Assembly: GCF_009833085.1 (NCBI RefSeq) | Contig: NZ_QRBZ01000002.1 | Span: 62,001-126,000 of the forward strand | Direction of reading: 5' to 3' | Length of the DNA: 64,000 bases | Origin: Nitrosomonas oligotropha | GTDB taxonomy: Bacteria > Pseudomonadota > Gammaproteobacteria > Burkholderiales > Nitrosomonadaceae | Part shown: positions 1 through 64,000 of the stretch, piece after piece | Layout: each line of letters starts with the position of its first letter | Numbering within the stretch: the first letter of the stretch is position 1 | Program-made: the position numbers and the translations under genes | The notes under the pieces: model-generated | The model's database searches: none | Seen by the model: only the letters and a program-made list of their open reading frames with translations | Told to the model about the DNA's origin: nothing

Positions 1-948
1 TTGGATTCGATGGTGTTGGGAGAACCGCAAATACTCGGACAACTGAAAAGCGCGGTGAAATCGGCGGAACATGCCGGAACACTGGGCTTAATGCTACATA
101 AACTGTTTCAACGCACCTTCTATGTCGCCAAGGAAGTGCGCACCTCGACTGAAATCGGCACCAGCTCGGTATCGATGGCTGCCGCCGCAGCGCGACTGGC
201 CGAACGGATTTTCGGCGATATTAGCGAGCAGCGTGTATTGTTTATCGGGGCCGGCGAAATGATCGAACTGTGCGCCAATCACTTCGCCGCGCGCAATCCC
301 AAGAAAATAACCGTAGCGAACCGTACTACCGAGCGCGCCGAAGCGCTGGCCGAGCGTTTCAATGCACAAGCGATTACGCTCAGCGAATTACCGGAACAAT
401 TGGCGTTGCACGACATTGTCGTGACATGTACCGCAAGTCCGTTGCCGATACTGGGTAAAGGCATGGTCGAACGTGCCATCAAAATCCGTAAGCATCGCCC
501 CATATTCATCGTCGATCTGGCTGTGCCGCGTGATGTGGAATCGGAAGTAGCAGAATTGGATGATGTATTTCTCTACTATGTCGATGATCTGGCGGAGATT
601 GTCAAAGAAGGGTTGGATTCGCGCCAGAATGCGGTGGCGCAGGCCGAAACGATCATTGATTCCAATGTGGTCGATTTCATGCGCTGGCTGGCGACGCGGG
701 AAATGGTGCCAACCATTCGCGCCTTGCGTGACCAGGGCGAACGTTACCGCCGCCATGAATTGGCCCGGGCACAAAAACTGCTGGAAAAAGGCGAAGATCC
801 GAAAAAAGTCATCGAAGCGCTCAGTAATAGCCTAACCAATAAATTTCTGCATGTACCGTCCAGCGCCTTGAATCAAGCGGCTGCGGATGAACGCGAGGAA
901 TTAGTCGAGCTGATCAACCGGTTATACCAGCTGCATCGTCCGCAATGA
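1..948 (+). CDS. hemA: Glutamyl-tRNA reductase, 5' end cut by window edge
   Basis: This enzyme makes glutamate-1-semialdehyde from Glu-tRNA with NADPH, the first step of C5 tetrapyrrole synthesis, which feeds heme for the cytochromes. The 315 visible residues start inside the conserved [11 protein letters not shown] segment; the TTG at base 1 is an internal Leu codon, not a start. About 100 N-terminal residues, including the catalytic Cys region, lie outside the window. The NADPH-binding motif [10 protein letters not shown] and the C-terminal helical dimerisation part are complete. Its stop overlaps the prfA start by 4 bases (ATGA), which implies translational coupling in a hemA-prfA-prmC operon, a widely conserved order. 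Confidence 0.97.
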
Positions 949-2024
949 ACAAAAACATCACGGACAGGCTCACTCGTCTGAGTGTGCGGTTGGAAGAATT
1001 AAATCATTTGCTCAGCAGCGAATCCGCCACCGCCGACCTGGACAGTTACCGCAAGCTCACGCGTGAACATTCAGACATCGTCCCCATCGTAGAACTCTAC
1101 CGCGCCTACCAGCAAAGCGAGCGCGACATCCAAACCGCGCGGGAAATGCACGCCGATCTCGACATGCGCGCTTTTGCCGAAGCCGAGATACAAACCGGCA
1201 AAGAGAAACTGATCAAGCTGGAATCGGAAATACAAAAACAGCTGCTGCCGAAAGATCCCAACGATGAACGCAATATTTTCCTGGAAATCCGCGCCGGAAC
1301 TGGCGGTGACGAATCCGCTTTGTTTGCCGGAAACTTGTTCCGGATGTATTCGCGTTATGCGGAAAGACGCGGCTGGCAAGTTGAGATCATTTCGCAAAGC
1401 TTGTCGGATATCGGCGGTTATAAGGAAATCATCGCCAAAATCATCGGCCAAGGCGCTTACTCTCGCCTTAAATTTGAATCGGGCGGGCATCGCGTGCAAC
1501 GGGTTCCTGTGACGGAAACGCAAGGGCGCGTGCATACTTCGACCTGTACCGTGGCGGTTATGCCCGAAGCGGATGAAGTCAGCGAAGTGGTGCTGAATCC
1601 CTCCGAGTTGCGCATCGATACATTCCGCGCTTCCGGCGCGGGTGGCCAGCATATCAATAAAACCGACTCGGCCGTGCGCGTTACGCACTTGCCAACCGGC
1701 ATTGTGGTGGAATGCCAGGATGGGCGTTCGCAACACAAAAACAAAGCGCAAGCGCTGAGTGTATTGGCAGCGCGCATCCATGCCAAGCAGATGCGCGAAC
1801 AGCATGCGGAACAAGCCGCCACACGGAAATCACTGGTAGGCAGCGGCGAGCGCTCGGAACGGATCCGCACCTACAATTTTCCTCAGGGACGCATAACCGA
1901 CCATCGCATCAATCTGACGCTCTATAAAATGGATCAGACCATGGATGGCGATATCGATGAGCTGTGTTCGGCGTTAATGGCCGAACATCAGGCAGAACTC
2001 TTAGCCGCTTCCGTGCAAGAATAA
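945..2024 (+). CDS. prfA: Peptide chain release factor 1
   Basis: RF1 recognises UAA and UAG stop codons and triggers peptide release on the ribosome. The 359-residue length is normal for the family. The stop-codon reading tripeptide PVT (P-x-T, residues 188-190) marks it as RF1 rather than RF2. The catalytic GGQ is at 233-235, and its Gln would be the methylation site of the PrmC encoded next. The start overlaps the hemA stop. Nothing is unusual. Confidence 0.98.
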
Positions 2025-2059
2025 TCAGCCGTACGGTTGATTATCCTGATTGCATCACT

Positions 2060-2896
2060 ATGCAACCCATCACCATTTCCCAAGCATTAGCAGTTGCTTG
2101 CCGCGATATCGACCGGATCGATGCGCGCTTGTTGTTGCAGCATGTGCTCGATGCCGATCATGCGTGCTTGCTGACTCATCCGGATCGGATACTGACTGCG
2201 CAGCAATGGGACGAATTCTCGCAGTTGATTCAACGGCGGAAGGAAGGTGTGCCGGTGGCATATTTGACTGGGGAGCGGGATTTTTACGATTTGACACTCA
2301 AAGTCAGTGCAGCGGTTCTGATTCCGCGCCCGGAAACGGAATTACTGGTTGAACTGGCGTTGCAGTTGATTCCGCCTGATCAACCCTGCCGGATCCTCGA
2401 TTTGGGTACGGGCAGCGGCGCGATCGCGCTGACCATTGCCAAACACCGCCCGCGCGCTCGAGTCACCGCAGTTGATTTGTCTCCGGCTGCGATTGCCGTT
2501 TGCCAATCGAACGCGCAGAATCTGCACATTCAAAATCTGCAACTCGTCACCGGCAGCTGGTTTGATGAACTTTCCGGGGAAAGATTTGATCTCATCGTAT
2601 CCAATCCGCCTTATGTAGCGGACAACGACCCGCATCTGCAACAAGGCGATCTGCGTTTTGAGCCGGCACTGGCGCTATCCGCCGGTGATCATGGGTTGTC
2701 GTGTATTAGCCATATCATCGATAAAGCGCCGGATCATCTAATGAACAACGGATGGTTGCTGCTGGAACATGGCTACGATCAAGCGCCCGCGTGCCGGCAA
2801 TTGTTGCAGGAGAAGGATTTTAGTAATATTTGTTCCCACCCGGATTTGGCTGGCATAATGCGCGTCAGCGGCGGTCAATTGAATTTTTTGATGTAA
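2060..2896 (+). CDS. prmC: Release factor glutamine methyltransferase
   Basis: PrmC (HemK) methylates the GGQ glutamine of release factors using S-adenosylmethionine. The protein is 278 residues from the ATG at 2060. An in-frame ATG at 1964 exists but lies inside prfA and would add 32 residues without family similarity, so the later start is preferred although no strong ribosome binding site is seen. The SAM-binding DLGTGSG is at residues 114-120 and the substrate-Gln motif NPPY at 182-185. It follows prfA by 35 bases, and enzyme and substrate are probably co-transcribed. Confidence 0.95.
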   Translation: MQPITISQALAVACRDIDRIDARLLLQHVLDADHACLLTHPDRILTAQQWDEFSQLIQRRKEGVPVAYLTGERDFYDLTLKVSAAVLIPRPETELLVELALQLIPPDQPCRILDLGTGSGAIALTIAKHRPRARVTAVDLSPAAIAVCQSNAQNLHIQNLQLVTGSWFDELSGERFDLIVSNPPYVADNDPHLQQGDLRFEPALALSAGDHGLSCISHIIDKAPDHLMNNGWLLLEHGYDQAPACRQLLQEKDFSNICSHPDLAGIMRVSGGQLNFLM

Positions 2897-2988
2897 GCTA
2901 AAAGCAGGGCGCTAGTGTAGTAATTTAGAATGCGGTTTTTTGTTTCTGTATAAAACTTTTGGAATGATTTTTTGGAGAAATTAACACT

Positions 2989-3297
2989 ATGAATGTTGAA
3001 GATTTAATTGAACAACAAGTAACCACGCACCCGGTCGTACTCTATATGAAAGGCACCCCGGACCAGCCGCAATGTGGTTTCTCAGCGAATGCTGTGAATA
3101 TTCTGAAGGCTTGTGGTGTTGATAATATTTACGCTGTCGATGTGCTGGCCGATCCGGAAATCAGGCAAGGTATCAAGGATTATTCTAACTGGCCGACCAT
3201 TCCACAATTGTATGTGAACGGCGAGTTTATCGGCGGTTCTGATATCGTCACCGAAATGTATCAAAGCGGTGAACTACAGAAACTGTTTGAAAATTGA
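2989..3297 (+). CDS. grxD: Monothiol glutaredoxin, Grx4 type
   Basis: A 102-residue cytoplasmic monothiol glutaredoxin with the signature CGFS at residues 29-32, the TIPQLYV cis-proline segment and the GGSDIV glutathione-binding segment. Family members bind a bridging 2Fe-2S cluster with glutathione and act in Fe-S cluster transfer or iron sensing rather than as classical disulfide reductases. A GGAG ribosome binding site precedes the ATG. It is separated from prmC by 92 bases, so it may have its own promoter. The gene ends at a large inverted repeat shared with the convergent neighbour. Confidence 0.95.
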   Translation: MNVEDLIEQQVTTHPVVLYMKGTPDQPQCGFSANAVNILKACGVDNIYAVDVLADPEIRQGIKDYSNWPTIPQLYVNGEFIGGSDIVTEMYQSGELQKLFEN

Positions 3298-3315
3298 TAG
3301 CGGTTTAATCGATTC

Positions 3316-3361
3316 ATTACGATTCAGTTTATTCGCATCGATGAATAAACTGAATCGTAAT
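3316..3361. terminator. Perfect 19-bp inverted repeat between convergent genes
   Basis: Arms 3316-3334 and 3343-3361 are perfectly complementary over 19 bases with an 8-base loop that is itself nearly palindromic. It sits between the convergent grxD and the YqaA-like gene, which fits a bidirectional terminator. No clear T-tract follows on either strand, so the mechanism is uncertain. Confidence 0.6.
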
Positions 3362-3372
3362 CGCAAATCCAG

Positions 3373-3792
3373 TCAATTCACCGCAGTCGCAATCACCCAA
3401 TAGCGGGCAAATTTCCCCGCCGCAATAAATAACAAAGCCCACAGCCAATTAGCGCGTAACCATCCGGCTGCGACGCATAAAAGATCGCCAATCAGTGGCG
3501 CCCACGATAGTAACAAAATAGGCGTGCCATGCCGCCGCACCCATTCCAATCCCCGCGCAGTGCCTCCCGCTTTCTTGAGCACGGCTTTCTCATCTGGTAA
3601 TAACCGGCCGATTAAATACGAGCTCATGCCACCCAAGGTATTGCCGGTCGTCGCTAAAATCAGCGCCTGCCAATGCAAATCCGGATACGCCAGCAACACC
3701 CCCACGAGCACCGCCTCCGATCCGCCGGGAAGCAGGGTGGCAGCGAGGAAACTGCTGGTGAATAACGCGAGTAGGCTTGATTGTTCGTCCAT
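3373..3792 (-). CDS. YqaA-family inner membrane protein
   Basis: A 139-residue hydrophobic protein related to the small YqaA branch of the DedA/SNARE-associated superfamily. Visible features are an N-terminal hydrophobic segment ending LLPGGSEAVLVG, the loop GNTLGGMSSYLIGR typical of the family, and two further membrane segments near the C terminus. DedA-type proteins are linked to lipid transport and envelope maintenance, but the role of YqaA proteins is not settled. It is a single gene converging on grxD, and nothing in the surroundings suggests a specific substrate. Confidence 0.8.
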   Translation of the reverse strand: MDEQSSLLALFTSSFLAATLLPGGSEAVLVGVLLAYPDLHWQALILATTGNTLGGMSSYLIGRLLPDEKAVLKKAGGTARGLEWVRRHGTPILLLSWAPLIGDLLCVAAGWLRANWLWALLFIAAGKFARYWVIATAVN

Positions 3793-3980
3793 GAAGTCAT
3801 ACGGATGGTTGGTTTTTCAGAGGCACTAGTTTAACCCGAATCTGGATAGTCTTCTGGGTGTCTAATTATTCAATATAAGTGTTTTGAGCAGGATAAAACT
3901 TACCTAGCTGTAATTCTTGCCATTCTCTTTCCAGTTAAAACCAACAATGATGATTTTTGAAATTTCGATTAAATGGAAGT

Positions 3981-4044
3981 TGCAATCTAGACTTGCATTT
4001 TGAAAGTTACATGATTACACTAATGTAACTTGCTAGTAGCAAGT
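3981..4044. promoter_or_regulatory. Cluster of inverted repeats upstream of the tautomerase gene
   Basis: Three nested or adjacent dyads lie in the 290-base gap before the tautomerase start: TGCAA-N7-TTGCA (3981-3997, a T-N11-A-like spacing), AGTTACAT-N10-ATGTAACT (4005-4030, perfect 8-base arms), and ACTTGCT-AGT-AGCAAGT (4028-4044). Such symmetry is usual for operators of LysR-, GntR- or TetR-type regulators, but no regulator gene is adjacent. The assignment is by symmetry only. Confidence 0.35.
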
Positions 4045-4083
4045 AACAAAAATTATCGAATAATGATTGAAAGGAGAAGCATC

Positions 4084-4563
4084 ATGCCATTGTGGAAAAT
4101 TTATCACCCTGCGGGATCATTGACTGCCGAAGACAAAAAGAAACTCTCGGAAAAGATCACAGATGTCTATGCGAGCATTCCTTTGCCAAGATTTTATGTG
4201 GTGGTTATTTTTGAAGAAATAGCAAACGATTCCTACTTTGTTGGCGGAGAGTTGCACAACAGGTTTATCCGGTTCAAGGTCGATCAGATCGCGCGAACTC
4301 TTCCAGGGCCGGTCATTCGTGAATGGTGGGTTAGAACACTTGATTCGGTCATAGCGCCTTATGTCAGGGACAAGGGATATGATTGGGAGATTTCGATTGA
4401 CGAAACACCTTTTGATCTATGGTCGCTGCAAGGAGAGATTCCTCCTCCCTTTGAATCTGTGGCTGAAAAACGGTGGGTAAAAGACAATAAAGCAAGTTCT
4501 TATTCCTATGCAGAAAAACTTCCGGCGAATCTGGTTCTCGCTCCGGGAATCGTAGATCGCTGA
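4084..4563 (+). CDS. Tautomerase-superfamily protein (cis-CaaD-like / Tautomerase_3)
   Basis: A 159-residue protein starting Met-Pro-Leu-Trp; removal of Met would expose the catalytic Pro1 of the tautomerase superfamily. An in-frame ATG at 4030 exists, but the start at 4084 is chosen because it exposes Pro and has a GGAGAAG ribosome binding site. The MPLWKIYHP opening and the doubled beta-alpha-beta length match putative oxalocrotonate tautomerases of the Tautomerase_3 type, better known from fungi and scattered bacteria. Several residues used by cis-3-chloroacrylate dehalogenase do not appear conserved, so dehalogenase activity should not be assumed. It lies in tandem with an aldehyde dehydrogenase but is separated from it by a terminator. 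Confidence 0.8.
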   Translation: MPLWKIYHPAGSLTAEDKKKLSEKITDVYASIPLPRFYVVVIFEEIANDSYFVGGELHNRFIRFKVDQIARTLPGPVIREWWVRTLDSVIAPYVRDKGYDWEISIDETPFDLWSLQGEIPPPFESVAEKRWVKDNKASSYSYAEKLPANLVLAPGIVDR

Positions 4564-4572
4564 TTTTTAGTG

Positions 4573-4601
4573 GACTGATCTCAATCGAGATCAGTCTTTT
4601 T
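4573..4601 (+). terminator. Rho-independent terminator after tautomerase gene
   Basis: A perfect 10-bp stem (GACTGATCTC / GAGATCAGTC) with a 4-base loop is followed directly by five T residues, 10 bases after the tautomerase stop. It separates that gene from the aldehyde dehydrogenase. Confidence 0.85.
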
Positions 4602-4655
4602 AAAAAGCGCAATAGCATGATCAGGGAAATTCTTGCATTCATTTAGGAGGATAGG

Positions 4656-6062
4656 ATGACTTATCAAACGATTAATCCAGCCACAGGTAAGCTGATTACA
4701 ACTTATGCGGGCATTTCTGCTCAGGACTTAAATGTTGCGCTTGATCAAGCGCATTCGGCCTTCAAAGCTATTTGGCGGGAATACTCAATCGTCGAGCGTG
4801 CCAAGATAGTTTCAACCGCAGCGGATCTCTTGCGCAAAAAGAGCAAGGAATATGCAGACTATTTGACACTGGAAGTAGGAAAACTTGCGATTGAAGCACA
4901 GGCGGAAGTCAGTCTCTCTGCGGATATACTGGACTACTATGCTAGAAATGCCAGTCACTATCTGAAACCGCGTATGCTTCCGGAATCTCCAGGAGCGGAA
5001 TTGCACCTGGAACCCATTGGCATTCTGCTCGGTATTACCCCTTGGAATTTTCCTTACTATCAAATTGCCCGGATAGCGGGACCGCAGTTGATGGCAGGAA
5101 ACGTACTCTTATTAAAACATGCGGAAAATGTGCCTCAATCCGCCCTGGCATTTGCCCGGCTTTTTGAGGAAGCAGGCGCACCACCCGGGGTTTATACTAA
5201 TCTCTTTGCGAGTATTGACCAGATTGGGAAAATTATTGCAGACCCGCGTGTGCGTGGCGTTACGCTAACCGGCAGTGAACGTGCGGGCGCAGCAGTTGCA
5301 GAGCTGGCAGGCCGCAATCTGAAGAAATCAGTATTGGAAATGGGTGGTAGCGATCCATTGATCGTGCTTGAAGATGCACCACTAGAAACGACGCTGGATA
5401 GCGCATTGTTTGGACGAATGTTTGCTACCGGTCAATGCTGTGTTGGTACAAAGCGCATCATAGTCGTTGGTAAACAACGCGGAAAAGAATTTCTTGATGG
5501 CTTTGTACAACGAATGGCGGCTCTCAAAGCTGGAGATCCCCAAGATCCTGGCACCACGTTAGGGCCGTTATCATCTGAAAAATCACTCGACATGTTACTC
5601 AACCAGATCGCATTGGCTAAGCAGCATGGCGGCAAAGTTGCAACGGGTGGTAAAAGAATTGACCGACCCGGTTTTTATTTGGAACCGACCGTGCTTACCC
5701 ATATTGAACAAGACAATCCCATTTATACGCAAGAATTATTCGGCCCAGTCGTATCGTTTTATAGTGTTAATAATGAAGAAGTAGCGGTTAATTTGGCGAA
5801 TGACACGCCCTTCGGTTTAGGGGGGTCAATTTTTACAGCTGATGTAGAACGTGGTCGAAAGCTGGCAGAAAAAATTGAAAGCGGCATGGTTTTTGTCAAC
5901 CAGCCCGTATGGACAGCCGCCGAACTACCATTCGGTGGCGTCAAAAATTCAGGCTACGGCCGAGAGTTATCAGCGCTGGGATTTGGAGAATTCATCAATC
6001 ACAAATTGGTTCATGTGGCGCCATCAGGCTCTCCACCTTGGGGACCTGTCAGCTTAGGCTGA
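4656..6062 (+). CDS. NAD(P)-dependent aldehyde dehydrogenase (succinate-semialdehyde dehydrogenase-like)
   Basis: A 468-residue class of aldehyde dehydrogenase that oxidises an aldehyde to a carboxylic acid with NAD(P). Catalytic features are all present: PWNFP with Asn131, the general-base Glu228 in LEMGGSDP, and the nucleophile Cys262 in GQCCVGTKR. The overall pattern resembles succinate-semialdehyde dehydrogenases, but substrate cannot be read from sequence. A strong AGGAGG site precedes the ATG. If the upstream tautomerase makes a semialdehyde this enzyme could take it, which is inference. No transporter or regulator accompanies the pair. Confidence 0.92.
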   Translation: MTYQTINPATGKLITTYAGISAQDLNVALDQAHSAFKAIWREYSIVERAKIVSTAADLLRKKSKEYADYLTLEVGKLAIEAQAEVSLSADILDYYARNASHYLKPRMLPESPGAELHLEPIGILLGITPWNFPYYQIARIAGPQLMAGNVLLLKHAENVPQSALAFARLFEEAGAPPGVYTNLFASIDQIGKIIADPRVRGVTLTGSERAGAAVAELAGRNLKKSVLEMGGSDPLIVLEDAPLETTLDSALFGRMFATGQCCVGTKRIIVVGKQRGKEFLDGFVQRMAALKAGDPQDPGTTLGPLSSEKSLDMLLNQIALAKQHGGKVATGGKRIDRPGFYLEPTVLTHIEQDNPIYTQELFGPVVSFYSVNNEEVAVNLANDTPFGLGGSIFTADVERGRKLAEKIESGMVFVNQPVWTAAELPFGGVKNSGYGRELSALGFGEFINHKLVHVAPSGSPPWGPVSLG

Positions 6063-6151
6063 AAGAATCGATAGGTAGCAAATTTTGCTGGGCTGCTTCA
6101 GTGCCGAGTTTCCAGGTAGGCAATCCGGCGTAATCCGGTATACATTCCGGC

Positions 6152-7037
6152 ATGATGAAGACCGATTCACATCAGATCACGCCGGAGCGCCTGCTGGCCA
6201 ACCTCGAAATCAAACGTTTCACCAGCCGCGACGAACAGGAAGTTGCCGGTTATGCCGAGGCGATGGAAACCGTTTTTCAATCCTGGGCCGACATTCCCGT
6301 CACGGAAAATCACATCAAACAGCTCCATCGTGATCTCTTGCGCTACAGCGACAAGGACGAACGGCATCGCGGCGAATACAAGACGCTGCGCAATGACGTG
6401 GGAGCCTTCGACGCAGACGGAAAAATGATCGGCATCGTATTCGAGACCGCCTCACCGTTTGATACGCCGCGCCGGATGCGGGAACTGGTGCAATGGTTGA
6501 AAGACACCCGTGAGCTGGCGCGCCTTCATCCGCTACTGATAACCGGTATCTTCATTGTCACCTTCCTGGAGATTCACCCTTTTCAGGACGGCAATGGCCG
6601 CTTGAGCCGTATCCTGACCACGCTGTTACTGTTGCAGGCCGCGGCTATGCCTAGTGCCGTATTCGTCACTTGAAGGCATCATCGAGAACAGCAAAGAAAG
6701 CTATTATTTGGCCTTGCGCCAAACCCAAGGCACTATCCGCACCGAAGCCCCGGATTGGCAACCTTGGCTGCTGCTCTTTCTGCGCGCTTTACAGCAGCAA
6801 AAACGCCGTCTGGCCGTGAAAGTCGAGCGCGAGAAGAACGCATTCGCCATTCTGCCGGAGCTGGCGGTAAAAATCCTGGATTATGTGCGTGACCATGGCC
6901 GCGCCACTACCCGCGATATGGTACGTGAAACCGGCGCAAGTCCGAACACACTGAAAGCAACTTTCACGTCACTGGTAGAAAAAGGTCTTTTGGTTCGCCA
7001 CGGCGGTGGGCGGTCGACTTGGTATAGCTTGCCCTAA
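6152..7037 (+). pseudogene. Fic-domain protein, disrupted by two frameshifts
   Basis: Fic proteins transfer AMP or related groups to target proteins. The first part (6152-6673) carries the complete catalytic motif HPFQDGNGR. The second part continues the family sequence from codon GTG 6654 (VPYSSLEGIIENSKESYY) to a C-terminal winged-helix-like segment at 7037. Between them the expected Gly-Tyr-Ala-Tyr-Val is split over three frames: the bases for Gly-Tyr-Ala are read in a third frame that ends in TAG at 6652. Two single-base deletions near 6643 and 6653 would restore one protein of about 290 residues. As written it would end just after the active-site motif. It is a standalone gene without a strong ribosome binding site. 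Confidence 0.85.
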
Positions 7038-7174
7038 GGAACGGGAGGAACCAAAATTCATTTCCAACCAACAAGGAAAGCTGTCAATAGTTGTTGTGGA
7101 TGGTCAATGCGCAGCCAAGCATTTCATGGAATGTTAGAGCAGCAACTTTTTTGAAATGATAGTGTTCCTTGATG

Positions 7175-7201
7175 CGGCTATTCACTTGAAATGAATAGCC
7201 G
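7175..7201. terminator. Hairpin between convergent Fic remnant and secreted-protein gene
   Basis: Perfect 10-base arms (7175-7184 and 7192-7201, CGGCTATTCA / TGAATAGCCG) with a 7-base loop lie 10 bases from the stop of the minus-strand gene. No T-tract is seen on either side. Its position between convergent genes suggests a bidirectional terminator. Confidence 0.5.
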
Positions 7202-7211
7202 GTAGGTGTTT

Positions 7212-7815
7212 CTAGAAACTGATATCTCTAAAATTTCCCGTGATTTTATTTCCACTAAGTTCAAAATTCGGCTGAAAAGCAGCAATTGATGTGGCGCTAG
7301 GATCAATATTGTTAAAAATAAACTTAACTTCAACAGGAACCCCTTGTATTGCCACAAAAGCTATATTTATGAATTCCCCTAGTCCACCACCTGATTTGCC
7401 AAGCGCTGTGACAGATGAGGTTTCGTATACTTGACTCAAATTATCATAAAGCTTACTGGTTGAACCGGCCATTGCGCTAATGCCGGCATCTTTATTAGGG
7501 CTTACAACCTTCGTCAGGCATGTTATTTGATTATGTCCCGAACGTGCGCAACCATGAAAATCAACCTTGATTCCTCCGGCAGACATCGTTCCCAACGCCG
7601 TAGGTGAAAAGGAAGTATCTTTCGGTGTTGCATTCAGTATCGAAAAAGTACCGGTTTGGAGATTGAGTTGCAAGGTAACACTCTCATAATTCGTTGTGCC
7701 ATCGACTGAAACATCCGGTATGACCAAAATACCGTTGCTGCTGGTGAAATTAGAGGTGGCTAAGAGTGGGGGGGGGCACTACCAACAGTGCAACGGCAAG
7801 AAGTATTTTCTTCAT
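7212..7815 (-). pseudogene. Secreted protein of unknown function, frameshifted at a C9 tract in the signal peptide
   Basis: The ATG at 7815 has an AAGGAAC ribosome binding site and begins a typical signal peptide (MKKILLAVALLVV), but the frame hits TAA after 21 codons. Removing one base from the run of nine C (coding strand, 7768-7776) joins this to the open frame ending at 7212, giving a protein of about 200 residues (signal peptide, PPPLLATSN, then the mature part). The mature part is rich in Ser, Thr and Asn with two Cys (HGCARSG and TCLTK), as in exported proteins; no family is recognised. It could be a true ON/OFF slippage switch, a pseudogene, or a homopolymer sequencing error. Confidence 0.75.
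7768..7776 (-). repeat. Nine-base homopolymer (G9 on plus, C9 on coding strand)
   Basis: The tract lies inside the signal-peptide codons of the secreted-protein gene. Eight C would keep the frame (Val-Pro-Pro-Pro-Leu-Leu-Ala); nine put it out of frame. Tracts of this length are prone to slipped-strand mispairing and to sequencing error. Confidence 0.75.
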
Positions 7816-7973
7816 TGTTATTGTTCCTTAGTGATTAAAATAAATAATGCTTGTTGTATTGAATGTCTGCCAGTTTTTGCTGACATCGGCATTTTATATG
7901 TAAACAGTCATAATGGAAGGTAGTCACTTGTAAAATTGGGGATATTTTTGTGATATACCGGGAAGTATCGGGC

Positions 7974-8873
7974 TTAAACGGATGATTTCCCGGTGTGTGG
8001 TTGCCTTGAAGTGATAAAAAATTGGATATATGGAACCGCCTTATCCGCTTCCCGCAGCGCCAAATACAATTTCTGAAACAGACCTTGCTCGCCGATCCGG
8101 ATTTTTTTCAGATTCAAGTCCTTGTTTTTGATGTCGGCGAGCCATTCCGGTAGCACGCATACGCCGCGGTTGAGGGCGGTCATTTGCAGCATGATTTCGA
8201 GCGATTCGATTTGTTTCAGTTTATTGGGTTCGAGGTGTGCGGGGGTGAGGAAGTGGGTGAGGATGTCGAGCCGTTCCAGCGGTACCGGGAAGGTGAGCAG
8301 CGTTTCCTTGCTCAAAAGCTCCGGCGTGATTTGCGGTAAATCCGCCAACTGATGACCGGGTGCTACCAGCAGGACTAACTGATATTCCGCGAGGATTTCG
8401 TACGCAATATTGTCTTTCCGCACCAGGTCGGGTGTGATCAGTACGTCGATGTGGTGATTCAGCAAGCCTTCCAAACCGGAAAATTGAAATTTCTGCACGA
8501 TGTCGACATCGATGCCGGGCATTTGCCGCATGTATTGACCGATCATGCCGGTGAGCCATTCAAAACAGGGGTAGCATTCCACGCCGATGCGCAGGATGCC
8601 TTGCCGGCCTTCGCCGTAGGCTTCGAGGGTTTTTTCGGTTTGTGCCAGCACCGGCAGCACTTGATTGGCGGCTTCCAATAACAGCTTGCCCGCCTGGGTC
8701 AGACGCAGGCTGCGGCCTTCGCGCTCCCATAGCGCCACCCCTAATTTCTTTTCCAGATAACTGATTTGATGCGATAGCGCGGGCTGGCTCAGGCAGAGCG
8801 CATTGGCGGCTTCGGTTAAGGTGCCGTTGGTGTGTAATGCTTGAATGATTTTCAGGTGGCTGTGTTCGATCAT
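7974..8873 (-). CDS. metR: LysR-type regulator of methionine synthesis
   Basis: A 299-residue LysR-family regulator with an N-terminal winged helix-turn-helix (residues about 1-60, including LTEAANALCLSQPALSHQIS) and a substrate-binding effector domain. It is divergent from metE with 104 bases between starts, the usual metR-metE arrangement, and the family responds to homocysteine. The effector domain segment GVECYPCFEWL is characteristic of MetR. It probably activates metE and represses itself from the shared intergenic region. Confidence 0.93.
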   Translation of the reverse strand: MIEHSHLKIIQALHTNGTLTEAANALCLSQPALSHQISYLEKKLGVALWEREGRSLRLTQAGKLLLEAANQVLPVLAQTEKTLEAYGEGRQGILRIGVECYPCFEWLTGMIGQYMRQMPGIDVDIVQKFQFSGLEGLLNHHIDVLITPDLVRKDNIAYEILAEYQLVLLVAPGHQLADLPQITPELLSKETLLTFPVPLERLDILTHFLTPAHLEPNKLKQIESLEIMLQMTALNRGVCVLPEWLADIKNKDLNLKKIRIGEQGLFQKLYLALREADKAVPYIQFFITSRQPHTGKSSV

Positions 8874-8977
8874 CTATGAGGGAACCTTATCGGAACATTA
8901 AAACTTATCATTATTATTCATTACTCATTGTTCATACAATAGCGCCACGATTATTAATCATAAGTGGTGATTGAACG
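8874..8977. promoter_or_regulatory. Shared metR-metE control region
   Basis: The AT-rich 104-base gap between divergent metR and metE must hold both promoters and MetR sites. It contains the related half-sites TTCATTAC and TTCATAC as direct copies around 8918-8937. A perfect TGAA-N5-TTCA dyad like that in enterobacteria was not found. The assignment rests on gene arrangement. Confidence 0.4.
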
Positions 8978-11275
8978 ATGGTAACGACACACAACCTTGG
9001 ATTCCCGCGTATCGGCAGAAACCGGGAATTGAAATTTGCTTTGGAGAAATACTGGCAAGGCGCTATTTCCGAAGCTGCTTTATTGGCTAGTGCGAAGAAT
9101 CTGCAAACGCAGCATTGGCAGGAGCAGTCGCAGCTCGATTGGATTCCGGCGGGTGATTTCTCATTGTACGATCATGTGCTGGATATGAGTTTCCTTCTGG
9201 GGAATATTCCCGCGCGCGTCAGTGCATTGCCGGGCGGTATGCTCGATCATTATTTCCGCGTGGCGAGAGGCCGTTCGGTCAGCGATCATGCGGATTGCGC
9301 TTGTGTTCACGCGGGGGAAATGACGAAATGGTTCGATACCAACTACCATTACATCGTGCCTGAATTGGCGCGGGATAAGCGTTTTTCATTAGATGCCAGC
9401 CGCTTGCTGGAACAAATCCGGCAAGCGCAGCAAATTCATCCGCGCGTCAAGCCGGTCATTCTCGGTCCGGTGACGTATTTATGGCTGGGAAAATCCAAGG
9501 ATGGCAGCGATAAGCTTGATTTGCTCGATGATCTACTCGATGTGTACGCACATTTGCTGCAGGAATTTAAAAACGCCGGTGTTGAGTGGGTGCAAATCGA
9601 CGAGCCGGTGTTGGTGATGGAGCTCGATCAGGCATGGAAGCATGCGTTGCGTAAAACGTACTATCAATTGCAGGCTGCGCCGGTCAAGTTGTTGTTAACT
9701 ACTTACTTCGGGCAACTGCAAGACAATCTGCAATTGGCATGCGAATTGCCGGTCGCCGGATTGCATCTGGATGCGGTCGCGGCGCACGATGAAATCGCCA
9801 AGGTGATCGATTGGTTGCCCGTGCACAAAATCCTTTCCCTAGGCGTGATTAACGGCCGCAATATCTGGAAAACCGATTTGACCGCAGTATTGGATTGGTT
9901 GGAGCCTGTGTATGCGCGGCTAAATGAACGGCTCTGGCTTGCGCCGTCTTGCTCGTTATTGCATGTGCCTGTGGACTTGGAGAGTGAACAAAAGCTCGAT
10001 CCGGATATCCGCTCCTGGCTGGCTTTTGCCGTGCAGAAATTGCATGAGGTGGATGTTCTGGCGCAAGCGCTGAATCATGGCCGGGCAAGCGTGGCTGAAT
10101 TGCTGCGGGAAAATAGCGCCGCCGTCACCAGCCGCAAAGAATCGAAACGTGTGCATCAAGCCGCGGTGAAAGCGCGTGTGCTTGAAATCACGGATGCGAT
10201 GGGTAGCCGTCAATCGCCGTATCAGCAGCGGGCAATTGCGCAGCGGAAGAAATTTCAACTGCCGCTTTTCCCGACTACCACCATCGGATCGTTTCCACAG
10301 ACGCAGCAAATCAGGCAAACGCGCCGTGATTTTCGTGAAGGCAAATTGGCTGAGCCGCAGTACCGCCAGGCCATGCGGAGCGAAATCGAACTGTGTGTGC
10401 GTGAGCAGGAAGTGCTGGGCTTGGATGTGTTGGTACATGGCGAGCCGGAACGTAACGATATGGTGGAGTATTTTGGCGAGCAATTGGAAGGTTACACTTT
10501 TACCCAGTTCGGTTGGGTGCAGTCGTACGGGTCGCGGTGCGTCAAGCCGCCGGTTATTTATGGCGATGTGTCGCATGTCAGAGCGATGACCACGGAATGG
10601 ATTCAATACGCCCAATCGCTCACCAGCAAGCCGCTGAAAGGCATGTTGACGGGGCCGGTAACGATGCTGAATTGGTCGTTCGTGCGCGATGATCAATCGC
10701 GTGCGGAGACTTGCTTGCAATTGGCGTTGGCGATACGCGACGAGGTACTGGCCTTGGAAAAAGCGGGTATTCGCATGATTCAAATCGACGAAGCCGCGCT
10801 GAGAGAAGGGCTGCCGCTGAGAAAATCGCAGTGGAACAGTTATCTCGACTGGGCCATTCGCGCCTTTCGCATCACCGCCAACGGCGTCAGGGACGAAACG
10901 CAAATTCATACGCACATGTGCTATTCGGAATTCAATGACATTATGGAAGCGATCGCACGCATGGACGCCGATGTCATCACCATCGAGACTTCCCGCTCAG
11001 CTATGGAATTGCTCGATGCCTTTGACCGGTTTCAGTATCCAAACGAGATCGGTCCGGGGGTGTATGATATCCATTCGCCCAACATCCCGTCGGTCGATTC
11101 GATCGTCGATTTGATGAAAAAGGCCGCGCAACGCATTCCCGTCGAGCGCTTGTGGGTGAATCCGGATTGCGGATTAAAAACACGCAATTGGGAAGAAGTA
11201 AAACCGGCATTGCGCAATATGATTGCTGCCAGCCGCTATTTGGCCAATCAATTGAACATCGCGCAAGCCAGCTAA
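8978..11275 (+). CDS. metE: Cobalamin-independent methionine synthase
   Basis: MetE transfers the methyl group of 5-methyltetrahydrofolate (triglutamate) directly to homocysteine with a zinc centre. The 765-residue length is normal. The N-terminal half begins [19 protein letters not shown] and the catalytic C-terminal half begins near [12 protein letters not shown]. Zinc ligands are visible as His in [10 protein letters not shown] with its Cys, Glu in the ENPE-type region, and the late Cys in NPDCGLKTR. It is divergent from metR. It links folate metabolism to the CADD-like para-aminobenzoate gene that follows 70 bases downstream on the same strand. Confidence 0.98.
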
Positions 11276-11345
11276 ATTTGACTTGCCGGTGTTATTTAGC
11301 GATGATATGCAGCACTTTATCCAACACGGTTTATAAGGAGTAATC

Positions 11346-12089
11346 ATGACAACCAATACCCTGCTCAAGCAAAAAATCAGTGCCATTATCAGCGAAAAAC
11401 ATTTGCTCAAACATCCATTCTATATCGCATGGACCGAAGGCAAATTGACCAAGGAACAACTGCGTCATTACGCGGAACAATATTTTTACAACGTACTGGC
11501 CGAACCGACTTATTTAAGCGCGGTGCACTTCAATACACCGCACATCCATTCGGAAACCAACAGCGGCGACATCAGCGTGCGTCAGGAAGTGTTGCGTAAC
11601 CTGATCGACGAAGAACACGGTGAAAAAAATCACCCCGCATTATGGAAAAATTTTGCCTTTGCACTGGGCGCGAACGATAAAATTCTGGCCAATACAGCGG
11701 CATTGCCATCGACCGAGAATCTGGTCGACACCTTCCGCGATATTTGCCTGAACCGCCCGTTCTATGCCGGATTGGCAGCGCTGCACGCATTTGAATCGCA
11801 AGTGCCTGATATTGCCGCGGTGAAAATCGATGGCTTGGCTAAATTTTATGGCATGAAAAACCCTGAAGATTATGAATTCTTCTCGGTACATCAAAAAGCC
11901 GATATTTATCATTCTCAAGCCGAATGGGCGATCATCGAACGCTTTGCCGATACCCCGGAAAAACAAGCCGAAGTACTGGCTGCAACCCAAGAAGCGTGCG
12001 ATGCGCTGTGGGGCTTCCTCGACGGTATCCATGAAACCTATTGCAGCAATCTGATTTGCGAAGAAAAACAAGCTGCAACGGTTCACTAA
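11346..12089 (+). CDS. CADD-like diiron protein, probable self-sacrificing para-aminobenzoate synthase
   Basis: A 247-residue all-helical protein of the TenA/PqqC fold, close to chlamydial CADD and to the Nitrosomonas europaea homologue implicated in an alternative route to para-aminobenzoate for folate. Aligning from memory to chlamydial CADD, all six metal ligands are kept with constant spacing: Glu89, His96, Glu150, His182, Asp186 and His189. The Tyr thought to be consumed as substrate (Tyr26, in HPFYIAW) and the Lys amino donor (Lys160) are also kept. A strong AAGGAG site precedes the ATG. Its position after metE, a folate-dependent enzyme, is consistent with a folate role. The enzyme would act once per polypeptide, so high expression is expected. 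Confidence 0.93.
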   Translation: MTTNTLLKQKISAIISEKHLLKHPFYIAWTEGKLTKEQLRHYAEQYFYNVLAEPTYLSAVHFNTPHIHSETNSGDISVRQEVLRNLIDEEHGEKNHPALWKNFAFALGANDKILANTAALPSTENLVDTFRDICLNRPFYAGLAALHAFESQVPDIAAVKIDGLAKFYGMKNPEDYEFFSVHQKADIYHSQAEWAIIERFADTPEKQAEVLAATQEACDALWGFLDGIHETYCSNLICEEKQAATVH

Positions 12090-12120
12090 GTTTGTAACAA
12101 CAAGCTGTAAGCTGACGATC

Positions 12121-12163
12121 AGCCCGGAACGGATCACAATGCAAGTTGTGTCTGTCCCGGGCT
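12121..12163 (+). terminator. Imperfect hairpin after CADD-like gene
   Basis: Outer arms AGCCCGG / CCGGGCT and an inner stem around CACAA/TTGTG form a long imperfect hairpin 32 bases after the stop codon. Only a short T-containing stretch follows, so termination efficiency is uncertain. Confidence 0.5.
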
Positions 12164-12236
12164 TGTTACTGATGAATCCGGTTTTTCGTGATCTCAATCG
12201 TTATTAAACCTTCTCCGCTTCAAATCGACTGAATCC

Positions 12237-12599
12237 ATGCCTACACACGATCGATGCTGTTCAATAGCACCGTATTTCAAGATCGCCGAGGGTAAAATCG
12301 GCCAGTTCAAACAGCTCTGCGAGCAGTTCGTTGCCAGAGCAAGCAGCGAACAAAAGTGTCTCTACTATGGTTTCTGCTTTCAGGGTGACGAAGCGTATTG
12401 CCGCGAAGGGTACGAAGGCGCGGAAGGATTGCTGGCGCACTTGGACAATGTGGGTGATCTGCTGCAACGCGCGCTTGAGATCGCTGAGATTGTCCGTTTG
12501 GAAATCCACGGACCCGAGGAAGAACTGAAAAAACTGTACGAACCGTTAGCACAGTACAATCCACAGTATTTTGTGCTGGAATACGGTTTCCGGCGGTAA
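12237..12599 (+). CDS. Small antibiotic-biosynthesis-monooxygenase-like protein
   Basis: A 120-residue protein whose pattern (APYFKIAEGKIGQFKQLCEQF, later KCLYYGFCFQGD and EEELKKLYEPL) resembles dimeric alpha-beta-barrel proteins of the ABM superfamily. These small proteins are often quinol monooxygenases or ligand-binding dimers. No catalytic residues can be assigned. It follows the CADD-like gene on the same strand after a hairpin and converges with gshB, ending 12 bases from the gshB stop. The Cys-rich start (DRCC) and further Cys are notable. The function is unknown. Confidence 0.62.
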   Translation: MPTHDRCCSIAPYFKIAEGKIGQFKQLCEQFVARASSEQKCLYYGFCFQGDEAYCREGYEGAEGLLAHLDNVGDLLQRALEIAEIVRLEIHGPEEELKKLYEPLAQYNPQYFVLEYGFRR

Positions 12600-12611
12600 T
12601 TGACTGTTTGA

Positions 12612-13571
12612 TTAATGCCTGTTTTGGATGCTAGCTTCAATCGCATCCAGCATCATTCCTGCGACATTAAATCCCGTTTGCTGGGTTATTTCCTGCATGC
12701 CCGTTGGGCTGGTGACGTTAATTTCTGTCAGATAATCGCCAATCACATCCAAACCGACCAGCATTAAACCGCGCTGGGCTAATTCAGGTCCGAGCGATTC
12801 GGCGATTTCCCGGTCTCGCTGTGACAGCGGTTGTGCCACGCCGGTACCGCCAGCGGCCATATTGCCGCGTGTTTCACCCGGTTTGGGGATGCGCACCAGC
12901 GCATGGGGTACAGGCTTGCCGCCGATGAGCAAAATGCGCTTGTCGCCTTGCGCAATCTCGGGGATAAACCGTTGCGCCATGATGGTTCGTGTGCCGTAAT
13001 GGGTCAGTGTTTCAAGAATCACGCTGATATTGTGATCGGCGCTGTGCACGCGGAACACGCTGGCGCCGCCCATGCCGTCGAGCGGTTTCAGGATGATATC
13101 CCGGTGCTGCGCGAGAAATTCCCGGATCAAATGCGCCTGGCTGGTGACGAGGGTAGGGGCGATCCATTGTGTAAATTGCGCAATCGCCAGCTTCTCGTTG
13201 TGGTCGCGGATCGCGCGCGGACTGTTAATGACGAATGCGCCTTGCGTTTCCGCCAGTTCCAGTAAATAGGTGCTGTACACATATTCCAGATCAAACGGCG
13301 GATCCTTACGCATCAGCACGGCGTCAAATTCGTTCAACGGTACCGGTAAGCTATCGCCGGTGTTATACCAATGTCCATCGCGCTGGGGTGTGTCCGTCAA
13401 AGTCAGGGAACGGGAAAAGCCGGTTACCGTGTGATCGATTAAGGCGATATCGTGCTGATAGAGCACGTAAATCTGGTGATTCCGGGCAAACGCCTCGCGC
13501 ATCATCGCAAAGCTGGAATCTTTTGCGGTTTTAATCGAATCCAGCTGATCGATGATAAAGGCGAGTTTCAT
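12612..13571 (-). CDS. gshB: Glutathione synthetase
   Basis: This ATP-grasp enzyme adds glycine to gamma-glutamylcysteine, the second step of glutathione synthesis. The 319-residue length is normal for the bacterial enzyme. The N-terminal domain begins MKLAFIIDQLDSIKTAKDSS; the ATP-grasp features include ILKPLDGMGGASVFR, RFIPEIAQGDKRILLI and the metal-binding LTEINVTSPTG. It lies 8 bases downstream of gshA, and the two are clearly co-transcribed. Confidence 0.97.
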   Translation of the reverse strand: MKLAFIIDQLDSIKTAKDSSFAMMREAFARNHQIYVLYQHDIALIDHTVTGFSRSLTLTDTPQRDGHWYNTGDSLPVPLNEFDAVLMRKDPPFDLEYVYSTYLLELAETQGAFVINSPRAIRDHNEKLAIAQFTQWIAPTLVTSQAHLIREFLAQHRDIILKPLDGMGGASVFRVHSADHNISVILETLTHYGTRTIMAQRFIPEIAQGDKRILLIGGKPVPHALVRIPKPGETRGNMAAGGTGVAQPLSQRDREIAESLGPELAQRGLMLVGLDVIGDYLTEINVTSPTGMQEITQQTGFNVAGMMLDAIEASIQNRH

Positions 13572-13579
13572 GGCGGTAT

Positions 13580-14875
13580 TCAGGCGGATAGTGGCGGTTG
13601 CGCATCCGGATCGGTCTGCTCCAGTTCCAGTGCGGCGGCTAGCAGCGCGAGACGGGCAACGACGCCATAGGCATAAAAGCGATTTGGAATGATGTTCGGT
13701 TGTGCAGCGTTGGCTTCCAGACAGGAGGTTTCAAATGCCAGCGGCACGAAATGCATGCCGGGTGCGTTCAGGTTTTCATCGATGCCGCGCCCGGTGTGCA
13801 CGCGGTAAAAACCACCGACGACGTAGCGGTCGATCATATAAACGACCGGCTCCGCGACGGCCTGATTGATGGTCTCAAAGGTGTAAACGCCTTCCTGCAC
13901 CAGCACATGGGAAACTTGCAGCCCTTCTTTCACCACGGCCATTTTGTTACGCTGCTTGCGGTTGAGATTATAGATATCCTCGCCGCTCTTGACTGTCATG
14001 ATGCCCATGCCATACGTGCCGGAGTCCGCCTTGACGATGACAAACGGATCTTCCTTGACGCCGTACTGCTGATATTTTTTACCGATGACCGAGAGAATCC
14101 GGTCGATCCCGGCTGCGACGCATTCCACCCCTTGTTTTTCCAGGAAATTGATTTCTCCGCATGAAGTAAAACGTGGATTGATCAACCAGGGGTCGATGCC
14201 GATCAGATCGGCAAATTCCTGCGCCACGCGATCATAGGCAGCAAAGTGCTCCGATTTGCGTCGCGTCGCCCAACCGGCATGCAAGGACGGAATGACGGTT
14301 TGGTGCAAGTTCTGCAAAATATCCGGGACACCGTTGGATAAATCATTATTCAGAAGCACCGCACAGGGATCAAAATTTTTGACGCCGAGTTTGTTATTTT
14401 TACGAATAATCGGTTCAAGCGTGATGAATTGCCCATCCGGCAAGTCAATCCGGGTGGCTTCGGTGATTTCGGGCAGCAACGTACCCAGGCGCACATTCAA
14501 TCCGGCGCGCTGTATGATGTTTTGCAGGGTTGCGATATTCTGCAAGTAGAATGTATTGCGCGTGTGATTTTCCGGAATCAGCAGCACGCTGTGCGTATCC
14601 GGGCATATTTTTTCAATCGCGCTCATCATCGCCTGCACGCATAGCGGGATGAACTCCGGGTTCAAGTTATTGAAACCGCCGGGAAACAAGTTGGTATCCA
14701 CGGGCGCCAATTTGAAACCGCTATTGCGCAAGTCGACCGAACAGTAAAGGGGTATGGCATGTTCGCGCCACTTACTCCTGAACCAGTGCTCAATGGTCGG
14801 CATGGCATTGATAATACCGCTTTCAAGATCAAGGATAGGGCCGCGCAGAGCAGTAGAGAGATGAGGTACTGGCAT
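13580..14875 (-). CDS. gshA: Glutamate-cysteine ligase, betaproteobacterial/acidithiobacillus type
   Basis: This enzyme ligates glutamate and cysteine, the first and rate-limiting step of glutathione synthesis. The 431-residue protein is not of the enterobacterial GshA type. It matches the separate family first described from iron-oxidising and betaproteobacterial genomes, with CSVDLRNSGFKLAPVDTNLFPGG near the N terminus (shown to residue GFKLAPVDTN) and VKADSGTYGMGIMTV in the ATP-binding part. It is the first gene of a gshA-gshB operon, divergent from a Kef-type antiporter whose relatives are gated by glutathione. Confidence 0.93.
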   Translation of the reverse strand: MPVPHLSTALRGPILDLESGIINAMPTIEHWFRSKWREHAIPLYCSVDLRNSGFKLAPVDTNLFPGGFNNLNPEFIPLCVQAMMSAIEKICPDTHSVLLIPENHTRNTFYLQNIATLQNIIQRAGLNVRLGTLLPEITEATRIDLPDGQFITLEPIIRKNNKLGVKNFDPCAVLLNNDLSNGVPDILQNLHQTVIPSLHAGWATRRKSEHFAAYDRVAQEFADLIGIDPWLINPRFTSCGEINFLEKQGVECVAAGIDRILSVIGKKYQQYGVKEDPFVIVKADSGTYGMGIMTVKSGEDIYNLNRKQRNKMAVVKEGLQVSHVLVQEGVYTFETINQAVAEPVVYMIDRYVVGGFYRVHTGRGIDENLNAPGMHFVPLAFETSCLEANAAQPNIIPNRFYAYGVVARLALLAAALELEQTDPDAQPPLSA

Positions 14876-14990
14876 TTCCGTATGAAGTGTTAAATCGGAG
14901 CGATTATAGCATTATGTCTTGGGCAGATTGTGAAGCGCGCTATCCTCAAGTATCTTATGGTTCTTTGCTTAAAACCAATTTCTTACCGGT

Positions 14991-16973
14991 ATGTTCAATC
15001 CATTACAGCCTGTTCTCATTTTGTTAGCCGTGTCGGTATTGGCGGTGGTCGTTTTCCGTTTATTGCGGCTGCCGCCGATGCTGGGTTATTTATTGGCGGG
15101 TGTGAGCATCGGTCCGTATGCGCTGGGTTGGATCGCGGATAGTGATGAGACTCGCCATTTGGCTGAGTTTGGCGTGGTATTTCTGATGTTCAGCGTGGGT
15201 CTGGAATTCAGTTTACCCAAGCTGATTACGATGAAACGGATTGTTTTCGGTTTTGGCACGGCGCAAGTGGCGATCTGCATTCTTCTAGTGATGGCAATCG
15301 CCTGGATGCTGGCGCTGGATTGGCGCACCGGGTTGGTATTGGGCGGTGCTCTGGCAATGTCTTCCACCGCCATTGTGAGCAAAATACTGACGGAACGGGC
15401 CGAACTCAATTCCACGCATGGCAGGCAAGTGATCGGCGTGTTGCTCTTTCAAGACCTGGCGGTTATTCCATTATTGATTGTGATGCCCGCGCTGGCGGCT
15501 GAGATTGATAGTGATTCGAACGATTTCAGTCTGATGTTGACGGTCGCTTTGCTGAAAGTGGTCGCTGTTCTGACCTTTCTGTTATTTTTCGGGCAGAAGT
15601 TGATGCGCCCCTGGTTTCATTTGGTCGCCCGGCAGAAATCATCGGAATTGTTCGTGCTGAATGTGCTGTTGATTACGCTGGGTATCGCGTGGTTAACCGA
15701 ACTGGCCGGCCTGTCAATGGCTCTCGGAGCATTTTTGGCGGGTATGTTGATCTCCGAAACGGAATACCGCTACCAAGTGGAAGACGATATCAAACCCTTT
15801 CGCGATATTTTGCTGGGTTTGTTTTTTGTGACGATTGGTATGTTGCTGGATATGCAGGTCGTGATTGAGAACTTCCTGTGGATATTTGCTATTTTGGCGG
15901 CGCTGATCGTGCTGAAAATAGTCGTGATTGCCGGACTGTCGCGCTTGTTTGGCGCGGATGCCAACGTCGCGATCAGGACGGGAATGAATCTGGCGCAGGC
16001 AGGGGAGTTTGGATTCATTCTGTTGGCGCAAGCGGGTGAATTCGGTTTGATCGGCAATTCGATTCTGCAGCCGGTGCTTGCGGCGATGGTGCTATCGATG
16101 TTTATCGCGCCCTTTATCATTGAGTACAGCGAATCGATGATTCACCGTTTTTACGGCTCGGATTGGATGTATCGCGCGATGCAGATCACATCCATTGCGG
16201 CGCAAACGATGGTGACGCAGAATCACGTCATTATCTGCGGCTACGGGCGTAGCGGCCAAAGCATGGCGCGGATATTGGAACAGGAGTCGATACCGTTCAT
16301 CGCCTTGGATCTCGATCCGCAACGTATCCGCGAGGCGGCCGGCGCGGGGGAGGCGGTGGTGTACGGCGATGCGGCCCGGCGCGAGGTGCTGATTGCGGCG
16401 GGTTTGATGCGCGCCAAAGTATTGGTGGTCAGTTATGCCGATACGGTTTCTACGTTAAAAATTCTGAAACACGTCCAGGAGTTGCGTCCGGATCTATCCG
16501 TTGTTGTTCGCACACGTGATGACACCGATATCGATTTATTGAAGGAGGCCGGGGCTACGGAAGTGGTCGCGGAAATCATGGAAGGCAGCTTGATGTTGGC
16601 ATCCCATGCGCTGATGTTTGTCGATATATCGACCGGGCGAATTTTGCGCCGCATTAGAAAAATCCGTGAGCAGCGTTATAGCCTGTTGCGCGGCTTTTAT
16701 TATGGCGTGACCGATGAAGCAGAGGACAACAGCGATAAACTGTTGCCGCGTTTGCTGACGATCACCATCATTCAAGGTGCGGCTGCGATTAATAAAACGC
16801 TGGGTGACATGGATCTGGCAAGTCTGGATGTCGAAGTCACCGCGGTGAGAAGACGCAACATCCGCGGATTATTGCCTACCGGGGAAACGCGTCTGGAACT
16901 TGGCGATGTGATTGTGCTTCGCGGAACGCAGGAAAATCTCGCGGCGGCTGAAATCAAGTTAATACAAGGCTGA
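14991..16973 (+). CDS. Kef-type monovalent cation:proton antiporter (CPA2) with TrkA domains
   Basis: A 660-residue inner-membrane antiporter. Residues about 5-385 form a dozen hydrophobic helices with GAFLAGMLISETEYR and FRDILLGLFFVTIGMLLD, both typical of KefB/KefC. A cytosolic TrkA-N (RCK) Rossmann domain starts at HVIICGYGRSGQS near residue 410, and a TrkA-C domain ends the protein. Classical KefB and KefC export K+ when glutathione adducts bind the RCK domain. Specific ion and gating cannot be proved here, but the gene is divergent from gshA-gshB, which supports glutathione control. No KefF/KefG flavoprotein is adjacent. Confidence 0.93.
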   Translation: MFNPLQPVLILLAVSVLAVVVFRLLRLPPMLGYLLAGVSIGPYALGWIADSDETRHLAEFGVVFLMFSVGLEFSLPKLITMKRIVFGFGTAQVAICILLVMAIAWMLALDWRTGLVLGGALAMSSTAIVSKILTERAELNSTHGRQVIGVLLFQDLAVIPLLIVMPALAAEIDSDSNDFSLMLTVALLKVVAVLTFLLFFGQKLMRPWFHLVARQKSSELFVLNVLLITLGIAWLTELAGLSMALGAFLAGMLISETEYRYQVEDDIKPFRDILLGLFFVTIGMLLDMQVVIENFLWIFAILAALIVLKIVVIAGLSRLFGADANVAIRTGMNLAQAGEFGFILLAQAGEFGLIGNSILQPVLAAMVLSMFIAPFIIEYSESMIHRFYGSDWMYRAMQITSIAAQTMVTQNHVIICGYGRSGQSMARILEQESIPFIALDLDPQRIREAAGAGEAVVYGDAARREVLIAAGLMRAKVLVVSYADTVSTLKILKHVQELRPDLSVVVRTRDDTDIDLLKEAGATEVVAEIMEGSLMLASHALMFVDISTGRILRRIRKIREQRYSLLRGFYYGVTDEAEDNSDKLLPRLLTITIIQGAAAINKTLGDMDLASLDVEVTAVRRRNIRGLLPTGETRLELGDVIVLRGTQENLAAAEIKLIQG

Positions 16974-17180
16974 AAATTGCTGATTGAGTGGATTTTGGTT
17001 CGATGGCTAGATAACAACAGGATTTATTGTGATATCGATTCGAGTCATTGCAATCCCATTCATTCAGTATGGCTATAATCGTTACAAGCTACTAAGAATA
17101 GACAGTTTTCTTCAAAAAGTGTATATTCTCCGTTCCGTCCTTTTGGCTCTTCATAGCTTAAAAGGCAGATGTTGGTAATC

Positions 17181-17208
17181 TTGACGATTACATGACAAGT
17201 AGTAATTA
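17181..17208 (+). promoter_or_regulatory. Weak candidate sigma-70 promoter for nirK
   Basis: TTGACG at 17181-17186 is followed after 16 bases by TAATTA (17203-17208), about 48 bases before the chosen nirK start. The -10 match is poor. The 283-base leader is AT-rich; I could not find a convincing NsrR or FNR dyad in it. Confidence 0.25.
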
Positions 17209-17256
17209 AGAATGGCGCATAAAGAAGCGCGAAATTCATCATTTATGGAGGGATAT

Positions 17257-18357
17257 ATGATTAAAGCTGTTCAGGCGGTTGTAGGACTCGGATTGCTCTG
17301 TCTAGGCGCAACACAAGCTGTTGTTGCTTCAACAGACATCTCTAAATTGCCACGTGTAAAACAAGAATTGGTAGCTCCACCAAATGTACCTGTACACGAT
17401 CAAGTTTCAAAAGGGCCGAAAATTGTTGAAATCACAATGGAAACCCAAGAGAAACTGGTTGAAGTGGCTCCTGGTGCGAAAGTTTGGGGTCTTACCTTCA
17501 ATGGTAGCATTCCTGGTCCGCTCATTGTCGTGCACGAAGGCGACTATGTTGAATTGACATTAAAAAATCCAAAAAGCAGCACATTGGCGCATAACGTAGA
17601 CTTCCATGCAGCAACCGGTGCATTGGGTGGCGCAGGTTTGACACTGGTTCAACCAGGTGAAGAAGTTGTGTTGCGTTGGAAAGCAGTTAAAGCAGGCGTG
17701 TTTGTTTACCATTGCGCACCTGGTGGAACCATGATTCCATTCCACGTTATTTCCGGTATGAATGGCGCTGTTATGGTATTGCCAAAAGATGGCTTGAAAG
17801 ATGCCAAAGGCAAGCCATACAAATATGACAAAGCATTCTATATTGGTGAACAAGATTTCTATCTGCCAAAAGATGCAAGCGGAAAATTCAAAACCTATGG
17901 CTCTCCAGCTGAAGGTATGGCAGACATGTTGGAAACTGCAAAGGGACTCATTCCTACTCACGTAGTGTTTAACGGTGCTGTTGGTGCAATTACAGGCGAC
18001 AATGCATTGAAAGCAAAAGTAGGCGAGAAAGTATTGTTCATCCACTCACAATCTAACCGTCCTTCCTATCCGCACTTGATCGGTGGCCATGCTGATCTGT
18101 TCTGGCAAGAAGGTTCATTCAACGACGTTCCTTTAACCAGCCAAGAAACCTGGTTTGTTGCAGCTGGTGGTGCTGTTGCTGCTGCATATGAATTCAAACA
18201 ACCTGGTTTATATGTTTACCTCAGTCATAACCTGATTGAAGCTGTATTATTAGGTGCTGCGCTGCATATGAATGTTGAAGGTAAATGGGATGATGATCTC
18301 ATGACTCAACTTAAAAAACCTGCAAGCTTTGACGCAAAAGCTGCAATGGATCACTAA
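17257..18357 (+). CDS. nirK: Copper-containing nitrite reductase
   Basis: NirK reduces nitrite to nitric oxide in the periplasm. The start at 17257 is chosen over an in-frame ATG at 17212 because GGAGG lies at 17248-17252 and the protein then opens with a signal peptide ([17 protein letters not shown], cut near VVAS). It has two cupredoxin domains. Type 1 copper ligands are His112, Cys153, His163 and Met168; type 2 ligands are His117, His152 and His324; the catalytic Asp115 and His273 are also present. Its 366 residues are normal. Codons are AT-rich and T-ending unlike the flanking genes, as expected for high expression. It stands alone, without the multicopper oxidase/cytochrome partners found beside nirK in Nitrosomonas europaea. 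Confidence 0.97.
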
Positions 18358-18390
18358 GATTTGATGTAGTGTTCTATTGAGGTAGTGTTT

Positions 18391-18423
18391 AAAGGCCTCA
18401 ACCTGTTATGGGTTGAGGCCTTT
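18391..18423 (+). terminator. Hairpin terminator of nirK
   Basis: Perfect 13-bp arms (AAAGGCCTCAACC / GGTTGAGGCCTTT) with a 7-base loop lie 33 bases after the nirK stop, with A residues before and T residues closing the stem and a further T-rich stretch after. This supports monocistronic nirK transcription. Confidence 0.82.
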
Positions 18424-18468
18424 GCCGTTTTGACCCCTTGAGTTTTCATTTTTGCTTGCGACAACTTT

Positions 18469-18996
18469 ATGACGATTAAATCCCATATTCGTACGGTTCC
18501 TCATTATCCCCATCACGGCATCATGTTCCGTGATATCACGACATTGCTAAAAGATTCCATCGGACTGCGGACAACCATTCAGGAAATTGCAAAGCGTTAC
18601 AGCAATGTGGAGATTGATAAAGTCGTCGGCATTGAGTCGCGCGGTTTTATTATCGGCGCGCCTGTGGCCTATCAGCTGGGTAAAGGCTTCGTGCCGATTC
18701 GTAAGCGAAATAAATTACCGGCGGAAACCATAGGAAGAGACTATCAACTGGAATATGGCAGTGACCGGATTGAGATTCACGTCGATGCGATCCAGCCGGG
18801 AGAACGAGTGCTGCTTGTGGATGATCTGATTGCGACCGGTGGAACCGCTGAAGCTGCTGTTGGCCTGATCCGGGATATGGGCGGTGAAGTGGTGGAATGC
18901 TGCTTTGTGATTGATCTGCCCGATGTGGGCGGTAAAGCCCGGCTGGAAAATTTGGGATGTCCGGTGTTTGCGTTGTGCGAGTTTGAAGGCGATTAG
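18469..18996 (+). CDS. apt: Adenine phosphoribosyltransferase
   Basis: Apt salvages adenine to AMP with PRPP. The 175-residue protein has the family start (TVPHYPHHGIMFRDITTLL), the adenine-site segment VGIESRGFIIG and the PRPP loop VLLVDDLIATGGTA. It follows the nirK terminator and is convergent with mpl. Confidence 0.97.
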   Translation: MTIKSHIRTVPHYPHHGIMFRDITTLLKDSIGLRTTIQEIAKRYSNVEIDKVVGIESRGFIIGAPVAYQLGKGFVPIRKRNKLPAETIGRDYQLEYGSDRIEIHVDAIQPGERVLLVDDLIATGGTAEAAVGLIRDMGGEVVECCFVIDLPDVGGKARLENLGCPVFALCEFEGD

Positions 18997-19036
18997 ATAC
19001 GCCGTTTATAGCATTCTTTTTAGTTTGAACGGATTT

Positions 19037-20383
19037 TTACGTTTGCTCTAATGCGGATAGTATTTTTTCATGGATACCGCCAAAACCTCCGTTGCTCATG
19101 ATTAAAATATGATCGCCAGGCACTGCGATCGCTGCGATCGCTTGGACGAGCTGATTCAGATCATCAAAACAACGCGCCTTGTTATGTAATGGTAGCATGG
19201 CATCTTTAGCCCAGTGTGCATCGCGGGTGAAACAGAGCACCTGATCGGCTTCGCTCAGACTCTGCGCAAGCGAATCTTTCCATACCCCCATTTTCATGGT
19301 GTTTGAACGCGGTTCCAGGACTGCGATAATCCTTGCTTGACCGGTATGAGTCCGTAAGCCTTCGATTGTTGTCTGAATGGCGGTCGGGTGATGGGCAAAA
19401 TCATCATAAACGGAGATACCGTTGACCGTGCCGCGTTTCTCCATGCGGCGTTTAACATTCTTGAACTGCGCTAATGCTTCGATGCTTACGTTGACCGGTA
19501 TTCCGGCATGCCGCGCAGCGATCAACGCAGCCAGGGCATTCATACGGTTATGTTCGCCCAATAAATCCCATTGCAAGCAACCATGTAATGTTTCGTTGCA
19601 ATAGATATCGATCGTATTGTTTGTTTGCGCTTTGGTATGCCAGCCACTTTCAGTACCGAATTCTTCCACCGGTGTCCAGCAGCCTTGTTTGAGGACATGC
19701 CTCAGATTTGGATCTTTGCCATTTACGACGATTAAACCGTTATTCGGAATAACTCGCACAAAATGATGAAATTGTCGTTCAATCGCTGCAAGATCGGCAA
19801 AAATGTCCGCATGATCGAACTCAAGATTATTCAGTATTGCAGTTTTCGGATGGTAGTGAACGAATTTGGAGCGTTTATCAAAAAATGCCGTGTCGTACTC
19901 GTCCGCTTCAATGACAAAGAAAGGCGAGGTGTTCCCGATTCTTGCCGAAATGCCGAAATTCTCGGGAATTCCACCGATCAGGAATCCCGGATTCAATCCG
20001 GCGTACTCCAAGATCCAAGCTAACATGGAGCTGGTCGTTGTTTTTCCGTGAGTACCGGACACAGCAAGCACCCAGCGCTGCCGTAGAATATTTTCCGACA
20101 GCCAATGCGGGCCGGAAATATAGGGTAAATTCCGGTTGAGTATTTCCTCCATCAATGGATTGCCGCGTGTAACGACGTTACCGATGACGAAAATATCCGG
20201 CTGCAACCGGATCTGCTCGGGTGAATAACCCGCTATTAATTCGATCCCTTGCGACTCAAGTTGCGTGCTCATGGGGGGATAGACATCCTGATCGCAACCC
20301 GTCACCGTGTGACCGGATTCGCGTGCAATGGCTGCAATGCCGCCCATGAAGGTACCGCAAATTCCGAGTATATGAATGTGCAT
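19037..20383 (-). CDS. mpl: UDP-N-acetylmuramate:tripeptide ligase (peptidoglycan recycling)
   Basis: Mpl attaches the recycled tripeptide L-Ala-gamma-D-Glu-meso-diaminopimelate to UDP-MurNAc. The 448-residue Mur-ligase-fold protein starts with MHIHILGICGTFMGG, has the P-loop VSGTHGKTTT, the central-domain NLEFDHADIF and the C-terminal segment YDDFAHHPTAI. These are diagnostic for Mpl rather than MurC because of the GICGTFMGG start and the typical ENILR segment. It is a single gene, divergent from gluQ and convergent with apt. Confidence 0.96.
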   Translation of the reverse strand: MHIHILGICGTFMGGIAAIARESGHTVTGCDQDVYPPMSTQLESQGIELIAGYSPEQIRLQPDIFVIGNVVTRGNPLMEEILNRNLPYISGPHWLSENILRQRWVLAVSGTHGKTTTSSMLAWILEYAGLNPGFLIGGIPENFGISARIGNTSPFFVIEADEYDTAFFDKRSKFVHYHPKTAILNNLEFDHADIFADLAAIERQFHHFVRVIPNNGLIVVNGKDPNLRHVLKQGCWTPVEEFGTESGWHTKAQTNNTIDIYCNETLHGCLQWDLLGEHNRMNALAALIAARHAGIPVNVSIEALAQFKNVKRRMEKRGTVNGISVYDDFAHHPTAIQTTIEGLRTHTGQARIIAVLEPRSNTMKMGVWKDSLAQSLSEADQVLCFTRDAHWAKDAMLPLHNKARCFDDLNQLVQAIAAIAVPGDHILIMSNGGFGGIHEKILSALEQT

Positions 20384-20568
20384 GATTGGTTTGAAATTCT
20401 TGATTCTGCTGACTGGAAACCACTAATATGATTGGCAAGTTTGGGCAATTATAATGGATATGACAGGGCAATACCGGAAGTTGTTGATACTTTATTCTTT
20501 CATAGAACAGCTGGAAGGAAATGGCGCAGTGGTAATTATTCTTTTAATTTCAATGCATTGATTGAAAG

Positions 20569-21471
20569 ATGGAAAGTATTCGATCGATTAACGTGAATTA
20601 TCGCGGACGATTCGCGCCATCACCGACCGGACCGCTGCACTTGGGTTCGCTGGTCGCGGCCGTAGGCAGCTATGCCGATGCGAAATTTCATGGCGGCAAA
20701 TGGCTGGTTCGGATTGAGGATGTCGATTTGCAACGTAGAGTGCCCGGAGCGGCCAAGCAAATTTTGGATACGCTTGAGAAATTGGGTATGGAGTGGGACG
20801 AGGAAGTCATCTACCAAAGCCGCCGCTCCGAGGCATACCGGGACGCTTTGCAGGTTTTGAATGAACAAGGCTTGCTTTATCCCTGCACATGTTCCCGGAA
20901 GGAAATCGCCGATTCCAGCATCACCGGTTTATATGGTTACATTTACCCCGGAACCTGCCTGAATAATCCTGCCTCACCACAAAATGCACATGCGCTGCGT
21001 ATTCAAACTAATGATGAGATCATTACGTTTCACGATGGTTTGAAGGGACTGTATACGCAGAAACTGTGCAGTGAAGTGGGGGATTTTGTGTTACGACGGG
21101 CCGACGGAATTTATGCGTATCAGCTTGCGGTTGTTGTGGACGATGCCGCGCAGAATATTACCCATGTGGTTCGCGGCGCGGATCTCATCGATTCCACACC
21201 GCGGCAAATATTTCTGCAGCAGCTGCTGCGTTATCCGATACCGCACTACATGCACTTGCCCGTGGTCACAAACGCAGCAGGGGAGAAGCTCAGCAAGCAA
21301 ACAAACGCTGCTTCGGTGAATACCGCCGAGGCATTACAGGAGCTAGTTGATGCGCTGAATTTCCTGGGTCAGCAGCCGCCACTGGAAATTCTGCAAGGCG
21401 ATATTGCTTCTTTTTGGCGTTGGGTCATACAAAATTGGCGCGTGAATCAAATTCCAAACGGTGTGGTATAA
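20569..21471 (+). CDS. gluQ: Glutamyl-Q tRNA(Asp) synthetase
   Basis: GluQ charges glutamate onto the queuosine base of tRNA-Asp. It resembles the catalytic half of glutamyl-tRNA synthetase and lacks the anticodon-binding domain. At 300 residues it fits the family. The HIGH-type motif reads APSPTGPLHLGSL, the zinc-binding insert has CTCSRKEI with a later Cys, and the KMSKS-type motif reads EKLSKQT. The ribosome binding site is weak. It is followed by an NDH-like flavoprotein after 109 bases. Confidence 0.95.
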   Translation: MESIRSINVNYRGRFAPSPTGPLHLGSLVAAVGSYADAKFHGGKWLVRIEDVDLQRRVPGAAKQILDTLEKLGMEWDEEVIYQSRRSEAYRDALQVLNEQGLLYPCTCSRKEIADSSITGLYGYIYPGTCLNNPASPQNAHALRIQTNDEIITFHDGLKGLYTQKLCSEVGDFVLRRADGIYAYQLAVVVDDAAQNITHVVRGADLIDSTPRQIFLQQLLRYPIPHYMHLPVVTNAAGEKLSKQTNAASVNTAEALQELVDALNFLGQQPPLEILQGDIASFWRWVIQNWRVNQIPNGVV

Positions 21472-21580
21472 AGATAAAGCCATGCAGCCGGTAAGTATGC
21501 TAGGCTGTAGTGCAGCCGGGTTCAAGTTAACAATACTGGCAAGGTTTTGCGTTCATCATAGATAAAGGTAAGGAGTTACC

Positions 21581-22744
21581 GTGGCTTTTCTGCCATTTAA
21601 TATTTCCAAGCAAGAAAGATTGAAGGTGGTTATTGCCGGTGGCGGATATGCCGGTCTTGCCGCGTTGACCAATCTTTTACAATTTGCGCCAGATACCGAC
21701 ATTACGCTGATCGATCCTAAAACGCAGCATCTGAAGATTACGCACTTGCATGAAACATTTCGCTATCCGCTCGCCGATTTGCTGGTTCCTTTTGCCGATA
21801 TCGTAAGTCGTTACGGATGCCGGCATACTCCGGCAGCACTGAGCTTTGATCAAAGCGCGTTGGAGAGCTATCAGGACGAGCGGCAGCTGGTGGTGAATGG
21901 TGAAGTGATTGATTTTGATTATTTGATCGTTGCGAGCGGTTGCGAGAGCCAGGAACATGATCATAACGATAACGGCAATCTGCTGAATCTGCACGATTTT
22001 ACCACGGTGAGCGGAGCGGATTTATTGACCAGGTTGCTCGACCGGAGTGATTCACCGCAGCCGTCGATTTCGGTTGTGGGCGGAGGAGCCACGGGAATAC
22101 AGTTTTTGTTTGAAATAAAGCAATTTCTCGATCGGATCAGACATAAGGCGGAATTACGCCTTATCCATTCAGGTGAACATGTGCTGGAGCAATTTCCTGC
22201 CGGGTTTGGTACTTATGCGGAATCCCGCATGCGGGATATGAATATCGCTTTTTATCCGGCTACGTATTACCGTGCACAGCAAAGCGGAAAAATTTTACTG
22301 ACGGAAAAAGTGACTGAAAAGCAGTTTGAATTGCCTTCCAATTTGACCCTGCTGTTTTTGGGAAAAAAGCAGCGCAATATTTTTACCGCAAATGCTTTCG
22401 GACAGGTTATAGTTAATCAGAAGCCGCTGCCCAATATTTTTGTAGCGGGTGATTGTTCGTATTACCAGTCGCTCGGATCGAACACATTGACCGCGCAATC
22501 CGCTGTCCGGAAAGGTAAATTAGTGGCGCGTAACGTGCTGCGGCATGCGGGATTCCCCGGATTGCTCGAGCCTTATCTTCATCATGAATTGGGTTATGTG
22601 GTGAGCTTGGGACCGTCGGATGCGGTAGGTTGGCTGGTTGCGGAAGGTAACTTGATCACCGGTATTCCGGCTTTAGCGATTAAAGAAATTGTTGAGGCGC
22701 AATATGACTTATTATTGGCAGGAATCGATACCTATTTGGTTTAG
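21581..22744 (+). CDS. FAD-dependent NADH dehydrogenase-like (NDH-2 / pyridine nucleotide-disulfide oxidoreductase)
   Basis: A 387-residue flavoprotein with the FAD-binding VVIAGGGYAGLAALTNL near the N terminus, an NAD-binding ISVVGGGATGIQFLFEI in the middle, and the second FAD motif NIFVAGDCSYYQS. The pattern fits the type II NADH dehydrogenase/sulfide-quinone reductase group, but the quinone-site residues are not decisive. It starts with GTG after a good AAGGAG site. An SRPBCC protein follows after 24 bases and the LOV photoreceptor after that, so flavin-related functions may share a transcript. Confidence 0.85.
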   Translation: MAFLPFNISKQERLKVVIAGGGYAGLAALTNLLQFAPDTDITLIDPKTQHLKITHLHETFRYPLADLLVPFADIVSRYGCRHTPAALSFDQSALESYQDERQLVVNGEVIDFDYLIVASGCESQEHDHNDNGNLLNLHDFTTVSGADLLTRLLDRSDSPQPSISVVGGGATGIQFLFEIKQFLDRIRHKAELRLIHSGEHVLEQFPAGFGTYAESRMRDMNIAFYPATYYRAQQSGKILLTEKVTEKQFELPSNLTLLFLGKKQRNIFTANAFGQVIVNQKPLPNIFVAGDCSYYQSLGSNTLTAQSAVRKGKLVARNVLRHAGFPGLLEPYLHHELGYVVSLGPSDAVGWLVAEGNLITGIPALAIKEIVEAQYDLLLAGIDTYLV

Positions 22745-22768
22745 CAAACACCGTGCGGGAGGCATTTT

Positions 22769-23233
22769 ATGCTTGGTTTGTTCAAAGACAGCCCTGTAAT
22801 TGGCAAGGCCAGTGCAATAATTCAAAGTCCCACCGATAAACTTTTCAATTTTATCGGTAATGATCTGCTTATTAATTATCCTCGATGGTCTCCGGAAGTT
22901 AAGGAATTGGAGAAAATCACCGATGGTCCTATAAAAATAGGAACCGTCTGCCGTCAAGTCCGCATCGATCAAGGCAATCGTTCGGAGTCGACCTTCAAAG
23001 TTAAATTTTTTGATATTGGCGCGCGTATCTGTTTTGAAGGCGTTTCCAATCCGTACCGGTGTGATTATGTCATTGAATCAGTGAATGCTTCCGATAGCCG
23101 GATAACTTTTATTTTTGAGTTGCTGAGTTTGGATCTGCATGTCAGGCCGTTTGAGAAGCTGGTGCGTATCGCTGTTCAAGATGGAACCGAAAGAACTGTC
23201 AAGAATATCAAGAAACTGATCGAGGCGGAGTAG
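22769..23233 (+). CDS. SRPBCC / polyketide-cyclase-like small-ligand-binding protein
   Basis: A 154-residue protein resembling the START/SRPBCC helix-grip fold: an early ASAIIQSPTDKLFNFIGND segment, central strands with a WSPEV segment, and a long C-terminal helix (GTERTVKNIKKLIEAE). Such proteins bind hydrophobic ligands or act as cyclases or dehydratases. No catalytic residues can be named. It is 24 bases after the flavoprotein gene and 73 before the LOV gene, all on the plus strand. Confidence 0.7.
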   Translation: MLGLFKDSPVIGKASAIIQSPTDKLFNFIGNDLLINYPRWSPEVKELEKITDGPIKIGTVCRQVRIDQGNRSESTFKVKFFDIGARICFEGVSNPYRCDYVIESVNASDSRITFIFELLSLDLHVRPFEKLVRIAVQDGTERTVKNIKKLIEAE

Positions 23234-23306
23234 GTTGATTCGAAATGGCAGGCCCGTTCGTACGTATTTAATTATGCTAACAGTTGATTAACCTGGAGAG
23301 AAGATC

Positions 23307-23759
23307 ATGGATTTTATCGTTGAAAAAGACCCTGGATTAATTCCACAAGTATTGTCCAAGATTCTTGATTCATGTGTGAACGGTGTAACACTGGCTGATC
23401 CCGATCAAGAGGACATGCCTTTGGTTTATGTCAATAAAGCGTTCGAGATAATAACCGGTTATACGTTAGCGGAAACGGTAGGCAGGAACTGCCGTTTCTT
23501 GCAGGGTGATGAACACGATCAGACCGGTGTTAAGCAGCTGAAGGAAGGAATAAAGCATAGAAAACCGGTGGAAGTGGTTCTGAGAAACTTTCGTAAGAAC
23601 GGTGAGTTATTTTATAACCACTTACTGGTTTCCCCGCTCTTTGATTCGCACGGAAACTTACTTTATTTCCTCGGCGTGCAATTAGACATCACCCCGAAAA
23701 TCCGTGCGGAAGAGGAAATAAAGGCGTTGAAGGAACAACTGGCGGCACTCAAGCGATAA
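23307..23759 (+). CDS. Short LOV blue-light photoreceptor
   Basis: A 150-residue stand-alone PAS/LOV protein. The photoactive motif GRNCRFLQG places the flavin-adduct Cys at residue 62. Flavin contacts Asn94 (LRNFRKNG), Asn104 (FYNHLLVSP) and Gln125 (LGVQLDIT) are present, with the same spacing as in short LOV proteins of Pseudomonas putida. The C-terminal helix (RAEEEIKALKEQLAALKR) is a likely dimerising J-alpha coiled coil. There is no output domain, so signalling must go through a partner protein. A GGAGAG site precedes the start. Neighbours include a PAS-PAS histidine kinase and a response regulator-GGDEF-EAL protein on the opposite strand. Confidence 0.93.
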   Translation: MDFIVEKDPGLIPQVLSKILDSCVNGVTLADPDQEDMPLVYVNKAFEIITGYTLAETVGRNCRFLQGDEHDQTGVKQLKEGIKHRKPVEVVLRNFRKNGELFYNHLLVSPLFDSHGNLLYFLGVQLDITPKIRAEEEIKALKEQLAALKR

Positions 23760-23905
23760 AGCCGGATGTATGAGCAGCATCCGAATCAATAAAAACCGCA
23801 CTACCCGCGCATGAAAAAGTCAAACGAGGTGGAGGATTTGCTCAATATGCGGTTGACTCCATCAATCCGATCAGTTTTGTCAGTTCATCGCAGCGGAGAA
23901 ATAAA

Positions 23906-24418
23906 ATGAATCAACTGATTACTGTAACTTTCCTGCTGGCTTTTCTTTTGCCGGTGTCGATTGCTGCTGCGCCAGCGGATGAAAAACGACTGAACGAGGT
24001 GGCGGAACGCGGTGCTCATGTCATGCCGTTTGATTTGGAAAAGACCGTGCATGTTTTTACCAAGACTGAAAGTGGAGGCATTCAGAAGGTTACCGTCAAA
24101 AACATATCGGATCAGGAACAAGTCAGTCTGATCAGAACACATCTGTCTGAAATTGCTAATGAATTCAAGCAAGGTAATTTCTCGAGCCCGGAAAAAATTC
24201 ACGGTGGAGACATGCCCGGATTGGCTGAATTAAAAGCAGCCAATCCGGGAGAAATCAAGATTGAATACAAAGTGCTCCCTATCGGCGCGCAAATCGGCTA
24301 TTCCTCAGAATCACCGCAACTTATCCATGCAATTCACCGCTGGTTTGATGCGCAGTTAAGCGATCATGCCCGTCATGCCGAACCCGGACAGCCGCATCAG
24401 CATCCACCCAGTAAATAA
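23906..24418 (+). CDS. Small exported protein of unknown function
   Basis: A 170-residue protein with an N-terminal signal peptide (MNQLITVTFLLAFLLPVSIAAA) and a mature region with RGAHVMPFDLEKTVHVF, a predicted alpha/beta core and a His-rich tail (HARHAEPGQPHQHPPSK). Similar proteins are sometimes annotated as aspartate carbamoyltransferase, but neither length nor motifs support that enzyme here. The His-rich end could bind metal. It is 146 bases after the LOV gene, with a GGAG-like site, and converges with the histidine kinase gene. The function is unknown. Confidence 0.75.
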   Translation: MNQLITVTFLLAFLLPVSIAAAPADEKRLNEVAERGAHVMPFDLEKTVHVFTKTESGGIQKVTVKNISDQEQVSLIRTHLSEIANEFKQGNFSSPEKIHGGDMPGLAELKAANPGEIKIEYKVLPIGAQIGYSSESPQLIHAIHRWFDAQLSDHARHAEPGQPHQHPPSK

Positions 24419-24488
24419 TCCGTATCGCATGCATTCGATACCGCGGGTTTCAGCGCTAACTTGCGATACTTTAAGCAATACAATCCTT

Positions 24489-25886
24489 TCAGAGTGGAAC
24501 AATCAGCGAAAAGCGAGTCGGGTTCTTACGCTGGATCGTGAGTTCTGCGGAGATCTGCTCACTGAGTAATTGAACAAGCTGTAAACCTAGGGTTTGGGTA
24601 TTTTCAATATCGAAATCGTCCGGTATCCCCACACCGTCATCACTAATACACACCAGCAGCTGTCCCGGATTCTGGCGCTTAAGGCTGATATCGATATTGC
24701 CGCAGCGGTTCTCAATAAACGCATACTTCATCACGTTCGTGCACAGCTCGTTCAGGATCAGCCCTAACGGAATGCTGACATCAATGGGAAGCAGCACCTC
24801 CGGATCGGTATCGATATTTATTACGATTCTGGATGTATCCAGCGCATAGGAAACGGATAAGTTATCAACCAGGGATTGAATGAAATTGGAAAAATCGGTA
24901 CGGGAAAAATCCAATGATTGATATAACACTTGGTGAATCAAAGCCATGGATTTCACGCGGTTTTGACTTTCTTTTAAAACTGATATGGCAGCACTATTAT
25001 TCAACATGTCAGATTGCATGCCGAGCAGGCTATCGATGATTTGCAGGTTGTTTTTAACCCTGTGATGGATTTCCGACAGCAATAAATCTTTCTCCTTTAA
25101 CGCGGCTTTGAGTTGTTCCTCTTGAGATTTGCGTTCAGTGATATCAATCACGGAAGCAAGCACCATCACCCCTCTGGGTGTTCGGATCGGGTTCAGGCCT
25201 ACCTCGACCGGGAATTCTTTGCCATTTTTGTGTTGCCCGTGAAGATCCCTGCCATGCCCCATAGCGCGCGTACTGGGATGTTTTATAAAATCGCTTCTTA
25301 ACGCCGGATGGTGGGCACGGTGAGATTCCGGTATCAAGACCTCAATCGATTGACCGAGCAATTCCTCGCGTTGATAACCGAAAAGCGCCTCGGTCGTTGT
25401 ATTGACCATCATGATTTTTCCTTCATGATTGGTCATCACCATGCCGTTCGGGGAAGCTTCGACCGCGAGATGTATCATTTCCTCGGCGTGCTTGCGATCG
25501 GTAATATCGACGATGGCAGCCAGCACAAAAATGCCGTCGTGCTCGGTTTCTACCGGATTCAGACCCACTTCAACCGGAAATTCCTTACCGCTTTTATGCA
25601 AACCGTAAAGATCCCTGCCATGACCCATGGAACGGGATTTTGATTCGCTGATATAAGCTTGCCGGTAATCGGGATGATGGTGACGGAAGCGCGCGGGAAT
25701 AAGCACTTCGATCGAGCGGCCGATTAATTCCTGCCTGGAATAACCGAATAGCTTTTCCGTGGCGGAATTCACCATAACGATTTTTCCATCGCAGTCTGTC
25801 ATGACCATGCCATTAGGGGAAGCTTCTACTGCCAAATGCATCATTTCTGCGGTATTGCTGAAATTTCCAAATCGAGTTGGCGGCAT
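24489..25886 (-). CDS. PAS-PAS sensor histidine kinase (HisKA_2/HWE type)
   Basis: A 465-residue soluble kinase. Two PAS domains (about residues 14-133 and 136-254) are nearly repeated copies with a 122-residue period, both with VEASPNGMVMT and GKEFPVEVGLNP. Neither has the LOV Cys motif. The kinase part has the H-box LLSEIHHRVKNNLQ (His275), the N-box LILNELCTNVMKYAF and the G-box DDGVGIPDDF. No membrane segment is present, so the signal is cytoplasmic. The gene follows the RR-GGDEF-EAL gene by 35 bases in one operon and lacks its own DNA-binding partner. It probably phosphorylates the REC domain encoded upstream, which is inference. Confidence 0.93.
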   Translation of the reverse strand: MPPTRFGNFSNTAEMMHLAVEASPNGMVMTDCDGKIVMVNSATEKLFGYSRQELIGRSIEVLIPARFRHHHPDYRQAYISESKSRSMGHGRDLYGLHKSGKEFPVEVGLNPVETEHDGIFVLAAIVDITDRKHAEEMIHLAVEASPNGMVMTNHEGKIMMVNTTTEALFGYQREELLGQSIEVLIPESHRAHHPALRSDFIKHPSTRAMGHGRDLHGQHKNGKEFPVEVGLNPIRTPRGVMVLASVIDITERKSQEEQLKAALKEKDLLLSEIHHRVKNNLQIIDSLLGMQSDMLNNSAAISVLKESQNRVKSMALIHQVLYQSLDFSRTDFSNFIQSLVDNLSVSYALDTSRIVINIDTDPEVLLPIDVSIPLGLILNELCTNVMKYAFIENRCGNIDISLKRQNPGQLLVCISDDGVGIPDDFDIENTQTLGLQLVQLLSEQISAELTIQRKNPTRFSLIVPL

Positions 25887-25921
25887 ATATATCTGATCCT
25901 GTTGTGAGAATGGGACTAAGC

Positions 25922-28363
25922 CTAAGATTTTAGAGTATTCAGACGATCCGGTAATTTTCTGAGCAAATAAGGTATTTGCTCAGCATCAACTGGTTTACTC
26001 AGTAAATAACCTTGCAGCTCATCGCAACCAAGGTTGCCAAGAAAATCAGCTTGCTCGTATGTCTCAATACCCTCGGCAGTTACCTGCAGATTGAGTTTCT
26101 GCGCCAGTGCCAGAATAGCTGCTGCAATGGCGCAATCATTCGTATCGTAAGGAATGCCCTTGACAAAACTCTGATCGATTTTCAGCCGCCGTATCGGAAG
26201 ATTCTTCAATGAACTCAGGCAGGAGTAGCCGGTGCCAAAATCATCGATGGAGATCGGTATGCCCAGGCTTTCCAGTTGTTCCAGGCAGCGGATATAAATT
26301 AATTCATTTTGCAGGCAGGATTCGGTGATTTCCAATTCCAGTGAGTGAGCTGGCAATGCATACTGCTGTAACAGTTTCGCGATGAATTGCTGCAAATCTT
26401 TATCGGCAAGTTGGCGGATGGAGATATTGACAGCCACGCGGAGATCGCTAAAACCTTCGTCTCGCCATTGTTTGAGTTGCCTGCACGCTTCGGCCAGAAT
26501 CCAGTTACCGATTTCTACAATCAGCCGGCTCGTTTCAGCGACCGGAATAATTTCAGCTGGGGATAACAGGCCCTTTACCGGGTGTTGCCAGCGGATCAAA
26601 GCTTCCACGCCGGTTATTTTTTTCTGCGCTAATGAAAATTGCGGTTGATAATGCAGCCGAAATTCATTTTTAATCAAGGCATGATGCAATTCCCGCTCTC
26701 TCGTTAAATAATGAGCGGCTTTTTGAGTCAGCGACGGATGATAAAAAGCGTAACTGTTACGCCCTTTATTTTTTGCTTCGTACATGGCTGTGTCCGCCAT
26801 TTGCACTAACTCATCGGGATGTAAGGAATGATCCGGGTATGCGCTGATACCGATACTGCATGATGGGATGACTTCCATGTTGTTGATGACGATTGGATGG
26901 GACAGGCATTCCAGTATTTTTTCCGCGACTGTGACCAAGGCATCGCGGGATTCGGCATTCGTCACGATAACGATAAATTCATCACCGCCCAATCTACCCA
27001 GGGTGTCGCTTTGCCGCAACACCGAAAGCATTCTTTGCGCAACCAGGCAAAGCATCGAATCGCCATGCGAATGTCCCAGGGTGTCATTGATTCTCTTAAA
27101 ATTATCGAGGTCAATAAACAATACGCCGAGAAACGAGGAACTCCGGATAGCCTTTGCCAGCGCCAACCGGAGCCGGTCCATGATCAGCATGCGATTAGGC
27201 AAGTTGGTCAGATTATCGTAGTACGCAATATGCGATAACTGTTCCTGTGTCTCACGGATGGTCGTGATATCCGAAATCATGACGACAAATTGCTGTTCTT
27301 CGCTCGCTTCAGCGGGAATGAGTCCAATCGTCAGCCAGACATACATGGTTTCATTATTTTTTTTGAAAGCCGTGATTTCCCCTCGCCAATGGCCACGCTT
27401 ATCAATGCTTTGCCATATATTATTGTAAGTATTTTCGCCCAAGGAATGGCTGGTAAGAAACGGTAACTCCTTATCTTGGAGTTGATGAGGCTGAAACTTG
27501 GTGATTTTATAAAACGCGTTATTGGCGCAATTAAATTTTCTATTTTTATTCAGAATAATGATGCCTTCCGAGGCACATTTGAACACAGTTGCCGCTTGCG
27601 CTAACCGGTCTTTCGCCAGACGGCTCTCGGTCGTTTCCTGCAAGATGCCGACGATCTGATGCTTGCCTGCATCGCTATTTTTGAATGATTTACCATACAA
27701 TTTGTACCAGTAACTTTTTCTGCTATCCGGGCTCACGCGAAATTCAATTTCCGCAGCGGTCCCCTTTTTATTGCGCAGCCTATCGATAAAGTCAGATACT
27801 TTCGGCTGGTCGGTCTCGTCTATCGAAAGAAAAAAGCTTTCCCAGTCGGATATCGGCTCAATCGTTCCTTCGGTGCTTTTACCCATGAATATCTCACGAG
27901 ATTCTCTCGTCACCTCCCAAGTGCCTAATCGCGCTGCCTCCAGTGCGAGACGAAAATGTTGTTCATTCTTTTTTAGCAGAATATCGTTTTCGTAACGCTC
28001 GATACTGACTTGGATGATGATGTGCAGTTCTCTGTCGGAGAATGGTTTTAACAAATAACCGTAGGGTTTTGTCGCTTTCGCCCGGGTCACGGTTTTTTCT
28101 TCGGAGTAGGCGGTCAAGTAAATGATGGGAATGCTATGCGCTTTTTGCAGCTGGTCCGCCACTTCAACGCCATCCATATCACCTTGAATATGAATGTCCA
28201 TTAACACAATGTTGGGGATCTCCTGATCCACCAGCGCCAGTGCTTTCTGACCGCTGGCAGCCATTCCCGTGACTTGATAGCCTAATTTTGTCAGACGTCT
28301 TTTCAGGTCAAGCGCAACAATCTTTTCGTCCTCGACAATCAGTATCTTGATGTATCCGCTCAT
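25922..28363 (-). CDS. Response regulator with PAS, diguanylate cyclase and c-di-GMP phosphodiesterase domains
   Basis: An 813-residue REC-PAS-PAS-GGDEF-EAL protein. The start at 28363 is chosen over one 21 bases upstream because AGGAGG lies 10 bases before it. In REC, the phosphoacceptor is Asp56 (LMDIHI) and the switch region is YLTAYSEE with KP at 99-100. PAS segments span about 125-250 and 255-375. The GGDEF site is intact at 459-463 with an RxxD inhibition site (RQSD) before it; the EAL is intact at 587-589 with later DDFGTGYS and KIDQSFV. Both making and degrading c-di-GMP are possible. It is the first gene of a two-gene operon with the PAS-PAS kinase. Confidence 0.95.
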   Translation of the reverse strand: MSGYIKILIVEDEKIVALDLKRRLTKLGYQVTGMAASGQKALALVDQEIPNIVLMDIHIQGDMDGVEVADQLQKAHSIPIIYLTAYSEEKTVTRAKATKPYGYLLKPFSDRELHIIIQVSIERYENDILLKKNEQHFRLALEAARLGTWEVTRESREIFMGKSTEGTIEPISDWESFFLSIDETDQPKVSDFIDRLRNKKGTAAEIEFRVSPDSRKSYWYKLYGKSFKNSDAGKHQIVGILQETTESRLAKDRLAQAATVFKCASEGIIILNKNRKFNCANNAFYKITKFQPHQLQDKELPFLTSHSLGENTYNNIWQSIDKRGHWRGEITAFKKNNETMYVWLTIGLIPAEASEEQQFVVMISDITTIRETQEQLSHIAYYDNLTNLPNRMLIMDRLRLALAKAIRSSSFLGVLFIDLDNFKRINDTLGHSHGDSMLCLVAQRMLSVLRQSDTLGRLGGDEFIVIVTNAESRDALVTVAEKILECLSHPIVINNMEVIPSCSIGISAYPDHSLHPDELVQMADTAMYEAKNKGRNSYAFYHPSLTQKAAHYLTRERELHHALIKNEFRLHYQPQFSLAQKKITGVEALIRWQHPVKGLLSPAEIIPVAETSRLIVEIGNWILAEACRQLKQWRDEGFSDLRVAVNISIRQLADKDLQQFIAKLLQQYALPAHSLELEITESCLQNELIYIRCLEQLESLGIPISIDDFGTGYSCLSSLKNLPIRRLKIDQSFVKGIPYDTNDCAIAAAILALAQKLNLQVTAEGIETYEQADFLGNLGCDELQGYLLSKPVDAEQIPYLLRKLPDRLNTLKS

Positions 28364-28853
28364 ACGTGCCCAGCCTCCTGCCAATAATTATTTCGAATAG
28401 ACAATTACTTGAAATTCAATACCTCTTCCGCGGTGATTTTTTCTAAAAGCCAATAAATTGGGGAACGTAATGTATTGGCTTGAACAAACATCCTCGATTG
28501 ATAACTATGTTTAAAATGCCGGAACGTTGTGTGGAAGGAATCAAGAAGGAGGAAAACAAGTTAACAAAAAGCAGAATAAATTTATATCAGCGTTGTCTTA
28601 CACGCGTATTAAAGAAACCTTGAGTGGTTTCGGGTTTTAGGCAGCTACGCACCGGCAATGCGCCGGTTAACGTGGATTTAAAAGAATTTGAAGGGCGCCG
28701 GGAAACAGCCTGATGCACTTGCCAAGGAACTATGGTAGGTTATCGGATATTATTAACTCTGCTAGTTTAGAGAGGCTAAAATATTTTTTATGTTCAGCAC
28801 ACATGTATTATGACTATAGCCATCGATCACATATCTATACACGAGAAGGAGTT
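28364..28853. other. Long intergenic region between the divergent RR-GGDEF-EAL and DUF2780 genes
   Basis: No gene is seen in 490 bases. Two hairpins are visible: AGCCAATA-N17-TATTGGCT (28448-28480) and ACCGGC-AATGC-GCCGGT (28651-28667). The second lies in a stretch that begins GGCA (28640) and ends TTGCC (28723), so a closed RNA structure in the leader of the downstream lipoprotein gene is possible. A GAAGGAGG sequence at about 28548 has no start codon behind it. Both outward promoters must be here. Confidence 0.5.
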
Positions 28854-29423
28854 ATGATGAAAAAAAGCAATTACGTTCAATTAGGCGCCGTGATCATTTT
28901 AACGGCAATGACGGGCTGCGCGACCAATCCGGGCGGTACGAATCCTGTGGGTGCGGTCAATCAAAGTCTATCAACGATAGAAAACGCAGCACAGAGCGGC
29001 AAACAAGTGCTGAATGCCGGTGCTGCGGTTGCCGGTAACGCTGAAGGAGCTGCGCAGATTGGTCTGGTGGATATTTTGGCTCACCGTCTTGGTGTTTCGC
29101 CGCAACAGGCTCTAGGTGGCGCCGGGGCGATATTTCAAATGGCGCAAAGCAATATGAATCCGCAGGCATTTTCGTCATTGTCTCGGTCCGTTCCCGGAAT
29201 GAATACAATGCTGGGCGCAGCCCCCGCCATGTCCAATCTATCCGCGTTAGCGGGTGGTAATAGCACACTTGGCAGTGCTGCTGCGCTTGCCGCATCCTTT
29301 CAGCAATTGAATCTTTCCCCTGATATGGTAGGAAAATTCATTCCGGTGATTACCAATTATGTGAGCAAAACAAGCGGACAGGCAACGGCCAATCTGCTGC
29401 AATCCGCTTTGACTTCCCGCTAA
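28854..29423 (+). CDS. DUF2780-type lipoprotein
   Basis: A 189-residue lipoprotein. The start at 28854 is chosen over an upstream in-frame ATG at 28713 because it has a GAAGGAG site and opens directly into a signal peptide with lipobox LTAMTGC (Cys about residue 22). The mature part carries LVDILAHRLGVSPQQALGGA and a VPGMNTMLGAAP stretch, as in DUF2780 (VcgC/VcgE-like) proteins. It is rich in Ala, Gly, Asn and Gln. The function of the family is unknown; the protein is probably outer-membrane anchored. Confidence 0.85.
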   Translation: MMKKSNYVQLGAVIILTAMTGCATNPGGTNPVGAVNQSLSTIENAAQSGKQVLNAGAAVAGNAEGAAQIGLVDILAHRLGVSPQQALGGAGAIFQMAQSNMNPQAFSSLSRSVPGMNTMLGAAPAMSNLSALAGGNSTLGSAAALAASFQQLNLSPDMVGKFIPVITNYVSKTSGQATANLLQSALTSR

Positions 29424-29446
29424 ATTCCAGCGTTTGATTAACGGAA

Positions 29447-29500
29447 ACGAGCAAGTGCAAGTGCAAGTCACACGATGTAAGTGACTTGTGCCTTGTTCGT
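29447..29500 (+). terminator. Imperfect long hairpin after the DUF2780 gene
   Basis: CAAGTCAC (29464-29471) pairs with GTGACTTG (29481-29488), and outer parts from ACGAGCAAG to CTTGTTCGT extend the pairing with mismatches. The left side also holds three copies of CAAGT. There is no T-tract. It may be the gene's terminator. Confidence 0.45.
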
Positions 29501-29515
29501 GCCGTTGCAGCCGAG

Positions 29516-29545
29516 GTGTAGTGTAGTGTAGTGTGGTGTGGTGTA
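29516..29545 (+). repeat. Pentanucleotide tandem repeat, six units
   Basis: Six consecutive 5-base units GTGTA/GTGTG (order GTGTA x3, GTGTG x2, GTGTA) lie in the gap between the lipoprotein gene and the next membrane-protein gene. It is a short microsatellite that could vary in copy number between strains. No regulatory role is evident. Confidence 0.9.
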
Positions 29546-29701
29546 CCGTTACTGCACCTCGAATCGAGCCATAAAACGTAAACAACCTATCCGGCACTTT
29601 TCTCCGGATTCTGCCGTTACCTGTAAGATGCTGATAATCGGAGCGCATTGTATTTTGCAATGCAAGCACTCGGGATAAGGTGGTTCCAGAAGAGGGACAG
29701 G

Positions 29702-30601
29702 ATGCAAAATCGGACAACTATTCTGAAAGCGGGCGCTTATGCGGGGTTCGCTGGTGCGACGGTGTTCATTGTGCAGGCTGTTTTTACGTCGGTCAGCTCA
29801 ACCGCCGCTATTGGCCTGATCATGATCCCTTTCTATGGTTTTCCGGCAGCGGGCGCGGGGTGGGCGTTGGTTTATAGCGCTTTTGCATTGCTCGATTTAC
29901 GTTCCGGCAAAGCGTCATGGAATAGCAGAAATGTACAATTTGCTGCCATATTCCTAACCGCACTTCTGCTCGCGGGGTTAGTTTTCTTCGTGCAACAGCA
30001 TGCGTTAGCGGTTGCCAAGAATCCTGGATCTGCACCGCAAGCGCTTGAAGCGGTAAATCAACGCTGGATTCCTTGGGGTCGCCGGGAGGTGGAAATCGCG
30101 CTGGCTCAGCATCCATCGACGCCACCGGCCATGCTCGAGAGGCTGGCCATGTCCGGCGATGATGCCGTGGTGCAGCGTGCTGGCGCCAATGCCAATATGC
30201 CGCTGGCGGCTTTGGAAGGAATCGCGGCAGGGCCGCTCACTTACGAGCGGGTTGCAGGGCTGGCCGGTAATCAAAAAATCTCCCGCGCCATCATGGAAAA
30301 ATTGATAGCGGCGGCGATGAACGATAGCCATGCGGCCGATCCCGTTCGTCAGGGATTATATAAAACCTATGTTTTGTCGGCGCTCGCCGCCAATGCGGCG
30401 CTTCCGCAAGATCTTTTCGATCGCGTGGCTGCTGGCGATTCACCTACGCATTTCCTGATACTGGCGGTGATTAATGCGCCCCGCGCCAGTTGCTTGCAAA
30501 TGTCCGGGCTGCTCGCTTCTACGCCTGCACTGGAGAATGCCAGCCTATACAATACCATCCTGAGTAAAATGACCGGGAAAGATTGCATCGTTGAGAACTA
30601 G
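29702..30601 (+). CDS. Membrane protein with leucine-rich-repeat-variant-like C-terminal region
   Basis: A 299-residue protein of unknown function. The start at 29702 is preferred over 29648 because of the GAGGGACAGG stretch before it and because the extra 18 residues look non-coding. Three hydrophobic segments occupy about residues 8-30, 33-58 and 77-97. The rest is cytoplasmic or periplasmic and repeats short motifs of the type ALAQHPSTPPAMLERLA and ANANMPLAALEGIAAG, similar to leucine-rich-repeat-variant units built as antiparallel helices. Such repeats often mediate protein contacts. Confidence 0.7.
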   Translation: MQNRTTILKAGAYAGFAGATVFIVQAVFTSVSSTAAIGLIMIPFYGFPAAGAGWALVYSAFALLDLRSGKASWNSRNVQFAAIFLTALLLAGLVFFVQQHALAVAKNPGSAPQALEAVNQRWIPWGRREVEIALAQHPSTPPAMLERLAMSGDDAVVQRAGANANMPLAALEGIAAGPLTYERVAGLAGNQKISRAIMEKLIAAAMNDSHAADPVRQGLYKTYVLSALAANAALPQDLFDRVAAGDSPTHFLILAVINAPRASCLQMSGLLASTPALENASLYNTILSKMTGKDCIVEN

Positions 30602-30709
30602 CGTCTAAAAACAACCAGTAAACGAGTAAACTGCCGGGGTTGATCTGCGTATACGAATTCGGCATCTGACGCGGGCATCGCTTGAAAAACTGAGAGGAGT
30701 GAGAGTGTG

Positions 30710-30820
30710 ATGGACAAAATCATCTATGGCGCTGCGGTGATACTCATGGTCGCCGCAATCGCTTACGGCGGATCGTGGTTATATCAATTTTTACTGGAGC
30801 TGTTTAAGAAAACCGTGTAG
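30710..30820 (+). CDS. Small single-span membrane protein (36 residues)
   Basis: This short open frame starts at ATG 30710 (or GTG 30707) after a good GAGGAG site and ends in TAG at 30818-30820. It encodes MDKIIYGAAVILMVAAIAYG followed by GSWLYQFLLELFKKTV. This is one hydrophobic helix with a short Lys-rich cytosolic tail, a common layout for regulatory or subunit-stabilising microproteins. It sits between the repeat-containing membrane protein and ppa. The coding call rests on ribosome binding site and composition only. Confidence 0.55.
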   Translation: MDKIIYGAAVILMVAAIAYGGSWLYQFLLELFKKTV

Positions 30821-31048
30821 CAAGAACATTTGCAAACACTGCGATTGGGGATGCATCGGCAGATAGAGCTGGATCATTCTCTGCTAAATCTAGCAGCACG
30901 CAATTTCTAAGCGGCTGGATTGGCGCATTGGCGGTGATGTGCGGTTTTTTCAACGCTGGTTTGACAGCCTTTTCACTCCTCAGTACACTCAAACCCAATG
31001 AGCGGCAACTTCTGTCTCTCACTTCAAACCTAGTAAAAAGGCAATTCC

Positions 31049-31582
31049 ATGGATATCAACGCTATTCCTGTAGGCGGAAATGTGCCTAACAATGTCAACG
31101 TCATCATCGAAGTACCGACCGGTGGTGAACCTGTCAAATATGAATTTGATAAAAAATCCGGTGCACTGTTTGTGGATCGTATCCTGCATACGCCCATGCG
31201 GTATCCGGCCAATTACGGTTTTGTTCCGCACACCTTGTGCGATGATGGCGATCCGCTCGATGCGCTGGTGATTGCCCGTTCGCCATTTCTCGCCGGTTGC
31301 GTCGTGCGTGCCCGGCCGATTGCATTGCTGCATCTTGAGGATGAGCATGGCGGTGATGAAAAACTGATTTGCGTGCCGGATAATAAAACCTTTCCGTATT
31401 ACGCCCATGTGTGTGAACGCGACGACCTGCCCGATATTGTGTTTCAGCAGATTGAACATTTCTTTACGCATTACAAGGATCTCGAGCCGGAGAAATGGGT
31501 ACGCGTGGGCCGTTGGGGTGATTCCGCCGAAGCGCGTGACACGGTGATGCGCGCCATCGACATGGCAAAAGCCTCAAACTGA
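31049..31582 (+). CDS. ppa: Inorganic pyrophosphatase (family I)
   Basis: This enzyme hydrolyses pyrophosphate to phosphate in the cytoplasm and drives biosynthesis. The 177-residue hexamer-type protein has the family start with EVPTGGEPVKYEFDK, PANYGFVPHTLCDDGDPLD containing the D-x-D-P-x-D metal site, and a C-terminal KDLEPEKWVRVGRW. Pyrophosphate is released by PRPP-using reactions such as Apt nearby. A terminator-like hairpin follows. Confidence 0.97.
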   Translation: MDINAIPVGGNVPNNVNVIIEVPTGGEPVKYEFDKKSGALFVDRILHTPMRYPANYGFVPHTLCDDGDPLDALVIARSPFLAGCVVRARPIALLHLEDEHGGDEKLICVPDNKTFPYYAHVCERDDLPDIVFQQIEHFFTHYKDLEPEKWVRVGRWGDSAEARDTVMRAIDMAKASN

Positions 31583-31653
31583 TCACTGCTGTGCCCGAAG
31601 CAACGATACGGGCTGCACGGCAAAAGTAGCAGATTGAGCGGCGAATACTATCC

Positions 31654-31683
31654 GGCAACGCAAAATGTGCGTTGCCTTGTTTC
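31654..31683 (+). terminator. Hairpin terminator after ppa
   Basis: A perfect 9-bp stem GGCAACGCA / TGCGTTGCC with a 5-base loop is followed by TTGTTTC, 71 bases after the ppa stop. The rest of the 300-base gap before the next gene shows no coding signal; it contains a short GTTCC tandem just after the hairpin. Confidence 0.75.
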
Positions 31684-31883
31684 GTTCCGTTCCGTTACTG
31701 TACTGTTCATCTGCCAGATTAAGCGTATTGCTATCCTTGATAGCGAAATCAGTCAGACAATAAAACCCGGTAGGTTGTGACGATGCTGGGAATCGCAGAC
31801 CGATGCCGCGGATACATTGCCGGAACAGGCGGTTTTCCCTCAAATCGAACGGACTGAACGGTTCGTCGGCCTAGGAGTTATTC

Positions 31884-32729
31884 ATGTTTGATACCGCAAT
31901 TGACACCATTGTCATGCGTCCCTATGTATTTACTTTTTTTGCGGCATTTCTGCTGGTTTGTGTGCCGCATTTGGGCTGGCGCAAGACGCTGACTTTTACA
32001 CTGGCCGGATATTTGATCGCGTTTACCTCCGAGAAACTCTCGATCACCACCGGATTTCCTTACGGCTGGTACTACTACATCGACGATACAAGCCATCAGG
32101 AGCTGTGGGTTTGGGGAGTGCCGTTCTTCGATTCGCTTTCTTACGTTTTCCTGACTTACTGCAGCTACACGACGGCATTGTTCATTCTGTCTCCGTTAGC
32201 GACCAAAGGTGCGGATCTGATCACGCTGGAGACGCGCGCCATCCGGCATTCTTGGGCCGCACTGGTATTGGGCGCTTTTTTGCAGACATTTCTGGATATC
32301 ATCATCGACCCGGTGGCATTGCAGGGAAATCGTTGGTTTCTTGGGCAAATTTACGGATACTACGAAGCAGGATTGCATTTTGGCGTACCGATTTCAAATT
32401 ACCTTGGCTGGCTGCTGACCAGTTTCCTGCTGGTGGCCGCTTTGCAGCAGATAGATCGCAAGCGGGACGGGAAAGCACCGCGCGGGATTTTTGCCATGCC
32501 GTTCCGTTCTCTGTTGGGGCCGGTTTTGTATTTGTCGGTACTGATCTTTAACTGGATAGTCACACTGTGGATCGGCGAGTATCTGATCGCGCTGACCGGT
32601 ATATTGATTTTTACCCTCCCGGTCGTCATGGTGATCGTTTTGGCTGCTTTGCGGGTCAACCGCTACCGTGCGGAAGAATTGCAGGAGCATTTGGAAAATT
32701 ATCCTTGGTCACCGCTGAATAAGTCATGA
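31884..32729 (+). CDS. Carotenoid biosynthesis protein, CruF/DUF422-like membrane protein
   Basis: A 281-residue polytopic membrane protein with about seven hydrophobic segments and the signature GFPYGWYYY followed by VWGVPFFDSLSYVFLTY and a DIIIDPVA motif. These match the carotenoid-synthesis (DUF422) family that includes CruF, a 1',2'-hydratase acting on gamma-carotene or lycopene ends. The exact substrate is unknown, and no other crt gene lies in the window, so the pathway would be encoded elsewhere or the protein may act on another isoprenoid. A TAGGAG site precedes the start. Confidence 0.85.
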   Translation: MFDTAIDTIVMRPYVFTFFAAFLLVCVPHLGWRKTLTFTLAGYLIAFTSEKLSITTGFPYGWYYYIDDTSHQELWVWGVPFFDSLSYVFLTYCSYTTALFILSPLATKGADLITLETRAIRHSWAALVLGAFLQTFLDIIIDPVALQGNRWFLGQIYGYYEAGLHFGVPISNYLGWLLTSFLLVAALQQIDRKRDGKAPRGIFAMPFRSLLGPVLYLSVLIFNWIVTLWIGEYLIALTGILIFTLPVVMVIVLAALRVNRYRAEELQEHLENYPWSPLNKS

Positions 32730-32731
32730 AA

Positions 32732-32763
32732 TTGCAAACCGGTCGCCGGTCCGGTGCAAATTT
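32732..32763 (+). terminator. Hairpin after the carotenoid-family gene
   Basis: Left arm TTGCAAACCGG and right arm CCGGTGCAA pair with a two-base bulge around an 8-base loop, starting just after the stop codon. Only ATTT follows, so termination is likely but not certain. Confidence 0.5.
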
Positions 32764-32888
32764 GACGGTAACCGTGGTTTGTCTTGTCAAGCAATGCATA
32801 CTTAGGCACTATGGTAGTGGTGTTAGATTAACCAGGAAGTTAGGTTTATCCATTGATTAACCGGGTTATATCCATCAGGAGATGACAA

Positions 32889-33350
32889 ATGATGAAAATT
32901 GATCGAAGAATACCGGGATTCGGCGTTTTTTTAGTTTCTGTTTGTCTGGCGGTGACGCTGGCGTTATCCGGTTGTACTGTGAAACTGGTCAGCGGTTATG
33001 ACGAGACGACCGACAGAGCGGTGACTGATTTACAGCGCAAAACGGAAGCGCATCTGGTGGCGCTGGAATCGGTAGAAGACCTGCCCGAGTGCACATACGA
33101 GAATCATAAGCAATTTTATGATGAAGCCAAGGTGGACATTAGCGCGATTACCGTCCGTGCTGCGGCAATTCCGAAAAATGACATCACCACGCAAGAGTCG
33201 CAGTTGCTGGCCAGTCAGTTGGATAATCTCGAAAAGCTTCATAAGATCGCGTGCTTATCCAAGGATCAAATCACGCTCGTGCGTACGCACTTCAATACCA
33301 GCTTTACGGCAATTCTAAAGCTCGAGTTTGCGAAACGGCGTGGCGAGTAA
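32889..33350 (+). CDS. Small lipoprotein of unknown function
   Basis: A 153-residue protein with a signal peptide and lipobox LALSGC (Cys at about residue 29). The mature region is largely helical and polar (DRAVTDLQRKTEAHLVALES; later QLLASQLDNLEKLHKIA), and has two further Cys. No family is recognised with certainty. The next gene follows after 36 bases on the same strand, so the two are probably co-transcribed and may act together. Confidence 0.75.
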   Translation: MMKIDRRIPGFGVFLVSVCLAVTLALSGCTVKLVSGYDETTDRAVTDLQRKTEAHLVALESVEDLPECTYENHKQFYDEAKVDISAITVRAAAIPKNDITTQESQLLASQLDNLEKLHKIACLSKDQITLVRTHFNTSFTAILKLEFAKRRGE

Positions 33351-33386
33351 TTGCTGCGCAACGATTGATATCTATCTGAGGAGAAT

Positions 33387-33719
33387 ATGATGAGCCTGGA
33401 TGCGGTTAAATTGGGAAAAGACATACTCGCTGCGTTGAATGGCAGCCTCGCGGAAAAATGGCCCGATGTCAAAGATTATGGCGAGGCCGAAGCGAAAAAA
33501 CTCGCGCAGACATTGGTGATGATCGGAACGCTGAAAGCCACCGGGAAAATCAATAAGGAACAGGCTGAGTTACATTTGGAAATGCAAAAGAATGCGACGC
33601 GGATGGTATTGATGACGATTGAAGGATTAGGCATTCTATCCGCCGAAGCGGCCATCAATTCGGCGCTGATTGCCGTGAAGGATAATGTGAATAAGGAAAT
33701 TGGCTTTACGTTACTGTAA
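33387..33719 (+). CDS. Small helical protein of unknown function
   Basis: A 110-residue protein without a signal peptide. It begins MMSLDAVKLGKDILAALNG and is almost entirely amphipathic helix, with KATGKINKEQAELHLEMQKN in the middle and a hydrophobic C-terminal half (IEGLGILSAEAAINSALIAVKD). A GAGGAG site precedes the ATG pair. It is the second gene after the lipoprotein at 32889. A toxin-immunity or channel-blocking role cannot be judged. Confidence 0.72.
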   Translation: MMSLDAVKLGKDILAALNGSLAEKWPDVKDYGEAEAKKLAQTLVMIGTLKATGKINKEQAELHLEMQKNATRMVLMTIEGLGILSAEAAINSALIAVKDNVNKEIGFTLL

Positions 33720-33732
33720 CAAGCTGTTCTCT

Positions 33733-33766
33733 AAAAAAGATCACCCCTGATTTCTCCGGGGTGATC
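33733..33766 (-). terminator. Rho-independent terminator of the PhoX-like gene
   Basis: On the minus strand a perfect 9-bp stem GATCACCCC / GGGGTGATC with a 10-base loop is followed by six T residues (33733-33738). It lies 64 bases beyond the stop of the PhoX-like gene and could also end transcripts from the plus-strand neighbour. Confidence 0.82.
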
Positions 33767-33829
33767 CGTCCATTGCAAAGTTCTATGTCACGATTATACG
33801 GCTGGCATTGAACTTCATGAAATGATCGA

Positions 33830-35233
33830 TTACGAATTGCCGTGTGCAGGATTTTTTCTGCGATACACGGAAGCACCCACCAAACCAAGACCTACCATCA
33901 GCATCGCGTAGGATTCAGGTTCCGGCACCGCAATCATCACGGTACGGTCATCGCCGCTGAAAGGATGTTGCACATTCACATAAGCGATGTTCGGGTTGAA
34001 TTTATCAAAATAGAGCCCGGTCGGTTCTGCACCCAAAGTGGATAGGGAAGCCCAACGGCCAACCGATTCGGCAATACCGTCGTTATTCGCGTCTTGAGCA
34101 AACCAGATATCGGCGGAGCCGCCAGGCTGGTCTTCCACAATGTAGATATTGCCTTTGGCATCGATCGCCAAATTATCGGGATTTTTGAATACGCTGCCGA
34201 CGCCCAAGCCGGTGGCTTGATCAAGCGTGGAAGTGTTGACAAACAGACTGGCGTTATTGCTGGCGAGATTGAAGGAATATACTTCATCCGTGGTCGTGGT
34301 GGCTACGTAGAGGATTTGATCGCCGTTCTCCAAGGTTTTGATTTCCAGATCTTCCGGGCGTTGATAATCGGTTGAGAGGACATTGTTGGCGGACAAACGG
34401 CCATCGATGGTGCCGTCGGCGTTCAGTATGGAGACTCCGGGCAGCGCGCCGCCGCTGGTATCGGTAATCGGCGCCCAGGTGATGGCGCCGGTTGCGTTGG
34501 CATTGTTACCGCCGTTAACCAGCATCACGAAGGTTTGTCCGGCGGTAAAATAATCGTCGCCGTTGGATGCATTCGGATTCGCCGGAACATACTTGTAGAT
34601 CCCGCCGCCGTTCACCTCATCGATGAAGTACAAGCTGTTGTCTTTGTCGAATACCAACCCTTCGTGCGACACGCGCGGAAGAATGCTGCGTTGCACAAAA
34701 TTGGAATCACCTGAGCCGGTTGCAGTGACCGGGTTGGTCAATTCGAATAAACGTCCTTTGCTGCTGCCCGCGCCCCATGATTCCTCGGCGGTCAGGTAGC
34801 CACCCCAGGGAGTCCAGAGCGAAGCGTCACCGGCCACGAAGTTTTGTGTGCCGGATGCGACCAGCGTCACGGTGCGGGTATTGTAATCGGCATTCCACAA
34901 ATCGATACGTTGCACGCCAGCGGATCCGGTTTCAAACGGCATGAACAGATAACGGCCTGCATCCGCACCGGATTCGTTGGCCGTGATCATATCCCAGTTG
35001 CCGCTGTTATCGATGCCTTGGCTTAATTGATTGGCGCGATTGGCAATAGAAGTTTGGCTCCAGGTGGGATTGGCGAATAGAAACGGACTGGATTCTGGTA
35101 ACGAACCGCCGGGAACGCTGCCAGATAAAGCAGTAATGCTGTCAAAACTGTTGCTGGCAAAGGCTTGCGGTGCTCCGTATATCATCATGAGCGCCCCGGA
35201 AACGACCGTGGCGAGTATTCTTTGTTTGTACAT
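33830..35233 (-). CDS. PhoX-like secreted protein with PEP-CTERM sorting signal
   Basis: A 467-residue exported protein. It has an N-terminal signal peptide (cut near APQAFA), a body of the PhoX/DUF839 phosphatase-like beta-propeller type with LTAEESWG, SHEGLVFDKDNSLYFIDE, YQRPEDLEI and NLAIDAKGNIYIVED, and a C-terminal PEP-CTERM signal (VPEPESYAMLMVGLGLVG, then YRRK). PhoX enzymes are calcium- and iron-dependent alkaline phosphatases; whether this one is active is not provable here. Exosortase would cleave and anchor or release it; no exosortase gene is in the window. The ribosome binding site is CGGGAG. A riboswitch-like leader precedes it. Confidence 0.88.
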   Translation of the reverse strand: MYKQRILATVVSGALMMIYGAPQAFASNSFDSITALSGSVPGGSLPESSPFLFANPTWSQTSIANRANQLSQGIDNSGNWDMITANESGADAGRYLFMPFETGSAGVQRIDLWNADYNTRTVTLVASGTQNFVAGDASLWTPWGGYLTAEESWGAGSSKGRLFELTNPVTATGSGDSNFVQRSILPRVSHEGLVFDKDNSLYFIDEVNGGGIYKYVPANPNASNGDDYFTAGQTFVMLVNGGNNANATGAITWAPITDTSGGALPGVSILNADGTIDGRLSANNVLSTDYQRPEDLEIKTLENGDQILYVATTTTDEVYSFNLASNNASLFVNTSTLDQATGLGVGSVFKNPDNLAIDAKGNIYIVEDQPGGSADIWFAQDANNDGIAESVGRWASLSTLGAEPTGLYFDKFNPNIAYVNVQHPFSGDDRTVMIAVPEPESYAMLMVGLGLVGASVYRRKNPAHGNS

Positions 35234-35280
35234 TGTATTCTCCCGAAATAATCTAAAAAATTCTTTAATTCGACGATCAG

Positions 35281-35358
35281 TACAGGCAATCTGGCTATCT
35301 GCGTTGCAGATCCTGGATTTTCCGGTCCCCGGCTCACACCGGGTATAGCTTTACAGTA
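35281..35358 (-). promoter_or_regulatory. Candidate class I cyclic-di-GMP riboswitch (GEMM-I-like) in the PhoX-like leader
   Basis: Read on the minus strand, the leader has a stem CCCGG/CCGGG (35343-35339 with 35332-35328) capped by a GUGA tetraloop, then GGGAC-CGGAAAAUCC-AGG, a second hairpin AUCUGC-AAC-GCAGAU (35311-35297), and the closing GAUAGCCAGAUUGCC. The order GNRA-capped hairpin, GGGAC, A-rich joint, second hairpin, AUAGCC..UUGCC follows the class I c-di-GMP aptamer. The 5' GCUAUACC differs from the common GGCAAACC and recalls a UAU variant described in RNA databases. It ends 47 bases before the start codon. This is by eye; a covariance search is needed. Confidence 0.5.
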
Positions 35359-35587
35359 CGCGATGGATTATAAGAACGGGATGTGACGTGCCTATTGCAG
35401 GACTATTACCGGATCGGTTGGAACCTGCCGGGTGCCGGAATAGCCGGTGTGGAGGGTTACGGCTGTGATTGGCCGAGGAAGAAAATATCGCGATGGAAAA
35501 ATGCGATAATTTTATTTAGAGCGATTAAGTGCTGCCCCGCAACGGGATGGCGCATGCTTCGGATTAACAGTCATGAGAGGAGAATCA
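35359..35587. other. Remainder of the divergent gap upstream of the PhoX-like and lipoprotein genes
   Basis: No gene is seen. An AT-rich hairpin (AAAATATCGC 35482-35491 with GCGATAATTTT 35503-35513) followed by TATTTAG resembles a weak terminator or attenuator before the plus-strand lipoprotein. GC-rich repeats of CCGG type occur at 35419-35455. Both outward promoters must be in this gap. Confidence 0.4.
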
Positions 35588-36037
35588 ATGAAGTTGTTTG
35601 TTTTGCCATTTTTGGCGATGGCCTTGCTTGGCTGTTCTGCATTCACAGCCGGTAATCAGCGCCCTGCGCTTGATGTCAAACTGATCGGGGTATGGACAGG
35701 AGAATACCTGGAAGAGGGCGGTACGATAAAACGCTGGACGCAAACGCGAAATGCCGATGGCACTTATTCTATCGAATTCAGTTTCACGGCAGCGGATGCA
35801 ACGACGCAGGGTTTTACCGAATCCGGCCGCTGGTGGATCAAAGATGGTTTATTCCACGAGATTGCTTTACCGGAAAAAGGGCATCCCGATAAATACCGCT
35901 ATTCCTTCAAAAAGAAGGATTGCGTCAGTTTTGTATTGGTTGAAAGCGAGGGATTCGCCGAAGAGGAGGATAGTTATGTATTCAGTGAATGTCTGGAAGC
36001 GGATTCACCACCGGCAAATTTTGGTAAATCCATTTAG
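35588..36037 (+). CDS. Small lipoprotein of unknown function
   Basis: A 149-residue protein. The ATG at 35588 has a GAGGAG site and opens a lipoprotein signal (MKLFVLPFLAMALLGCSAF, Cys16). The mature part resembles a small beta-barrel or lipocalin-like domain: LIGVWTGEYLEEGG, RWTQTRNADGTYSIEFSF, GRWWIKDGLFHEI and a late Cys pair. Such domains often bind small ligands, but no family is assigned. It is a single gene, divergent from the PhoX-like gene. Confidence 0.75.
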   Translation: MKLFVLPFLAMALLGCSAFTAGNQRPALDVKLIGVWTGEYLEEGGTIKRWTQTRNADGTYSIEFSFTAADATTQGFTESGRWWIKDGLFHEIALPEKGHPDKYRYSFKKKDCVSFVLVESEGFAEEEDSYVFSECLEADSPPANFGKSI

Positions 36038-36109
36038 TTTTTAACAAAGCTTGTTTTCTGCCACGGCGCATTCCGCTGAGAATGGGCAATGGCAGAAATA
36101 GTGCAGCGA

Positions 36110-36472
36110 TTAGCGCATGTGCGCTTCGACAAAAGTGGTTTCGCGGTTGAAATCATCCCAGATGTTGGCTGGTTTGACAAAAGGCGTCGTCGGTACCAGA
36201 AAGGTCGCAATATCGAATGCTCCGCTCAGTGAGCGGCCTACCGCATTGGCGATACCGGTCAGAAAGCCGACGGTCATACCGTGAACAACGCCATCCCGGT
36301 TGCCGACAATCGTGATGGTTTTCGGTATTTCAACGACTCCGGTCACTGCATTGGCAATGCCATTTCCCAGTTTTTCTATAACTTTGTCCGGATACTGATC
36401 GGCCAATACCCATTGAGGTGCTGCTAAAAGCATCGTGCAGACGATTAATAGTGCTTGAATCGTTTTTTTCAT
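36110..36472 (-). CDS. Exosortase system-associated protein, TIGR04073 type
   Basis: A 120-residue exported protein. The start at 36472 is chosen because it opens a signal peptide (MKKTIQALLIVCTMLLAAPQ) with an AGGA site; longer in-frame versions add a charged, non-signal leader. The mature part KLGNGIANAVTGVVEIPKTI followed by a Gly-rich hydrophobic hairpin and FLVPTTPFVKP matches the family found in genomes with exosortase and PEP-CTERM proteins. It does not itself carry a PEP-CTERM tail. Its function in the system is unknown. Another membrane-protein gene lies 61 bases upstream on the same strand. Confidence 0.85.
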   Translation of the reverse strand: MKKTIQALLIVCTMLLAAPQWVLADQYPDKVIEKLGNGIANAVTGVVEIPKTITIVGNRDGVVHGMTVGFLTGIANAVGRSLSGAFDIATFLVPTTPFVKPANIWDDFNRETTFVEAHMR

Positions 36473-36533
36473 TGTCAATCCTATCGAGTAATTAAGTGAA
36501 TTTTTCATTTTACCGAAATGCCGGGCGATTTTT

Positions 36534-37058
36534 TTAGTTGCCATTACCGGATTTGGCAGGTTGTTTCAAAATACCCAGAATTCCTTCAACATCACGGTCG
36601 ATCCGGCTTTCCGCATGTCCCCGGTTTTGCAGTTCCGTTCTGATCCGGTAGGCGATTTCCAAAGCGAGCAAATCCATGGTGTTTTTGTCACCTTTCTGCG
36701 ATGCCGCTTGATACTCTACTTGGAACCGGTCGATAGCATTCAGTACCGTATCGTTCTTGATATTCAAACTGGATAAAATGGAATCCAATTCATATTTCAG
36801 ATTGCCGGGTAATGCCGGTTGCGCCACCTGAGGACCTTTTTCCGGCTCATACGGCATGTATTTGGGCATCAAGACCGAGAACATGAACAGGGCTACACCC
36901 GATCCCACAGTGATTGCTACAAACTGCCAGATTTTATATTCCTTCCCACGCAGTTTTATGATGCTGGTCCGTTTCACACCAAACCAGGCTTGAACGATTA
37001 TTCCAATTAAAAACAGAATGGCACCAAGTGCCATGATAATAGGTACAAGCGGATGCAC
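36534..37058 (-). CDS. Two-span membrane protein of unknown function
   Basis: A 174-residue protein with hydrophobic segments at about residues 5-27 and 46-64, then a soluble C-terminal domain (KYELDSILSSLNIKNDTVL, ALEIAYRIRTELQNRGHAE) that looks helical. No family is recognised. It precedes the exosortase-associated gene on the same strand and may share its transcript. The 294 bases upstream (37059-37352) hold no gene I can support. Confidence 0.7.
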   Translation of the reverse strand: MHPLVPIIMALGAILFLIGIIVQAWFGVKRTSIIKLRGKEYKIWQFVAITVGSGVALFMFSVLMPKYMPYEPEKGPQVAQPALPGNLKYELDSILSSLNIKNDTVLNAIDRFQVEYQAASQKGDKNTMDLLALEIAYRIRTELQNRGHAESRIDRDVEGILGILKQPAKSGNGN

Positions 37059-37352
37059 AGTTTTACTCCTATGTTCTTATCTTAAAGTTCAAATGTAATT
37101 GGCAAAAAACGAATGGTGGATTTCTATCCTGAAGCGCCGGTTGCCGGTGTTCAGCGATCGTTTTCGATGCCTATTCTAACGTAATATGATACTGAGTTAT
37201 TGGTTGTTTGATAAGCAATGATCGATCCTGCTGAACACGGATTCATGACAACCTCACCGTAAGCTTTTCTCTCCACACTGAAACTCCGGTTATTGATGAT
37301 CCGCAATGTTATACCTTGCTAGTGCTTTCAATACAGGAATCGAAGCGAAAAA

Positions 37353-37895
37353 TTATCGTGGTGGCGGTGGCGGGGGATTACCCGGGGGTGGAGGCGGCGG
37401 AGTAAAATTGGATGGCGCAGGCGCCGTGCCGCTACCGCTATATGCGGGAGGACCGCCGCTAATTCGGCCGGATACCGGGACACGATGTCCTTTGGCATAC
37501 ATGCATTGAATATAGCCCATGTCGTAGCGCTGCTGATTGACGTACGCGGAAGTGCTGGCCGTGCCCGAACCGGCTAGCCCGCCAGCTAACAAACCGGTAC
37601 CCGCGCCAATCGCCGCGCCTCCACCGCCTGCGATGGCGGCGCCCGCTGCCGCACCAAGTCCGGCACCGATCGCTGCACTTTCCACACCACTCGCTTGCGC
37701 CGATTGCCGTGGCGTTACACCGCCGACTTGCTCATAGGCATAGCGGCGGCATTCGTAATCGTCATAGCGGAACTGCTCGAAGCTTTTACCGGAACCTGGC
37801 AAGGTCATGACGCTGGGGCCGGTTGGTAAACTGACGCAAGCTCCCAGCATGCAGGAAGCTATCGACGGTATGATCAGTTGTTTGATTGCTTTCAT
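37353..37895 (-). CDS. Glycine-zipper lipoprotein with proline-rich tail
   Basis: A 180-residue outer-membrane-type lipoprotein. The lipobox is LGAC (Cys about residue 20). A YDDYECRRYAYEQVGG segment is followed by a glycine zipper (about residues 70-110, repeated GAGLGAAAGAAIAGG type) that can insert in or line a membrane, then YDMGYIQCMYAKGHRVP and a Pro-rich tail with PPPPPP runs. Similar proteins are common in Nitrosomonas and related genera. The function is unknown; two Cys in the mature part may form a disulfide. Confidence 0.8.
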   Translation of the reverse strand: MKAIKQLIIPSIASCMLGACVSLPTGPSVMTLPGSGKSFEQFRYDDYECRRYAYEQVGGVTPRQSAQASGVESAAIGAGLGAAAGAAIAGGGGAAIGAGTGLLAGGLAGSGTASTSAYVNQQRYDMGYIQCMYAKGHRVPVSGRISGGPPAYSGSGTAPAPSNFTPPPPPPGNPPPPPPR

Positions 37896-38098
37896 GGTGC
37901 TTTCACTCCATTATCGTGTCTACGGGTTCAAGGACTGCGTGCGGTCAAGCGGCGGTAGTTCTCGATCTGTGGATTCGTATAATTCTTTCACACAAAGTTC
38001 AATGCAAAGCAATTATCCCTGTCAAAGATTAGCAGAAAAAAGGTATCATATAGGATGCAAAATTTTAATAGTGATATATATTTTAGGAGAAAATAAGA

Positions 38099-38968
38099 AT
38101 GTCGCAAAAACACCCGGTTATCGCCGTTACCGGATCATCAGGTGCAGGCACCTCAACGGTTAAAACCAGTTTTGAACATATTTTCCGCCGCGAGAAGCTC
38201 AATGCGGTGGTGATCGAGGGTGACAGCTTTCACCGCTACGATCGTGAAGCGATGAAGCAAGCCGTAGCTGAATCAGAAAAAAACGGAAACCGCCCGATCA
38301 GCCATTTCGGTCCTGAAGCCAACGAATTTGAGAAATTGGAAGCGCTGTTTAAAGAATACGGCGAGAAAGGCACCGGGCAAAAGCGTTTGTACTTGCATAA
38401 CGAAGAAGAAGCTGAGCCTTGGAAACAAAAACCGGGAACATTCACACCCTGGTCGCAGATTCCAGCCGGATCCGATTTGCTGTTTTACGAAGGACTGCAT
38501 GGCGGCGCCAAGAGCGATACCGCCGACGCTGCCAAATATGTGGATTTATTGGTCGGTGTAGTGCCTATCGTCAACCTGGAATGGATTCAAAAAATCTATC
38601 GCGACACGAATGCGCGCGGTTATTCGGCTGAAGCTGTCACGCACACCATATTGCGCCGCATGCATGATTACGTGCATTACATCACGCCGCAATTTTCACG
38701 TACGCACATCAATTTCCAACGCGTGCCGACGGTCGATACTTCCAATCCGTTCATCGCCCGGGAAATTCCGACACTGGACGAAAGTATGGTGGTGATCCGC
38801 TTCAGACATCCTGAGACGACGGACTTTCCATTCCTGCTGAGAATGATCCATGATTCGTTCATGTCCCGTCCCAATACTATTGTTGTTCCCGGTGGCAAAA
38901 TGGGTATGGCGATTGAATTGATACTGACCCCGCTGATTTTGGATATCGTTGCCAAAAGCAGGGCATAG
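38099..38968 (+). CDS. prk: Phosphoribulokinase, proteobacterial type
   Basis: Prk phosphorylates ribulose-5-phosphate to ribulose-1,5-bisphosphate, the substrate of RuBisCO. The 289-residue protein has the P-loop GSSGAGTST, EGDSFHRYDREAM and YEGLHGG with the catalytic Asp in the early segment, all of the class I (proteobacterial) enzyme. It is direct evidence of Calvin-cycle autotrophy. An AGGAG site precedes the ATG. RuBisCO genes are not in the window. Confidence 0.97.
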   Translation: MSQKHPVIAVTGSSGAGTSTVKTSFEHIFRREKLNAVVIEGDSFHRYDREAMKQAVAESEKNGNRPISHFGPEANEFEKLEALFKEYGEKGTGQKRLYLHNEEEAEPWKQKPGTFTPWSQIPAGSDLLFYEGLHGGAKSDTADAAKYVDLLVGVVPIVNLEWIQKIYRDTNARGYSAEAVTHTILRRMHDYVHYITPQFSRTHINFQRVPTVDTSNPFIAREIPTLDESMVVIRFRHPETTDFPFLLRMIHDSFMSRPNTIVVPGGKMGMAIELILTPLILDIVAKSRA

Positions 38969-39119
38969 CAGTTTCTAACCAACGGCCGGTTAATTCGTGA
39001 ATCACGAGATCGAGTGCAAGCTTTGATTTATCGTATTCCGGATTAATCAGTGCGTTGAAAATGCATTCGATCCCCTTGGTTTCAAGTCTAGTCAGTCTGT
39101 TGCTGGCTATATCGGCCAC

Positions 39120-41318
39120 ATGACTTCTTTATTATCCAATCTCAATCCGCAGCAACTCGAAGCCATCACGCTGCCGCATCAATCAGTGCTGGTGCTGGCT
39201 GGCGCCGGTAGCGGCAAAACCCGTGTACTGACAACACGCATTGCTCATTTGATCCAGTCGGGGCAAGCGAGTCCGAACGGCATCCTGGCCGTGACGTTCA
39301 CCAATAAGGCGGCCAAGGAAATGCTCACGCGCATTACTGCAATGCTGCCGGTGAATCCGCGCGGTATGTGGATCGGCACGTTTCATGGTTTATGCCATCG
39401 CATGCTGCGGACGCATTTCCAGGATGCCGGTTTGCCGCAAGCGTTTCAGATTCTCGATTCCGCAGATCAGCTGGCTTTGGTCAAGCGCATTCTGAAAGAT
39501 TTATCGGCTGACGAGAAAAAATTCCCGTCGCGCCAGGTGCAATGGTTCATCAATAATGCCAAGGAAGCCGGATTGCGCGCGGCGTATGTCACGGTCGAAG
39601 ACGCATACTCGCGCCGCATGCTGGAGTTTTATCAAGCGTACGAGCAGCAATGCCAGAAGGAAGGCGCGGTGGATTTTGCCGAATTGCTGTTGCGTAGTTA
39701 TGAACTGCTTAGCCGCAATGAAGTCTTGTGCCAGCATTACCGCGAGCGTTTCCAGCATATTCTGGTGGATGAATTTCAGGACACCAATCCGCTGCAATAC
39801 AAATGGCTCAAATTACTCGCCGGTACCGGAACAAAAAATGCCGCCGCAGTCTTTGCCGTTGGCGATGACGATCAGAGTATTTATGCGTTTCGCGGCGCTT
39901 ATAGCGGTAACATGCGCGACTTCGAGCATGATTTCGGCATTACCCGGGTTATCAAGCTGGAGCAGAATTACCGTTCGCACGGCCATATTTTGGATGCAGC
40001 AAACGCTTTGATCGAAAACAATAGCGAGCGTTTGGGAAAAAATCTCTGGACGGCGGAAGGGAAGGGCGAGTTATTGCGGGTTTACAATGCCCCGAACGAT
40101 TTCGATGAGGCGGCGTTTATCGTCGATGAAGTGAAAACCTTGCACGCGGAAGGTGTCGCCTTGTCGGAAATGGCGCTGCTGTACCGTTCCAATGCGCAGT
40201 CGCGAGTGCTTGAGCACAGCTTGTTCAATGCCGCGATACCGTACCGGGTGTACGGTGGCATGCGGTTCTTCGACCGGCAGGAAATTAAACATGCACTGGC
40301 CTATTTGCGTTTGATTGCCAATCCCGACGATGATAGCGCGTTATTGCGGGTGATTAATTTTCCGGCGCGCGGCATCGGCGCCCGCGGTCTGGAGCAATTG
40401 CAGGACGATGCCAAGACGCTGGGCGGCAGCTTGTGGACGGCTGCGGTACAGAAATGCGGTGGAGAAGATAGCTTATTGCAAAAATCACCGGAATCGTTAA
40501 AAGGCATCGCCGGGTTTGCGCATTTAATCCTGACCATGCGGCAGTATTGCCATGCTTTGCCATTGCCGTCCATTGTGGAACACATGCTGACGCATAGCGG
40601 GTTGCTGGTGCACTATGGCAAGGAGCGTGAAGGTGAGGAAAGACTGGAGAATTTAAACGAATTGATCAATGCCGCGACCAGCTTTGTGCATGAGGCGGAG
40701 AATGACAGTCTGGCTGAATTTCTTGCGCATGCTTCGCTGGAAGCCGGTGAACATCAGGCTGGCAGCGGTCAGGATGCGTTGCAACTGATGACGGTGCATG
40801 CCGCCAAAGGATTGGAATTTCACAGCGTTTTTCTGAGCGGTTTGGAAGAAGGATTGTTTCCGCACGAGAATAGCTTGAATGAGGTCAATGGCATTGCCGA
40901 AGAGAGACGGTTGATGTATGTGGCCATGACGCGCGCGCGCCGCCGGTTGTATCTCAGTTTTGCGCAAAGCCGCATGCTACATGGTCAAACCCGTTATCAC
41001 ATTGCGTCGCGTTTTCTCGATGAAATTCCGCAAGACTGCTTGAAATGGCTGCAATCAGCGCCGCGAATGAATCAAAGCGCCTACTATTCCAATAGTGGCG
41101 GTCAAACCGCAACAGGTTTTTCAAGAACCGCCTACGGTCAGCCAAAATCTTCCGGTGGAGAGTGGCGTATCGGACAAAATGTCTCGCATGCCAAGTTCGG
41201 TACCGGCATTATCATCAACTACGAAGGCAGCGGCAGCGATGCGCGCGTTCAGGTCAATTTCGATCATGCCGGCGCGAAATGGCTGTCGCTCGAATATGCC
41301 AAATTGACCGCGCTTTAG
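39120..41318 (+). CDS. uvrD: DNA helicase II, UvrD/Rep family
   Basis: A 732-residue superfamily 1A helicase that unwinds DNA 3' to 5' in mismatch and nucleotide-excision repair. Motifs in order: Q-motif and Walker A LVLAGAGSGKTRVLT, Ia GTFHGLCHRM, II VDEFQDTN, III GDDDQSIYAFRGA, IV LEQNYRS, V TVHAAKGLEF and VI VAMTRARRRLY. The C-terminal Tudor-like region VSHAKFGTGIIINYEG supports UvrD rather than Rep. It is 151 bases after prk and ends with a hairpin overlapping its stop. Confidence 0.95.
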   Translation: MTSLLSNLNPQQLEAITLPHQSVLVLAGAGSGKTRVLTTRIAHLIQSGQASPNGILAVTFTNKAAKEMLTRITAMLPVNPRGMWIGTFHGLCHRMLRTHFQDAGLPQAFQILDSADQLALVKRILKDLSADEKKFPSRQVQWFINNAKEAGLRAAYVTVEDAYSRRMLEFYQAYEQQCQKEGAVDFAELLLRSYELLSRNEVLCQHYRERFQHILVDEFQDTNPLQYKWLKLLAGTGTKNAAAVFAVGDDDQSIYAFRGAYSGNMRDFEHDFGITRVIKLEQNYRSHGHILDAANALIENNSERLGKNLWTAEGKGELLRVYNAPNDFDEAAFIVDEVKTLHAEGVALSEMALLYRSNAQSRVLEHSLFNAAIPYRVYGGMRFFDRQEIKHALAYLRLIANPDDDSALLRVINFPARGIGARGLEQLQDDAKTLGGSLWTAAVQKCGGEDSLLQKSPESLKGIAGFAHLILTMRQYCHALPLPSIVEHMLTHSGLLVHYGKEREGEERLENLNELINAATSFVHEAENDSLAEFLAHASLEAGEHQAGSGQDALQLMTVHAAKGLEFHSVFLSGLEEGLFPHENSLNEVNGIAEERRLMYVAMTRARRRLYLSFAQSRMLHGQTRYHIASRFLDEIPQDCLKWLQSAPRMNQSAYYSNSGGQTATGFSRTAYGQPKSSGGEWRIGQNVSHAKFGTGIIINYEGSGSDARVQVNFDHAGAKWLSLEYAKLTAL

Positions 41319-41337
41319 CGCACATGCATGCGCACGC

Positions 41338-42204
41338 TCAGCGGTCGTTTTGATCCCTATCCTGCGGTTTATTTCCGCTTGTAGTCGTTTCCTGTTTGAC
41401 TTCAGGCTCAGGTTGTTCCGGTTGTTTATCAGCAGCCTCGCCCCAATTGGTTTTTTGTAAATCCGCTTCGGATTGATTGTTTTTGAAGCGGATGGGTTCA
41501 TTCAGAAAGATGTCTTTGTAACTGACATAAATGGACGCGAAAATGGTGGGAATCAGGATGATCAGGCCGGCGCCGTAAGGCATCACACTGATGATGGTCA
41601 GCACGATCAGCGTGACGCCATACAATTGAAAGGGAATGAAGTTTCTCAGGCAGGCAAAAAAGCTTTTTTGCATTGCGACAACGGGCGGTATGTTCTCAAA
41701 CACCACCAGCAGCGGCGAGAACCAGGAAGCCATCATCAGTGGAATGGAAAGCGTCAGTGCAATCAAGGAAGATGTCAGGAAACTGCTCATCACGCCCATC
41801 AGCTCACTTTCATCGACCCGCTTGCCATAAAGCATCATGTCGGTCATTTGCGAACCGCCGATCAGCATGACCAGACCGATGATGAGAATCTGCCCGATCA
41901 AATAAATTCCGCCGATCGTGATCAGTGGTACGACATTGGTTCTGAAGGCAGCGAAGAGGTGTGTCATATCAAGTGACTTGCCTTGTTCCATGTCCTTGCA
42001 TCCCAGCATGATCCCCGCCAGAAATACTGGCGAAACCAAGGTGAAAATGAATTTTCCCAGCAATGGGATCAATGACATCGATATAGCGATCAACATCAGG
42101 GTAAAGCACACGAATATCCAAGCCAGCGGTGCTCTACGGAACATGTAGAAACCGCTTAGAATCCATTGCAATCCCTGTTTTGCGTGAACTTGATGAATTT
42201 CCAT
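41338..42204 (-). CDS. BPSS1780-like multi-pass membrane protein
   Basis: A 288-residue protein with about six hydrophobic segments between residues 25 and 230, and a long polar, Gln/Glu/Lys-rich C-terminal tail. The start VHAKQGLQWILSGFYMFRRAPL is typical of a betaproteobacterial membrane family (BPSS1780). Its role is unknown. The last gene of a minus-strand set LOG-DUF2782-thrB, it follows thrB by 44 bases and is convergent with uvrD. Confidence 0.8.
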   Translation of the reverse strand: MEIHQVHAKQGLQWILSGFYMFRRAPLAWIFVCFTLMLIAISMSLIPLLGKFIFTLVSPVFLAGIMLGCKDMEQGKSLDMTHLFAAFRTNVVPLITIGGIYLIGQILIIGLVMLIGGSQMTDMMLYGKRVDESELMGVMSSFLTSSLIALTLSIPLMMASWFSPLLVVFENIPPVVAMQKSFFACLRNFIPFQLYGVTLIVLTIISVMPYGAGLIILIPTIFASIYVSYKDIFLNEPIRFKNNQSEADLQKTNWGEAADKQPEQPEPEVKQETTTSGNKPQDRDQNDR

Positions 42205-42248
42205 TAATGTTTCTCCAGTTAATTTCAGTAAACGGTTTTAATAGCGCG

Positions 42249-43199
42249 TTATATCCAGAGCTGCTGCAGTTTTACTGAATCGCGTGCATGATTTTTTAAT
42301 ATTTCCCGGAAATGCGCCGGATCTTTGGCGTGTGTCAATTCCCCCGGGCGCGGTAAATGATAGTCGTACAAACGGGATACCCAGAAACGCAGTGCACCGG
42401 CACGCAGCATGGCGGGCCAGGCATCGTGTTCGGCCGCGTTGAGCGGACGCACGGCATGATAGGCTTTAATCAGCGCCAGCGTGCAGGATTCATCCAGGAC
42501 TTTGTTCTCGGTCATGCACCAGTCGTTGACCGTAATGGCCAGATCATACAAGTACGCATCGTTGCAGGCGAAATAAAAATCGATGACGCCGCCGATGGTG
42601 TGTCCGGTAAAGAGAATATTGTCGCGGAACAAATCGGCGTGAATAACGCCGCCCGGTAGCGCGCCGGTTTGCTGCGATTGTTGAAAATTCAATTCCGCCG
42701 CAAGCAGGGATTGCTCGTCAGCGGAAAGAAAAGGTGCAATTTCAGGCGCTCTGGCTTGCCACCAAGGGAGCCCGCGCGGATTACCCATTCGTCCCGGATA
42801 CGAGCTGCCCGCTACATGCATGCGAGCCAGTATCCGGCCAACTTCCGCGCAGTGTTCCGCGACGGGCTGAATGACCGATTGTCCCGGCAGGCAGGTTACG
42901 ATCGTTGCCGGTTTGCCGTTGAGCTCACCCAGCAATTGCTGATCCCGCATCGCAACCGGCGCGGGGCAGGGAATGCCATGCCGGGATAAATGCGCCATCA
43001 GATTCAGATAATACGGCAGTTCGTCGCGCGTCAGTTTCTCGAACAACGTCAGTACAAATTTGCCTTGCGTGGTCGTGACGAAATAATTGGTATTTTCGAT
43101 ACCCGATAAAATGCCTTGCAACTGGACCAACTGGCCCAACGCATAATTTTGTAACCAGACCGTGAGCTGGCTATCGGTAACAGGTGTAAAAACTGACAT
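42249..43199 (-). CDS. thrB: Homoserine kinase (ThrB, phosphotransferase-fold type)
   Basis: This enzyme phosphorylates homoserine in threonine synthesis. At 316 residues, with [20 protein letters not shown], the catalytic loop [13 protein letters not shown] and the metal-binding [11 protein letters not shown], it is the aminoglycoside-phosphotransferase-fold form found in many betaproteobacteria and not the GHMP-kinase form of E. coli. It follows a DUF2782 gene by 78 bases and precedes a membrane-protein gene, all on the minus strand next to polA, a gene order seen in related genera. Confidence 0.95.
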
Positions 43200-43277
43200 G
43201 GGCTAGCAGAATAAAAAAGCGGAAAAGTGGAAACAGAAAGGTTTCATCGGATTACATGCTTTCGCTCTTTATCGGGG

Positions 43278-43682
43278 TTAAAATTTCAAGAATTGCCACA
43301 TCGGCGGGCTGACATCGATACCTGCCTCACCCGAGTGCGTATGAGCGCCCCGGCTGATATTCTTTTTCAGATAATACGGCGGACCGATGCGCGGAATCAC
43401 TTTGATCATCATCAATTCGCCGTTGACGCGATGCTCTTCAATGGTGTCTTCGCCGCGCTTGATGATGGTTACTTGCGTTTCCAGTTCGGGATCCGGCTGA
43501 ATATCCGGCGGAAGCGGCGGAGGATCCGCCAATTCCTTGGGTAATTCGGGAGGTTCCGGCAATGGAATAAGATTATCCGGGTGCGAAAGCTTTTTAGCCT
43601 GCTTCGGCTGATCGGATTGCGCCGTGGCAGGCAATGCAGAAATGATCGCCAAGATAAAAATAAGTGGATACAGGTACATCAT
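43278..43682 (-). CDS. DUF2782 exported protein
   Basis: A 134-residue protein. The start at 43682 is chosen because MYLYPLIFILAIISALPATA is a signal peptide; an upstream in-frame ATG at 43730 would disrupt it. A proline-rich linker (LPPDIQPDPELE type) leads to the family core EDTIEEHRVNGELMMIKVIP and GPPYYL. The function of DUF2782 proteins is unknown; they recur between polA and thrB in betaproteobacteria, as here. Confidence 0.85.
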   Translation of the reverse strand: MMYLYPLIFILAIISALPATAQSDQPKQAKKLSHPDNLIPLPEPPELPKELADPPPLPPDIQPDPELETQVTIIKRGEDTIEEHRVNGELMMIKVIPRIGPPYYLKKNISRGAHTHSGEAGIDVSPPMWQFLKF

Positions 43683-43739
43683 GTTGGTTACCGGCGGGTC
43701 GAGATTAACGGGTATTCTACCTAAAATCATCGCTGACCG

Positions 43740-44459
43740 TTAAAGATTGAGTTGAATTTCTCGCTCGGCGGCGGTTGGTTCAAATCCGCTGCTTTCATAA
43801 TATTTAAAAATGGCATTGACGATTTGATCCGGTTCATCGATGACCTGAATCAGATTCATGTCCTCCGCCGATATAAAACCTTCGGTGATCAAAGTGTTCT
43901 GAAACCAATCCAGCAAACCGCGCCAGAATTGCGAATACACCAGAATGATCGGCATCTTGCGGGTTTTGCCGGTTTGCACCAATGTCAATGCTTCCATCAA
44001 TTCATCCAGGGTGCCGAAACCGCCGGGCAGCACAACGTAAGCCGTGGCGAATTTGACAAACATATATTTGCGCGCGAAAAAATGCCGGAAAGTCTGGCTG
44101 ATGTCCTGATAAGCGTTGCGATGCTGTTCGTGCGGCAGCTGAATATTCAATCCGATACTGGGCGATTTACCGTAATAAGCGCCTTTATTGGCGGCCTCCA
44201 TGATACCCGGGCCGCCGCCGGAAATGACCGCAAAACCGGCATCGGAAAGTTGTTTGGCAATCTGCTCGGCTAATTTGTAGTGCGGACTGCTAGGGTCGGT
44301 GCGCGCACTGCCGAAAATGCTCACGGCAGGCTGGATGGTATCAAGACGTTCTGTTCCTTCGACAAACTCTGCCATAATGCCGAACAGGCGCCACGATTCT
44401 TTTGCTGACCAGGGTTTATCCACAGACAAATGCGTGGCCGGTTTATCGTATAGGCTCAT
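43740..44459 (-). CDS. LOG-family Rossmann-fold protein (cytokinin riboside 5'-monophosphate phosphoribohydrolase-like)
   Basis: A 239-residue TIGR00730-type protein with SGGGPGIMEAANKGA and the signature PGGFGTLDELMEALT. Family members cleave adenosine-5'-monophosphate or cytokinin nucleotides to release the base and ribose phosphate. The exact substrate in bacteria is often AMP, so the role may be nucleotide salvage rather than hormone making. The start lies 15 bases from the divergent polA start, so promoters overlap. Confidence 0.9.
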   Translation of the reverse strand: MSLYDKPATHLSVDKPWSAKESWRLFGIMAEFVEGTERLDTIQPAVSIFGSARTDPSSPHYKLAEQIAKQLSDAGFAVISGGGPGIMEAANKGAYYGKSPSIGLNIQLPHEQHRNAYQDISQTFRHFFARKYMFVKFATAYVVLPGGFGTLDELMEALTLVQTGKTRKMPIILVYSQFWRGLLDWFQNTLITEGFISAEDMNLIQVIDEPDQIVNAIFKYYESSGFEPTAAEREIQLNL

Positions 44460-44474
44460 AGGAAAATCTTATCA

Positions 44475-47216
44475 ATGAAAACATTGTTGCTGGTTGACGG
44501 TTCATCGTATTTGTATCGCGCTTTTCATGCATTGCCAGACTTACGTAATCATAACAATGAACCGACCGGCGCAATTCATGGCGTGCTCAATATGTTGCGG
44601 CGCTTGCACAAGGATTACCAGGCCGATTATAGCGCGTGCGTGTTTGATGCAAAAGGTAAAACTTTCCGCGACGAACTGTATCCCGACTATAAAGCGCACC
44701 GGCCGCCGATGCCGCCGGATTTGGCGGCGCAGATCGAGCCCTTGCATGCCTGCATTCGCGCGATGGGATGGCCGATGCTGATCGTTGATGGCGTGGAAGC
44801 CGACGATGTCATCGGCACGTTGGCCAAACAAGCCGCCGCTGCCGGTATGCGCTGCATCATTTCGACTGGAGATAAGGATATTGCGCAACTGGTGAATGCG
44901 CAGGTGACATTGGTGAACACTATGAGCAATGAAGTGCTCGACGCAGCGAACGTGCAGGCTAAATTCGGCGTGCCGCCGGATCGCATGCTGGATTATTTGA
45001 TGCTGGTCGGCGATACGTCCGACAATGTGCCCGGTGTGCAAAAAGTGGGTCCTAAGACGGCGGTCAAATGGCTGGCGCAGTACGGATCGCTGGAAAATCT
45101 CATTGCGCATGCCGGTGAAATCAAAGGCTCGGTTGGTGACAATTTACGCCAGGCGCTGGCTTGGTTCGATACCTCGCGCCAGTTAATCACGATTAAATGC
45201 GATGTCGATTTGCCTGTGAGCATTACCGATCTTGCGCCGCAGCCGCAGGATACCGAGCGATTGGCCCAGCTGTATGAGCAGCTCGACATGAAATCGTCGT
45301 TGCGCGAGTTGCGCCAGCAGAGGATAGAGAGCCAATCCGGATCGGCCGCCGCTGGTGAAACGCTGGGTAACGCGATGAGCGACAGGAGCACTCCTGCTGC
45401 ACTGGATCGTCCCGTCACGTACCAAATGATTCTAACCGAAAGCGAGTTGGATGACTGGCTGACCCGGCTGGATACAGCGTCCTTGGTGTCGGTCGATAGT
45501 GAAACGACCAGCCTCAATCCGATGCAGGCAAAACTGGTGGGCATTTCGTTTTGCATTGAAAGCCATCATGCAGCGTATGTTCCGCTGACGCATAACTACG
45601 CCGGTGTCCCGCAACAGCTTGCGTTTGATACGGTATTGAATCGATTGAAGCCGTGGCTCGAGAATCCGGCCAAACCCAAGCTGGGGCAGAACTTGAAATA
45701 CGATAAGCATGTGTTTGCCAATCATGGCATTCAGTTGAATGGCATTGAGCATGACACGTTGCTGCAATCGTACGTGCTCGAATCGCACCGGCCGCACAAT
45801 ATGGATAGTCTGGCGTTGCGTCATCTGGATGTAAAAACCATCAGTTATGACGATGTGACCGGTAAAGGCGTGAATCGCATCGGGTTTGACGAAGTGGCGC
45901 TTGATATCGCCACGCAGTATGCCGCGGAAGACGCGGATATCACACTGCGCTTGCACCAAGCGCTGTATCCCGGCATTCAAAAGGATGAACGGCTAAATTA
46001 CATTTATCGCGACATCGAGATGCCGGTTCTGGATGTGTTGTTTGAAATCGAGCGTAATGGTGTGCTGCTGGATTATAAGCTGCTGCAAAAGCAGAGCCAC
46101 GAACTGGGCGAAAAATTGCAAACGTTGGAACAACAAGCGCATACGCTGGCAGGACAACCCTTCAATCTGAATTCGCCGAAGCAGATTCAGGAAATTTTGT
46201 TCACTCAACTCAAACTGCCGGTTATCAAAAAAACACCCACCGGCGTGCCTTCCACCGATGAAGATGTGCTGCAACAATTGGCGCTGGATTATCCATTACC
46301 CAAACTGTTGCTCGATTATCGGGGTCTGGCCAAACTGAAGTCGACTTATACCGACAAACTGCCATTGATGATGGATCGCAATACTGGCCGGGTGCATACC
46401 AATTATGCGCAGGCGGTTGCCGTGACCGGGCGTCTGGCGAGCTCGGATCCGAATTTGCAGAATATCCCGGTACGCACCAGCGAAGGCCGCAGAATCCGCG
46501 AGGCATTCATTGCACCGCGAGGTCACAAAATTGTTTCAGCGGATTATTCGCAAATCGAGTTACGCATCATGGCGCATATTTCCCAAGATGAAGGATTGCT
46601 CAAGGCATTCGCCGCCGGGGAAGATATTCATCGCGCAACGGCTGCGGAAATCCTGGGGATTCCGCTGGACCAAGTCGACCAGGAGCAACGCCGTTACGCC
46701 AAGGTGATTAATTTTGGTTTGATCTACGGCATGTCGGAATTTGGTTTGGCGTCTCAACTGGGCATTGAGCGCAGTGCCGCGCGCGCGTATATGGAGCGGT
46801 ATTTTGCCCGCTATCCAGGGGTGGAAAGTTATATGCGGCAAACGCGGGAAAAAGCGCGGCAACTCGGGTATGTGGAAACCGTGCTGGGACGCCGGTTATG
46901 GTTACCCGAAATCAATAACGCCAATGGAAACCGCCGCCAAGGCGCGGAGCGGGCTGCCATTAATGCGCCGATGCAAGGTACTGCCGCCGATATCATCAAG
47001 CTGGCGATGATCGCGGTGCGTAACTGGCTGCATCAAGCGCAATTGCGCAGCAAATTAATCATGCAAGTGCACGATGAGTTGGTTCTGGAAGTGCCGGACG
47101 ATGAAGTGGCGTTAGTCAAAAACACTTTACCGGAGTGTATGAGCAATGTGTTGCAGCTGGATGTGCCGCTGCTGATCGAAGTCGGTGTTGGGGATAATTG
47201 GGAGCAGGCACATTAA
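44475..47216 (+). CDS. polA: DNA polymerase I
   Basis: Repairs and fills DNA gaps and removes RNA primers. The 913-residue protein has three domains: 5'-3' exonuclease (LLLVDGSSYLYRAFHAL; EADDVIGTLA), 3'-5' exonuclease (VSVDSETTSL, NLKYDKHVF, YAAEDADITL), and the polymerase (ADYSQIELRIMAHIS, RRYAKVINFGLIYGMSEFG, MQVHDELVLEVP). The exonuclease residues D-x-E and Y-x3-D are kept, so proofreading is probably active. The stop overlaps a terminator hairpin. Confidence 0.98.
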   Translation: MKTLLLVDGSSYLYRAFHALPDLRNHNNEPTGAIHGVLNMLRRLHKDYQADYSACVFDAKGKTFRDELYPDYKAHRPPMPPDLAAQIEPLHACIRAMGWPMLIVDGVEADDVIGTLAKQAAAAGMRCIISTGDKDIAQLVNAQVTLVNTMSNEVLDAANVQAKFGVPPDRMLDYLMLVGDTSDNVPGVQKVGPKTAVKWLAQYGSLENLIAHAGEIKGSVGDNLRQALAWFDTSRQLITIKCDVDLPVSITDLAPQPQDTERLAQLYEQLDMKSSLRELRQQRIESQSGSAAAGETLGNAMSDRSTPAALDRPVTYQMILTESELDDWLTRLDTASLVSVDSETTSLNPMQAKLVGISFCIESHHAAYVPLTHNYAGVPQQLAFDTVLNRLKPWLENPAKPKLGQNLKYDKHVFANHGIQLNGIEHDTLLQSYVLESHRPHNMDSLALRHLDVKTISYDDVTGKGVNRIGFDEVALDIATQYAAEDADITLRLHQALYPGIQKDERLNYIYRDIEMPVLDVLFEIERNGVLLDYKLLQKQSHELGEKLQTLEQQAHTLAGQPFNLNSPKQIQEILFTQLKLPVIKKTPTGVPSTDEDVLQQLALDYPLPKLLLDYRGLAKLKSTYTDKLPLMMDRNTGRVHTNYAQAVAVTGRLASSDPNLQNIPVRTSEGRRIREAFIAPRGHKIVSADYSQIELRIMAHISQDEGLLKAFAAGEDIHRATAAEILGIPLDQVDQEQRRYAKVINFGLIYGMSEFGLASQLGIERSAARAYMERYFARYPGVESYMRQTREKARQLGYVETVLGRRLWLPEINNANGNRRQGAERAAINAPMQGTAADIIKLAMIAVRNWLHQAQLRSKLIMQVHDELVLEVPDDEVALVKNTLPECMSNVLQLDVPLLIEVGVGDNWEQAH

Positions 47217-47232
47217 ACTCACTGTGCCTGCT
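47203..47232. terminator. Bidirectional hairpin terminator between polA and rne
   Basis: A perfect 10-bp stem AGCAGGCACA / TGTGCCTGCT with a 10-base loop overlaps the polA stop codon (47214-47216) and lies 15 bases from the rne stop. It sits between convergent genes; no long T-tract follows. Confidence 0.65.
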
Positions 47233-47247
47233 GCTTGTTACAGGTGC

Positions 47248-49788
47248 TTATTCGCGTGTTTCAACTTGCATTAGCGGTTCGGTTTGTGGCGTTGCGGCTT
47301 TTCTAACCCTTCTGCGCGGTCTTTTAGGAACAATGACTTCTTCAGTCACCATTTCGACTTTTTCGGGCGGTGTTTCTATCATGATCAGACCGCTTTTGCT
47401 CAAATCCGGAAGCTCCTTGACGACACTGATTTCCGCTATTGGAGGTGTAACCGGCGGAGATTCCGCTGAAATCGTACTGCTTTGCACTGTTGGACCGGCC
47501 GCCGGCGCTCTTCTGCTGGATTGCTTTTTAGCAGCAGGAGGCGGTGAGTCTACGCTAGCAGGTATGGCTTCCGTTACTACTACCGCTGCCGCTATCGCCG
47601 GTTGCGGGCTGATTGGATATTCATCCTGTTGAACAGCATCGCCCGGTGCTTCATCCGCTGCAGTTTCACGGTTTTCCGCAGCGTTTCTCGCTTGTCCGTT
47701 TTGGTCGCGGTTCTTATTGCCACGATGCCGGCGGCTTCGTCTGCGTTCATCGGTTTTTGTACCGTTATCTTCAGCGCTTTCGGTTTCCACAGCCGGAATA
47801 TCGGTAATCCCAGCAGTTTCCTCAAAACCCTCGGCAACTGGCCGGACGATTCTTCTCGGATTGTTCCTTGGGGATTCCGCAGCTACCGGATTATATTGAG
47901 ATGATTGTCCGGATTCCGGATTGTTGAAATCCTGCGCCGCACCGGTTGAATCTGGCGCATCGCTTTGCTTCGCCGGTTTTTGCGCGGAAGCGTCTTTGCG
48001 CTCATTCCGGTTGCGTCCGCGGCGTCCGCGCGAGCGTCCGCGCTCCTGTTGTCTGGTTTTATCCATATCAACCGGCTTTTCTTCAAGATCAACCCTTGTT
48101 TCTTCACTATGCGCGGGCTTAAACCAGCTGAAAAATTTATCCAGCAGCGAGGTATCGCGTGATTTATCTTCGCGGATTGGCGCCGGTTGAGCGGGTGTTA
48201 TGCCTTGAACAGCGGCTTGAGGGCGGGTGGGTTTGTTTCTTTGCTCGGAAATGACCAGGTTGTTTTCCTCGGTATTTTTTTCGACCAGTTTATAACTCGC
48301 TATGGATTCGTTTGCTTTGCCGTCTTCGTGGCGTATTCGGGTGATATTGTAAGTGGGAGTTTCAATATGGATATTGGGTATGAGGACGATACTAATACGC
48401 TGTCGTACTTCAATATCATAAATTTCCGCTCGCTTCTCATTTAGAAGGTAAGTGGCCACATCCACCGGAAGCTGAACGTGCAGTGCACTGGTGTTTTCTT
48501 TCATGGCTTCTTCCTGGATGATTCTCAGCACATGCAATGCCGAAGAATCGGTTCCGCGGATAAACCCGGTGCCTTGGCAGCGTGTGCACGGAATATAATT
48601 GCTTTCACCCAGGGAAGGGCGCAGTCGTTGCCGTGATAACTCCAGCAGACCGAAACGCGATATTTTTCCAACTTGAATGCGCGCACGGTCTTGCCGCAAC
48701 GCTTCGTGCAATCTGGCTTCAACTTCACGCTGATTGCGCTGCACATCCATGTCGATAAAATCGATGACGATCAGTCCGCCCAAGTCGCGCAAGCGCAATT
48801 GCCGTGCGATTTCATCGGCGGCTTCGAGATTGGTGTTTAAAGCGGTATGTTCAATATCCAATCCACGGATAGCACGTGCAGAGTTGACGTCAACGGATAC
48901 CAATGCCTCGGTGTGATCGATCACAATTGCGCCGCCGGAAGGAAGCGTAACTTGCCTGGAATAGGCCGTTTCTATCTGATGTTCGATCTGAAAGCGTGAA
49001 AAAAGCGGAACATCGTCGTGATAAAACTTCAACCGGTCGACATTGGCGGGCATGACATGCGCCATGAACTGGCTGGCTTGTTCATAGATATCGCGGCTGT
49101 CGATTAAGATTTCACCGATTTCCTGACTGAAATAGTCGCGGATCGCGCGAATAACCAAGCTGCTTTCCTGATAGATCAGAAAAACACCATCCTGGTGATT
49201 GGCCGCTTCTTCAATTGCATACCAGAGCTGTGTCAGGTAATTCAAATCCCATTGCAATTCTTCGGTGCTGCGGCCGATTCCGGCAGTTCTGGCAATAATG
49301 CTCATTCCCTCAGGCACTTGGAGTTGCGCAATCACTTCGCGTAAATCGTTGCGCTCTTCGCCGGTAATGCGGCGTGATACGCCCCCGCTATTGGGATTGT
49401 TGGGTATTAAAACCAGATAGCGGCCAGCCAGCGAGATGTAGGTTGTTAGCGCGGCGCCTTTTGTGCCACGTTCATCCTTATCGACTTGTACGATTAATTC
49501 CTGGCCTTCTTGCAATAGGTCCTGAATGCGGCCATTGGCGGCGCCATTTTCGGCAAGGCAGGAGGAGGCTATTTCTTTGAAGGGTAAAAAACCGTGACGT
49601 TCGCAGCCATAATCTACAAATGCGGCTTCTAGACTGGGTTCTATTCGTGTGATGACAGCTTTGTAGATATTGCTTTTACGTTGTTCCTTGCTGATTGATT
49701 CAATGTCAAGGTCGATCAGTGTCTGACCATTGACGATTGCAACTCGCAACTCTTCAGGTTGGGTCGCATTAAATAACATTCGTTTCAT
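47248..49788 (-). CDS. rne: Ribonuclease E
   Basis: RNase E cuts mRNA and rRNA precursors at the core of RNA decay. The 846-residue protein has an S1 domain (about residues 35-120), a catalytic DNase-I-like part with [10 protein letters not shown] and [12 protein letters not shown], and the zinc-link CTRC near residue 403. The C-terminal 350 residues are low-complexity, Arg-rich ([15 protein letters not shown]) and Pro/Ala-rich, the usual unstructured scaffold that binds partners. It starts opposite rluC with a 377-base AT-rich gap, as in E. coli where this leader carries autoregulation. Confidence 0.96.
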
Positions 49789-50165
49789 TTACAAGCCTTA
49801 CGTGTTCTATTTATAAATACACTATCCGCAATTTCTTCGGTTAGATTTTTTTGGTATGCGTAGTTGTAATGACGAGGCTTTGATTTAATTATTTTATTAT
49901 TATATTTCAATATCTTATTTTTGTTGGTGAAATTCTTTTCGTGTCGAAATCATTAAAGCTCGCCCATGCTCTACTTAGCAGGTTTTATTGTCCTCGTTTA
50001 AGGTAACAGATTTTACATAAAGTTCCAAATAGAACTTTGTTTTATGTCAATATTATTATTAACACTGCTGGTAGTGAGTATAGCCGGTAATTTTACAGCA
50101 ACAACTTTAAAAAGAAATAAGTAAAATCTTTAAATATCTGTCAGAAATCTGCATCTCTTTTATCA
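49789..50165. promoter_or_regulatory. Long AT-rich leader region between rne and rluC
   Basis: No gene is seen in 377 bases between divergent rne and rluC. It contains a hairpin AAAGTTC-CAAATA-GAACTTT (50019-50038) whose outer sequences ACATAA and TTATGT can extend the stem. The layout matches the rne-rluC gap of E. coli, where the rne 5' leader lets RNase E control its own mRNA. Similar regulation here is inference. Confidence 0.4.
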
Positions 50166-51191
50166 ATGACTGAAATAATCCCACATGTGGCAATGAATAC
50201 CCAATCCTCTATATCAATCGTCAAAGAATGCATAGGAGAAGAAGAAAACGATCAGCGGATTGATAATTTCTTATTCAAGCGTTTTAGGAATGTACCGAAA
50301 AGTCATATCTATCAATTGGTAAGAAGTGGTCAGGTGCGTGTAAACGGAAAACGGATAGATGCCAGTTATCGCTTGCAATCGGGCGATATGGTGCGGATTC
50401 CGCCGGTCAAGACTACTGAAAAGAATGTGGTCAAGCCGATTGCACCGGTCAATCTTTTTAACTTTACCGTTTTGTACGAAGATGATGCATTACTGGTGAT
50501 CGATAAACCGAGCGGCATGGCGGTCCACGGCGGCAGCGGTATCAGTTTCGGTGTCATCGAACAATTGCGCGCGCAGCATCCAACCTGGAAATTTCTCGAA
50601 CTGGCGCACCGCTTGGATAGGGAGACATCCGGCGTGCTTTTGCTGGCCAAGAAACGAAGCGCGCTGGTTGATCTGCACCGGCAGATTCGTGACGGTTTGA
50701 TGGAAAAGCATTACCGGGTGATGGTCAAAGGGGAGTGGCGAAACGCCAAGCAGCATATCAAATTGGCGCTCGACAAATATGTAACAATAACCGGTGAGCG
50801 TCGTGTGATGGTCGCCAGCGGAACTCACAAAGACAGCAAGCCGATGCAGGCGCATACAATACTCACACTGCAAAAGTCCTGGAAAAATTTCAGCTTGCTC
50901 GATGCGGAGATAAAAACCGGGCGGACACACCAAATTCGCGTCCATTTGTCGCATCTCGGGTTTCCCATCGCCGGTGACGATAAGTACGGCGATTTTGAAA
51001 TGAACAAGCAACTGGCTAAAGCCAGCGGGCGGAATAAGCTGGTGCGCATGTTTCTGCACGCGCACACGCTGCGTATCACACACCCGGTTTCAGGCGTGCG
51101 CATGCAGTTGCAATCGCCGCTGTCGATGGATTTGCAGAGATTTATCGAAGGTCTGGAGCATGCGCAAGCGTTGCACGCGCGCGAATCTTAA
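50166..51191 (+). CDS. rluC: 23S rRNA pseudouridine synthase RluC
   Basis: RluC makes pseudouridines at three positions in 23S rRNA. The 341-residue protein has an N-terminal S4 RNA-binding domain (about residues 30-90, QRIDNFLFKRFRNVPKSHIY) and the RluA-family catalytic domain with HRLDRETSGVLLLAK, where the Asp is the catalytic residue, and KTGRTHQIRVHLSHLG. The start at 50166 versus 50193 is uncertain. It is paired with divergent rne. Confidence 0.95.
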   Translation: MTEIIPHVAMNTQSSISIVKECIGEEENDQRIDNFLFKRFRNVPKSHIYQLVRSGQVRVNGKRIDASYRLQSGDMVRIPPVKTTEKNVVKPIAPVNLFNFTVLYEDDALLVIDKPSGMAVHGGSGISFGVIEQLRAQHPTWKFLELAHRLDRETSGVLLLAKKRSALVDLHRQIRDGLMEKHYRVMVKGEWRNAKQHIKLALDKYVTITGERRVMVASGTHKDSKPMQAHTILTLQKSWKNFSLLDAEIKTGRTHQIRVHLSHLGFPIAGDDKYGDFEMNKQLAKASGRNKLVRMFLHAHTLRITHPVSGVRMQLQSPLSMDLQRFIEGLEHAQALHARES

Positions 51192-51228
51192 TTGAATGTG
51201 GCTAAGTGCTATAATTGCAATTGCGCGG

Positions 51229-51876
51229 CTAGTTTCCCGCCGGGGTAGTGGCAACTCGTTTAGTTTTAAACATGGTGTATAAAACTTCCCAAATATTTTC
51301 TACAATCTTTTTCTGCGCAACTTCGTTCGGGTGTATGCCATCGGCCTGAAAATATTCGTGTTTATCGCCAAAACCGGCTAATAGAAATGGTACTAACTTG
51401 ACTTGATAATTTTCGGCGAGTTGCGGAAAAATAGCCTGGAACTTTTGTGTATATGTCATGCCATAATTGGGCGGCAGTTGCATTCCAGCCAGTAAGACCA
51501 AAGTGTTGCGCTGTTGACATGCTTCAATGATCGCCGCCAGATTGTTATAGATGGATTTAATCGCCGCGCCGCGTAATCCATCGTTTGCGCCGAGCTCAAG
51601 GATAATGATCTCAGGGTGATGTTTCTCAAGGGTCTGTTGAATCCGGTTACGGCCACCCAGCGTGGTTTCACCGCTGATACTGGCGTTGACGATTTGATAA
51701 TCGGCAAATTCGGATTGTAACCGTTGCGTAAGCAATGCAACCCAGCCGGCTTCTCTCGCTATGCCGTAATTGGCGGACAGACTATCGCCAAAAACCAACA
51801 CTGTTTTGCTGGACGCAATAGCGGGAGCGGCGAAAGTAAAAACAAGAATCAGAATAATCAGGAAATTTTTTTTCAT
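51229..51876 (-). CDS. tesA: SGNH-hydrolase: thioesterase I / arylesterase
   Basis: A 215-residue periplasmic hydrolase. It has a signal peptide (MKKNFLIILILVFTFAAPA), the GDSLSANYG block with the nucleophile Ser, the ELGANDGL block, and DGIHPN with the catalytic Asp and His. Family enzymes hydrolyse acyl-CoA, arylesters or lysophospholipids. The start codon at 51874-51876 overlaps that of the divergent ybbA within the four bases CATG, so neither gene has its own intergenic promoter. Confidence 0.93.
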   Translation of the reverse strand: MKKNFLIILILVFTFAAPAIASSKTVLVFGDSLSANYGIAREAGWVALLTQRLQSEFADYQIVNASISGETTLGGRNRIQQTLEKHHPEIIILELGANDGLRGAAIKSIYNNLAAIIEACQQRNTLVLLAGMQLPPNYGMTYTQKFQAIFPQLAENYQVKLVPFLLAGFGDKHEYFQADGIHPNEVAQKKIVENIWEVLYTMFKTKRVATTPAGN

Positions 51877-52561
51877 GTCAGATAATCGTGTTAATCAACC
51901 CATTCTTTGGACGCAGGCGCTCACCAAACAAGTGAATACCGGCGATCAGCAATTGACTATCTTGCAGGATATCGAACTGCAAGTAAATCCTGGTGAAGCG
52001 GTTGCAATTATAGGCTCATCCGGTTCCGGTAAATCGACTTTATTAGGGCTTCTGGCTGGATTGGATTTGCCGACTTCCGGGAAAGTTCATCTGGATGCCG
52101 TGGATATTTTTTCGTTGGATGAAGATAGCCGGGCGGCATTGCGCGGCAGGATTCTTGGCTTTGTGTTTCAATCATTCCAGCTGTTGCCTGCGTTGACCGC
52201 GATGGAAAACGTCATGCTGCCGCTGGAACTTGCCGCCAGCGGCAATGCGGAAGCCACCGCGCGAAGATTACTGGAGCGTGTCGGATTGGGTCAGCGCCTG
52301 CATCATTATCCCAAACAGTTATCCGGCGGCGAACAGCAACGTGTTGCGATTGCGCGTGCGTTTGCAACCGATCCCAAGTTGTTATTGGCAGATGAACCTA
52401 CCGGCAATCTCGATTCGGCTACCGGTGTGCAAATCATCGACTTGATGTTTGAACTCAATCGCGAGCATGGCACGACCCTGGTGCTGGTCACGCATGATGA
52501 ATCCTTGTCGCGCCGTTGCGCGCGCCAGATCCGCTTGGCGGACGGGCGATTGGTGCGGTAG
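51875..52561 (+). CDS. ybbA: ABC transporter ATP-binding protein (YbbA)
   Basis: A 228-residue ATPase of the MacB/LolD class. Walker A is GSSGSGKSTLLG, the signature LSGGEQQRVAIARAF and Walker B LLLADEPTGNLDS. The start at 51875 is chosen over 51770, which lies inside tesA, since AGGAA at 51860 and the normal length support it. It forms an operon with the permease ybbP and is divergent from tesA, as in many proteobacteria. The transported substrate is not known with certainty. Confidence 0.93.
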   Translation: MSDNRVNQPILWTQALTKQVNTGDQQLTILQDIELQVNPGEAVAIIGSSGSGKSTLLGLLAGLDLPTSGKVHLDAVDIFSLDEDSRAALRGRILGFVFQSFQLLPALTAMENVMLPLELAASGNAEATARRLLERVGLGQRLHHYPKQLSGGEQQRVAIARAFATDPKLLLADEPTGNLDSATGVQIIDLMFELNREHGTTLVLVTHDESLSRRCARQIRLADGRLVR

Positions 52562-52622
52562 TTGCAAAAACGGAGCAGCGCGGCTATTTATTCTCTATTT
52601 CTTCACCAAGGTCCTTATTTTC

Positions 52623-55133
52623 ATGAATCATTTTAAGCTGTCTTTACGCATGCTACTCCGCGATTGGCGCGCGGGTGAGCTCAACGTTTTGCTGCTGGCT
52701 CTGATCATCGCCGTCAGTGGCATTGCCACGGTCGGCTTTTTTGCCGACCGGGTGGAATCGGCCCTGGCGCGTGAAAGCAATCAATTACTGGGCGCGGATT
52801 TGCTGGTTATTTCGAGCCAGCCGCTCCCCGAGCAATACGCCGATGAAGCTCAGCGGCTCGGTTTATCCGTTTCATCGCTGACCAAACTTGCCAGCATGAT
52901 CTCCAATGGGGATAGCAATCTGCTAACTGAGATTAAGTCGGTTACGGAAGGCTATCCGTTACGCGGACATGTGCATTTGGCCAATCAGTCATCGCAAGCC
53001 TCCGCTACGGAAGCGGAAATCCGCGCAGCCGATGGAATTCCGCAGCCGGGCGCCATCTGGGTCGATGAAAAAGCCATGACCCGGTTGGATCTTAAGATCG
53101 GCGATGTGGTCGATGTCGGTGTTACTCAATTGACGGTCACCGAGATGGTGGTGCGCGAACCGGATCATTCGGTGGGATTCATCAACATGGGGCCGCGCGC
53201 CATCATTAACGCGGCCGATCTGGAAAAAACCGGTTTGATACAAGAAGGCAGCCGTGTCTCCTATCAATTGCTGATCGCGGGCGAACCGCATGCGGTGCAG
53301 CAATTCCGTGATTGGGCAAAACCTCAACTGACCAAAGCGCAAAGAATGGAAGGTATCCGCGATGCGCGTCCGGAAATTAAAGCCGCGCTGGAGCGTTCGG
53401 AAAAATTTCTCAGCCTGGCAGCACTGGCCAGCGTGGTGCTGGCCGCCGCTGCAATCGCCTTGGCCGTGCGCCGTTTTACCCAACGCCATCTGGACGGCTG
53501 TGCCGTGATGCGCAGCCTGGGGGCCAGCCAGCGCCAGCTGTTTTATATGTATGTCTATTATTTCGTTGCGCTGGGGGTGATCGCCAGCAGCATTGGCTGT
53601 TTGCTCGGTTTTGCCGCGCAGCAAATTTTGACGCATTGGCTGACCGGCCTCGTGGAAACCGAATTACCGTGGCCAAATTGGCTGCCGGCGGTGCAAGGTC
53701 TGCTGGTGGGGCTGGTGTTGCTGCTCGGGTTTGCCTTGCCGCCCGTGCTCAATTTACGCAGTGTTCCGGCATTGCGTGTGCTGCGCCGGGATATCGGATT
53801 GTCCAATGCGCATAGCATTGCGGGCTATTTACTGGGATTGGCGGCTTTATCCCTGCTGTTTATTTGGAAAGCCCAGGATCTGAAGCTGGGGCTCTATATC
53901 GTAACCGGATTCATTTCAGCCATCGCCATTTTCGGCGGTCTCGGCTGGCTGCTGATCCGTGTGCTGGCAGGATTGCGGCATCAAGCAGGCGGCGCTTGGC
54001 GCTATGGCCTGGCCAGTATCCGCCGCCGCGCGGTTTCCAGTGTTTTGCAGGCAGTGGCGCTGGGTTTGGGCTTGATGGCTTTATTGGTGCTGACTTTGAT
54101 CCAGGATGACCTGATCGATGATTGGCACACCAGCTTGCCGCCGGATGCGCCGAATCATTTTCTGGTGAATATCCAGGCGGATCAACTGCAACCGTTGCAG
54201 GAATTTTTTCAGCAGCATGAGCTGGAACCGCCACGGATGTATCCGATGGTTCGCGGCCGTTTGATCAAAATTAACGGCAAGGAAGTATCCGCGGAGGATT
54301 ATGCCGATGATTTGCATGCGGAGAGGCATGTCCGGCGCGAATTCAATTTAACCTGGGCCGATGAATTGGGAGCGGATAACGAAGTAGTGCAGGGCGCCTG
54401 GTGGGATCACGGTACACAGAAAGCGGAATTGTCGATCGAAGAAGGTATCGCCAAAACCATTCGCGTCAAACTGGGCGATGAGCTGACCTACGATATTGCA
54501 GGCAGTCATTTTTCCGCCAAAATCACCAGCATGCGGAAAATCGATTGGGATACTTTCCGCGTCAACTTTTTTGTCGTTGTGCCTCCCGGTTTGCTGGAAA
54601 ATTACCCGGCCAGTTACATTACCAGTTTCTATGTGCCGCCAACGGAAATTCATCGTGTTCATGAATTGGTTAAGGCATTTCCGAATATTTTGGTGGTCGA
54701 TGTGGCGACGGTGATCGGTCAAGTGCAGCAGATGATCCAGCAGGTTTCGCAAGCGATCGAATTTGTGTTTTTATTTACGCTGCTGGCTGGTTTTGCCGTA
54801 CTGTACGCCGCGATAGCCGCAACGCAGGATGAGCGCATCTACGAAGCGGCTATTTTTCGGGCATTGGGCGCGCGGCGTGAGCAATTGTCGCGCGCCTGGG
54901 CCGCGGAGTTTGTGATCCTGGGCGGACTATCCGGATTATTCGCATCGGCGGGCGCCAGCGCGCTAGGGTATGTGATCGGCAAGCATGTGCTGCATCTCAA
55001 TTACACGTTTAATCCGTGGATCTGGGCGGTGGGTGTGTCCATCGGCGTGATTGGTGTGTTGATCGCCGGTTTGCTGGGCACGCGCTCGGCGCTATCGAGT
55101 CCGCCATTGTTGACGTTACGTAAGATCGGATAA
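52623..55133 (+). CDS. ybbP: ABC transporter permease, FtsX-like (YbbP)
   Basis: An 836-residue permease with an N-terminal membrane segment (LLLALIIAVSGIATVGFFADR), a periplasmic domain, two FtsX-like membrane blocks (middle and C-terminal), and a long second soluble domain between them. The start at 52623 (MNHFKLSLRMLLRDWRAGEL) is preferred; an earlier in-frame ATG lies inside ybbA. It follows ybbA by 61 bases and precedes hemW by 4 bases. It works with YbbA in a class of mechanotransmitting transporters rather than simple importers. Confidence 0.92.
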   Translation: MNHFKLSLRMLLRDWRAGELNVLLLALIIAVSGIATVGFFADRVESALARESNQLLGADLLVISSQPLPEQYADEAQRLGLSVSSLTKLASMISNGDSNLLTEIKSVTEGYPLRGHVHLANQSSQASATEAEIRAADGIPQPGAIWVDEKAMTRLDLKIGDVVDVGVTQLTVTEMVVREPDHSVGFINMGPRAIINAADLEKTGLIQEGSRVSYQLLIAGEPHAVQQFRDWAKPQLTKAQRMEGIRDARPEIKAALERSEKFLSLAALASVVLAAAAIALAVRRFTQRHLDGCAVMRSLGASQRQLFYMYVYYFVALGVIASSIGCLLGFAAQQILTHWLTGLVETELPWPNWLPAVQGLLVGLVLLLGFALPPVLNLRSVPALRVLRRDIGLSNAHSIAGYLLGLAALSLLFIWKAQDLKLGLYIVTGFISAIAIFGGLGWLLIRVLAGLRHQAGGAWRYGLASIRRRAVSSVLQAVALGLGLMALLVLTLIQDDLIDDWHTSLPPDAPNHFLVNIQADQLQPLQEFFQQHELEPPRMYPMVRGRLIKINGKEVSAEDYADDLHAERHVRREFNLTWADELGADNEVVQGAWWDHGTQKAELSIEEGIAKTIRVKLGDELTYDIAGSHFSAKITSMRKIDWDTFRVNFFVVVPPGLLENYPASYITSFYVPPTEIHRVHELVKAFPNILVVDVATVIGQVQQMIQQVSQAIEFVFLFTLLAGFAVLYAAIAATQDERIYEAAIFRALGARREQLSRAWAAEFVILGGLSGLFASAGASALGYVIGKHVLHLNYTFNPWIWAVGVSIGVIGVLIAGLLGTRSALSSPPLLTLRKIG

Positions 55134-55137
55134 ATCG

Positions 55138-56331
55138 ATGACCGGTTTGCCAGCTCCAAAACTTAAAGCGCTGCCGCCACTGAGTTTGTATATCCACATT
55201 CCCTGGTGTCTGAAGAAATGTCCTTATTGCGATTTCAATTCACACGAAATTCGCGGACAGGACAATCAAACACCCGAAGATGAATATGTGGCGGCACTGC
55301 TGCGCGATCTTGAATTCGCCCTGGCCGATGTGTGGGGGCGGCGTCTGAGCAGCGTATTTTTCGGCGGCGGTACGCCAAGCCTGTTCAGCGCCCGTTCGAT
55401 CGATACCATCTTGACGGCGGTACGCACACTGCTGCCGTTGGAACATTTCGCCGAAGTCACGCTGGAAGCCAATCCCGGTACGTTTGAAGCACAGAAATTC
55501 GCCGAATTTCGTGCGACAGGCATCAACCGTTTGTCGATCGGTATCCAAAGCTTTAATCCGCAGCATCTGAAAGCCTTGGGGCGGGTGCATGACGATCAAG
55601 AGGCGCATCGCGCCGTCGAAATTGCGTTGCAGAATTTTGACAATATCAATCTCGATCTGATGTATGCGCTACCCGGGCAAACCTTGCCGGAAGCGCAAAA
55701 CGATATCGAAACGGCATGCGCTGCGGGGGTCACGCATATTTCCGCTTATCATCTGACGTTGGAGCCGAATACGCTGTTTCACCGCTTTCCGCCGGAACTG
55801 CCCGATGACGAACAAGCGGCAGCGATGCAGGAAATGATTGAACAGGTTACGGCAAGCCAGCAGTACCGCAACTACGAAACCTCGGCGTTTGCACGCGCAG
55901 GCAAGGAGTCGCGCCATAACATGAATTACTGGCAGTTCGGCGATTATCTGGGGATTGGCGCGGGTGCGCACAGCAAAATCAGTTTCGCCGATAAGATCGT
56001 GCGCCAAATGCGTTACAAGCAGCCGAAAGAATATCTGGCCAAAGCACAATCCGGTGAATCGTTGATTCACACACACCAGGAAGTGACTGCGGAAGACCGT
56101 GGCTTTGAATTCATGATGAACGCGCTGCGGCTTACCGGCGGGTTTGATACGGCATTATTCCAGGAGCGTACCGGCTTGCCGCTCAGCGCCGTGCGGCAAC
56201 AGCTGGATGAAGCCGAACAGCGCGGTTTGCTGGTGTACGATCATCTGCGCATCAAGCCGACCATTCTGGGCAGACGATTCCTCAACGATCTGCTGCAAAT
56301 CTTTCTGCCGGGAAAAAATTCCGCCGGATAA
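55138..56331 (+). CDS. hemW: Radical SAM heme chaperone HemW
   Basis: HemW binds heme and delivers it to target enzymes; it was long confused with oxygen-independent coproporphyrinogen oxidase. The 397-residue protein has the radical-SAM cluster motif with Cys24, Cys28 and Cys31 (WCLKKCPYCDFN), FFGGGTPSLFS, and the SIGIQSFNPQHLKALGR segment. The chaperone lacks an extra N-terminal Cys needed by HemN. Only 4 bases separate it from ybbP, so it is translated with the transporter operon. Confidence 0.95.
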   Translation: MTGLPAPKLKALPPLSLYIHIPWCLKKCPYCDFNSHEIRGQDNQTPEDEYVAALLRDLEFALADVWGRRLSSVFFGGGTPSLFSARSIDTILTAVRTLLPLEHFAEVTLEANPGTFEAQKFAEFRATGINRLSIGIQSFNPQHLKALGRVHDDQEAHRAVEIALQNFDNINLDLMYALPGQTLPEAQNDIETACAAGVTHISAYHLTLEPNTLFHRFPPELPDDEQAAAMQEMIEQVTASQQYRNYETSAFARAGKESRHNMNYWQFGDYLGIGAGAHSKISFADKIVRQMRYKQPKEYLAKAQSGESLIHTHQEVTAEDRGFEFMMNALRLTGGFDTALFQERTGLPLSAVRQQLDEAEQRGLLVYDHLRIKPTILGRRFLNDLLQIFLPGKNSAG

Positions 56332-56375
56332 TACGCTAAAATCGCAACCTCGAATTTGTCATTGGAGGAGGCGTC

Positions 56376-57179
56376 ATGGCGTATGTAAAACCGGAAGAAA
56401 TCGTCGAAAACATGCTGCAAGCGGGGGCGAAAAAAGCCAACCTGCCGGTCAGCCAGCTGTTGTTGCGTGGTTTTTTGTCCGGTGCTTTCCTGGGTTATGC
56501 CACCACGCTGGCGATTCTGGCGGCGACGCAAACCGGTTGGGGCATCGCTGGTGCTCTGGTGTTCCCGATGGGTTTTGTCATGATCGTGCTGCTCGGTCTG
56601 GAACTCGCCACCGGTAATTTCGCGCTGATCCCGATTGCCGTTAAAGACAACAGAGCGCCGTTCAACCGCCTGCTCGTCAACTGGACTTGGGTGCTGACCG
56701 GCAATCTGATCGGCAGCGTCACCTACGCGTATTTATACTGCATTGTAGCGACCAAAATGGGTTCTATCGATCCGGCCACCATCCCGGCATTGCACCGTAC
56801 CATCACCATCGCCGAGACCAAGACGCTCGAATACGCCAAACTGGGCTTCGACGGCACGATCGCTGCGTTTACCAGCGCAATGCTCTGCAACTGGATGGTG
56901 ACGTTGGGCGCTGTCATGGCCTTCACCTCGACCAACACCATCGGCAAAATCGCCGCGATGTGGCTGCCGATCATGACGTTCTTCGGTTTGGGTTACGAAC
57001 ACGCCATCGTCAATATGTTCGTGATCCCCGCCGGTATGTGGCTGGGTGCGGATATCACCATCGCGGATTGGTGGCTGTGGAACGGATTGCCGGTGATTGC
57101 GGGAAATTTGTTTGGCGGGATGCTATTTACCGGATTTATGTTGTATTGGAGTTATGGCAAATCGGCTAATCAGTCTTGA
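56376..57179 (+). CDS. Formate/nitrite transporter family channel (FocA/NirC type)
   Basis: A 267-residue pentameric-channel protein with about six hydrophobic helices and the family segments LLLRGFLSGAFLGYATT, GLELATGNFALIP, NWTWVLTGNLIGS and GYEHAIVNMFVIP. It conducts formate, nitrite or hydrosulfide as weak acids. In an ammonia oxidiser with NirK in the same window, nitrite is the likely substrate, but this is inference. A GGAGGAGG site precedes the start. The next gene may be translationally coupled. Confidence 0.92.
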   Translation: MAYVKPEEIVENMLQAGAKKANLPVSQLLLRGFLSGAFLGYATTLAILAATQTGWGIAGALVFPMGFVMIVLLGLELATGNFALIPIAVKDNRAPFNRLLVNWTWVLTGNLIGSVTYAYLYCIVATKMGSIDPATIPALHRTITIAETKTLEYAKLGFDGTIAAFTSAMLCNWMVTLGAVMAFTSTNTIGKIAAMWLPIMTFFGLGYEHAIVNMFVIPAGMWLGADITIADWWLWNGLPVIAGNLFGGMLFTGFMLYWSYGKSANQS

Positions 57180-57196
57180 TTATTTGGATTTTTACT

Positions 57197-57607
57197 ATGC
57201 CCCGAACCGGCGCTTTACTTTCATTATCCCGTGAACATCATTCGTCGCTGGTGTTGGCGCGCGCTATCCGTCAAGCAGCGGGGAGCGGCGATAGTGCCGC
57301 TTTCCCGGCGATGATGAAACGCATCGAAGCACATTGGCGAACCGTATTGTGTGAACATTTTGCGCGAGAAGAACAATTGTTGCGTTTGGCGGCGGATGCA
57401 GTGGATGCTGCATCCGCCGATCGAATCCTGGCCGAGCATGCGGAATTGCGCAGTCTGGCTTGCGGGCCTTGTGCACTGGATTTGCCTGCGCGGGTGCAGC
57501 GGTTCGGTGAATTATTGGCTGTGCATGTGCGCTATGAGGAGCGTGTGCTTTTTCCGCAATTGCAATCGCACCCGAGCATCGATTCCGCAGCTACGGAATC
57601 GACCTAG
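57197..57607 (+). CDS. Hemerythrin-like HHE protein
   Basis: A 136-residue four-helix protein. An ORF start 21 bases upstream overlaps the channel stop, but MPRTGALLSLSREHHSSL at 57197 fits the family better. Candidate metal ligands are His in SREHHSS, His/Glu in EHFAREEQLLR, His in LAEHAELRSL and HVRYEERVLFP. Such proteins bind a diiron site and interact with O2 or NO. It lies 17 bases after the nitrite-type channel gene, so a role in NO or nitrite handling is possible. Weak ribosome binding site. Confidence 0.76.
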   Translation: MPRTGALLSLSREHHSSLVLARAIRQAAGSGDSAAFPAMMKRIEAHWRTVLCEHFAREEQLLRLAADAVDAASADRILAEHAELRSLACGPCALDLPARVQRFGELLAVHVRYEERVLFPQLQSHPSIDSAATEST

Positions 57608-57660
57608 CGCATATCAAGTCAAGCGGAGACAAGCGCGAATTTTCCGGAATTTCATCCGGC

Positions 57661-57695
57661 TAGAAAAACAAATCCCGCTACGCGAGCGGGATTTG
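57661..57695. terminator. Bidirectional terminator between HHE and PEP-CTERM genes
   Basis: A perfect 11-bp stem CAAATCCCGCT / AGCGGGATTTG with a 5-base loop (57669-57695) is followed on the minus strand by five T residues (57668-57664), and on the plus strand by TTAG. It serves the minus-strand PEP-CTERM gene and probably the HHE gene. Confidence 0.82.
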
Positions 57696-57717
57696 TTAGC
57701 AATGCAGTGAAATGCGA

Positions 57718-58386
57718 TTATGCGTTTGCTTTTTTGCGGCGTGCTGCGAAACCCAACAATCCGAGACCGGCTAACAGCATGGCATAAGTTTCGGGTTCGG
57801 GAACCGGTGCAATACCGGCGACACCAACTGTAAATCCATGCCAGCCTTCGGAAACATGGGTAAACGTGATGGAATCAAAAGAACCTGGCAATCTGATCAC
57901 GCCGTGAACTTCACCGGAACCGAAGAATCCTGTGCTTGTTCCGTTCAGAATGGGTGTGCCGGAACCCCAGTATCCAGGACCGAAGCTGTCGATTACGATA
58001 GGCACGCCAAAATCCACGGTGTTGCCATTCCAGCTGACCAATCCGATGTATGGATCCACGACGGTTTGTGAAAATTTGATCGTGACGGTACCGCCTGTGC
58101 TAAGTGCAACGATGTCGGAAGCGGGCGGCGCGTTATCGACGGTGCCGTTGGTATACGCTGTTCCTGTCCAAAAATTCGTTCCTGCGCCGGTTGTTACGAA
58201 AGAATGCGCACCGGTAGCGGAGTAACCGACACCGACCGTGGTTGATCCAACCAACAGATCGCCGGATGCCGAAAACGAATCGGTTGAGGTGGTCCAATCC
58301 GTCCAGGATACGGTTACCGCAAATGCGGATGCAGAGAACAAAGTTGTAATGAGAGATCCGGCTGCGAGTTGTATGATGCGTTTCAT
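57718..58386 (-). CDS. PEP-CTERM exported protein of unknown function
   Basis: A 222-residue protein. The ATG at 58386 has AAGGTG 6 bases before it; a GTG nine bases upstream is less likely. It has a signal peptide (MKRIIQLAAGSLITTLFSAS), a Ser/Thr/Gly-rich beta-type mature domain (TVSWTDWTTSTDSFSASG), and the PEP-CTERM tail VPEPETYAMLLAGLGLLG with RRKK. It would be processed by an exosortase encoded elsewhere and is a likely surface or matrix protein. The second PEP-CTERM gene in the window, it lies next to the BLUF/EAL operon. Confidence 0.88.
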   Translation of the reverse strand: MKRIIQLAAGSLITTLFSASAFAVTVSWTDWTTSTDSFSASGDLLVGSTTVGVGYSATGAHSFVTTGAGTNFWTGTAYTNGTVDNAPPASDIVALSTGGTVTIKFSQTVVDPYIGLVSWNGNTVDFGVPIVIDSFGPGYWGSGTPILNGTSTGFFGSGEVHGVIRLPGSFDSITFTHVSEGWHGFTVGVAGIAPVPEPETYAMLLAGLGLLGFAARRKKANA

Positions 58387-58692
58387 GATGTTCACCTTAT
58401 GCCTGAGTAAGTAAAAATAAATCCAATCGTTACCAACGATATATTCAACACTAAGGCGATATGCTAACCGGTAAGGCGGTTTAATGCTGTAGTCAGATGT
58501 TCCTTAATTTTTTAGGACGATTGCCCTGGTTACGGGGTACACGATGCGTGTAATTTGGCAAATTGGTTGTTGGAATAGGTATTCGCGGTCACCGGAAATT
58601 GTGTGGTACGCAAGGTTGATTGGGTTGACGAGAGGATTTCCCGCCGGGATGAAAGTTTACTTTACAGCGATGAATTAGCGGTTTGGTCCGGG
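58387..58692. other. Gap between the PEP-CTERM gene and the BLUF gene
   Basis: No gene is seen in 306 bases. A short hairpin ATCGTT-ACC-AACGAT (58426-58440) lies in the leader of the PEP-CTERM gene, and AACCG-N6-CGGTT (58466-58481) lies just upstream. I found no convincing c-di-GMP aptamer here, unlike the leader of the PhoX-like gene, and no clear sigma-54 site. Confidence 0.4.
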
Positions 58693-59154
58693 TTAAGCAA
58701 TTTTCTCCAGATCGCTGCCGGTTTTTTCAGCCGCGTATAAATGCACGTGCAACAGATCGTATATGCGCTCCCCGCTGAGTTGCTTCACATCGAATCCCGT
58801 CGCCAGCTGGATTTGCGTGAATTCCTTGCTGGCCAGGGTATCGTAGCCGATGTAGCCCATCGACCAGCGTGAGAAGCGGCGCGTGTCTACCGGCTCGAAA
58901 TCAAGAACTACCACGTCGCCATGGCGCGGATCGCACTGAATGCGCTCAAAAGTTTCCTGAATCTGATCGTGCACGCCTTCGAGCACCTGAGCAAAGCATT
59001 CGCGGTTGAACATGAGCGCGCCGGTAATGCCGGATGCCGCATTCCGTTGCCGGGAAATGGCCAGTATCTGCTCGATTTCCTGATGAACATTTTCGTTGCT
59101 GCCAAGAATCGTATTGCGGCTTAAATAAATGAGCCGGTATAAATTTTGCGTCAT
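58693..59154 (-). CDS. BLUF-domain blue-light receptor
   Basis: A 153-residue short BLUF protein. The FAD photocycle residues are present: Tyr10 (LYRLIYLSR), Asn38 (RQRNAASGITG), Gln56 (CFAQVLEG), and Trp97/Met99 (RFSRWSMGY). After the BLUF core, about 45 residues form C-terminal helices. There is no output domain, so it signals through a partner. It starts 32 bases after the stop of a PAS-GGDEF-EAL gene with GAGGAAG before it, hence one operon. This arrangement recalls the PapB-PapA pair of Rhodopseudomonas palustris, where a short BLUF protein controls an EAL enzyme. Confidence 0.95.
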   Translation of the reverse strand: MTQNLYRLIYLSRNTILGSNENVHQEIEQILAISRQRNAASGITGALMFNRECFAQVLEGVHDQIQETFERIQCDPRHGDVVVLDFEPVDTRRFSRWSMGYIGYDTLASKEFTQIQLATGFDVKQLSGERIYDLLHVHLYAAEKTGSDLEKIA

Positions 59155-59186
59155 GGTTGCTTCCTCACTGCGATGGTCATCGTAAA

Positions 59187-60857
59187 CTATGATATGAGCG
59201 CTTGAATTTGTTCAGCCGGGACCGGTTTGCTGATTAAATAGCCTTGAATTTCCATGCAACCATTACGTGCCAGATAATCGAACTGCTCTTCTGTTTCAAC
59301 GCCTTCGGCCAGGGTTTTTATCCCCAGCGCGTTACCGAGCGTGATTACCGCTTTAATCAGGGTGCGTGACTTGTCAATTTGCATACGGTGAACAAACGAT
59401 TGATCGATTTTGATTTTTGAAAACGGAAAACTGCTCAAATAATTGAGAGAAGAATATCCTGTGCCAAAATCATCCATCGCGACGGATACGCCCAACGCCT
59501 GTATTTCCCTGAGTTGTTCCAATGCGTTGGTTACATTTTTGATCAGCAAGCCCTCGGTGATTTCCAGTTCCAGGCGCTGCGGCGTGAGGCCGCTGGCTGA
59601 AAGCGCCGCTTGAACGATTTGCTTCAGGTTGCCGCTTTCAAACTGCACGGGAGAGACATTGACGGCGATCTTGATGTCTTCCGGCCAGGCCGTTGCTTCC
59701 CGGCAAGCCGTTTGCAGCACCCACTTGCCGATTTCGTGAATTTCCCCGGTTTCCTCCGCCAGTGGAATAAAACGGACCGGCGATATGATTCCGGCACCCG
59801 GTTTTTCCCAACGGATCAGTGCTTCAAAGCCCACTATTTTTCTATCCTGCATGCGGACTTGCGCTTGATAAAATAACGTAAATTCCTGCAAAAAAAGCGC
59901 GCGCCGCAAGCCAACCTCAAGATCATACTGTTCACCCGCATTCTTTTGCAGCGATTGCTCATACAAGCGGTAGCTCCCGCGCGCGTTGTGCTTGGCATCA
60001 TGCAGCGCCAATTCGGCATGCTTGATCAGATCGTCGCTTGATTCGGTATCTTGATGCAAAATCGCCAGTCCGATGCTGGCGCTGATATTGGCTTGTTGAC
60101 CATTGATCAAAAAAGGGCGCTTGAGCAGCTCGATGATGCGTTCCGCCATTGCGATAGCAGCGACGGGTTGATTTTGATTGATTTGCAGCACGACGAATTG
60201 ATCGCCTGCAAAATGCGCCACGAGATCATCCGAGCGAACGATGCGTAACAACCGCTGCGCGGCAAATTTCAATAATTGATCACCGGCATCGTGCCCCAGC
60301 GTTTCATTGATCCGCTTGAAGCGATCCAGGCCGATCATGATCATGGCCAGCGAAGCAGCGCCGGATTCATCCGGCTTCCAATGTGCGATGCATTCATTGA
60401 GCATGCCGCGACTGGCCAATGGCACAGCGCTATGATTCTGTGCCTGATGGTTGATTCCGGATTGAGAAAAATTGCCGGAAGACAGATTCTCAACCATGAT
60501 CAACCGCTGTTCCTGATTGCACGCGATGACATGCACATGAAGCGTTTTGTTATCGACGGCGGAAACCAGTTTGATCGTTTCCGTATGCTGCCCGGCAACG
60601 GCTTGCCGGAGTAAACCGGCTGCCGATGCATTGAGCGGTGCGATCAAATCAAACAATGTTTTATTCGCAACATCCGCTGGCAGGGCAAGTAGATTCAGAA
60701 AAGCCGGATTGGCGGAAATGATTTTTCCTGCCGTATCCACCCAAGCGAATCCGCAAGGCGAATCGATAGCCGTAAAATCCATTGCACTATGCTGTGATTG
60801 ACGATTGTTAATCTTGAGCTCCCCAATGGCTGAATGATTCAGGGAATTATAAATCAT
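59187..60857 (-). CDS. PAS-GGDEF-EAL protein with degenerate GGDEF, probable c-di-GMP phosphodiesterase
   Basis: A 556-residue soluble protein. A PAS-like region (about residues 26-125) precedes a GGDEF domain whose active site reads AGDQF (217-221) instead of GGDEF, with the RxxD site RSDD kept at 208-211. It is therefore probably not a cyclase, although GTP or c-di-GMP binding may remain. The EAL domain is intact: EAL at 345-347 in FEALIRW, AVNVSPVQF, LEITEGLL, DDFGTGYSS, KIDQSFV and EGVET. It should hydrolyse c-di-GMP. It is the first gene of the operon with the BLUF gene. Whether the PAS binds a cofactor is unknown. Confidence 0.94.
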   Translation of the reverse strand: MIYNSLNHSAIGELKINNRQSQHSAMDFTAIDSPCGFAWVDTAGKIISANPAFLNLLALPADVANKTLFDLIAPLNASAAGLLRQAVAGQHTETIKLVSAVDNKTLHVHVIACNQEQRLIMVENLSSGNFSQSGINHQAQNHSAVPLASRGMLNECIAHWKPDESGAASLAMIMIGLDRFKRINETLGHDAGDQLLKFAAQRLLRIVRSDDLVAHFAGDQFVVLQINQNQPVAAIAMAERIIELLKRPFLINGQQANISASIGLAILHQDTESSDDLIKHAELALHDAKHNARGSYRLYEQSLQKNAGEQYDLEVGLRRALFLQEFTLFYQAQVRMQDRKIVGFEALIRWEKPGAGIISPVRFIPLAEETGEIHEIGKWVLQTACREATAWPEDIKIAVNVSPVQFESGNLKQIVQAALSASGLTPQRLELEITEGLLIKNVTNALEQLREIQALGVSVAMDDFGTGYSSLNYLSSFPFSKIKIDQSFVHRMQIDKSRTLIKAVITLGNALGIKTLAEGVETEEQFDYLARNGCMEIQGYLISKPVPAEQIQALIS

Positions 60858-61027
60858 TCCAATTCCAAACCGGGATGGCGAATGATGATGTGATTTACAT
60901 GAAGAATCTCTGCTGCACTATGTGCTTGTGCTTATTGAATTGACCCTGAAAGGCGAAAAGGGGTAGGTCTAGAATCAAGAATGTACTGAACACTATTATT
61001 GATGAGTGACCTGAACCTGGCGCGAAT

Positions 61028-61282
61028 TTACCGGTAAACTTCGCGGCGATGGCCGATGCGAATAACTAACACCGTCAATTGTGCATCATGCACTTCGTAT
61101 ACAACGCGATACGAACCGATGCGAATGCGGCGCAGTCCTGAATATTCTCCTTTGAGCACGCCACCAGCAGCCGGGTTTATTTTAAGTTGATCAATCGCTT
61201 CGATAATGCGGAGCCGATCTTCATAGGCTATGTTTCTTAATGACTTCAGCGCGCTTTGCTTAATGCTGACGGAGTAACTCAT
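61028..61282 (-). CDS. RelE/ParE-family toxin
   Basis: An 84-residue basic protein with SVSIKQSALKSLRNIAYEDR, KLINPAAGG-type middle (shown as LKINPAAGGVLKGEY) and RRIRIGSYRVVYEV, the RelE/ParE fold. RelE types cut mRNA on the ribosome, ParE types inhibit gyrase; sequence alone does not decide. Its start overlaps the antitoxin gene by 23 bases, the usual coupling in which antitoxin comes first. Confidence 0.88.
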   Translation of the reverse strand: MSYSVSIKQSALKSLRNIAYEDRLRIIEAIDQLKINPAAGGVLKGEYSGLRRIRIGSYRVVYEVHDAQLTVLVIRIGHRREVYR

Positions 61283-61481
61283 GCTTTGCGGTTTCCCAAT
61301 CTAATACTGGATCAGCCGGATCGCGCAAAACTTCTATGGCACGGGAAATATCTTCAAAATCGTCCAGGTAATATTCAACAGCCTGTCTGATTACATCGGC
61401 ACGCGTGCGATGCAATTTTGTAGCAGCTTCATCCAGAGCAGCAATCAATTCATCCGGTAGTCTTGCTGATATTTGGCTCAT
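61260..61481 (-). CDS. Ribbon-helix-helix antitoxin
   Basis: A 73-residue protein with SARLPDELIAALDEAATKLHRTRADVIRQAVEYYL (shown in part as ISARLPDELIAALDE), the MetJ/Arc-type ribbon-helix-helix. The C-terminal acidic half binds the toxin encoded next. It would repress its own operon. The gene has GGAA before the ATG. The pair is a type II toxin-antitoxin module in an accessory stretch. Confidence 0.88.
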   Translation of the reverse strand: MSQISARLPDELIAALDEAATKLHRTRADVIRQAVEYYLDDFEDISRAIEVLRDPADPVLDWETAKHELLRQH

Positions 61482-61672
61482 TTCAGGGTTCCAATTTTAA
61501 TTTTTAATGTCAACGAAATTCACTGAATGTCACATTAGCGTAAGCTTATACATTTTGCAAATTAAATTCGGTTAATGTGCCTTGTGGATTGCCATTGTTG
61601 ATCCTGGATGACGCAAGCTTATCCAGGCTACTGGTTCATGATCAATAAAACCGATGCGCCAAGCCAAAACCG

Positions 61673-61966
61673 TCAAACAAAAGTCGCTGACGATACTCCG
61701 AATTGCTTGCTCAATGTCCGGATCTGGCGGATGTTGAGTTCTCGCTTGCCGGATAGAATTTCCGAGACGACATCTTGGCTGTCGATTTCTGTTAAATCGT
61801 TTTGTTTAAGCCCATGCTGTTGTTGCATGAGGAATTTGAGCGTATCGATGTCGGTTGTATCGGGTGAGCGCAAATGTAGTGTTTCATAATCTTCGATCAG
61901 ATCGCCGACGATATCGGCCAAACTCATAGCCGGATGTTTGAGAGTATCTTGGATTGCACGCACCAT
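61673..61966 (-). CDS. HigA-like HTH antitoxin remnant, 5' end replaced by transposase sequence
   Basis: A 97-residue open frame. Its C-terminal two thirds match HigA-type antitoxins: LADIVGDLIEDYETLHL, DTLKFLMQQQHGLKQNDL, the HTH SQDVVSEILSGKRELNI. The usual first 25 or so residues are missing. Instead the frame runs back into an IS256-type transposase fragment, and its first residues (MVRAIQDTLK) look like the transposase SVREIQ segment. No HigB toxin lies upstream. It is probably non-functional as an antitoxin pair but the HTH may still be made. Confidence 0.65.
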   Translation of the reverse strand: MVRAIQDTLKHPAMSLADIVGDLIEDYETLHLRSPDTTDIDTLKFLMQQQHGLKQNDLTEIDSQDVVSEILSGKRELNIRQIRTLSKQFGVSSATFV

Positions 61967-62190
61967 GATGACACTGAGATGCCGCGGGAGGATCCTGACA
62001 TCAAAGTCCGCCCAGCGGGTTTGATGCTTCGGAATGATTGGTGATTCGGAGCTGCCTTCACGGTTCCGAGGGATTCCGGTGGCAATTCACCGGATTGGCC
62101 TTTCAGGGTCTTACGGCTTTCACCATCGTAACCGGGATTTGGCTTTTTTTGCAGGGCACGTTTAAATAACGCTTTGGTGAGTTGTATGGA
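61967..62190 (-). mobile_element. Degenerate IS256-family transposase fragment
   Basis: Translating the minus strand gives LTKALFKRALQKKPNPGYDG and SRKTLKGQSGELPPE in one frame, then IPRNREGSSESPIIPKHQ and TRWADFDVRIL in the next. Together these follow the N-terminal part of IS256-type (mutator) transposases with one frameshift near 62075 and an internal loss of about 20 residues after GYDG. No inverted repeats or the DDE region are seen. It is a short dead remnant, in frame with the HigA-like sequence that follows. Confidence 0.75.
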
Positions 62191-62246
62191 TTATCGGCAA
62201 TTCAGGTGACATTGCTCCATAAACTCACCATCTATTGCATTGCTAT

Positions 62247-63512
62247 CTATTGTAAATTTCTCAAAATTTCTGCCCCTACATCAATATCGGTTGTTTCGCA
62301 GGTATGTGTCTGACCTACGCTCCCGATGACAGGCACCTTGATTTTGTTGCCACATTCCCGGAATGGAATGTCAATTTTGGCTGACTTCAGTTCAAGAGGA
62401 AGTTCCCCGGTTACCGCTATAAGATTCTGGGAAGTATCGGTTACGATTCCATCTCCCTCTTTGAAATCCACTAAGCCGGTCAAGGTAGGCTGTCCCGTTC
62501 CAATGATTGAAACGTAGGATACATTCGCTGGAAGGGGATGCGTAGTCAAGTCATTCAGCACATCCAAAGCTGAACTGCTGGGCTGTAAATCTCTGATTGA
62601 AACACTGTTTGAGTCGATATGGTAAGGTAGAAGATCGCAAATGCCGACTTTATCGAAAATGTCGAAAATATCGAAGTTAACGTGACATGTCTCGGCCCAG
62701 AAACTCCCTTGATGTGGAGTTCCTATCGTAATGAGTCTCGCAACATCATCCCGGTACGGAATTGCCGTTGATGAATCGAACACGCGAGCCAATCCCTGCA
62801 GATATTCTCTAGCAGCAAGACCACCTGTGCTATGGCCAATCAAAAGGACTTTTGTGGCTCCGGGGTTTGCGTCTAAAACCGCTTGAATGATTACAGCTAA
62901 TTCTCCTCCCTGAACATCAAGGGGTAATTCCTGATTGTCAGAGAAATTTGCTGTGTAGAAGTTACCGGCGCTTCCTGTACAGCCCATAGAATCCGCTGGG
63001 CAGCTGATAGTAACAGTTTTGGCGGCTGGGTTAAAAGCAGGGATCCCGCCAAATGTCCAACCAGCGTTGTTGATGAGATATTCCCTATAAGTTGCCCATG
63101 TGTCCGCAGAGGAAGCGATACCATGAACAAAGATAATAGGGTACGGCTTTTCTCCACACCCTGATTCTTTTAGTAAAAGGGATAAATCTCCCATATCCCG
63201 CGGCGTGGCATCGCTTGGTCCCTGATAGTAGACATGATTATCTGTAGAGGAAACGCCTACATACGCATTGGTGCCGGGGTAATAACGATAGATGTAGGGT
63301 GACGCGAATTGCACGCCTGATACCGGCGGCGAAAACAGGCTGGGATAGAAAGTTTGCGCCCAGTTCATCATGCACACTATACCCGGCGGTGTTGCGGTAT
63401 CCGCTTTCACTGCTGAATCATCAGCCGATGCGGTTTTGCAAAACGTTACGAGAATTAACAATCCAAGTACGTGCACTAGCAAGGAGTTGTTTTTACGTTG
63501 TTGGTTATCCAT
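62247..63512 (-). CDS. Secreted alpha/beta-hydrolase, lipase/PGAP1-like
   Basis: A 421-residue exported enzyme. It has a signal peptide (residues about 12-31, cut near TASADD), a small N-terminal module with MNWAQTFYPSLFSPP and YIYRYYPGTNAYVGV, and a lipase domain with the oxyanion region IFVHGIASSADTW, the nucleophile elbow IGHSTGGLAARE, and TIGTPHQGS. The last His of the triad is probably in VGQTHTCE. Several Cys pairs suit secretion. It likely hydrolyses esters or lipids outside the cell. It lies beside the IS remnant, and no lipase foldase gene is adjacent. Confidence 0.86.
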   Translation of the reverse strand: MDNQQRKNNSLLVHVLGLLILVTFCKTASADDSAVKADTATPPGIVCMMNWAQTFYPSLFSPPVSGVQFASPYIYRYYPGTNAYVGVSSTDNHVYYQGPSDATPRDMGDLSLLLKESGCGEKPYPIIFVHGIASSADTWATYREYLINNAGWTFGGIPAFNPAAKTVTISCPADSMGCTGSAGNFYTANFSDNQELPLDVQGGELAVIIQAVLDANPGATKVLLIGHSTGGLAAREYLQGLARVFDSSTAIPYRDDVARLITIGTPHQGSFWAETCHVNFDIFDIFDKVGICDLLPYHIDSNSVSIRDLQPSSSALDVLNDLTTHPLPANVSYVSIIGTGQPTLTGLVDFKEGDGIVTDTSQNLIAVTGELPLELKSAKIDIPFRECGNKIKVPVIGSVGQTHTCETTDIDVGAEILRNLQ

Positions 63513-63949
63513 AGTATTTTTCCAAAGTAAAGAAGCAAGGCGGCCAATGATGAGAAATTATCCATACTGAATAACCAGATCTCGAAACGAGACTGGTGCC
63601 GCATCAAAAGCTTCGAGAATACTATAATGATGAATCTAATCGCGGTCGGTACGGAAGCGCACATAAAATGCGGGGTTGTGAATAGCGGATTGTGAGAATG
63701 CCGACGGCAACGGCTCCAGCCGCCGCAATGTTTTGATACTGCAGCCGGTCAAAGAGTACCGGCACACAAACTGATCACCGCGTTTCTATCCTGCGCTGAC
63801 ATTCCGGGGCGGCCTGTAAGCTGAATATCACTGCTTCACCAGATATCGAAACATAGGGTGTGTGTGCCACCGTACAGAACCGATGATATTTCAAGGAGAT
63901 AATTAATTTACTACTAACCCACTCGATTGAAGTTTAAAAGGAGATCGCG
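63513..63949. other. Intergenic region upstream of the lipase and of the last partial gene
   Basis: No gene is seen in 437 bases. A short hairpin around CTCGAAACGAG (63582-63592) is the only clear structure. Divergent promoters for the minus-strand lipase and the plus-strand gene at 63950 should lie here. Confidence 0.5.
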
Positions 63950-64000
63950 ATGCTTAAAACCAGTTATTTTAGCCGCCTCACAAAAGGAGCCGGTTCGTCG
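63950..64000 (+). CDS. Start of an unidentified gene, cut by window end
   Basis: ATG at 63950 follows AAAAGGAG with good spacing and the frame is open to the window end (17 codons, MLKTSYFSRLTKGAGSS). Too little is present to identify the product. Confidence 0.45.
   Translation, partial: MLKTSYFSRLTKGAGSS

Follow-up and report, generated by a model that had tools for sequence, protein, structure and literature searches.

Among described systems, PapB-PapA of Rhodopseudomonas palustris already provides two-protein control of an EAL enzyme by a BLUF protein. According to the available parts of PMC8846402 and PMC4844311, PapB reduces biofilm under blue light and works on PapA as part of a complex, and the former adds that the signal to PapA is thought to pass through the C-terminal helices of PapB. 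In BlrP1 of Klebsiella pneumoniae, beta4 and the capping helices of the BLUF domain contact the EAL domain near the compound helix at the dimer interface, and the capping helices have an output role (PMC3989770, in the accessible passages). As for PixD of Synechocystis, an excerpt of PMC5899715 names Tyr8, Asn32, Gln50 and Trp91 as photocycle residues. A 2014 review counts 64% of BLUF proteins as short and, in the portion at hand, makes no mention of linkage between BLUF and phosphodiesterase genes (PMC4844311).

Here we describe two adjoining genes in a 64-kb stretch of DNA, called the window. The best full explanation, to which we give a probability of roughly 70%, is that their two proteins together form a single c-di-GMP phosphodiesterase switched by light.

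A BLUF gene and its phosphodiesterase neighbour

Both genes lie on the minus strand, as do all of their parts given below. The gene for the phosphodiesterase (PDE), of 556 aa, is upstream (60857-59187) and the BLUF gene, of 153 aa, is downstream (59154-58693). The 32-nt gap between them (59155-59186) holds a GAGG that resembles a ribosome-binding site, 8 nt before the BLUF ATG, and a terminator-like site was not found in it. A scan gave promoter-like and terminator-like sites at levels not above shuffled sequences, and Rfam returned zero matches at gathering scores in the 64 kb.

The BLUF protein matches PF04940 at 101.2 bits, against a curated cut-off of 25, over residues 5-100 (58855-59142). 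Its Y10, N38, Q56, W97 and M99 align with PixD/Slr1694 (2hfn) in phmmer, which is also the closest solved BLUF by sequence (E 2.8e-17), and these five photocycle residues are invariant in all 25 aligned BLUF sequences, the window's own counted. The part C-terminal to the core, residues 101-153 with the stop codon (58693-58854), forms helices in the AF2 model of a relative (L020), where the pLDDT falls below 50 toward the BLUF C-terminal end. By analogy with BlrP1, this segment is likely the signal output. Of the named genomes represented in the retrieved loci, N. oligotropha Nm75 is the closest, with a BLUF that is 93% identical. A genome-wide profile search found no second BLUF match in the window genome; EAL matches number 26.

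In terms of Pfam domains, the PDE scores 228.7 bits for EAL (residues 317-550, 59208-59909) and 111.2 bits for GGDEF (residues 150-300, 59958-60410). Its PAS match of 22.1 bits is slightly below the cut-off of 22.6. The AlphaFold model, with a mean pLDDT of 83, has strands and helices ordered much as in a PAS domain at residues 36-124, with block pLDDT of 76-87 over residues 31-120, and we assign a PAS-like domain to residues 33-125 (60483-60761). Foldseek matches this model to DosP, MorA, PA0575 and the PAS-GGDEF-EAL protein PA0861. Against NCBIfam equivalogs the protein is far below the cut-offs, with 386 bits vs 980 for DibA.

The EAL domain has a full catalytic set. At the positions that we take to be metal- and substrate-binding, it carries E345, N400, E432, E435, D462, D463, K483, E518, E521 and Q538, and the alignment gives MorA the same catalytic residues. 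The cyclase site of the GGDEF domain is degenerate. With position roles and numbering assumed to be those of PleD, the residues expected of a diguanylate cyclase are replaced at G176 (metal Asp), H215 (Arg before the motif), A217 and Q220, and the damage goes further than the AGDQF (residues 217-221, 60195-60209) that stands in place of GGDEF. The preliminary description of this DNA had noted a short BLUF protein with the full photocycle set (Tyr10, Asn38, Gln56, Trp97, Met99), encoded 32 nt after a PAS-GGDEF-EAL gene, and an AGDQF beside intact EAL motifs. The Pfam match and PixD alignment, the ORF coordinates and strand, and the residue table agree with it on these points.

The same pattern is seen in all nine Nitrosomonas partners, the window counted: Gly stands at the metal Asp position, His or Ala takes the place of the Arg ahead of the motif, and GGDEF has lost both its first Gly and its Glu. 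MorA keeps the canonical residue at all of these positions. Asn184, Asp193 and the RxxD stretch (208-211) are retained in the nine. Among the 37 partners that cover both domains, 21 have a canonical GGDEF site, none of them from Nitrosomonas, and site loss is therefore a matter of lineage. These 21 sites would favour a GGDEF domain that still works as a cyclase, with light setting the balance between cyclase and phosphodiesterase. Given the replacements in all nine Nitrosomonas partners, we regard this reading as very improbable, and for Nitrosomonas an active cyclase was rejected.

We compared substitution rates with three close relatives, one comparison having a dS near 1. On that basis dN/dS is 0.06-0.09 for BLUF, 0.07-0.10 for the degenerate GGDEF and 0.07-0.12 for EAL, with a looser 0.27-0.37 for PAS. 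The low values for BLUF, GGDEF and EAL argue that the pair is not a chance arrangement. The GGDEF value, like those of BLUF and EAL, amounts to strong purifying selection, by which we dismissed a decaying GGDEF domain.

The EAL catalytic residues are retained in 36 of the 37 partners that cover both domains. The exception is the linked partner in Granulicella aggregans (L040), where EAL is broken and GGDEF intact; not every pair, then, has hydrolysis as its output. Judged by these residues, the Granulicella pair is possibly a light-regulated cyclase.

Distribution and surroundings of the pair

BLUF matches were found in 14 of 125 Nitrosomonadaceae genomes. Nine of these have a BLUF of the window type, in each case with a GGDEF-EAL gene directly upstream. 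A marker for the PDE is present in the same nine genomes and in 0 of the 116 others (E 0.001). This marker is the fast-evolving N-terminus, whose weakest match has 27% identity, so a diverged PDE in genomes lacking BLUF could be missed. The preliminary description had suggested looking for the same gene pair in other Nitrosomonadaceae, and there the two genes do occur together and adjacent, in 9 of 9 genomes with this BLUF. The family's other BLUF proteins are a 402-aa BLUF-EAL protein (G075), a short BLUF from a different branch that has no linked partner (G059), and BLUF-cyclase proteins, whole or fragmentary. G075 is a Nitrosomonas genome with both the pair and, separately, the 402-aa single chain (L047:5192-6400).

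In all nine genomes the pair adjoins genes for hemerythrin, focA and hemN, and at this fixed site a recent insertion in the window genome is unsupported. The pair is absent from the focA-hemN locus in 18 of 18 fetched relatives that have a focA match and no pair; in three of them (L212, L213, L216) the fetched stretch stops close to the site, and absence genome-wide comes from the BLUF and PDE-marker searches. One of them, L212, is the window's nearest neighbour on the FocA+HemN tree. Over the 27 loci of this tree, presence of the pair changes 6 times, against a shuffled mean of about 7.6, so it is hardly clustered. Repeated loss most simply fits this distribution in Nitrosomonas, with gain as an alternative account that fits less well. 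The pair is an accessory module at a fixed place, patchy and no general trait of ammonia oxidisers.

Just upstream of the PDE gene the window has a ParE-like toxin together with a ribbon-helix-helix protein (61028-61481, minus strand). Just downstream of BLUF is a PEP-CTERM protein (57718-58395, minus strand); a PEP-CTERM gene stands at this place in three of the nine pair loci, and also in three fetched loci without the pair.

Looking beyond the Nitrosomonadaceae, we retrieved 29 loci with BLUF similarity as the sole criterion. In 25 of them the gene immediately upstream, in the same orientation, encodes a GGDEF-EAL protein (a fragment in L033). Seven of the 29 are Nitrosomonas, and 18 of the other 22 are linked, counting the fragment. 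The four without a directly upstream partner are L028, L042, L045 and L043, the last with an EAL gene that ends 391 nt ahead of the BLUF frame. At several of these loci the two genes overlap by 4 nt. Linked hosts include Methylicorpusculum, Methyloglobulus, Salinisphaera, Granulosicoccus, Sphingomonas, Faunimonas, Salinicola and Granulicella.

The pair is also found on plasmids, namely in Aureimonas AU20, with a 4-nt overlap, and in Skermanella mucosa. On the latter plasmid, pSM-1 (L201), it stands directly before the bacteriochlorophyll genes bchE and bchJ. In Rhizobium CC-CFT758 the EAL frame before the plasmid BLUF is in pieces, and the partner is absent from the PLSDB table.

We called a BLUF gene linked when a GGDEF-EAL gene lies upstream within 100 nt on the same strand. 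By this definition, control BLUF loci unselected for likeness to the window are linked in 1 of 29 cases (class sample), 4 of 30 (order sample) and 6 of 80 (additional). The class-sample loci scored as unlinked include one with a GGDEF-only frame about 200 nt upstream (L073) and one with a partial GGDEF/EAL match about 470 nt upstream (L074). We reject chance adjacency because the two genes co-occur in the family and the control samples are rarely linked.

A FastTree phylogeny of 180 BLUF rows, one of them (L050) having no upstream sequence, places 36 of the 37 linked BLUFs in one group of 45, together with 8 unlinked rows and a fusion protein (L087). Local SH-like support for this group is 86-89, unstarred, from few columns. 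The linkage label changes 5 times on the tree, against a shuffled mean of 34.1, and 0 of 500 shuffles were as low. Linkage as a general property of BLUF genes was discarded, with 141 of the 180 rows unlinked.

The window contains other light-related genes. A short LOV protein (23307-23759, plus strand), likely a second blue-light receptor, reaches 150 bits to the NCBIfam YtvA family, below its cut-off of 250, and carries NCRFLQG, which we take to be the LOV motif. It is preceded by a flavin oxidoreductase and a weak polyketide-cyclase-like match, all within 20569-23759 (plus strand). A carotenoid biosynthesis family protein matches at 99 bits (31884-32729, plus strand), and the genome has a photolyase-family match elsewhere. 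Other Nitrosomonas encode chains of about 1,200 aa (L051:3347-6967, L053:5227-8856, L052:587-4069) with 81-88% mutual identity, in which Pfam, run on the first two, finds DoxX, pyridine-nucleotide oxidoreductase, cNMP-binding, BLUF and cyclase domains. In L051 this gene directly follows a LOV cluster like that of the window, and a gene that looks by eye like a photolyase is found two genes on.

Probable coupling of the two proteins and a possible mechanism

In a Granulosicoccus MAG (L087), a degenerate GGDEF, EAL and BLUF lie in one 699-aa frame; this is a single case from a single MAG. With the conservation of the pair in several classes, this natural EAL-BLUF fusion leads us to infer that BLUF and PDE are functionally coupled.

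Linked BLUFs differ from others at particular residues. Q73 and E70 are found in 36 of 36 linked BLUFs, compared with 6% and 16% of 138 unlinked ones, and A55 (97% vs 16%) and N14 (92% vs 14%) behave similarly. In the C-terminal part of BLUF, G103, F121 and G128 are also typical of the linked type. Over 36 pairs, BLUF distances track PDE distances (r 0.89; 0 of 1000 permutations). This agreement shows that the pair is transmitted as a unit, would follow from linkage alone, and does not show binding. The AF2 model of the L020 pair, read through as one chain, has a pTM of 0.52 vs 0.59 for the PDE alone, and the docking is not confident.

The BLUF protein might instead act on another target, for example a transcription factor, with the PDE merely co-transcribed. 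Partners of this kind have been described, BluF acting on BluR and BlsA on Fur (PMC3509220 and PMC5955987, in the sections available), and the linked tree group itself has members without an adjoining PDE gene (L028, L042, L045). Against this, the one fused genome (L087) joins BLUF to EAL, and an unsystematic comparison of the loci with genes listed brought up no other common neighbour. We find such a target quite unlikely. The reading we prefer is that the BLUF protein probably binds the PDE and switches it with light, as PapB does PapA.

On this two-protein reading, a BlrP1/PapB-like route across two chains may be the simplest account of switching. The FAD presumably bound by BLUF would absorb blue light, with rearrangement of the hydrogen bonds between Tyr10, Gln56 and the flavin. 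The signal could then pass through the last BLUF strands and the C-terminal helices to the EAL dimer of the PAS-GGDEF-EAL partner, in a putative complex of the two. In Nitrosomonas the GGDEF domain, degenerate at the cyclase site yet under selection, would probably be a nucleotide-binding or structural relay. Hydrolysis of c-di-GMP by EAL would change in the light, most likely rising, and the lower c-di-GMP may favour leaving biofilm or not building it.

As for the direction of the change, activation of the PDE by light seems likelier than inhibition, since Table 1 of PMC8846402, in the part at hand, marks every BLUF phosphodiesterase case as light-positive. Activation and inhibition cannot be told apart from the sequence, and PMC5812497, in its accessible text, reports that light dissociates the PixD-PixE complex. 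A PDE inhibited by light, or a switch that is mainly the release of a complex as in PixD-PixE, therefore has something in its favour; set against the light-positive cases of that table, we think it unlikely.

Taken more widely, the pair may represent a widespread, dedicated two-gene family of light-gated phosphodiesterases, in which a PAS-GGDEF-EAL protein with its own BLUF clade integrates three inputs, namely blue light, a signal through PAS and the nucleotide state of GGDEF, a domain without cyclase function in certain lineages. Some Nitrosomonas would thereby leave a biofilm or surface on which blue light puts their ammonia monooxygenase at risk. This claim as a whole is a tentative one, and doubtful in its entirety.

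Ammonia oxidation and comparison with known systems

An AMO-family gene is found in the window genome (PF02461, 395.6 bits), in keeping with an ammonia oxidiser. Inhibition of ammonia oxidation by light is well documented (PMC9239080, excerpt), and leaving lit surfaces would make sense under it. The preliminary description had proposed light-controlled c-di-GMP breakdown as a new link in this group. The AMO gene is consistent with the proposal, but the pair occurs in just 9 of 125 family genomes. With its 6 changes of presence, it cannot be the reason why light inhibits ammonia oxidation in general, and so scattered an occurrence speaks for a niche trait.

For nitrite oxidisers, the available part of PMC12943234 already mentions that BLUF is connected with blue light, citing a 2024 Water Research paper. 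In titles, abstract starts and some passages, a search that took in little of the subscription literature, we found nothing that connects a BLUF-PDE pair with Nitrosomonas or ammonia oxidisers. Likewise, titles and abstract starts gave no prior description of a PAS-GGDEF-EAL protein as the partner, of a pair that spreads together with one BLUF clade, or of a fusion with BLUF last.

What we propose is a concrete and testable way for blue light to act on c-di-GMP in bacteria in which light inhibits the oxidation of ammonia. The 37 linked rows and the one fusion form a natural set of homologues for how a free BLUF switches an EAL enzyme, and E70 and Q73 of BLUF are ready targets for the study of switching.

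DosP, MorA, PA0575 (presumably RmcA) and PA0861 resemble the PDE of the window in domain order and fold. RmcA responds to blue light via its own PAS domain, according to the table in PMC8846402.

PixD-PixE has in common with our proposal a short BLUF that acts on another protein. PixE is a CheY-PATAN protein, response-regulator-like and no phosphodiesterase, in the available text of PMC5812497, whereas the partner here is an EAL protein.

BlrP1 would resemble the proposed pair in that BLUF controls an EAL dimer. It is a single chain with BLUF first; here there are two genes, and the L087 fusion has BLUF last.

Lastly, the likeness to PapB-PapA drawn in the preliminary description stands in part. 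Its two-protein layout is present here, with a stand-alone short BLUF and a separate EAL phosphodiesterase encoded by linked genes 32 nt apart. The likeness does not extend to the enzyme, since PapA is a solo EAL domain (PMC8846402, available part) and the partner in the window combines a PAS-like domain, a degenerate GGDEF and EAL.
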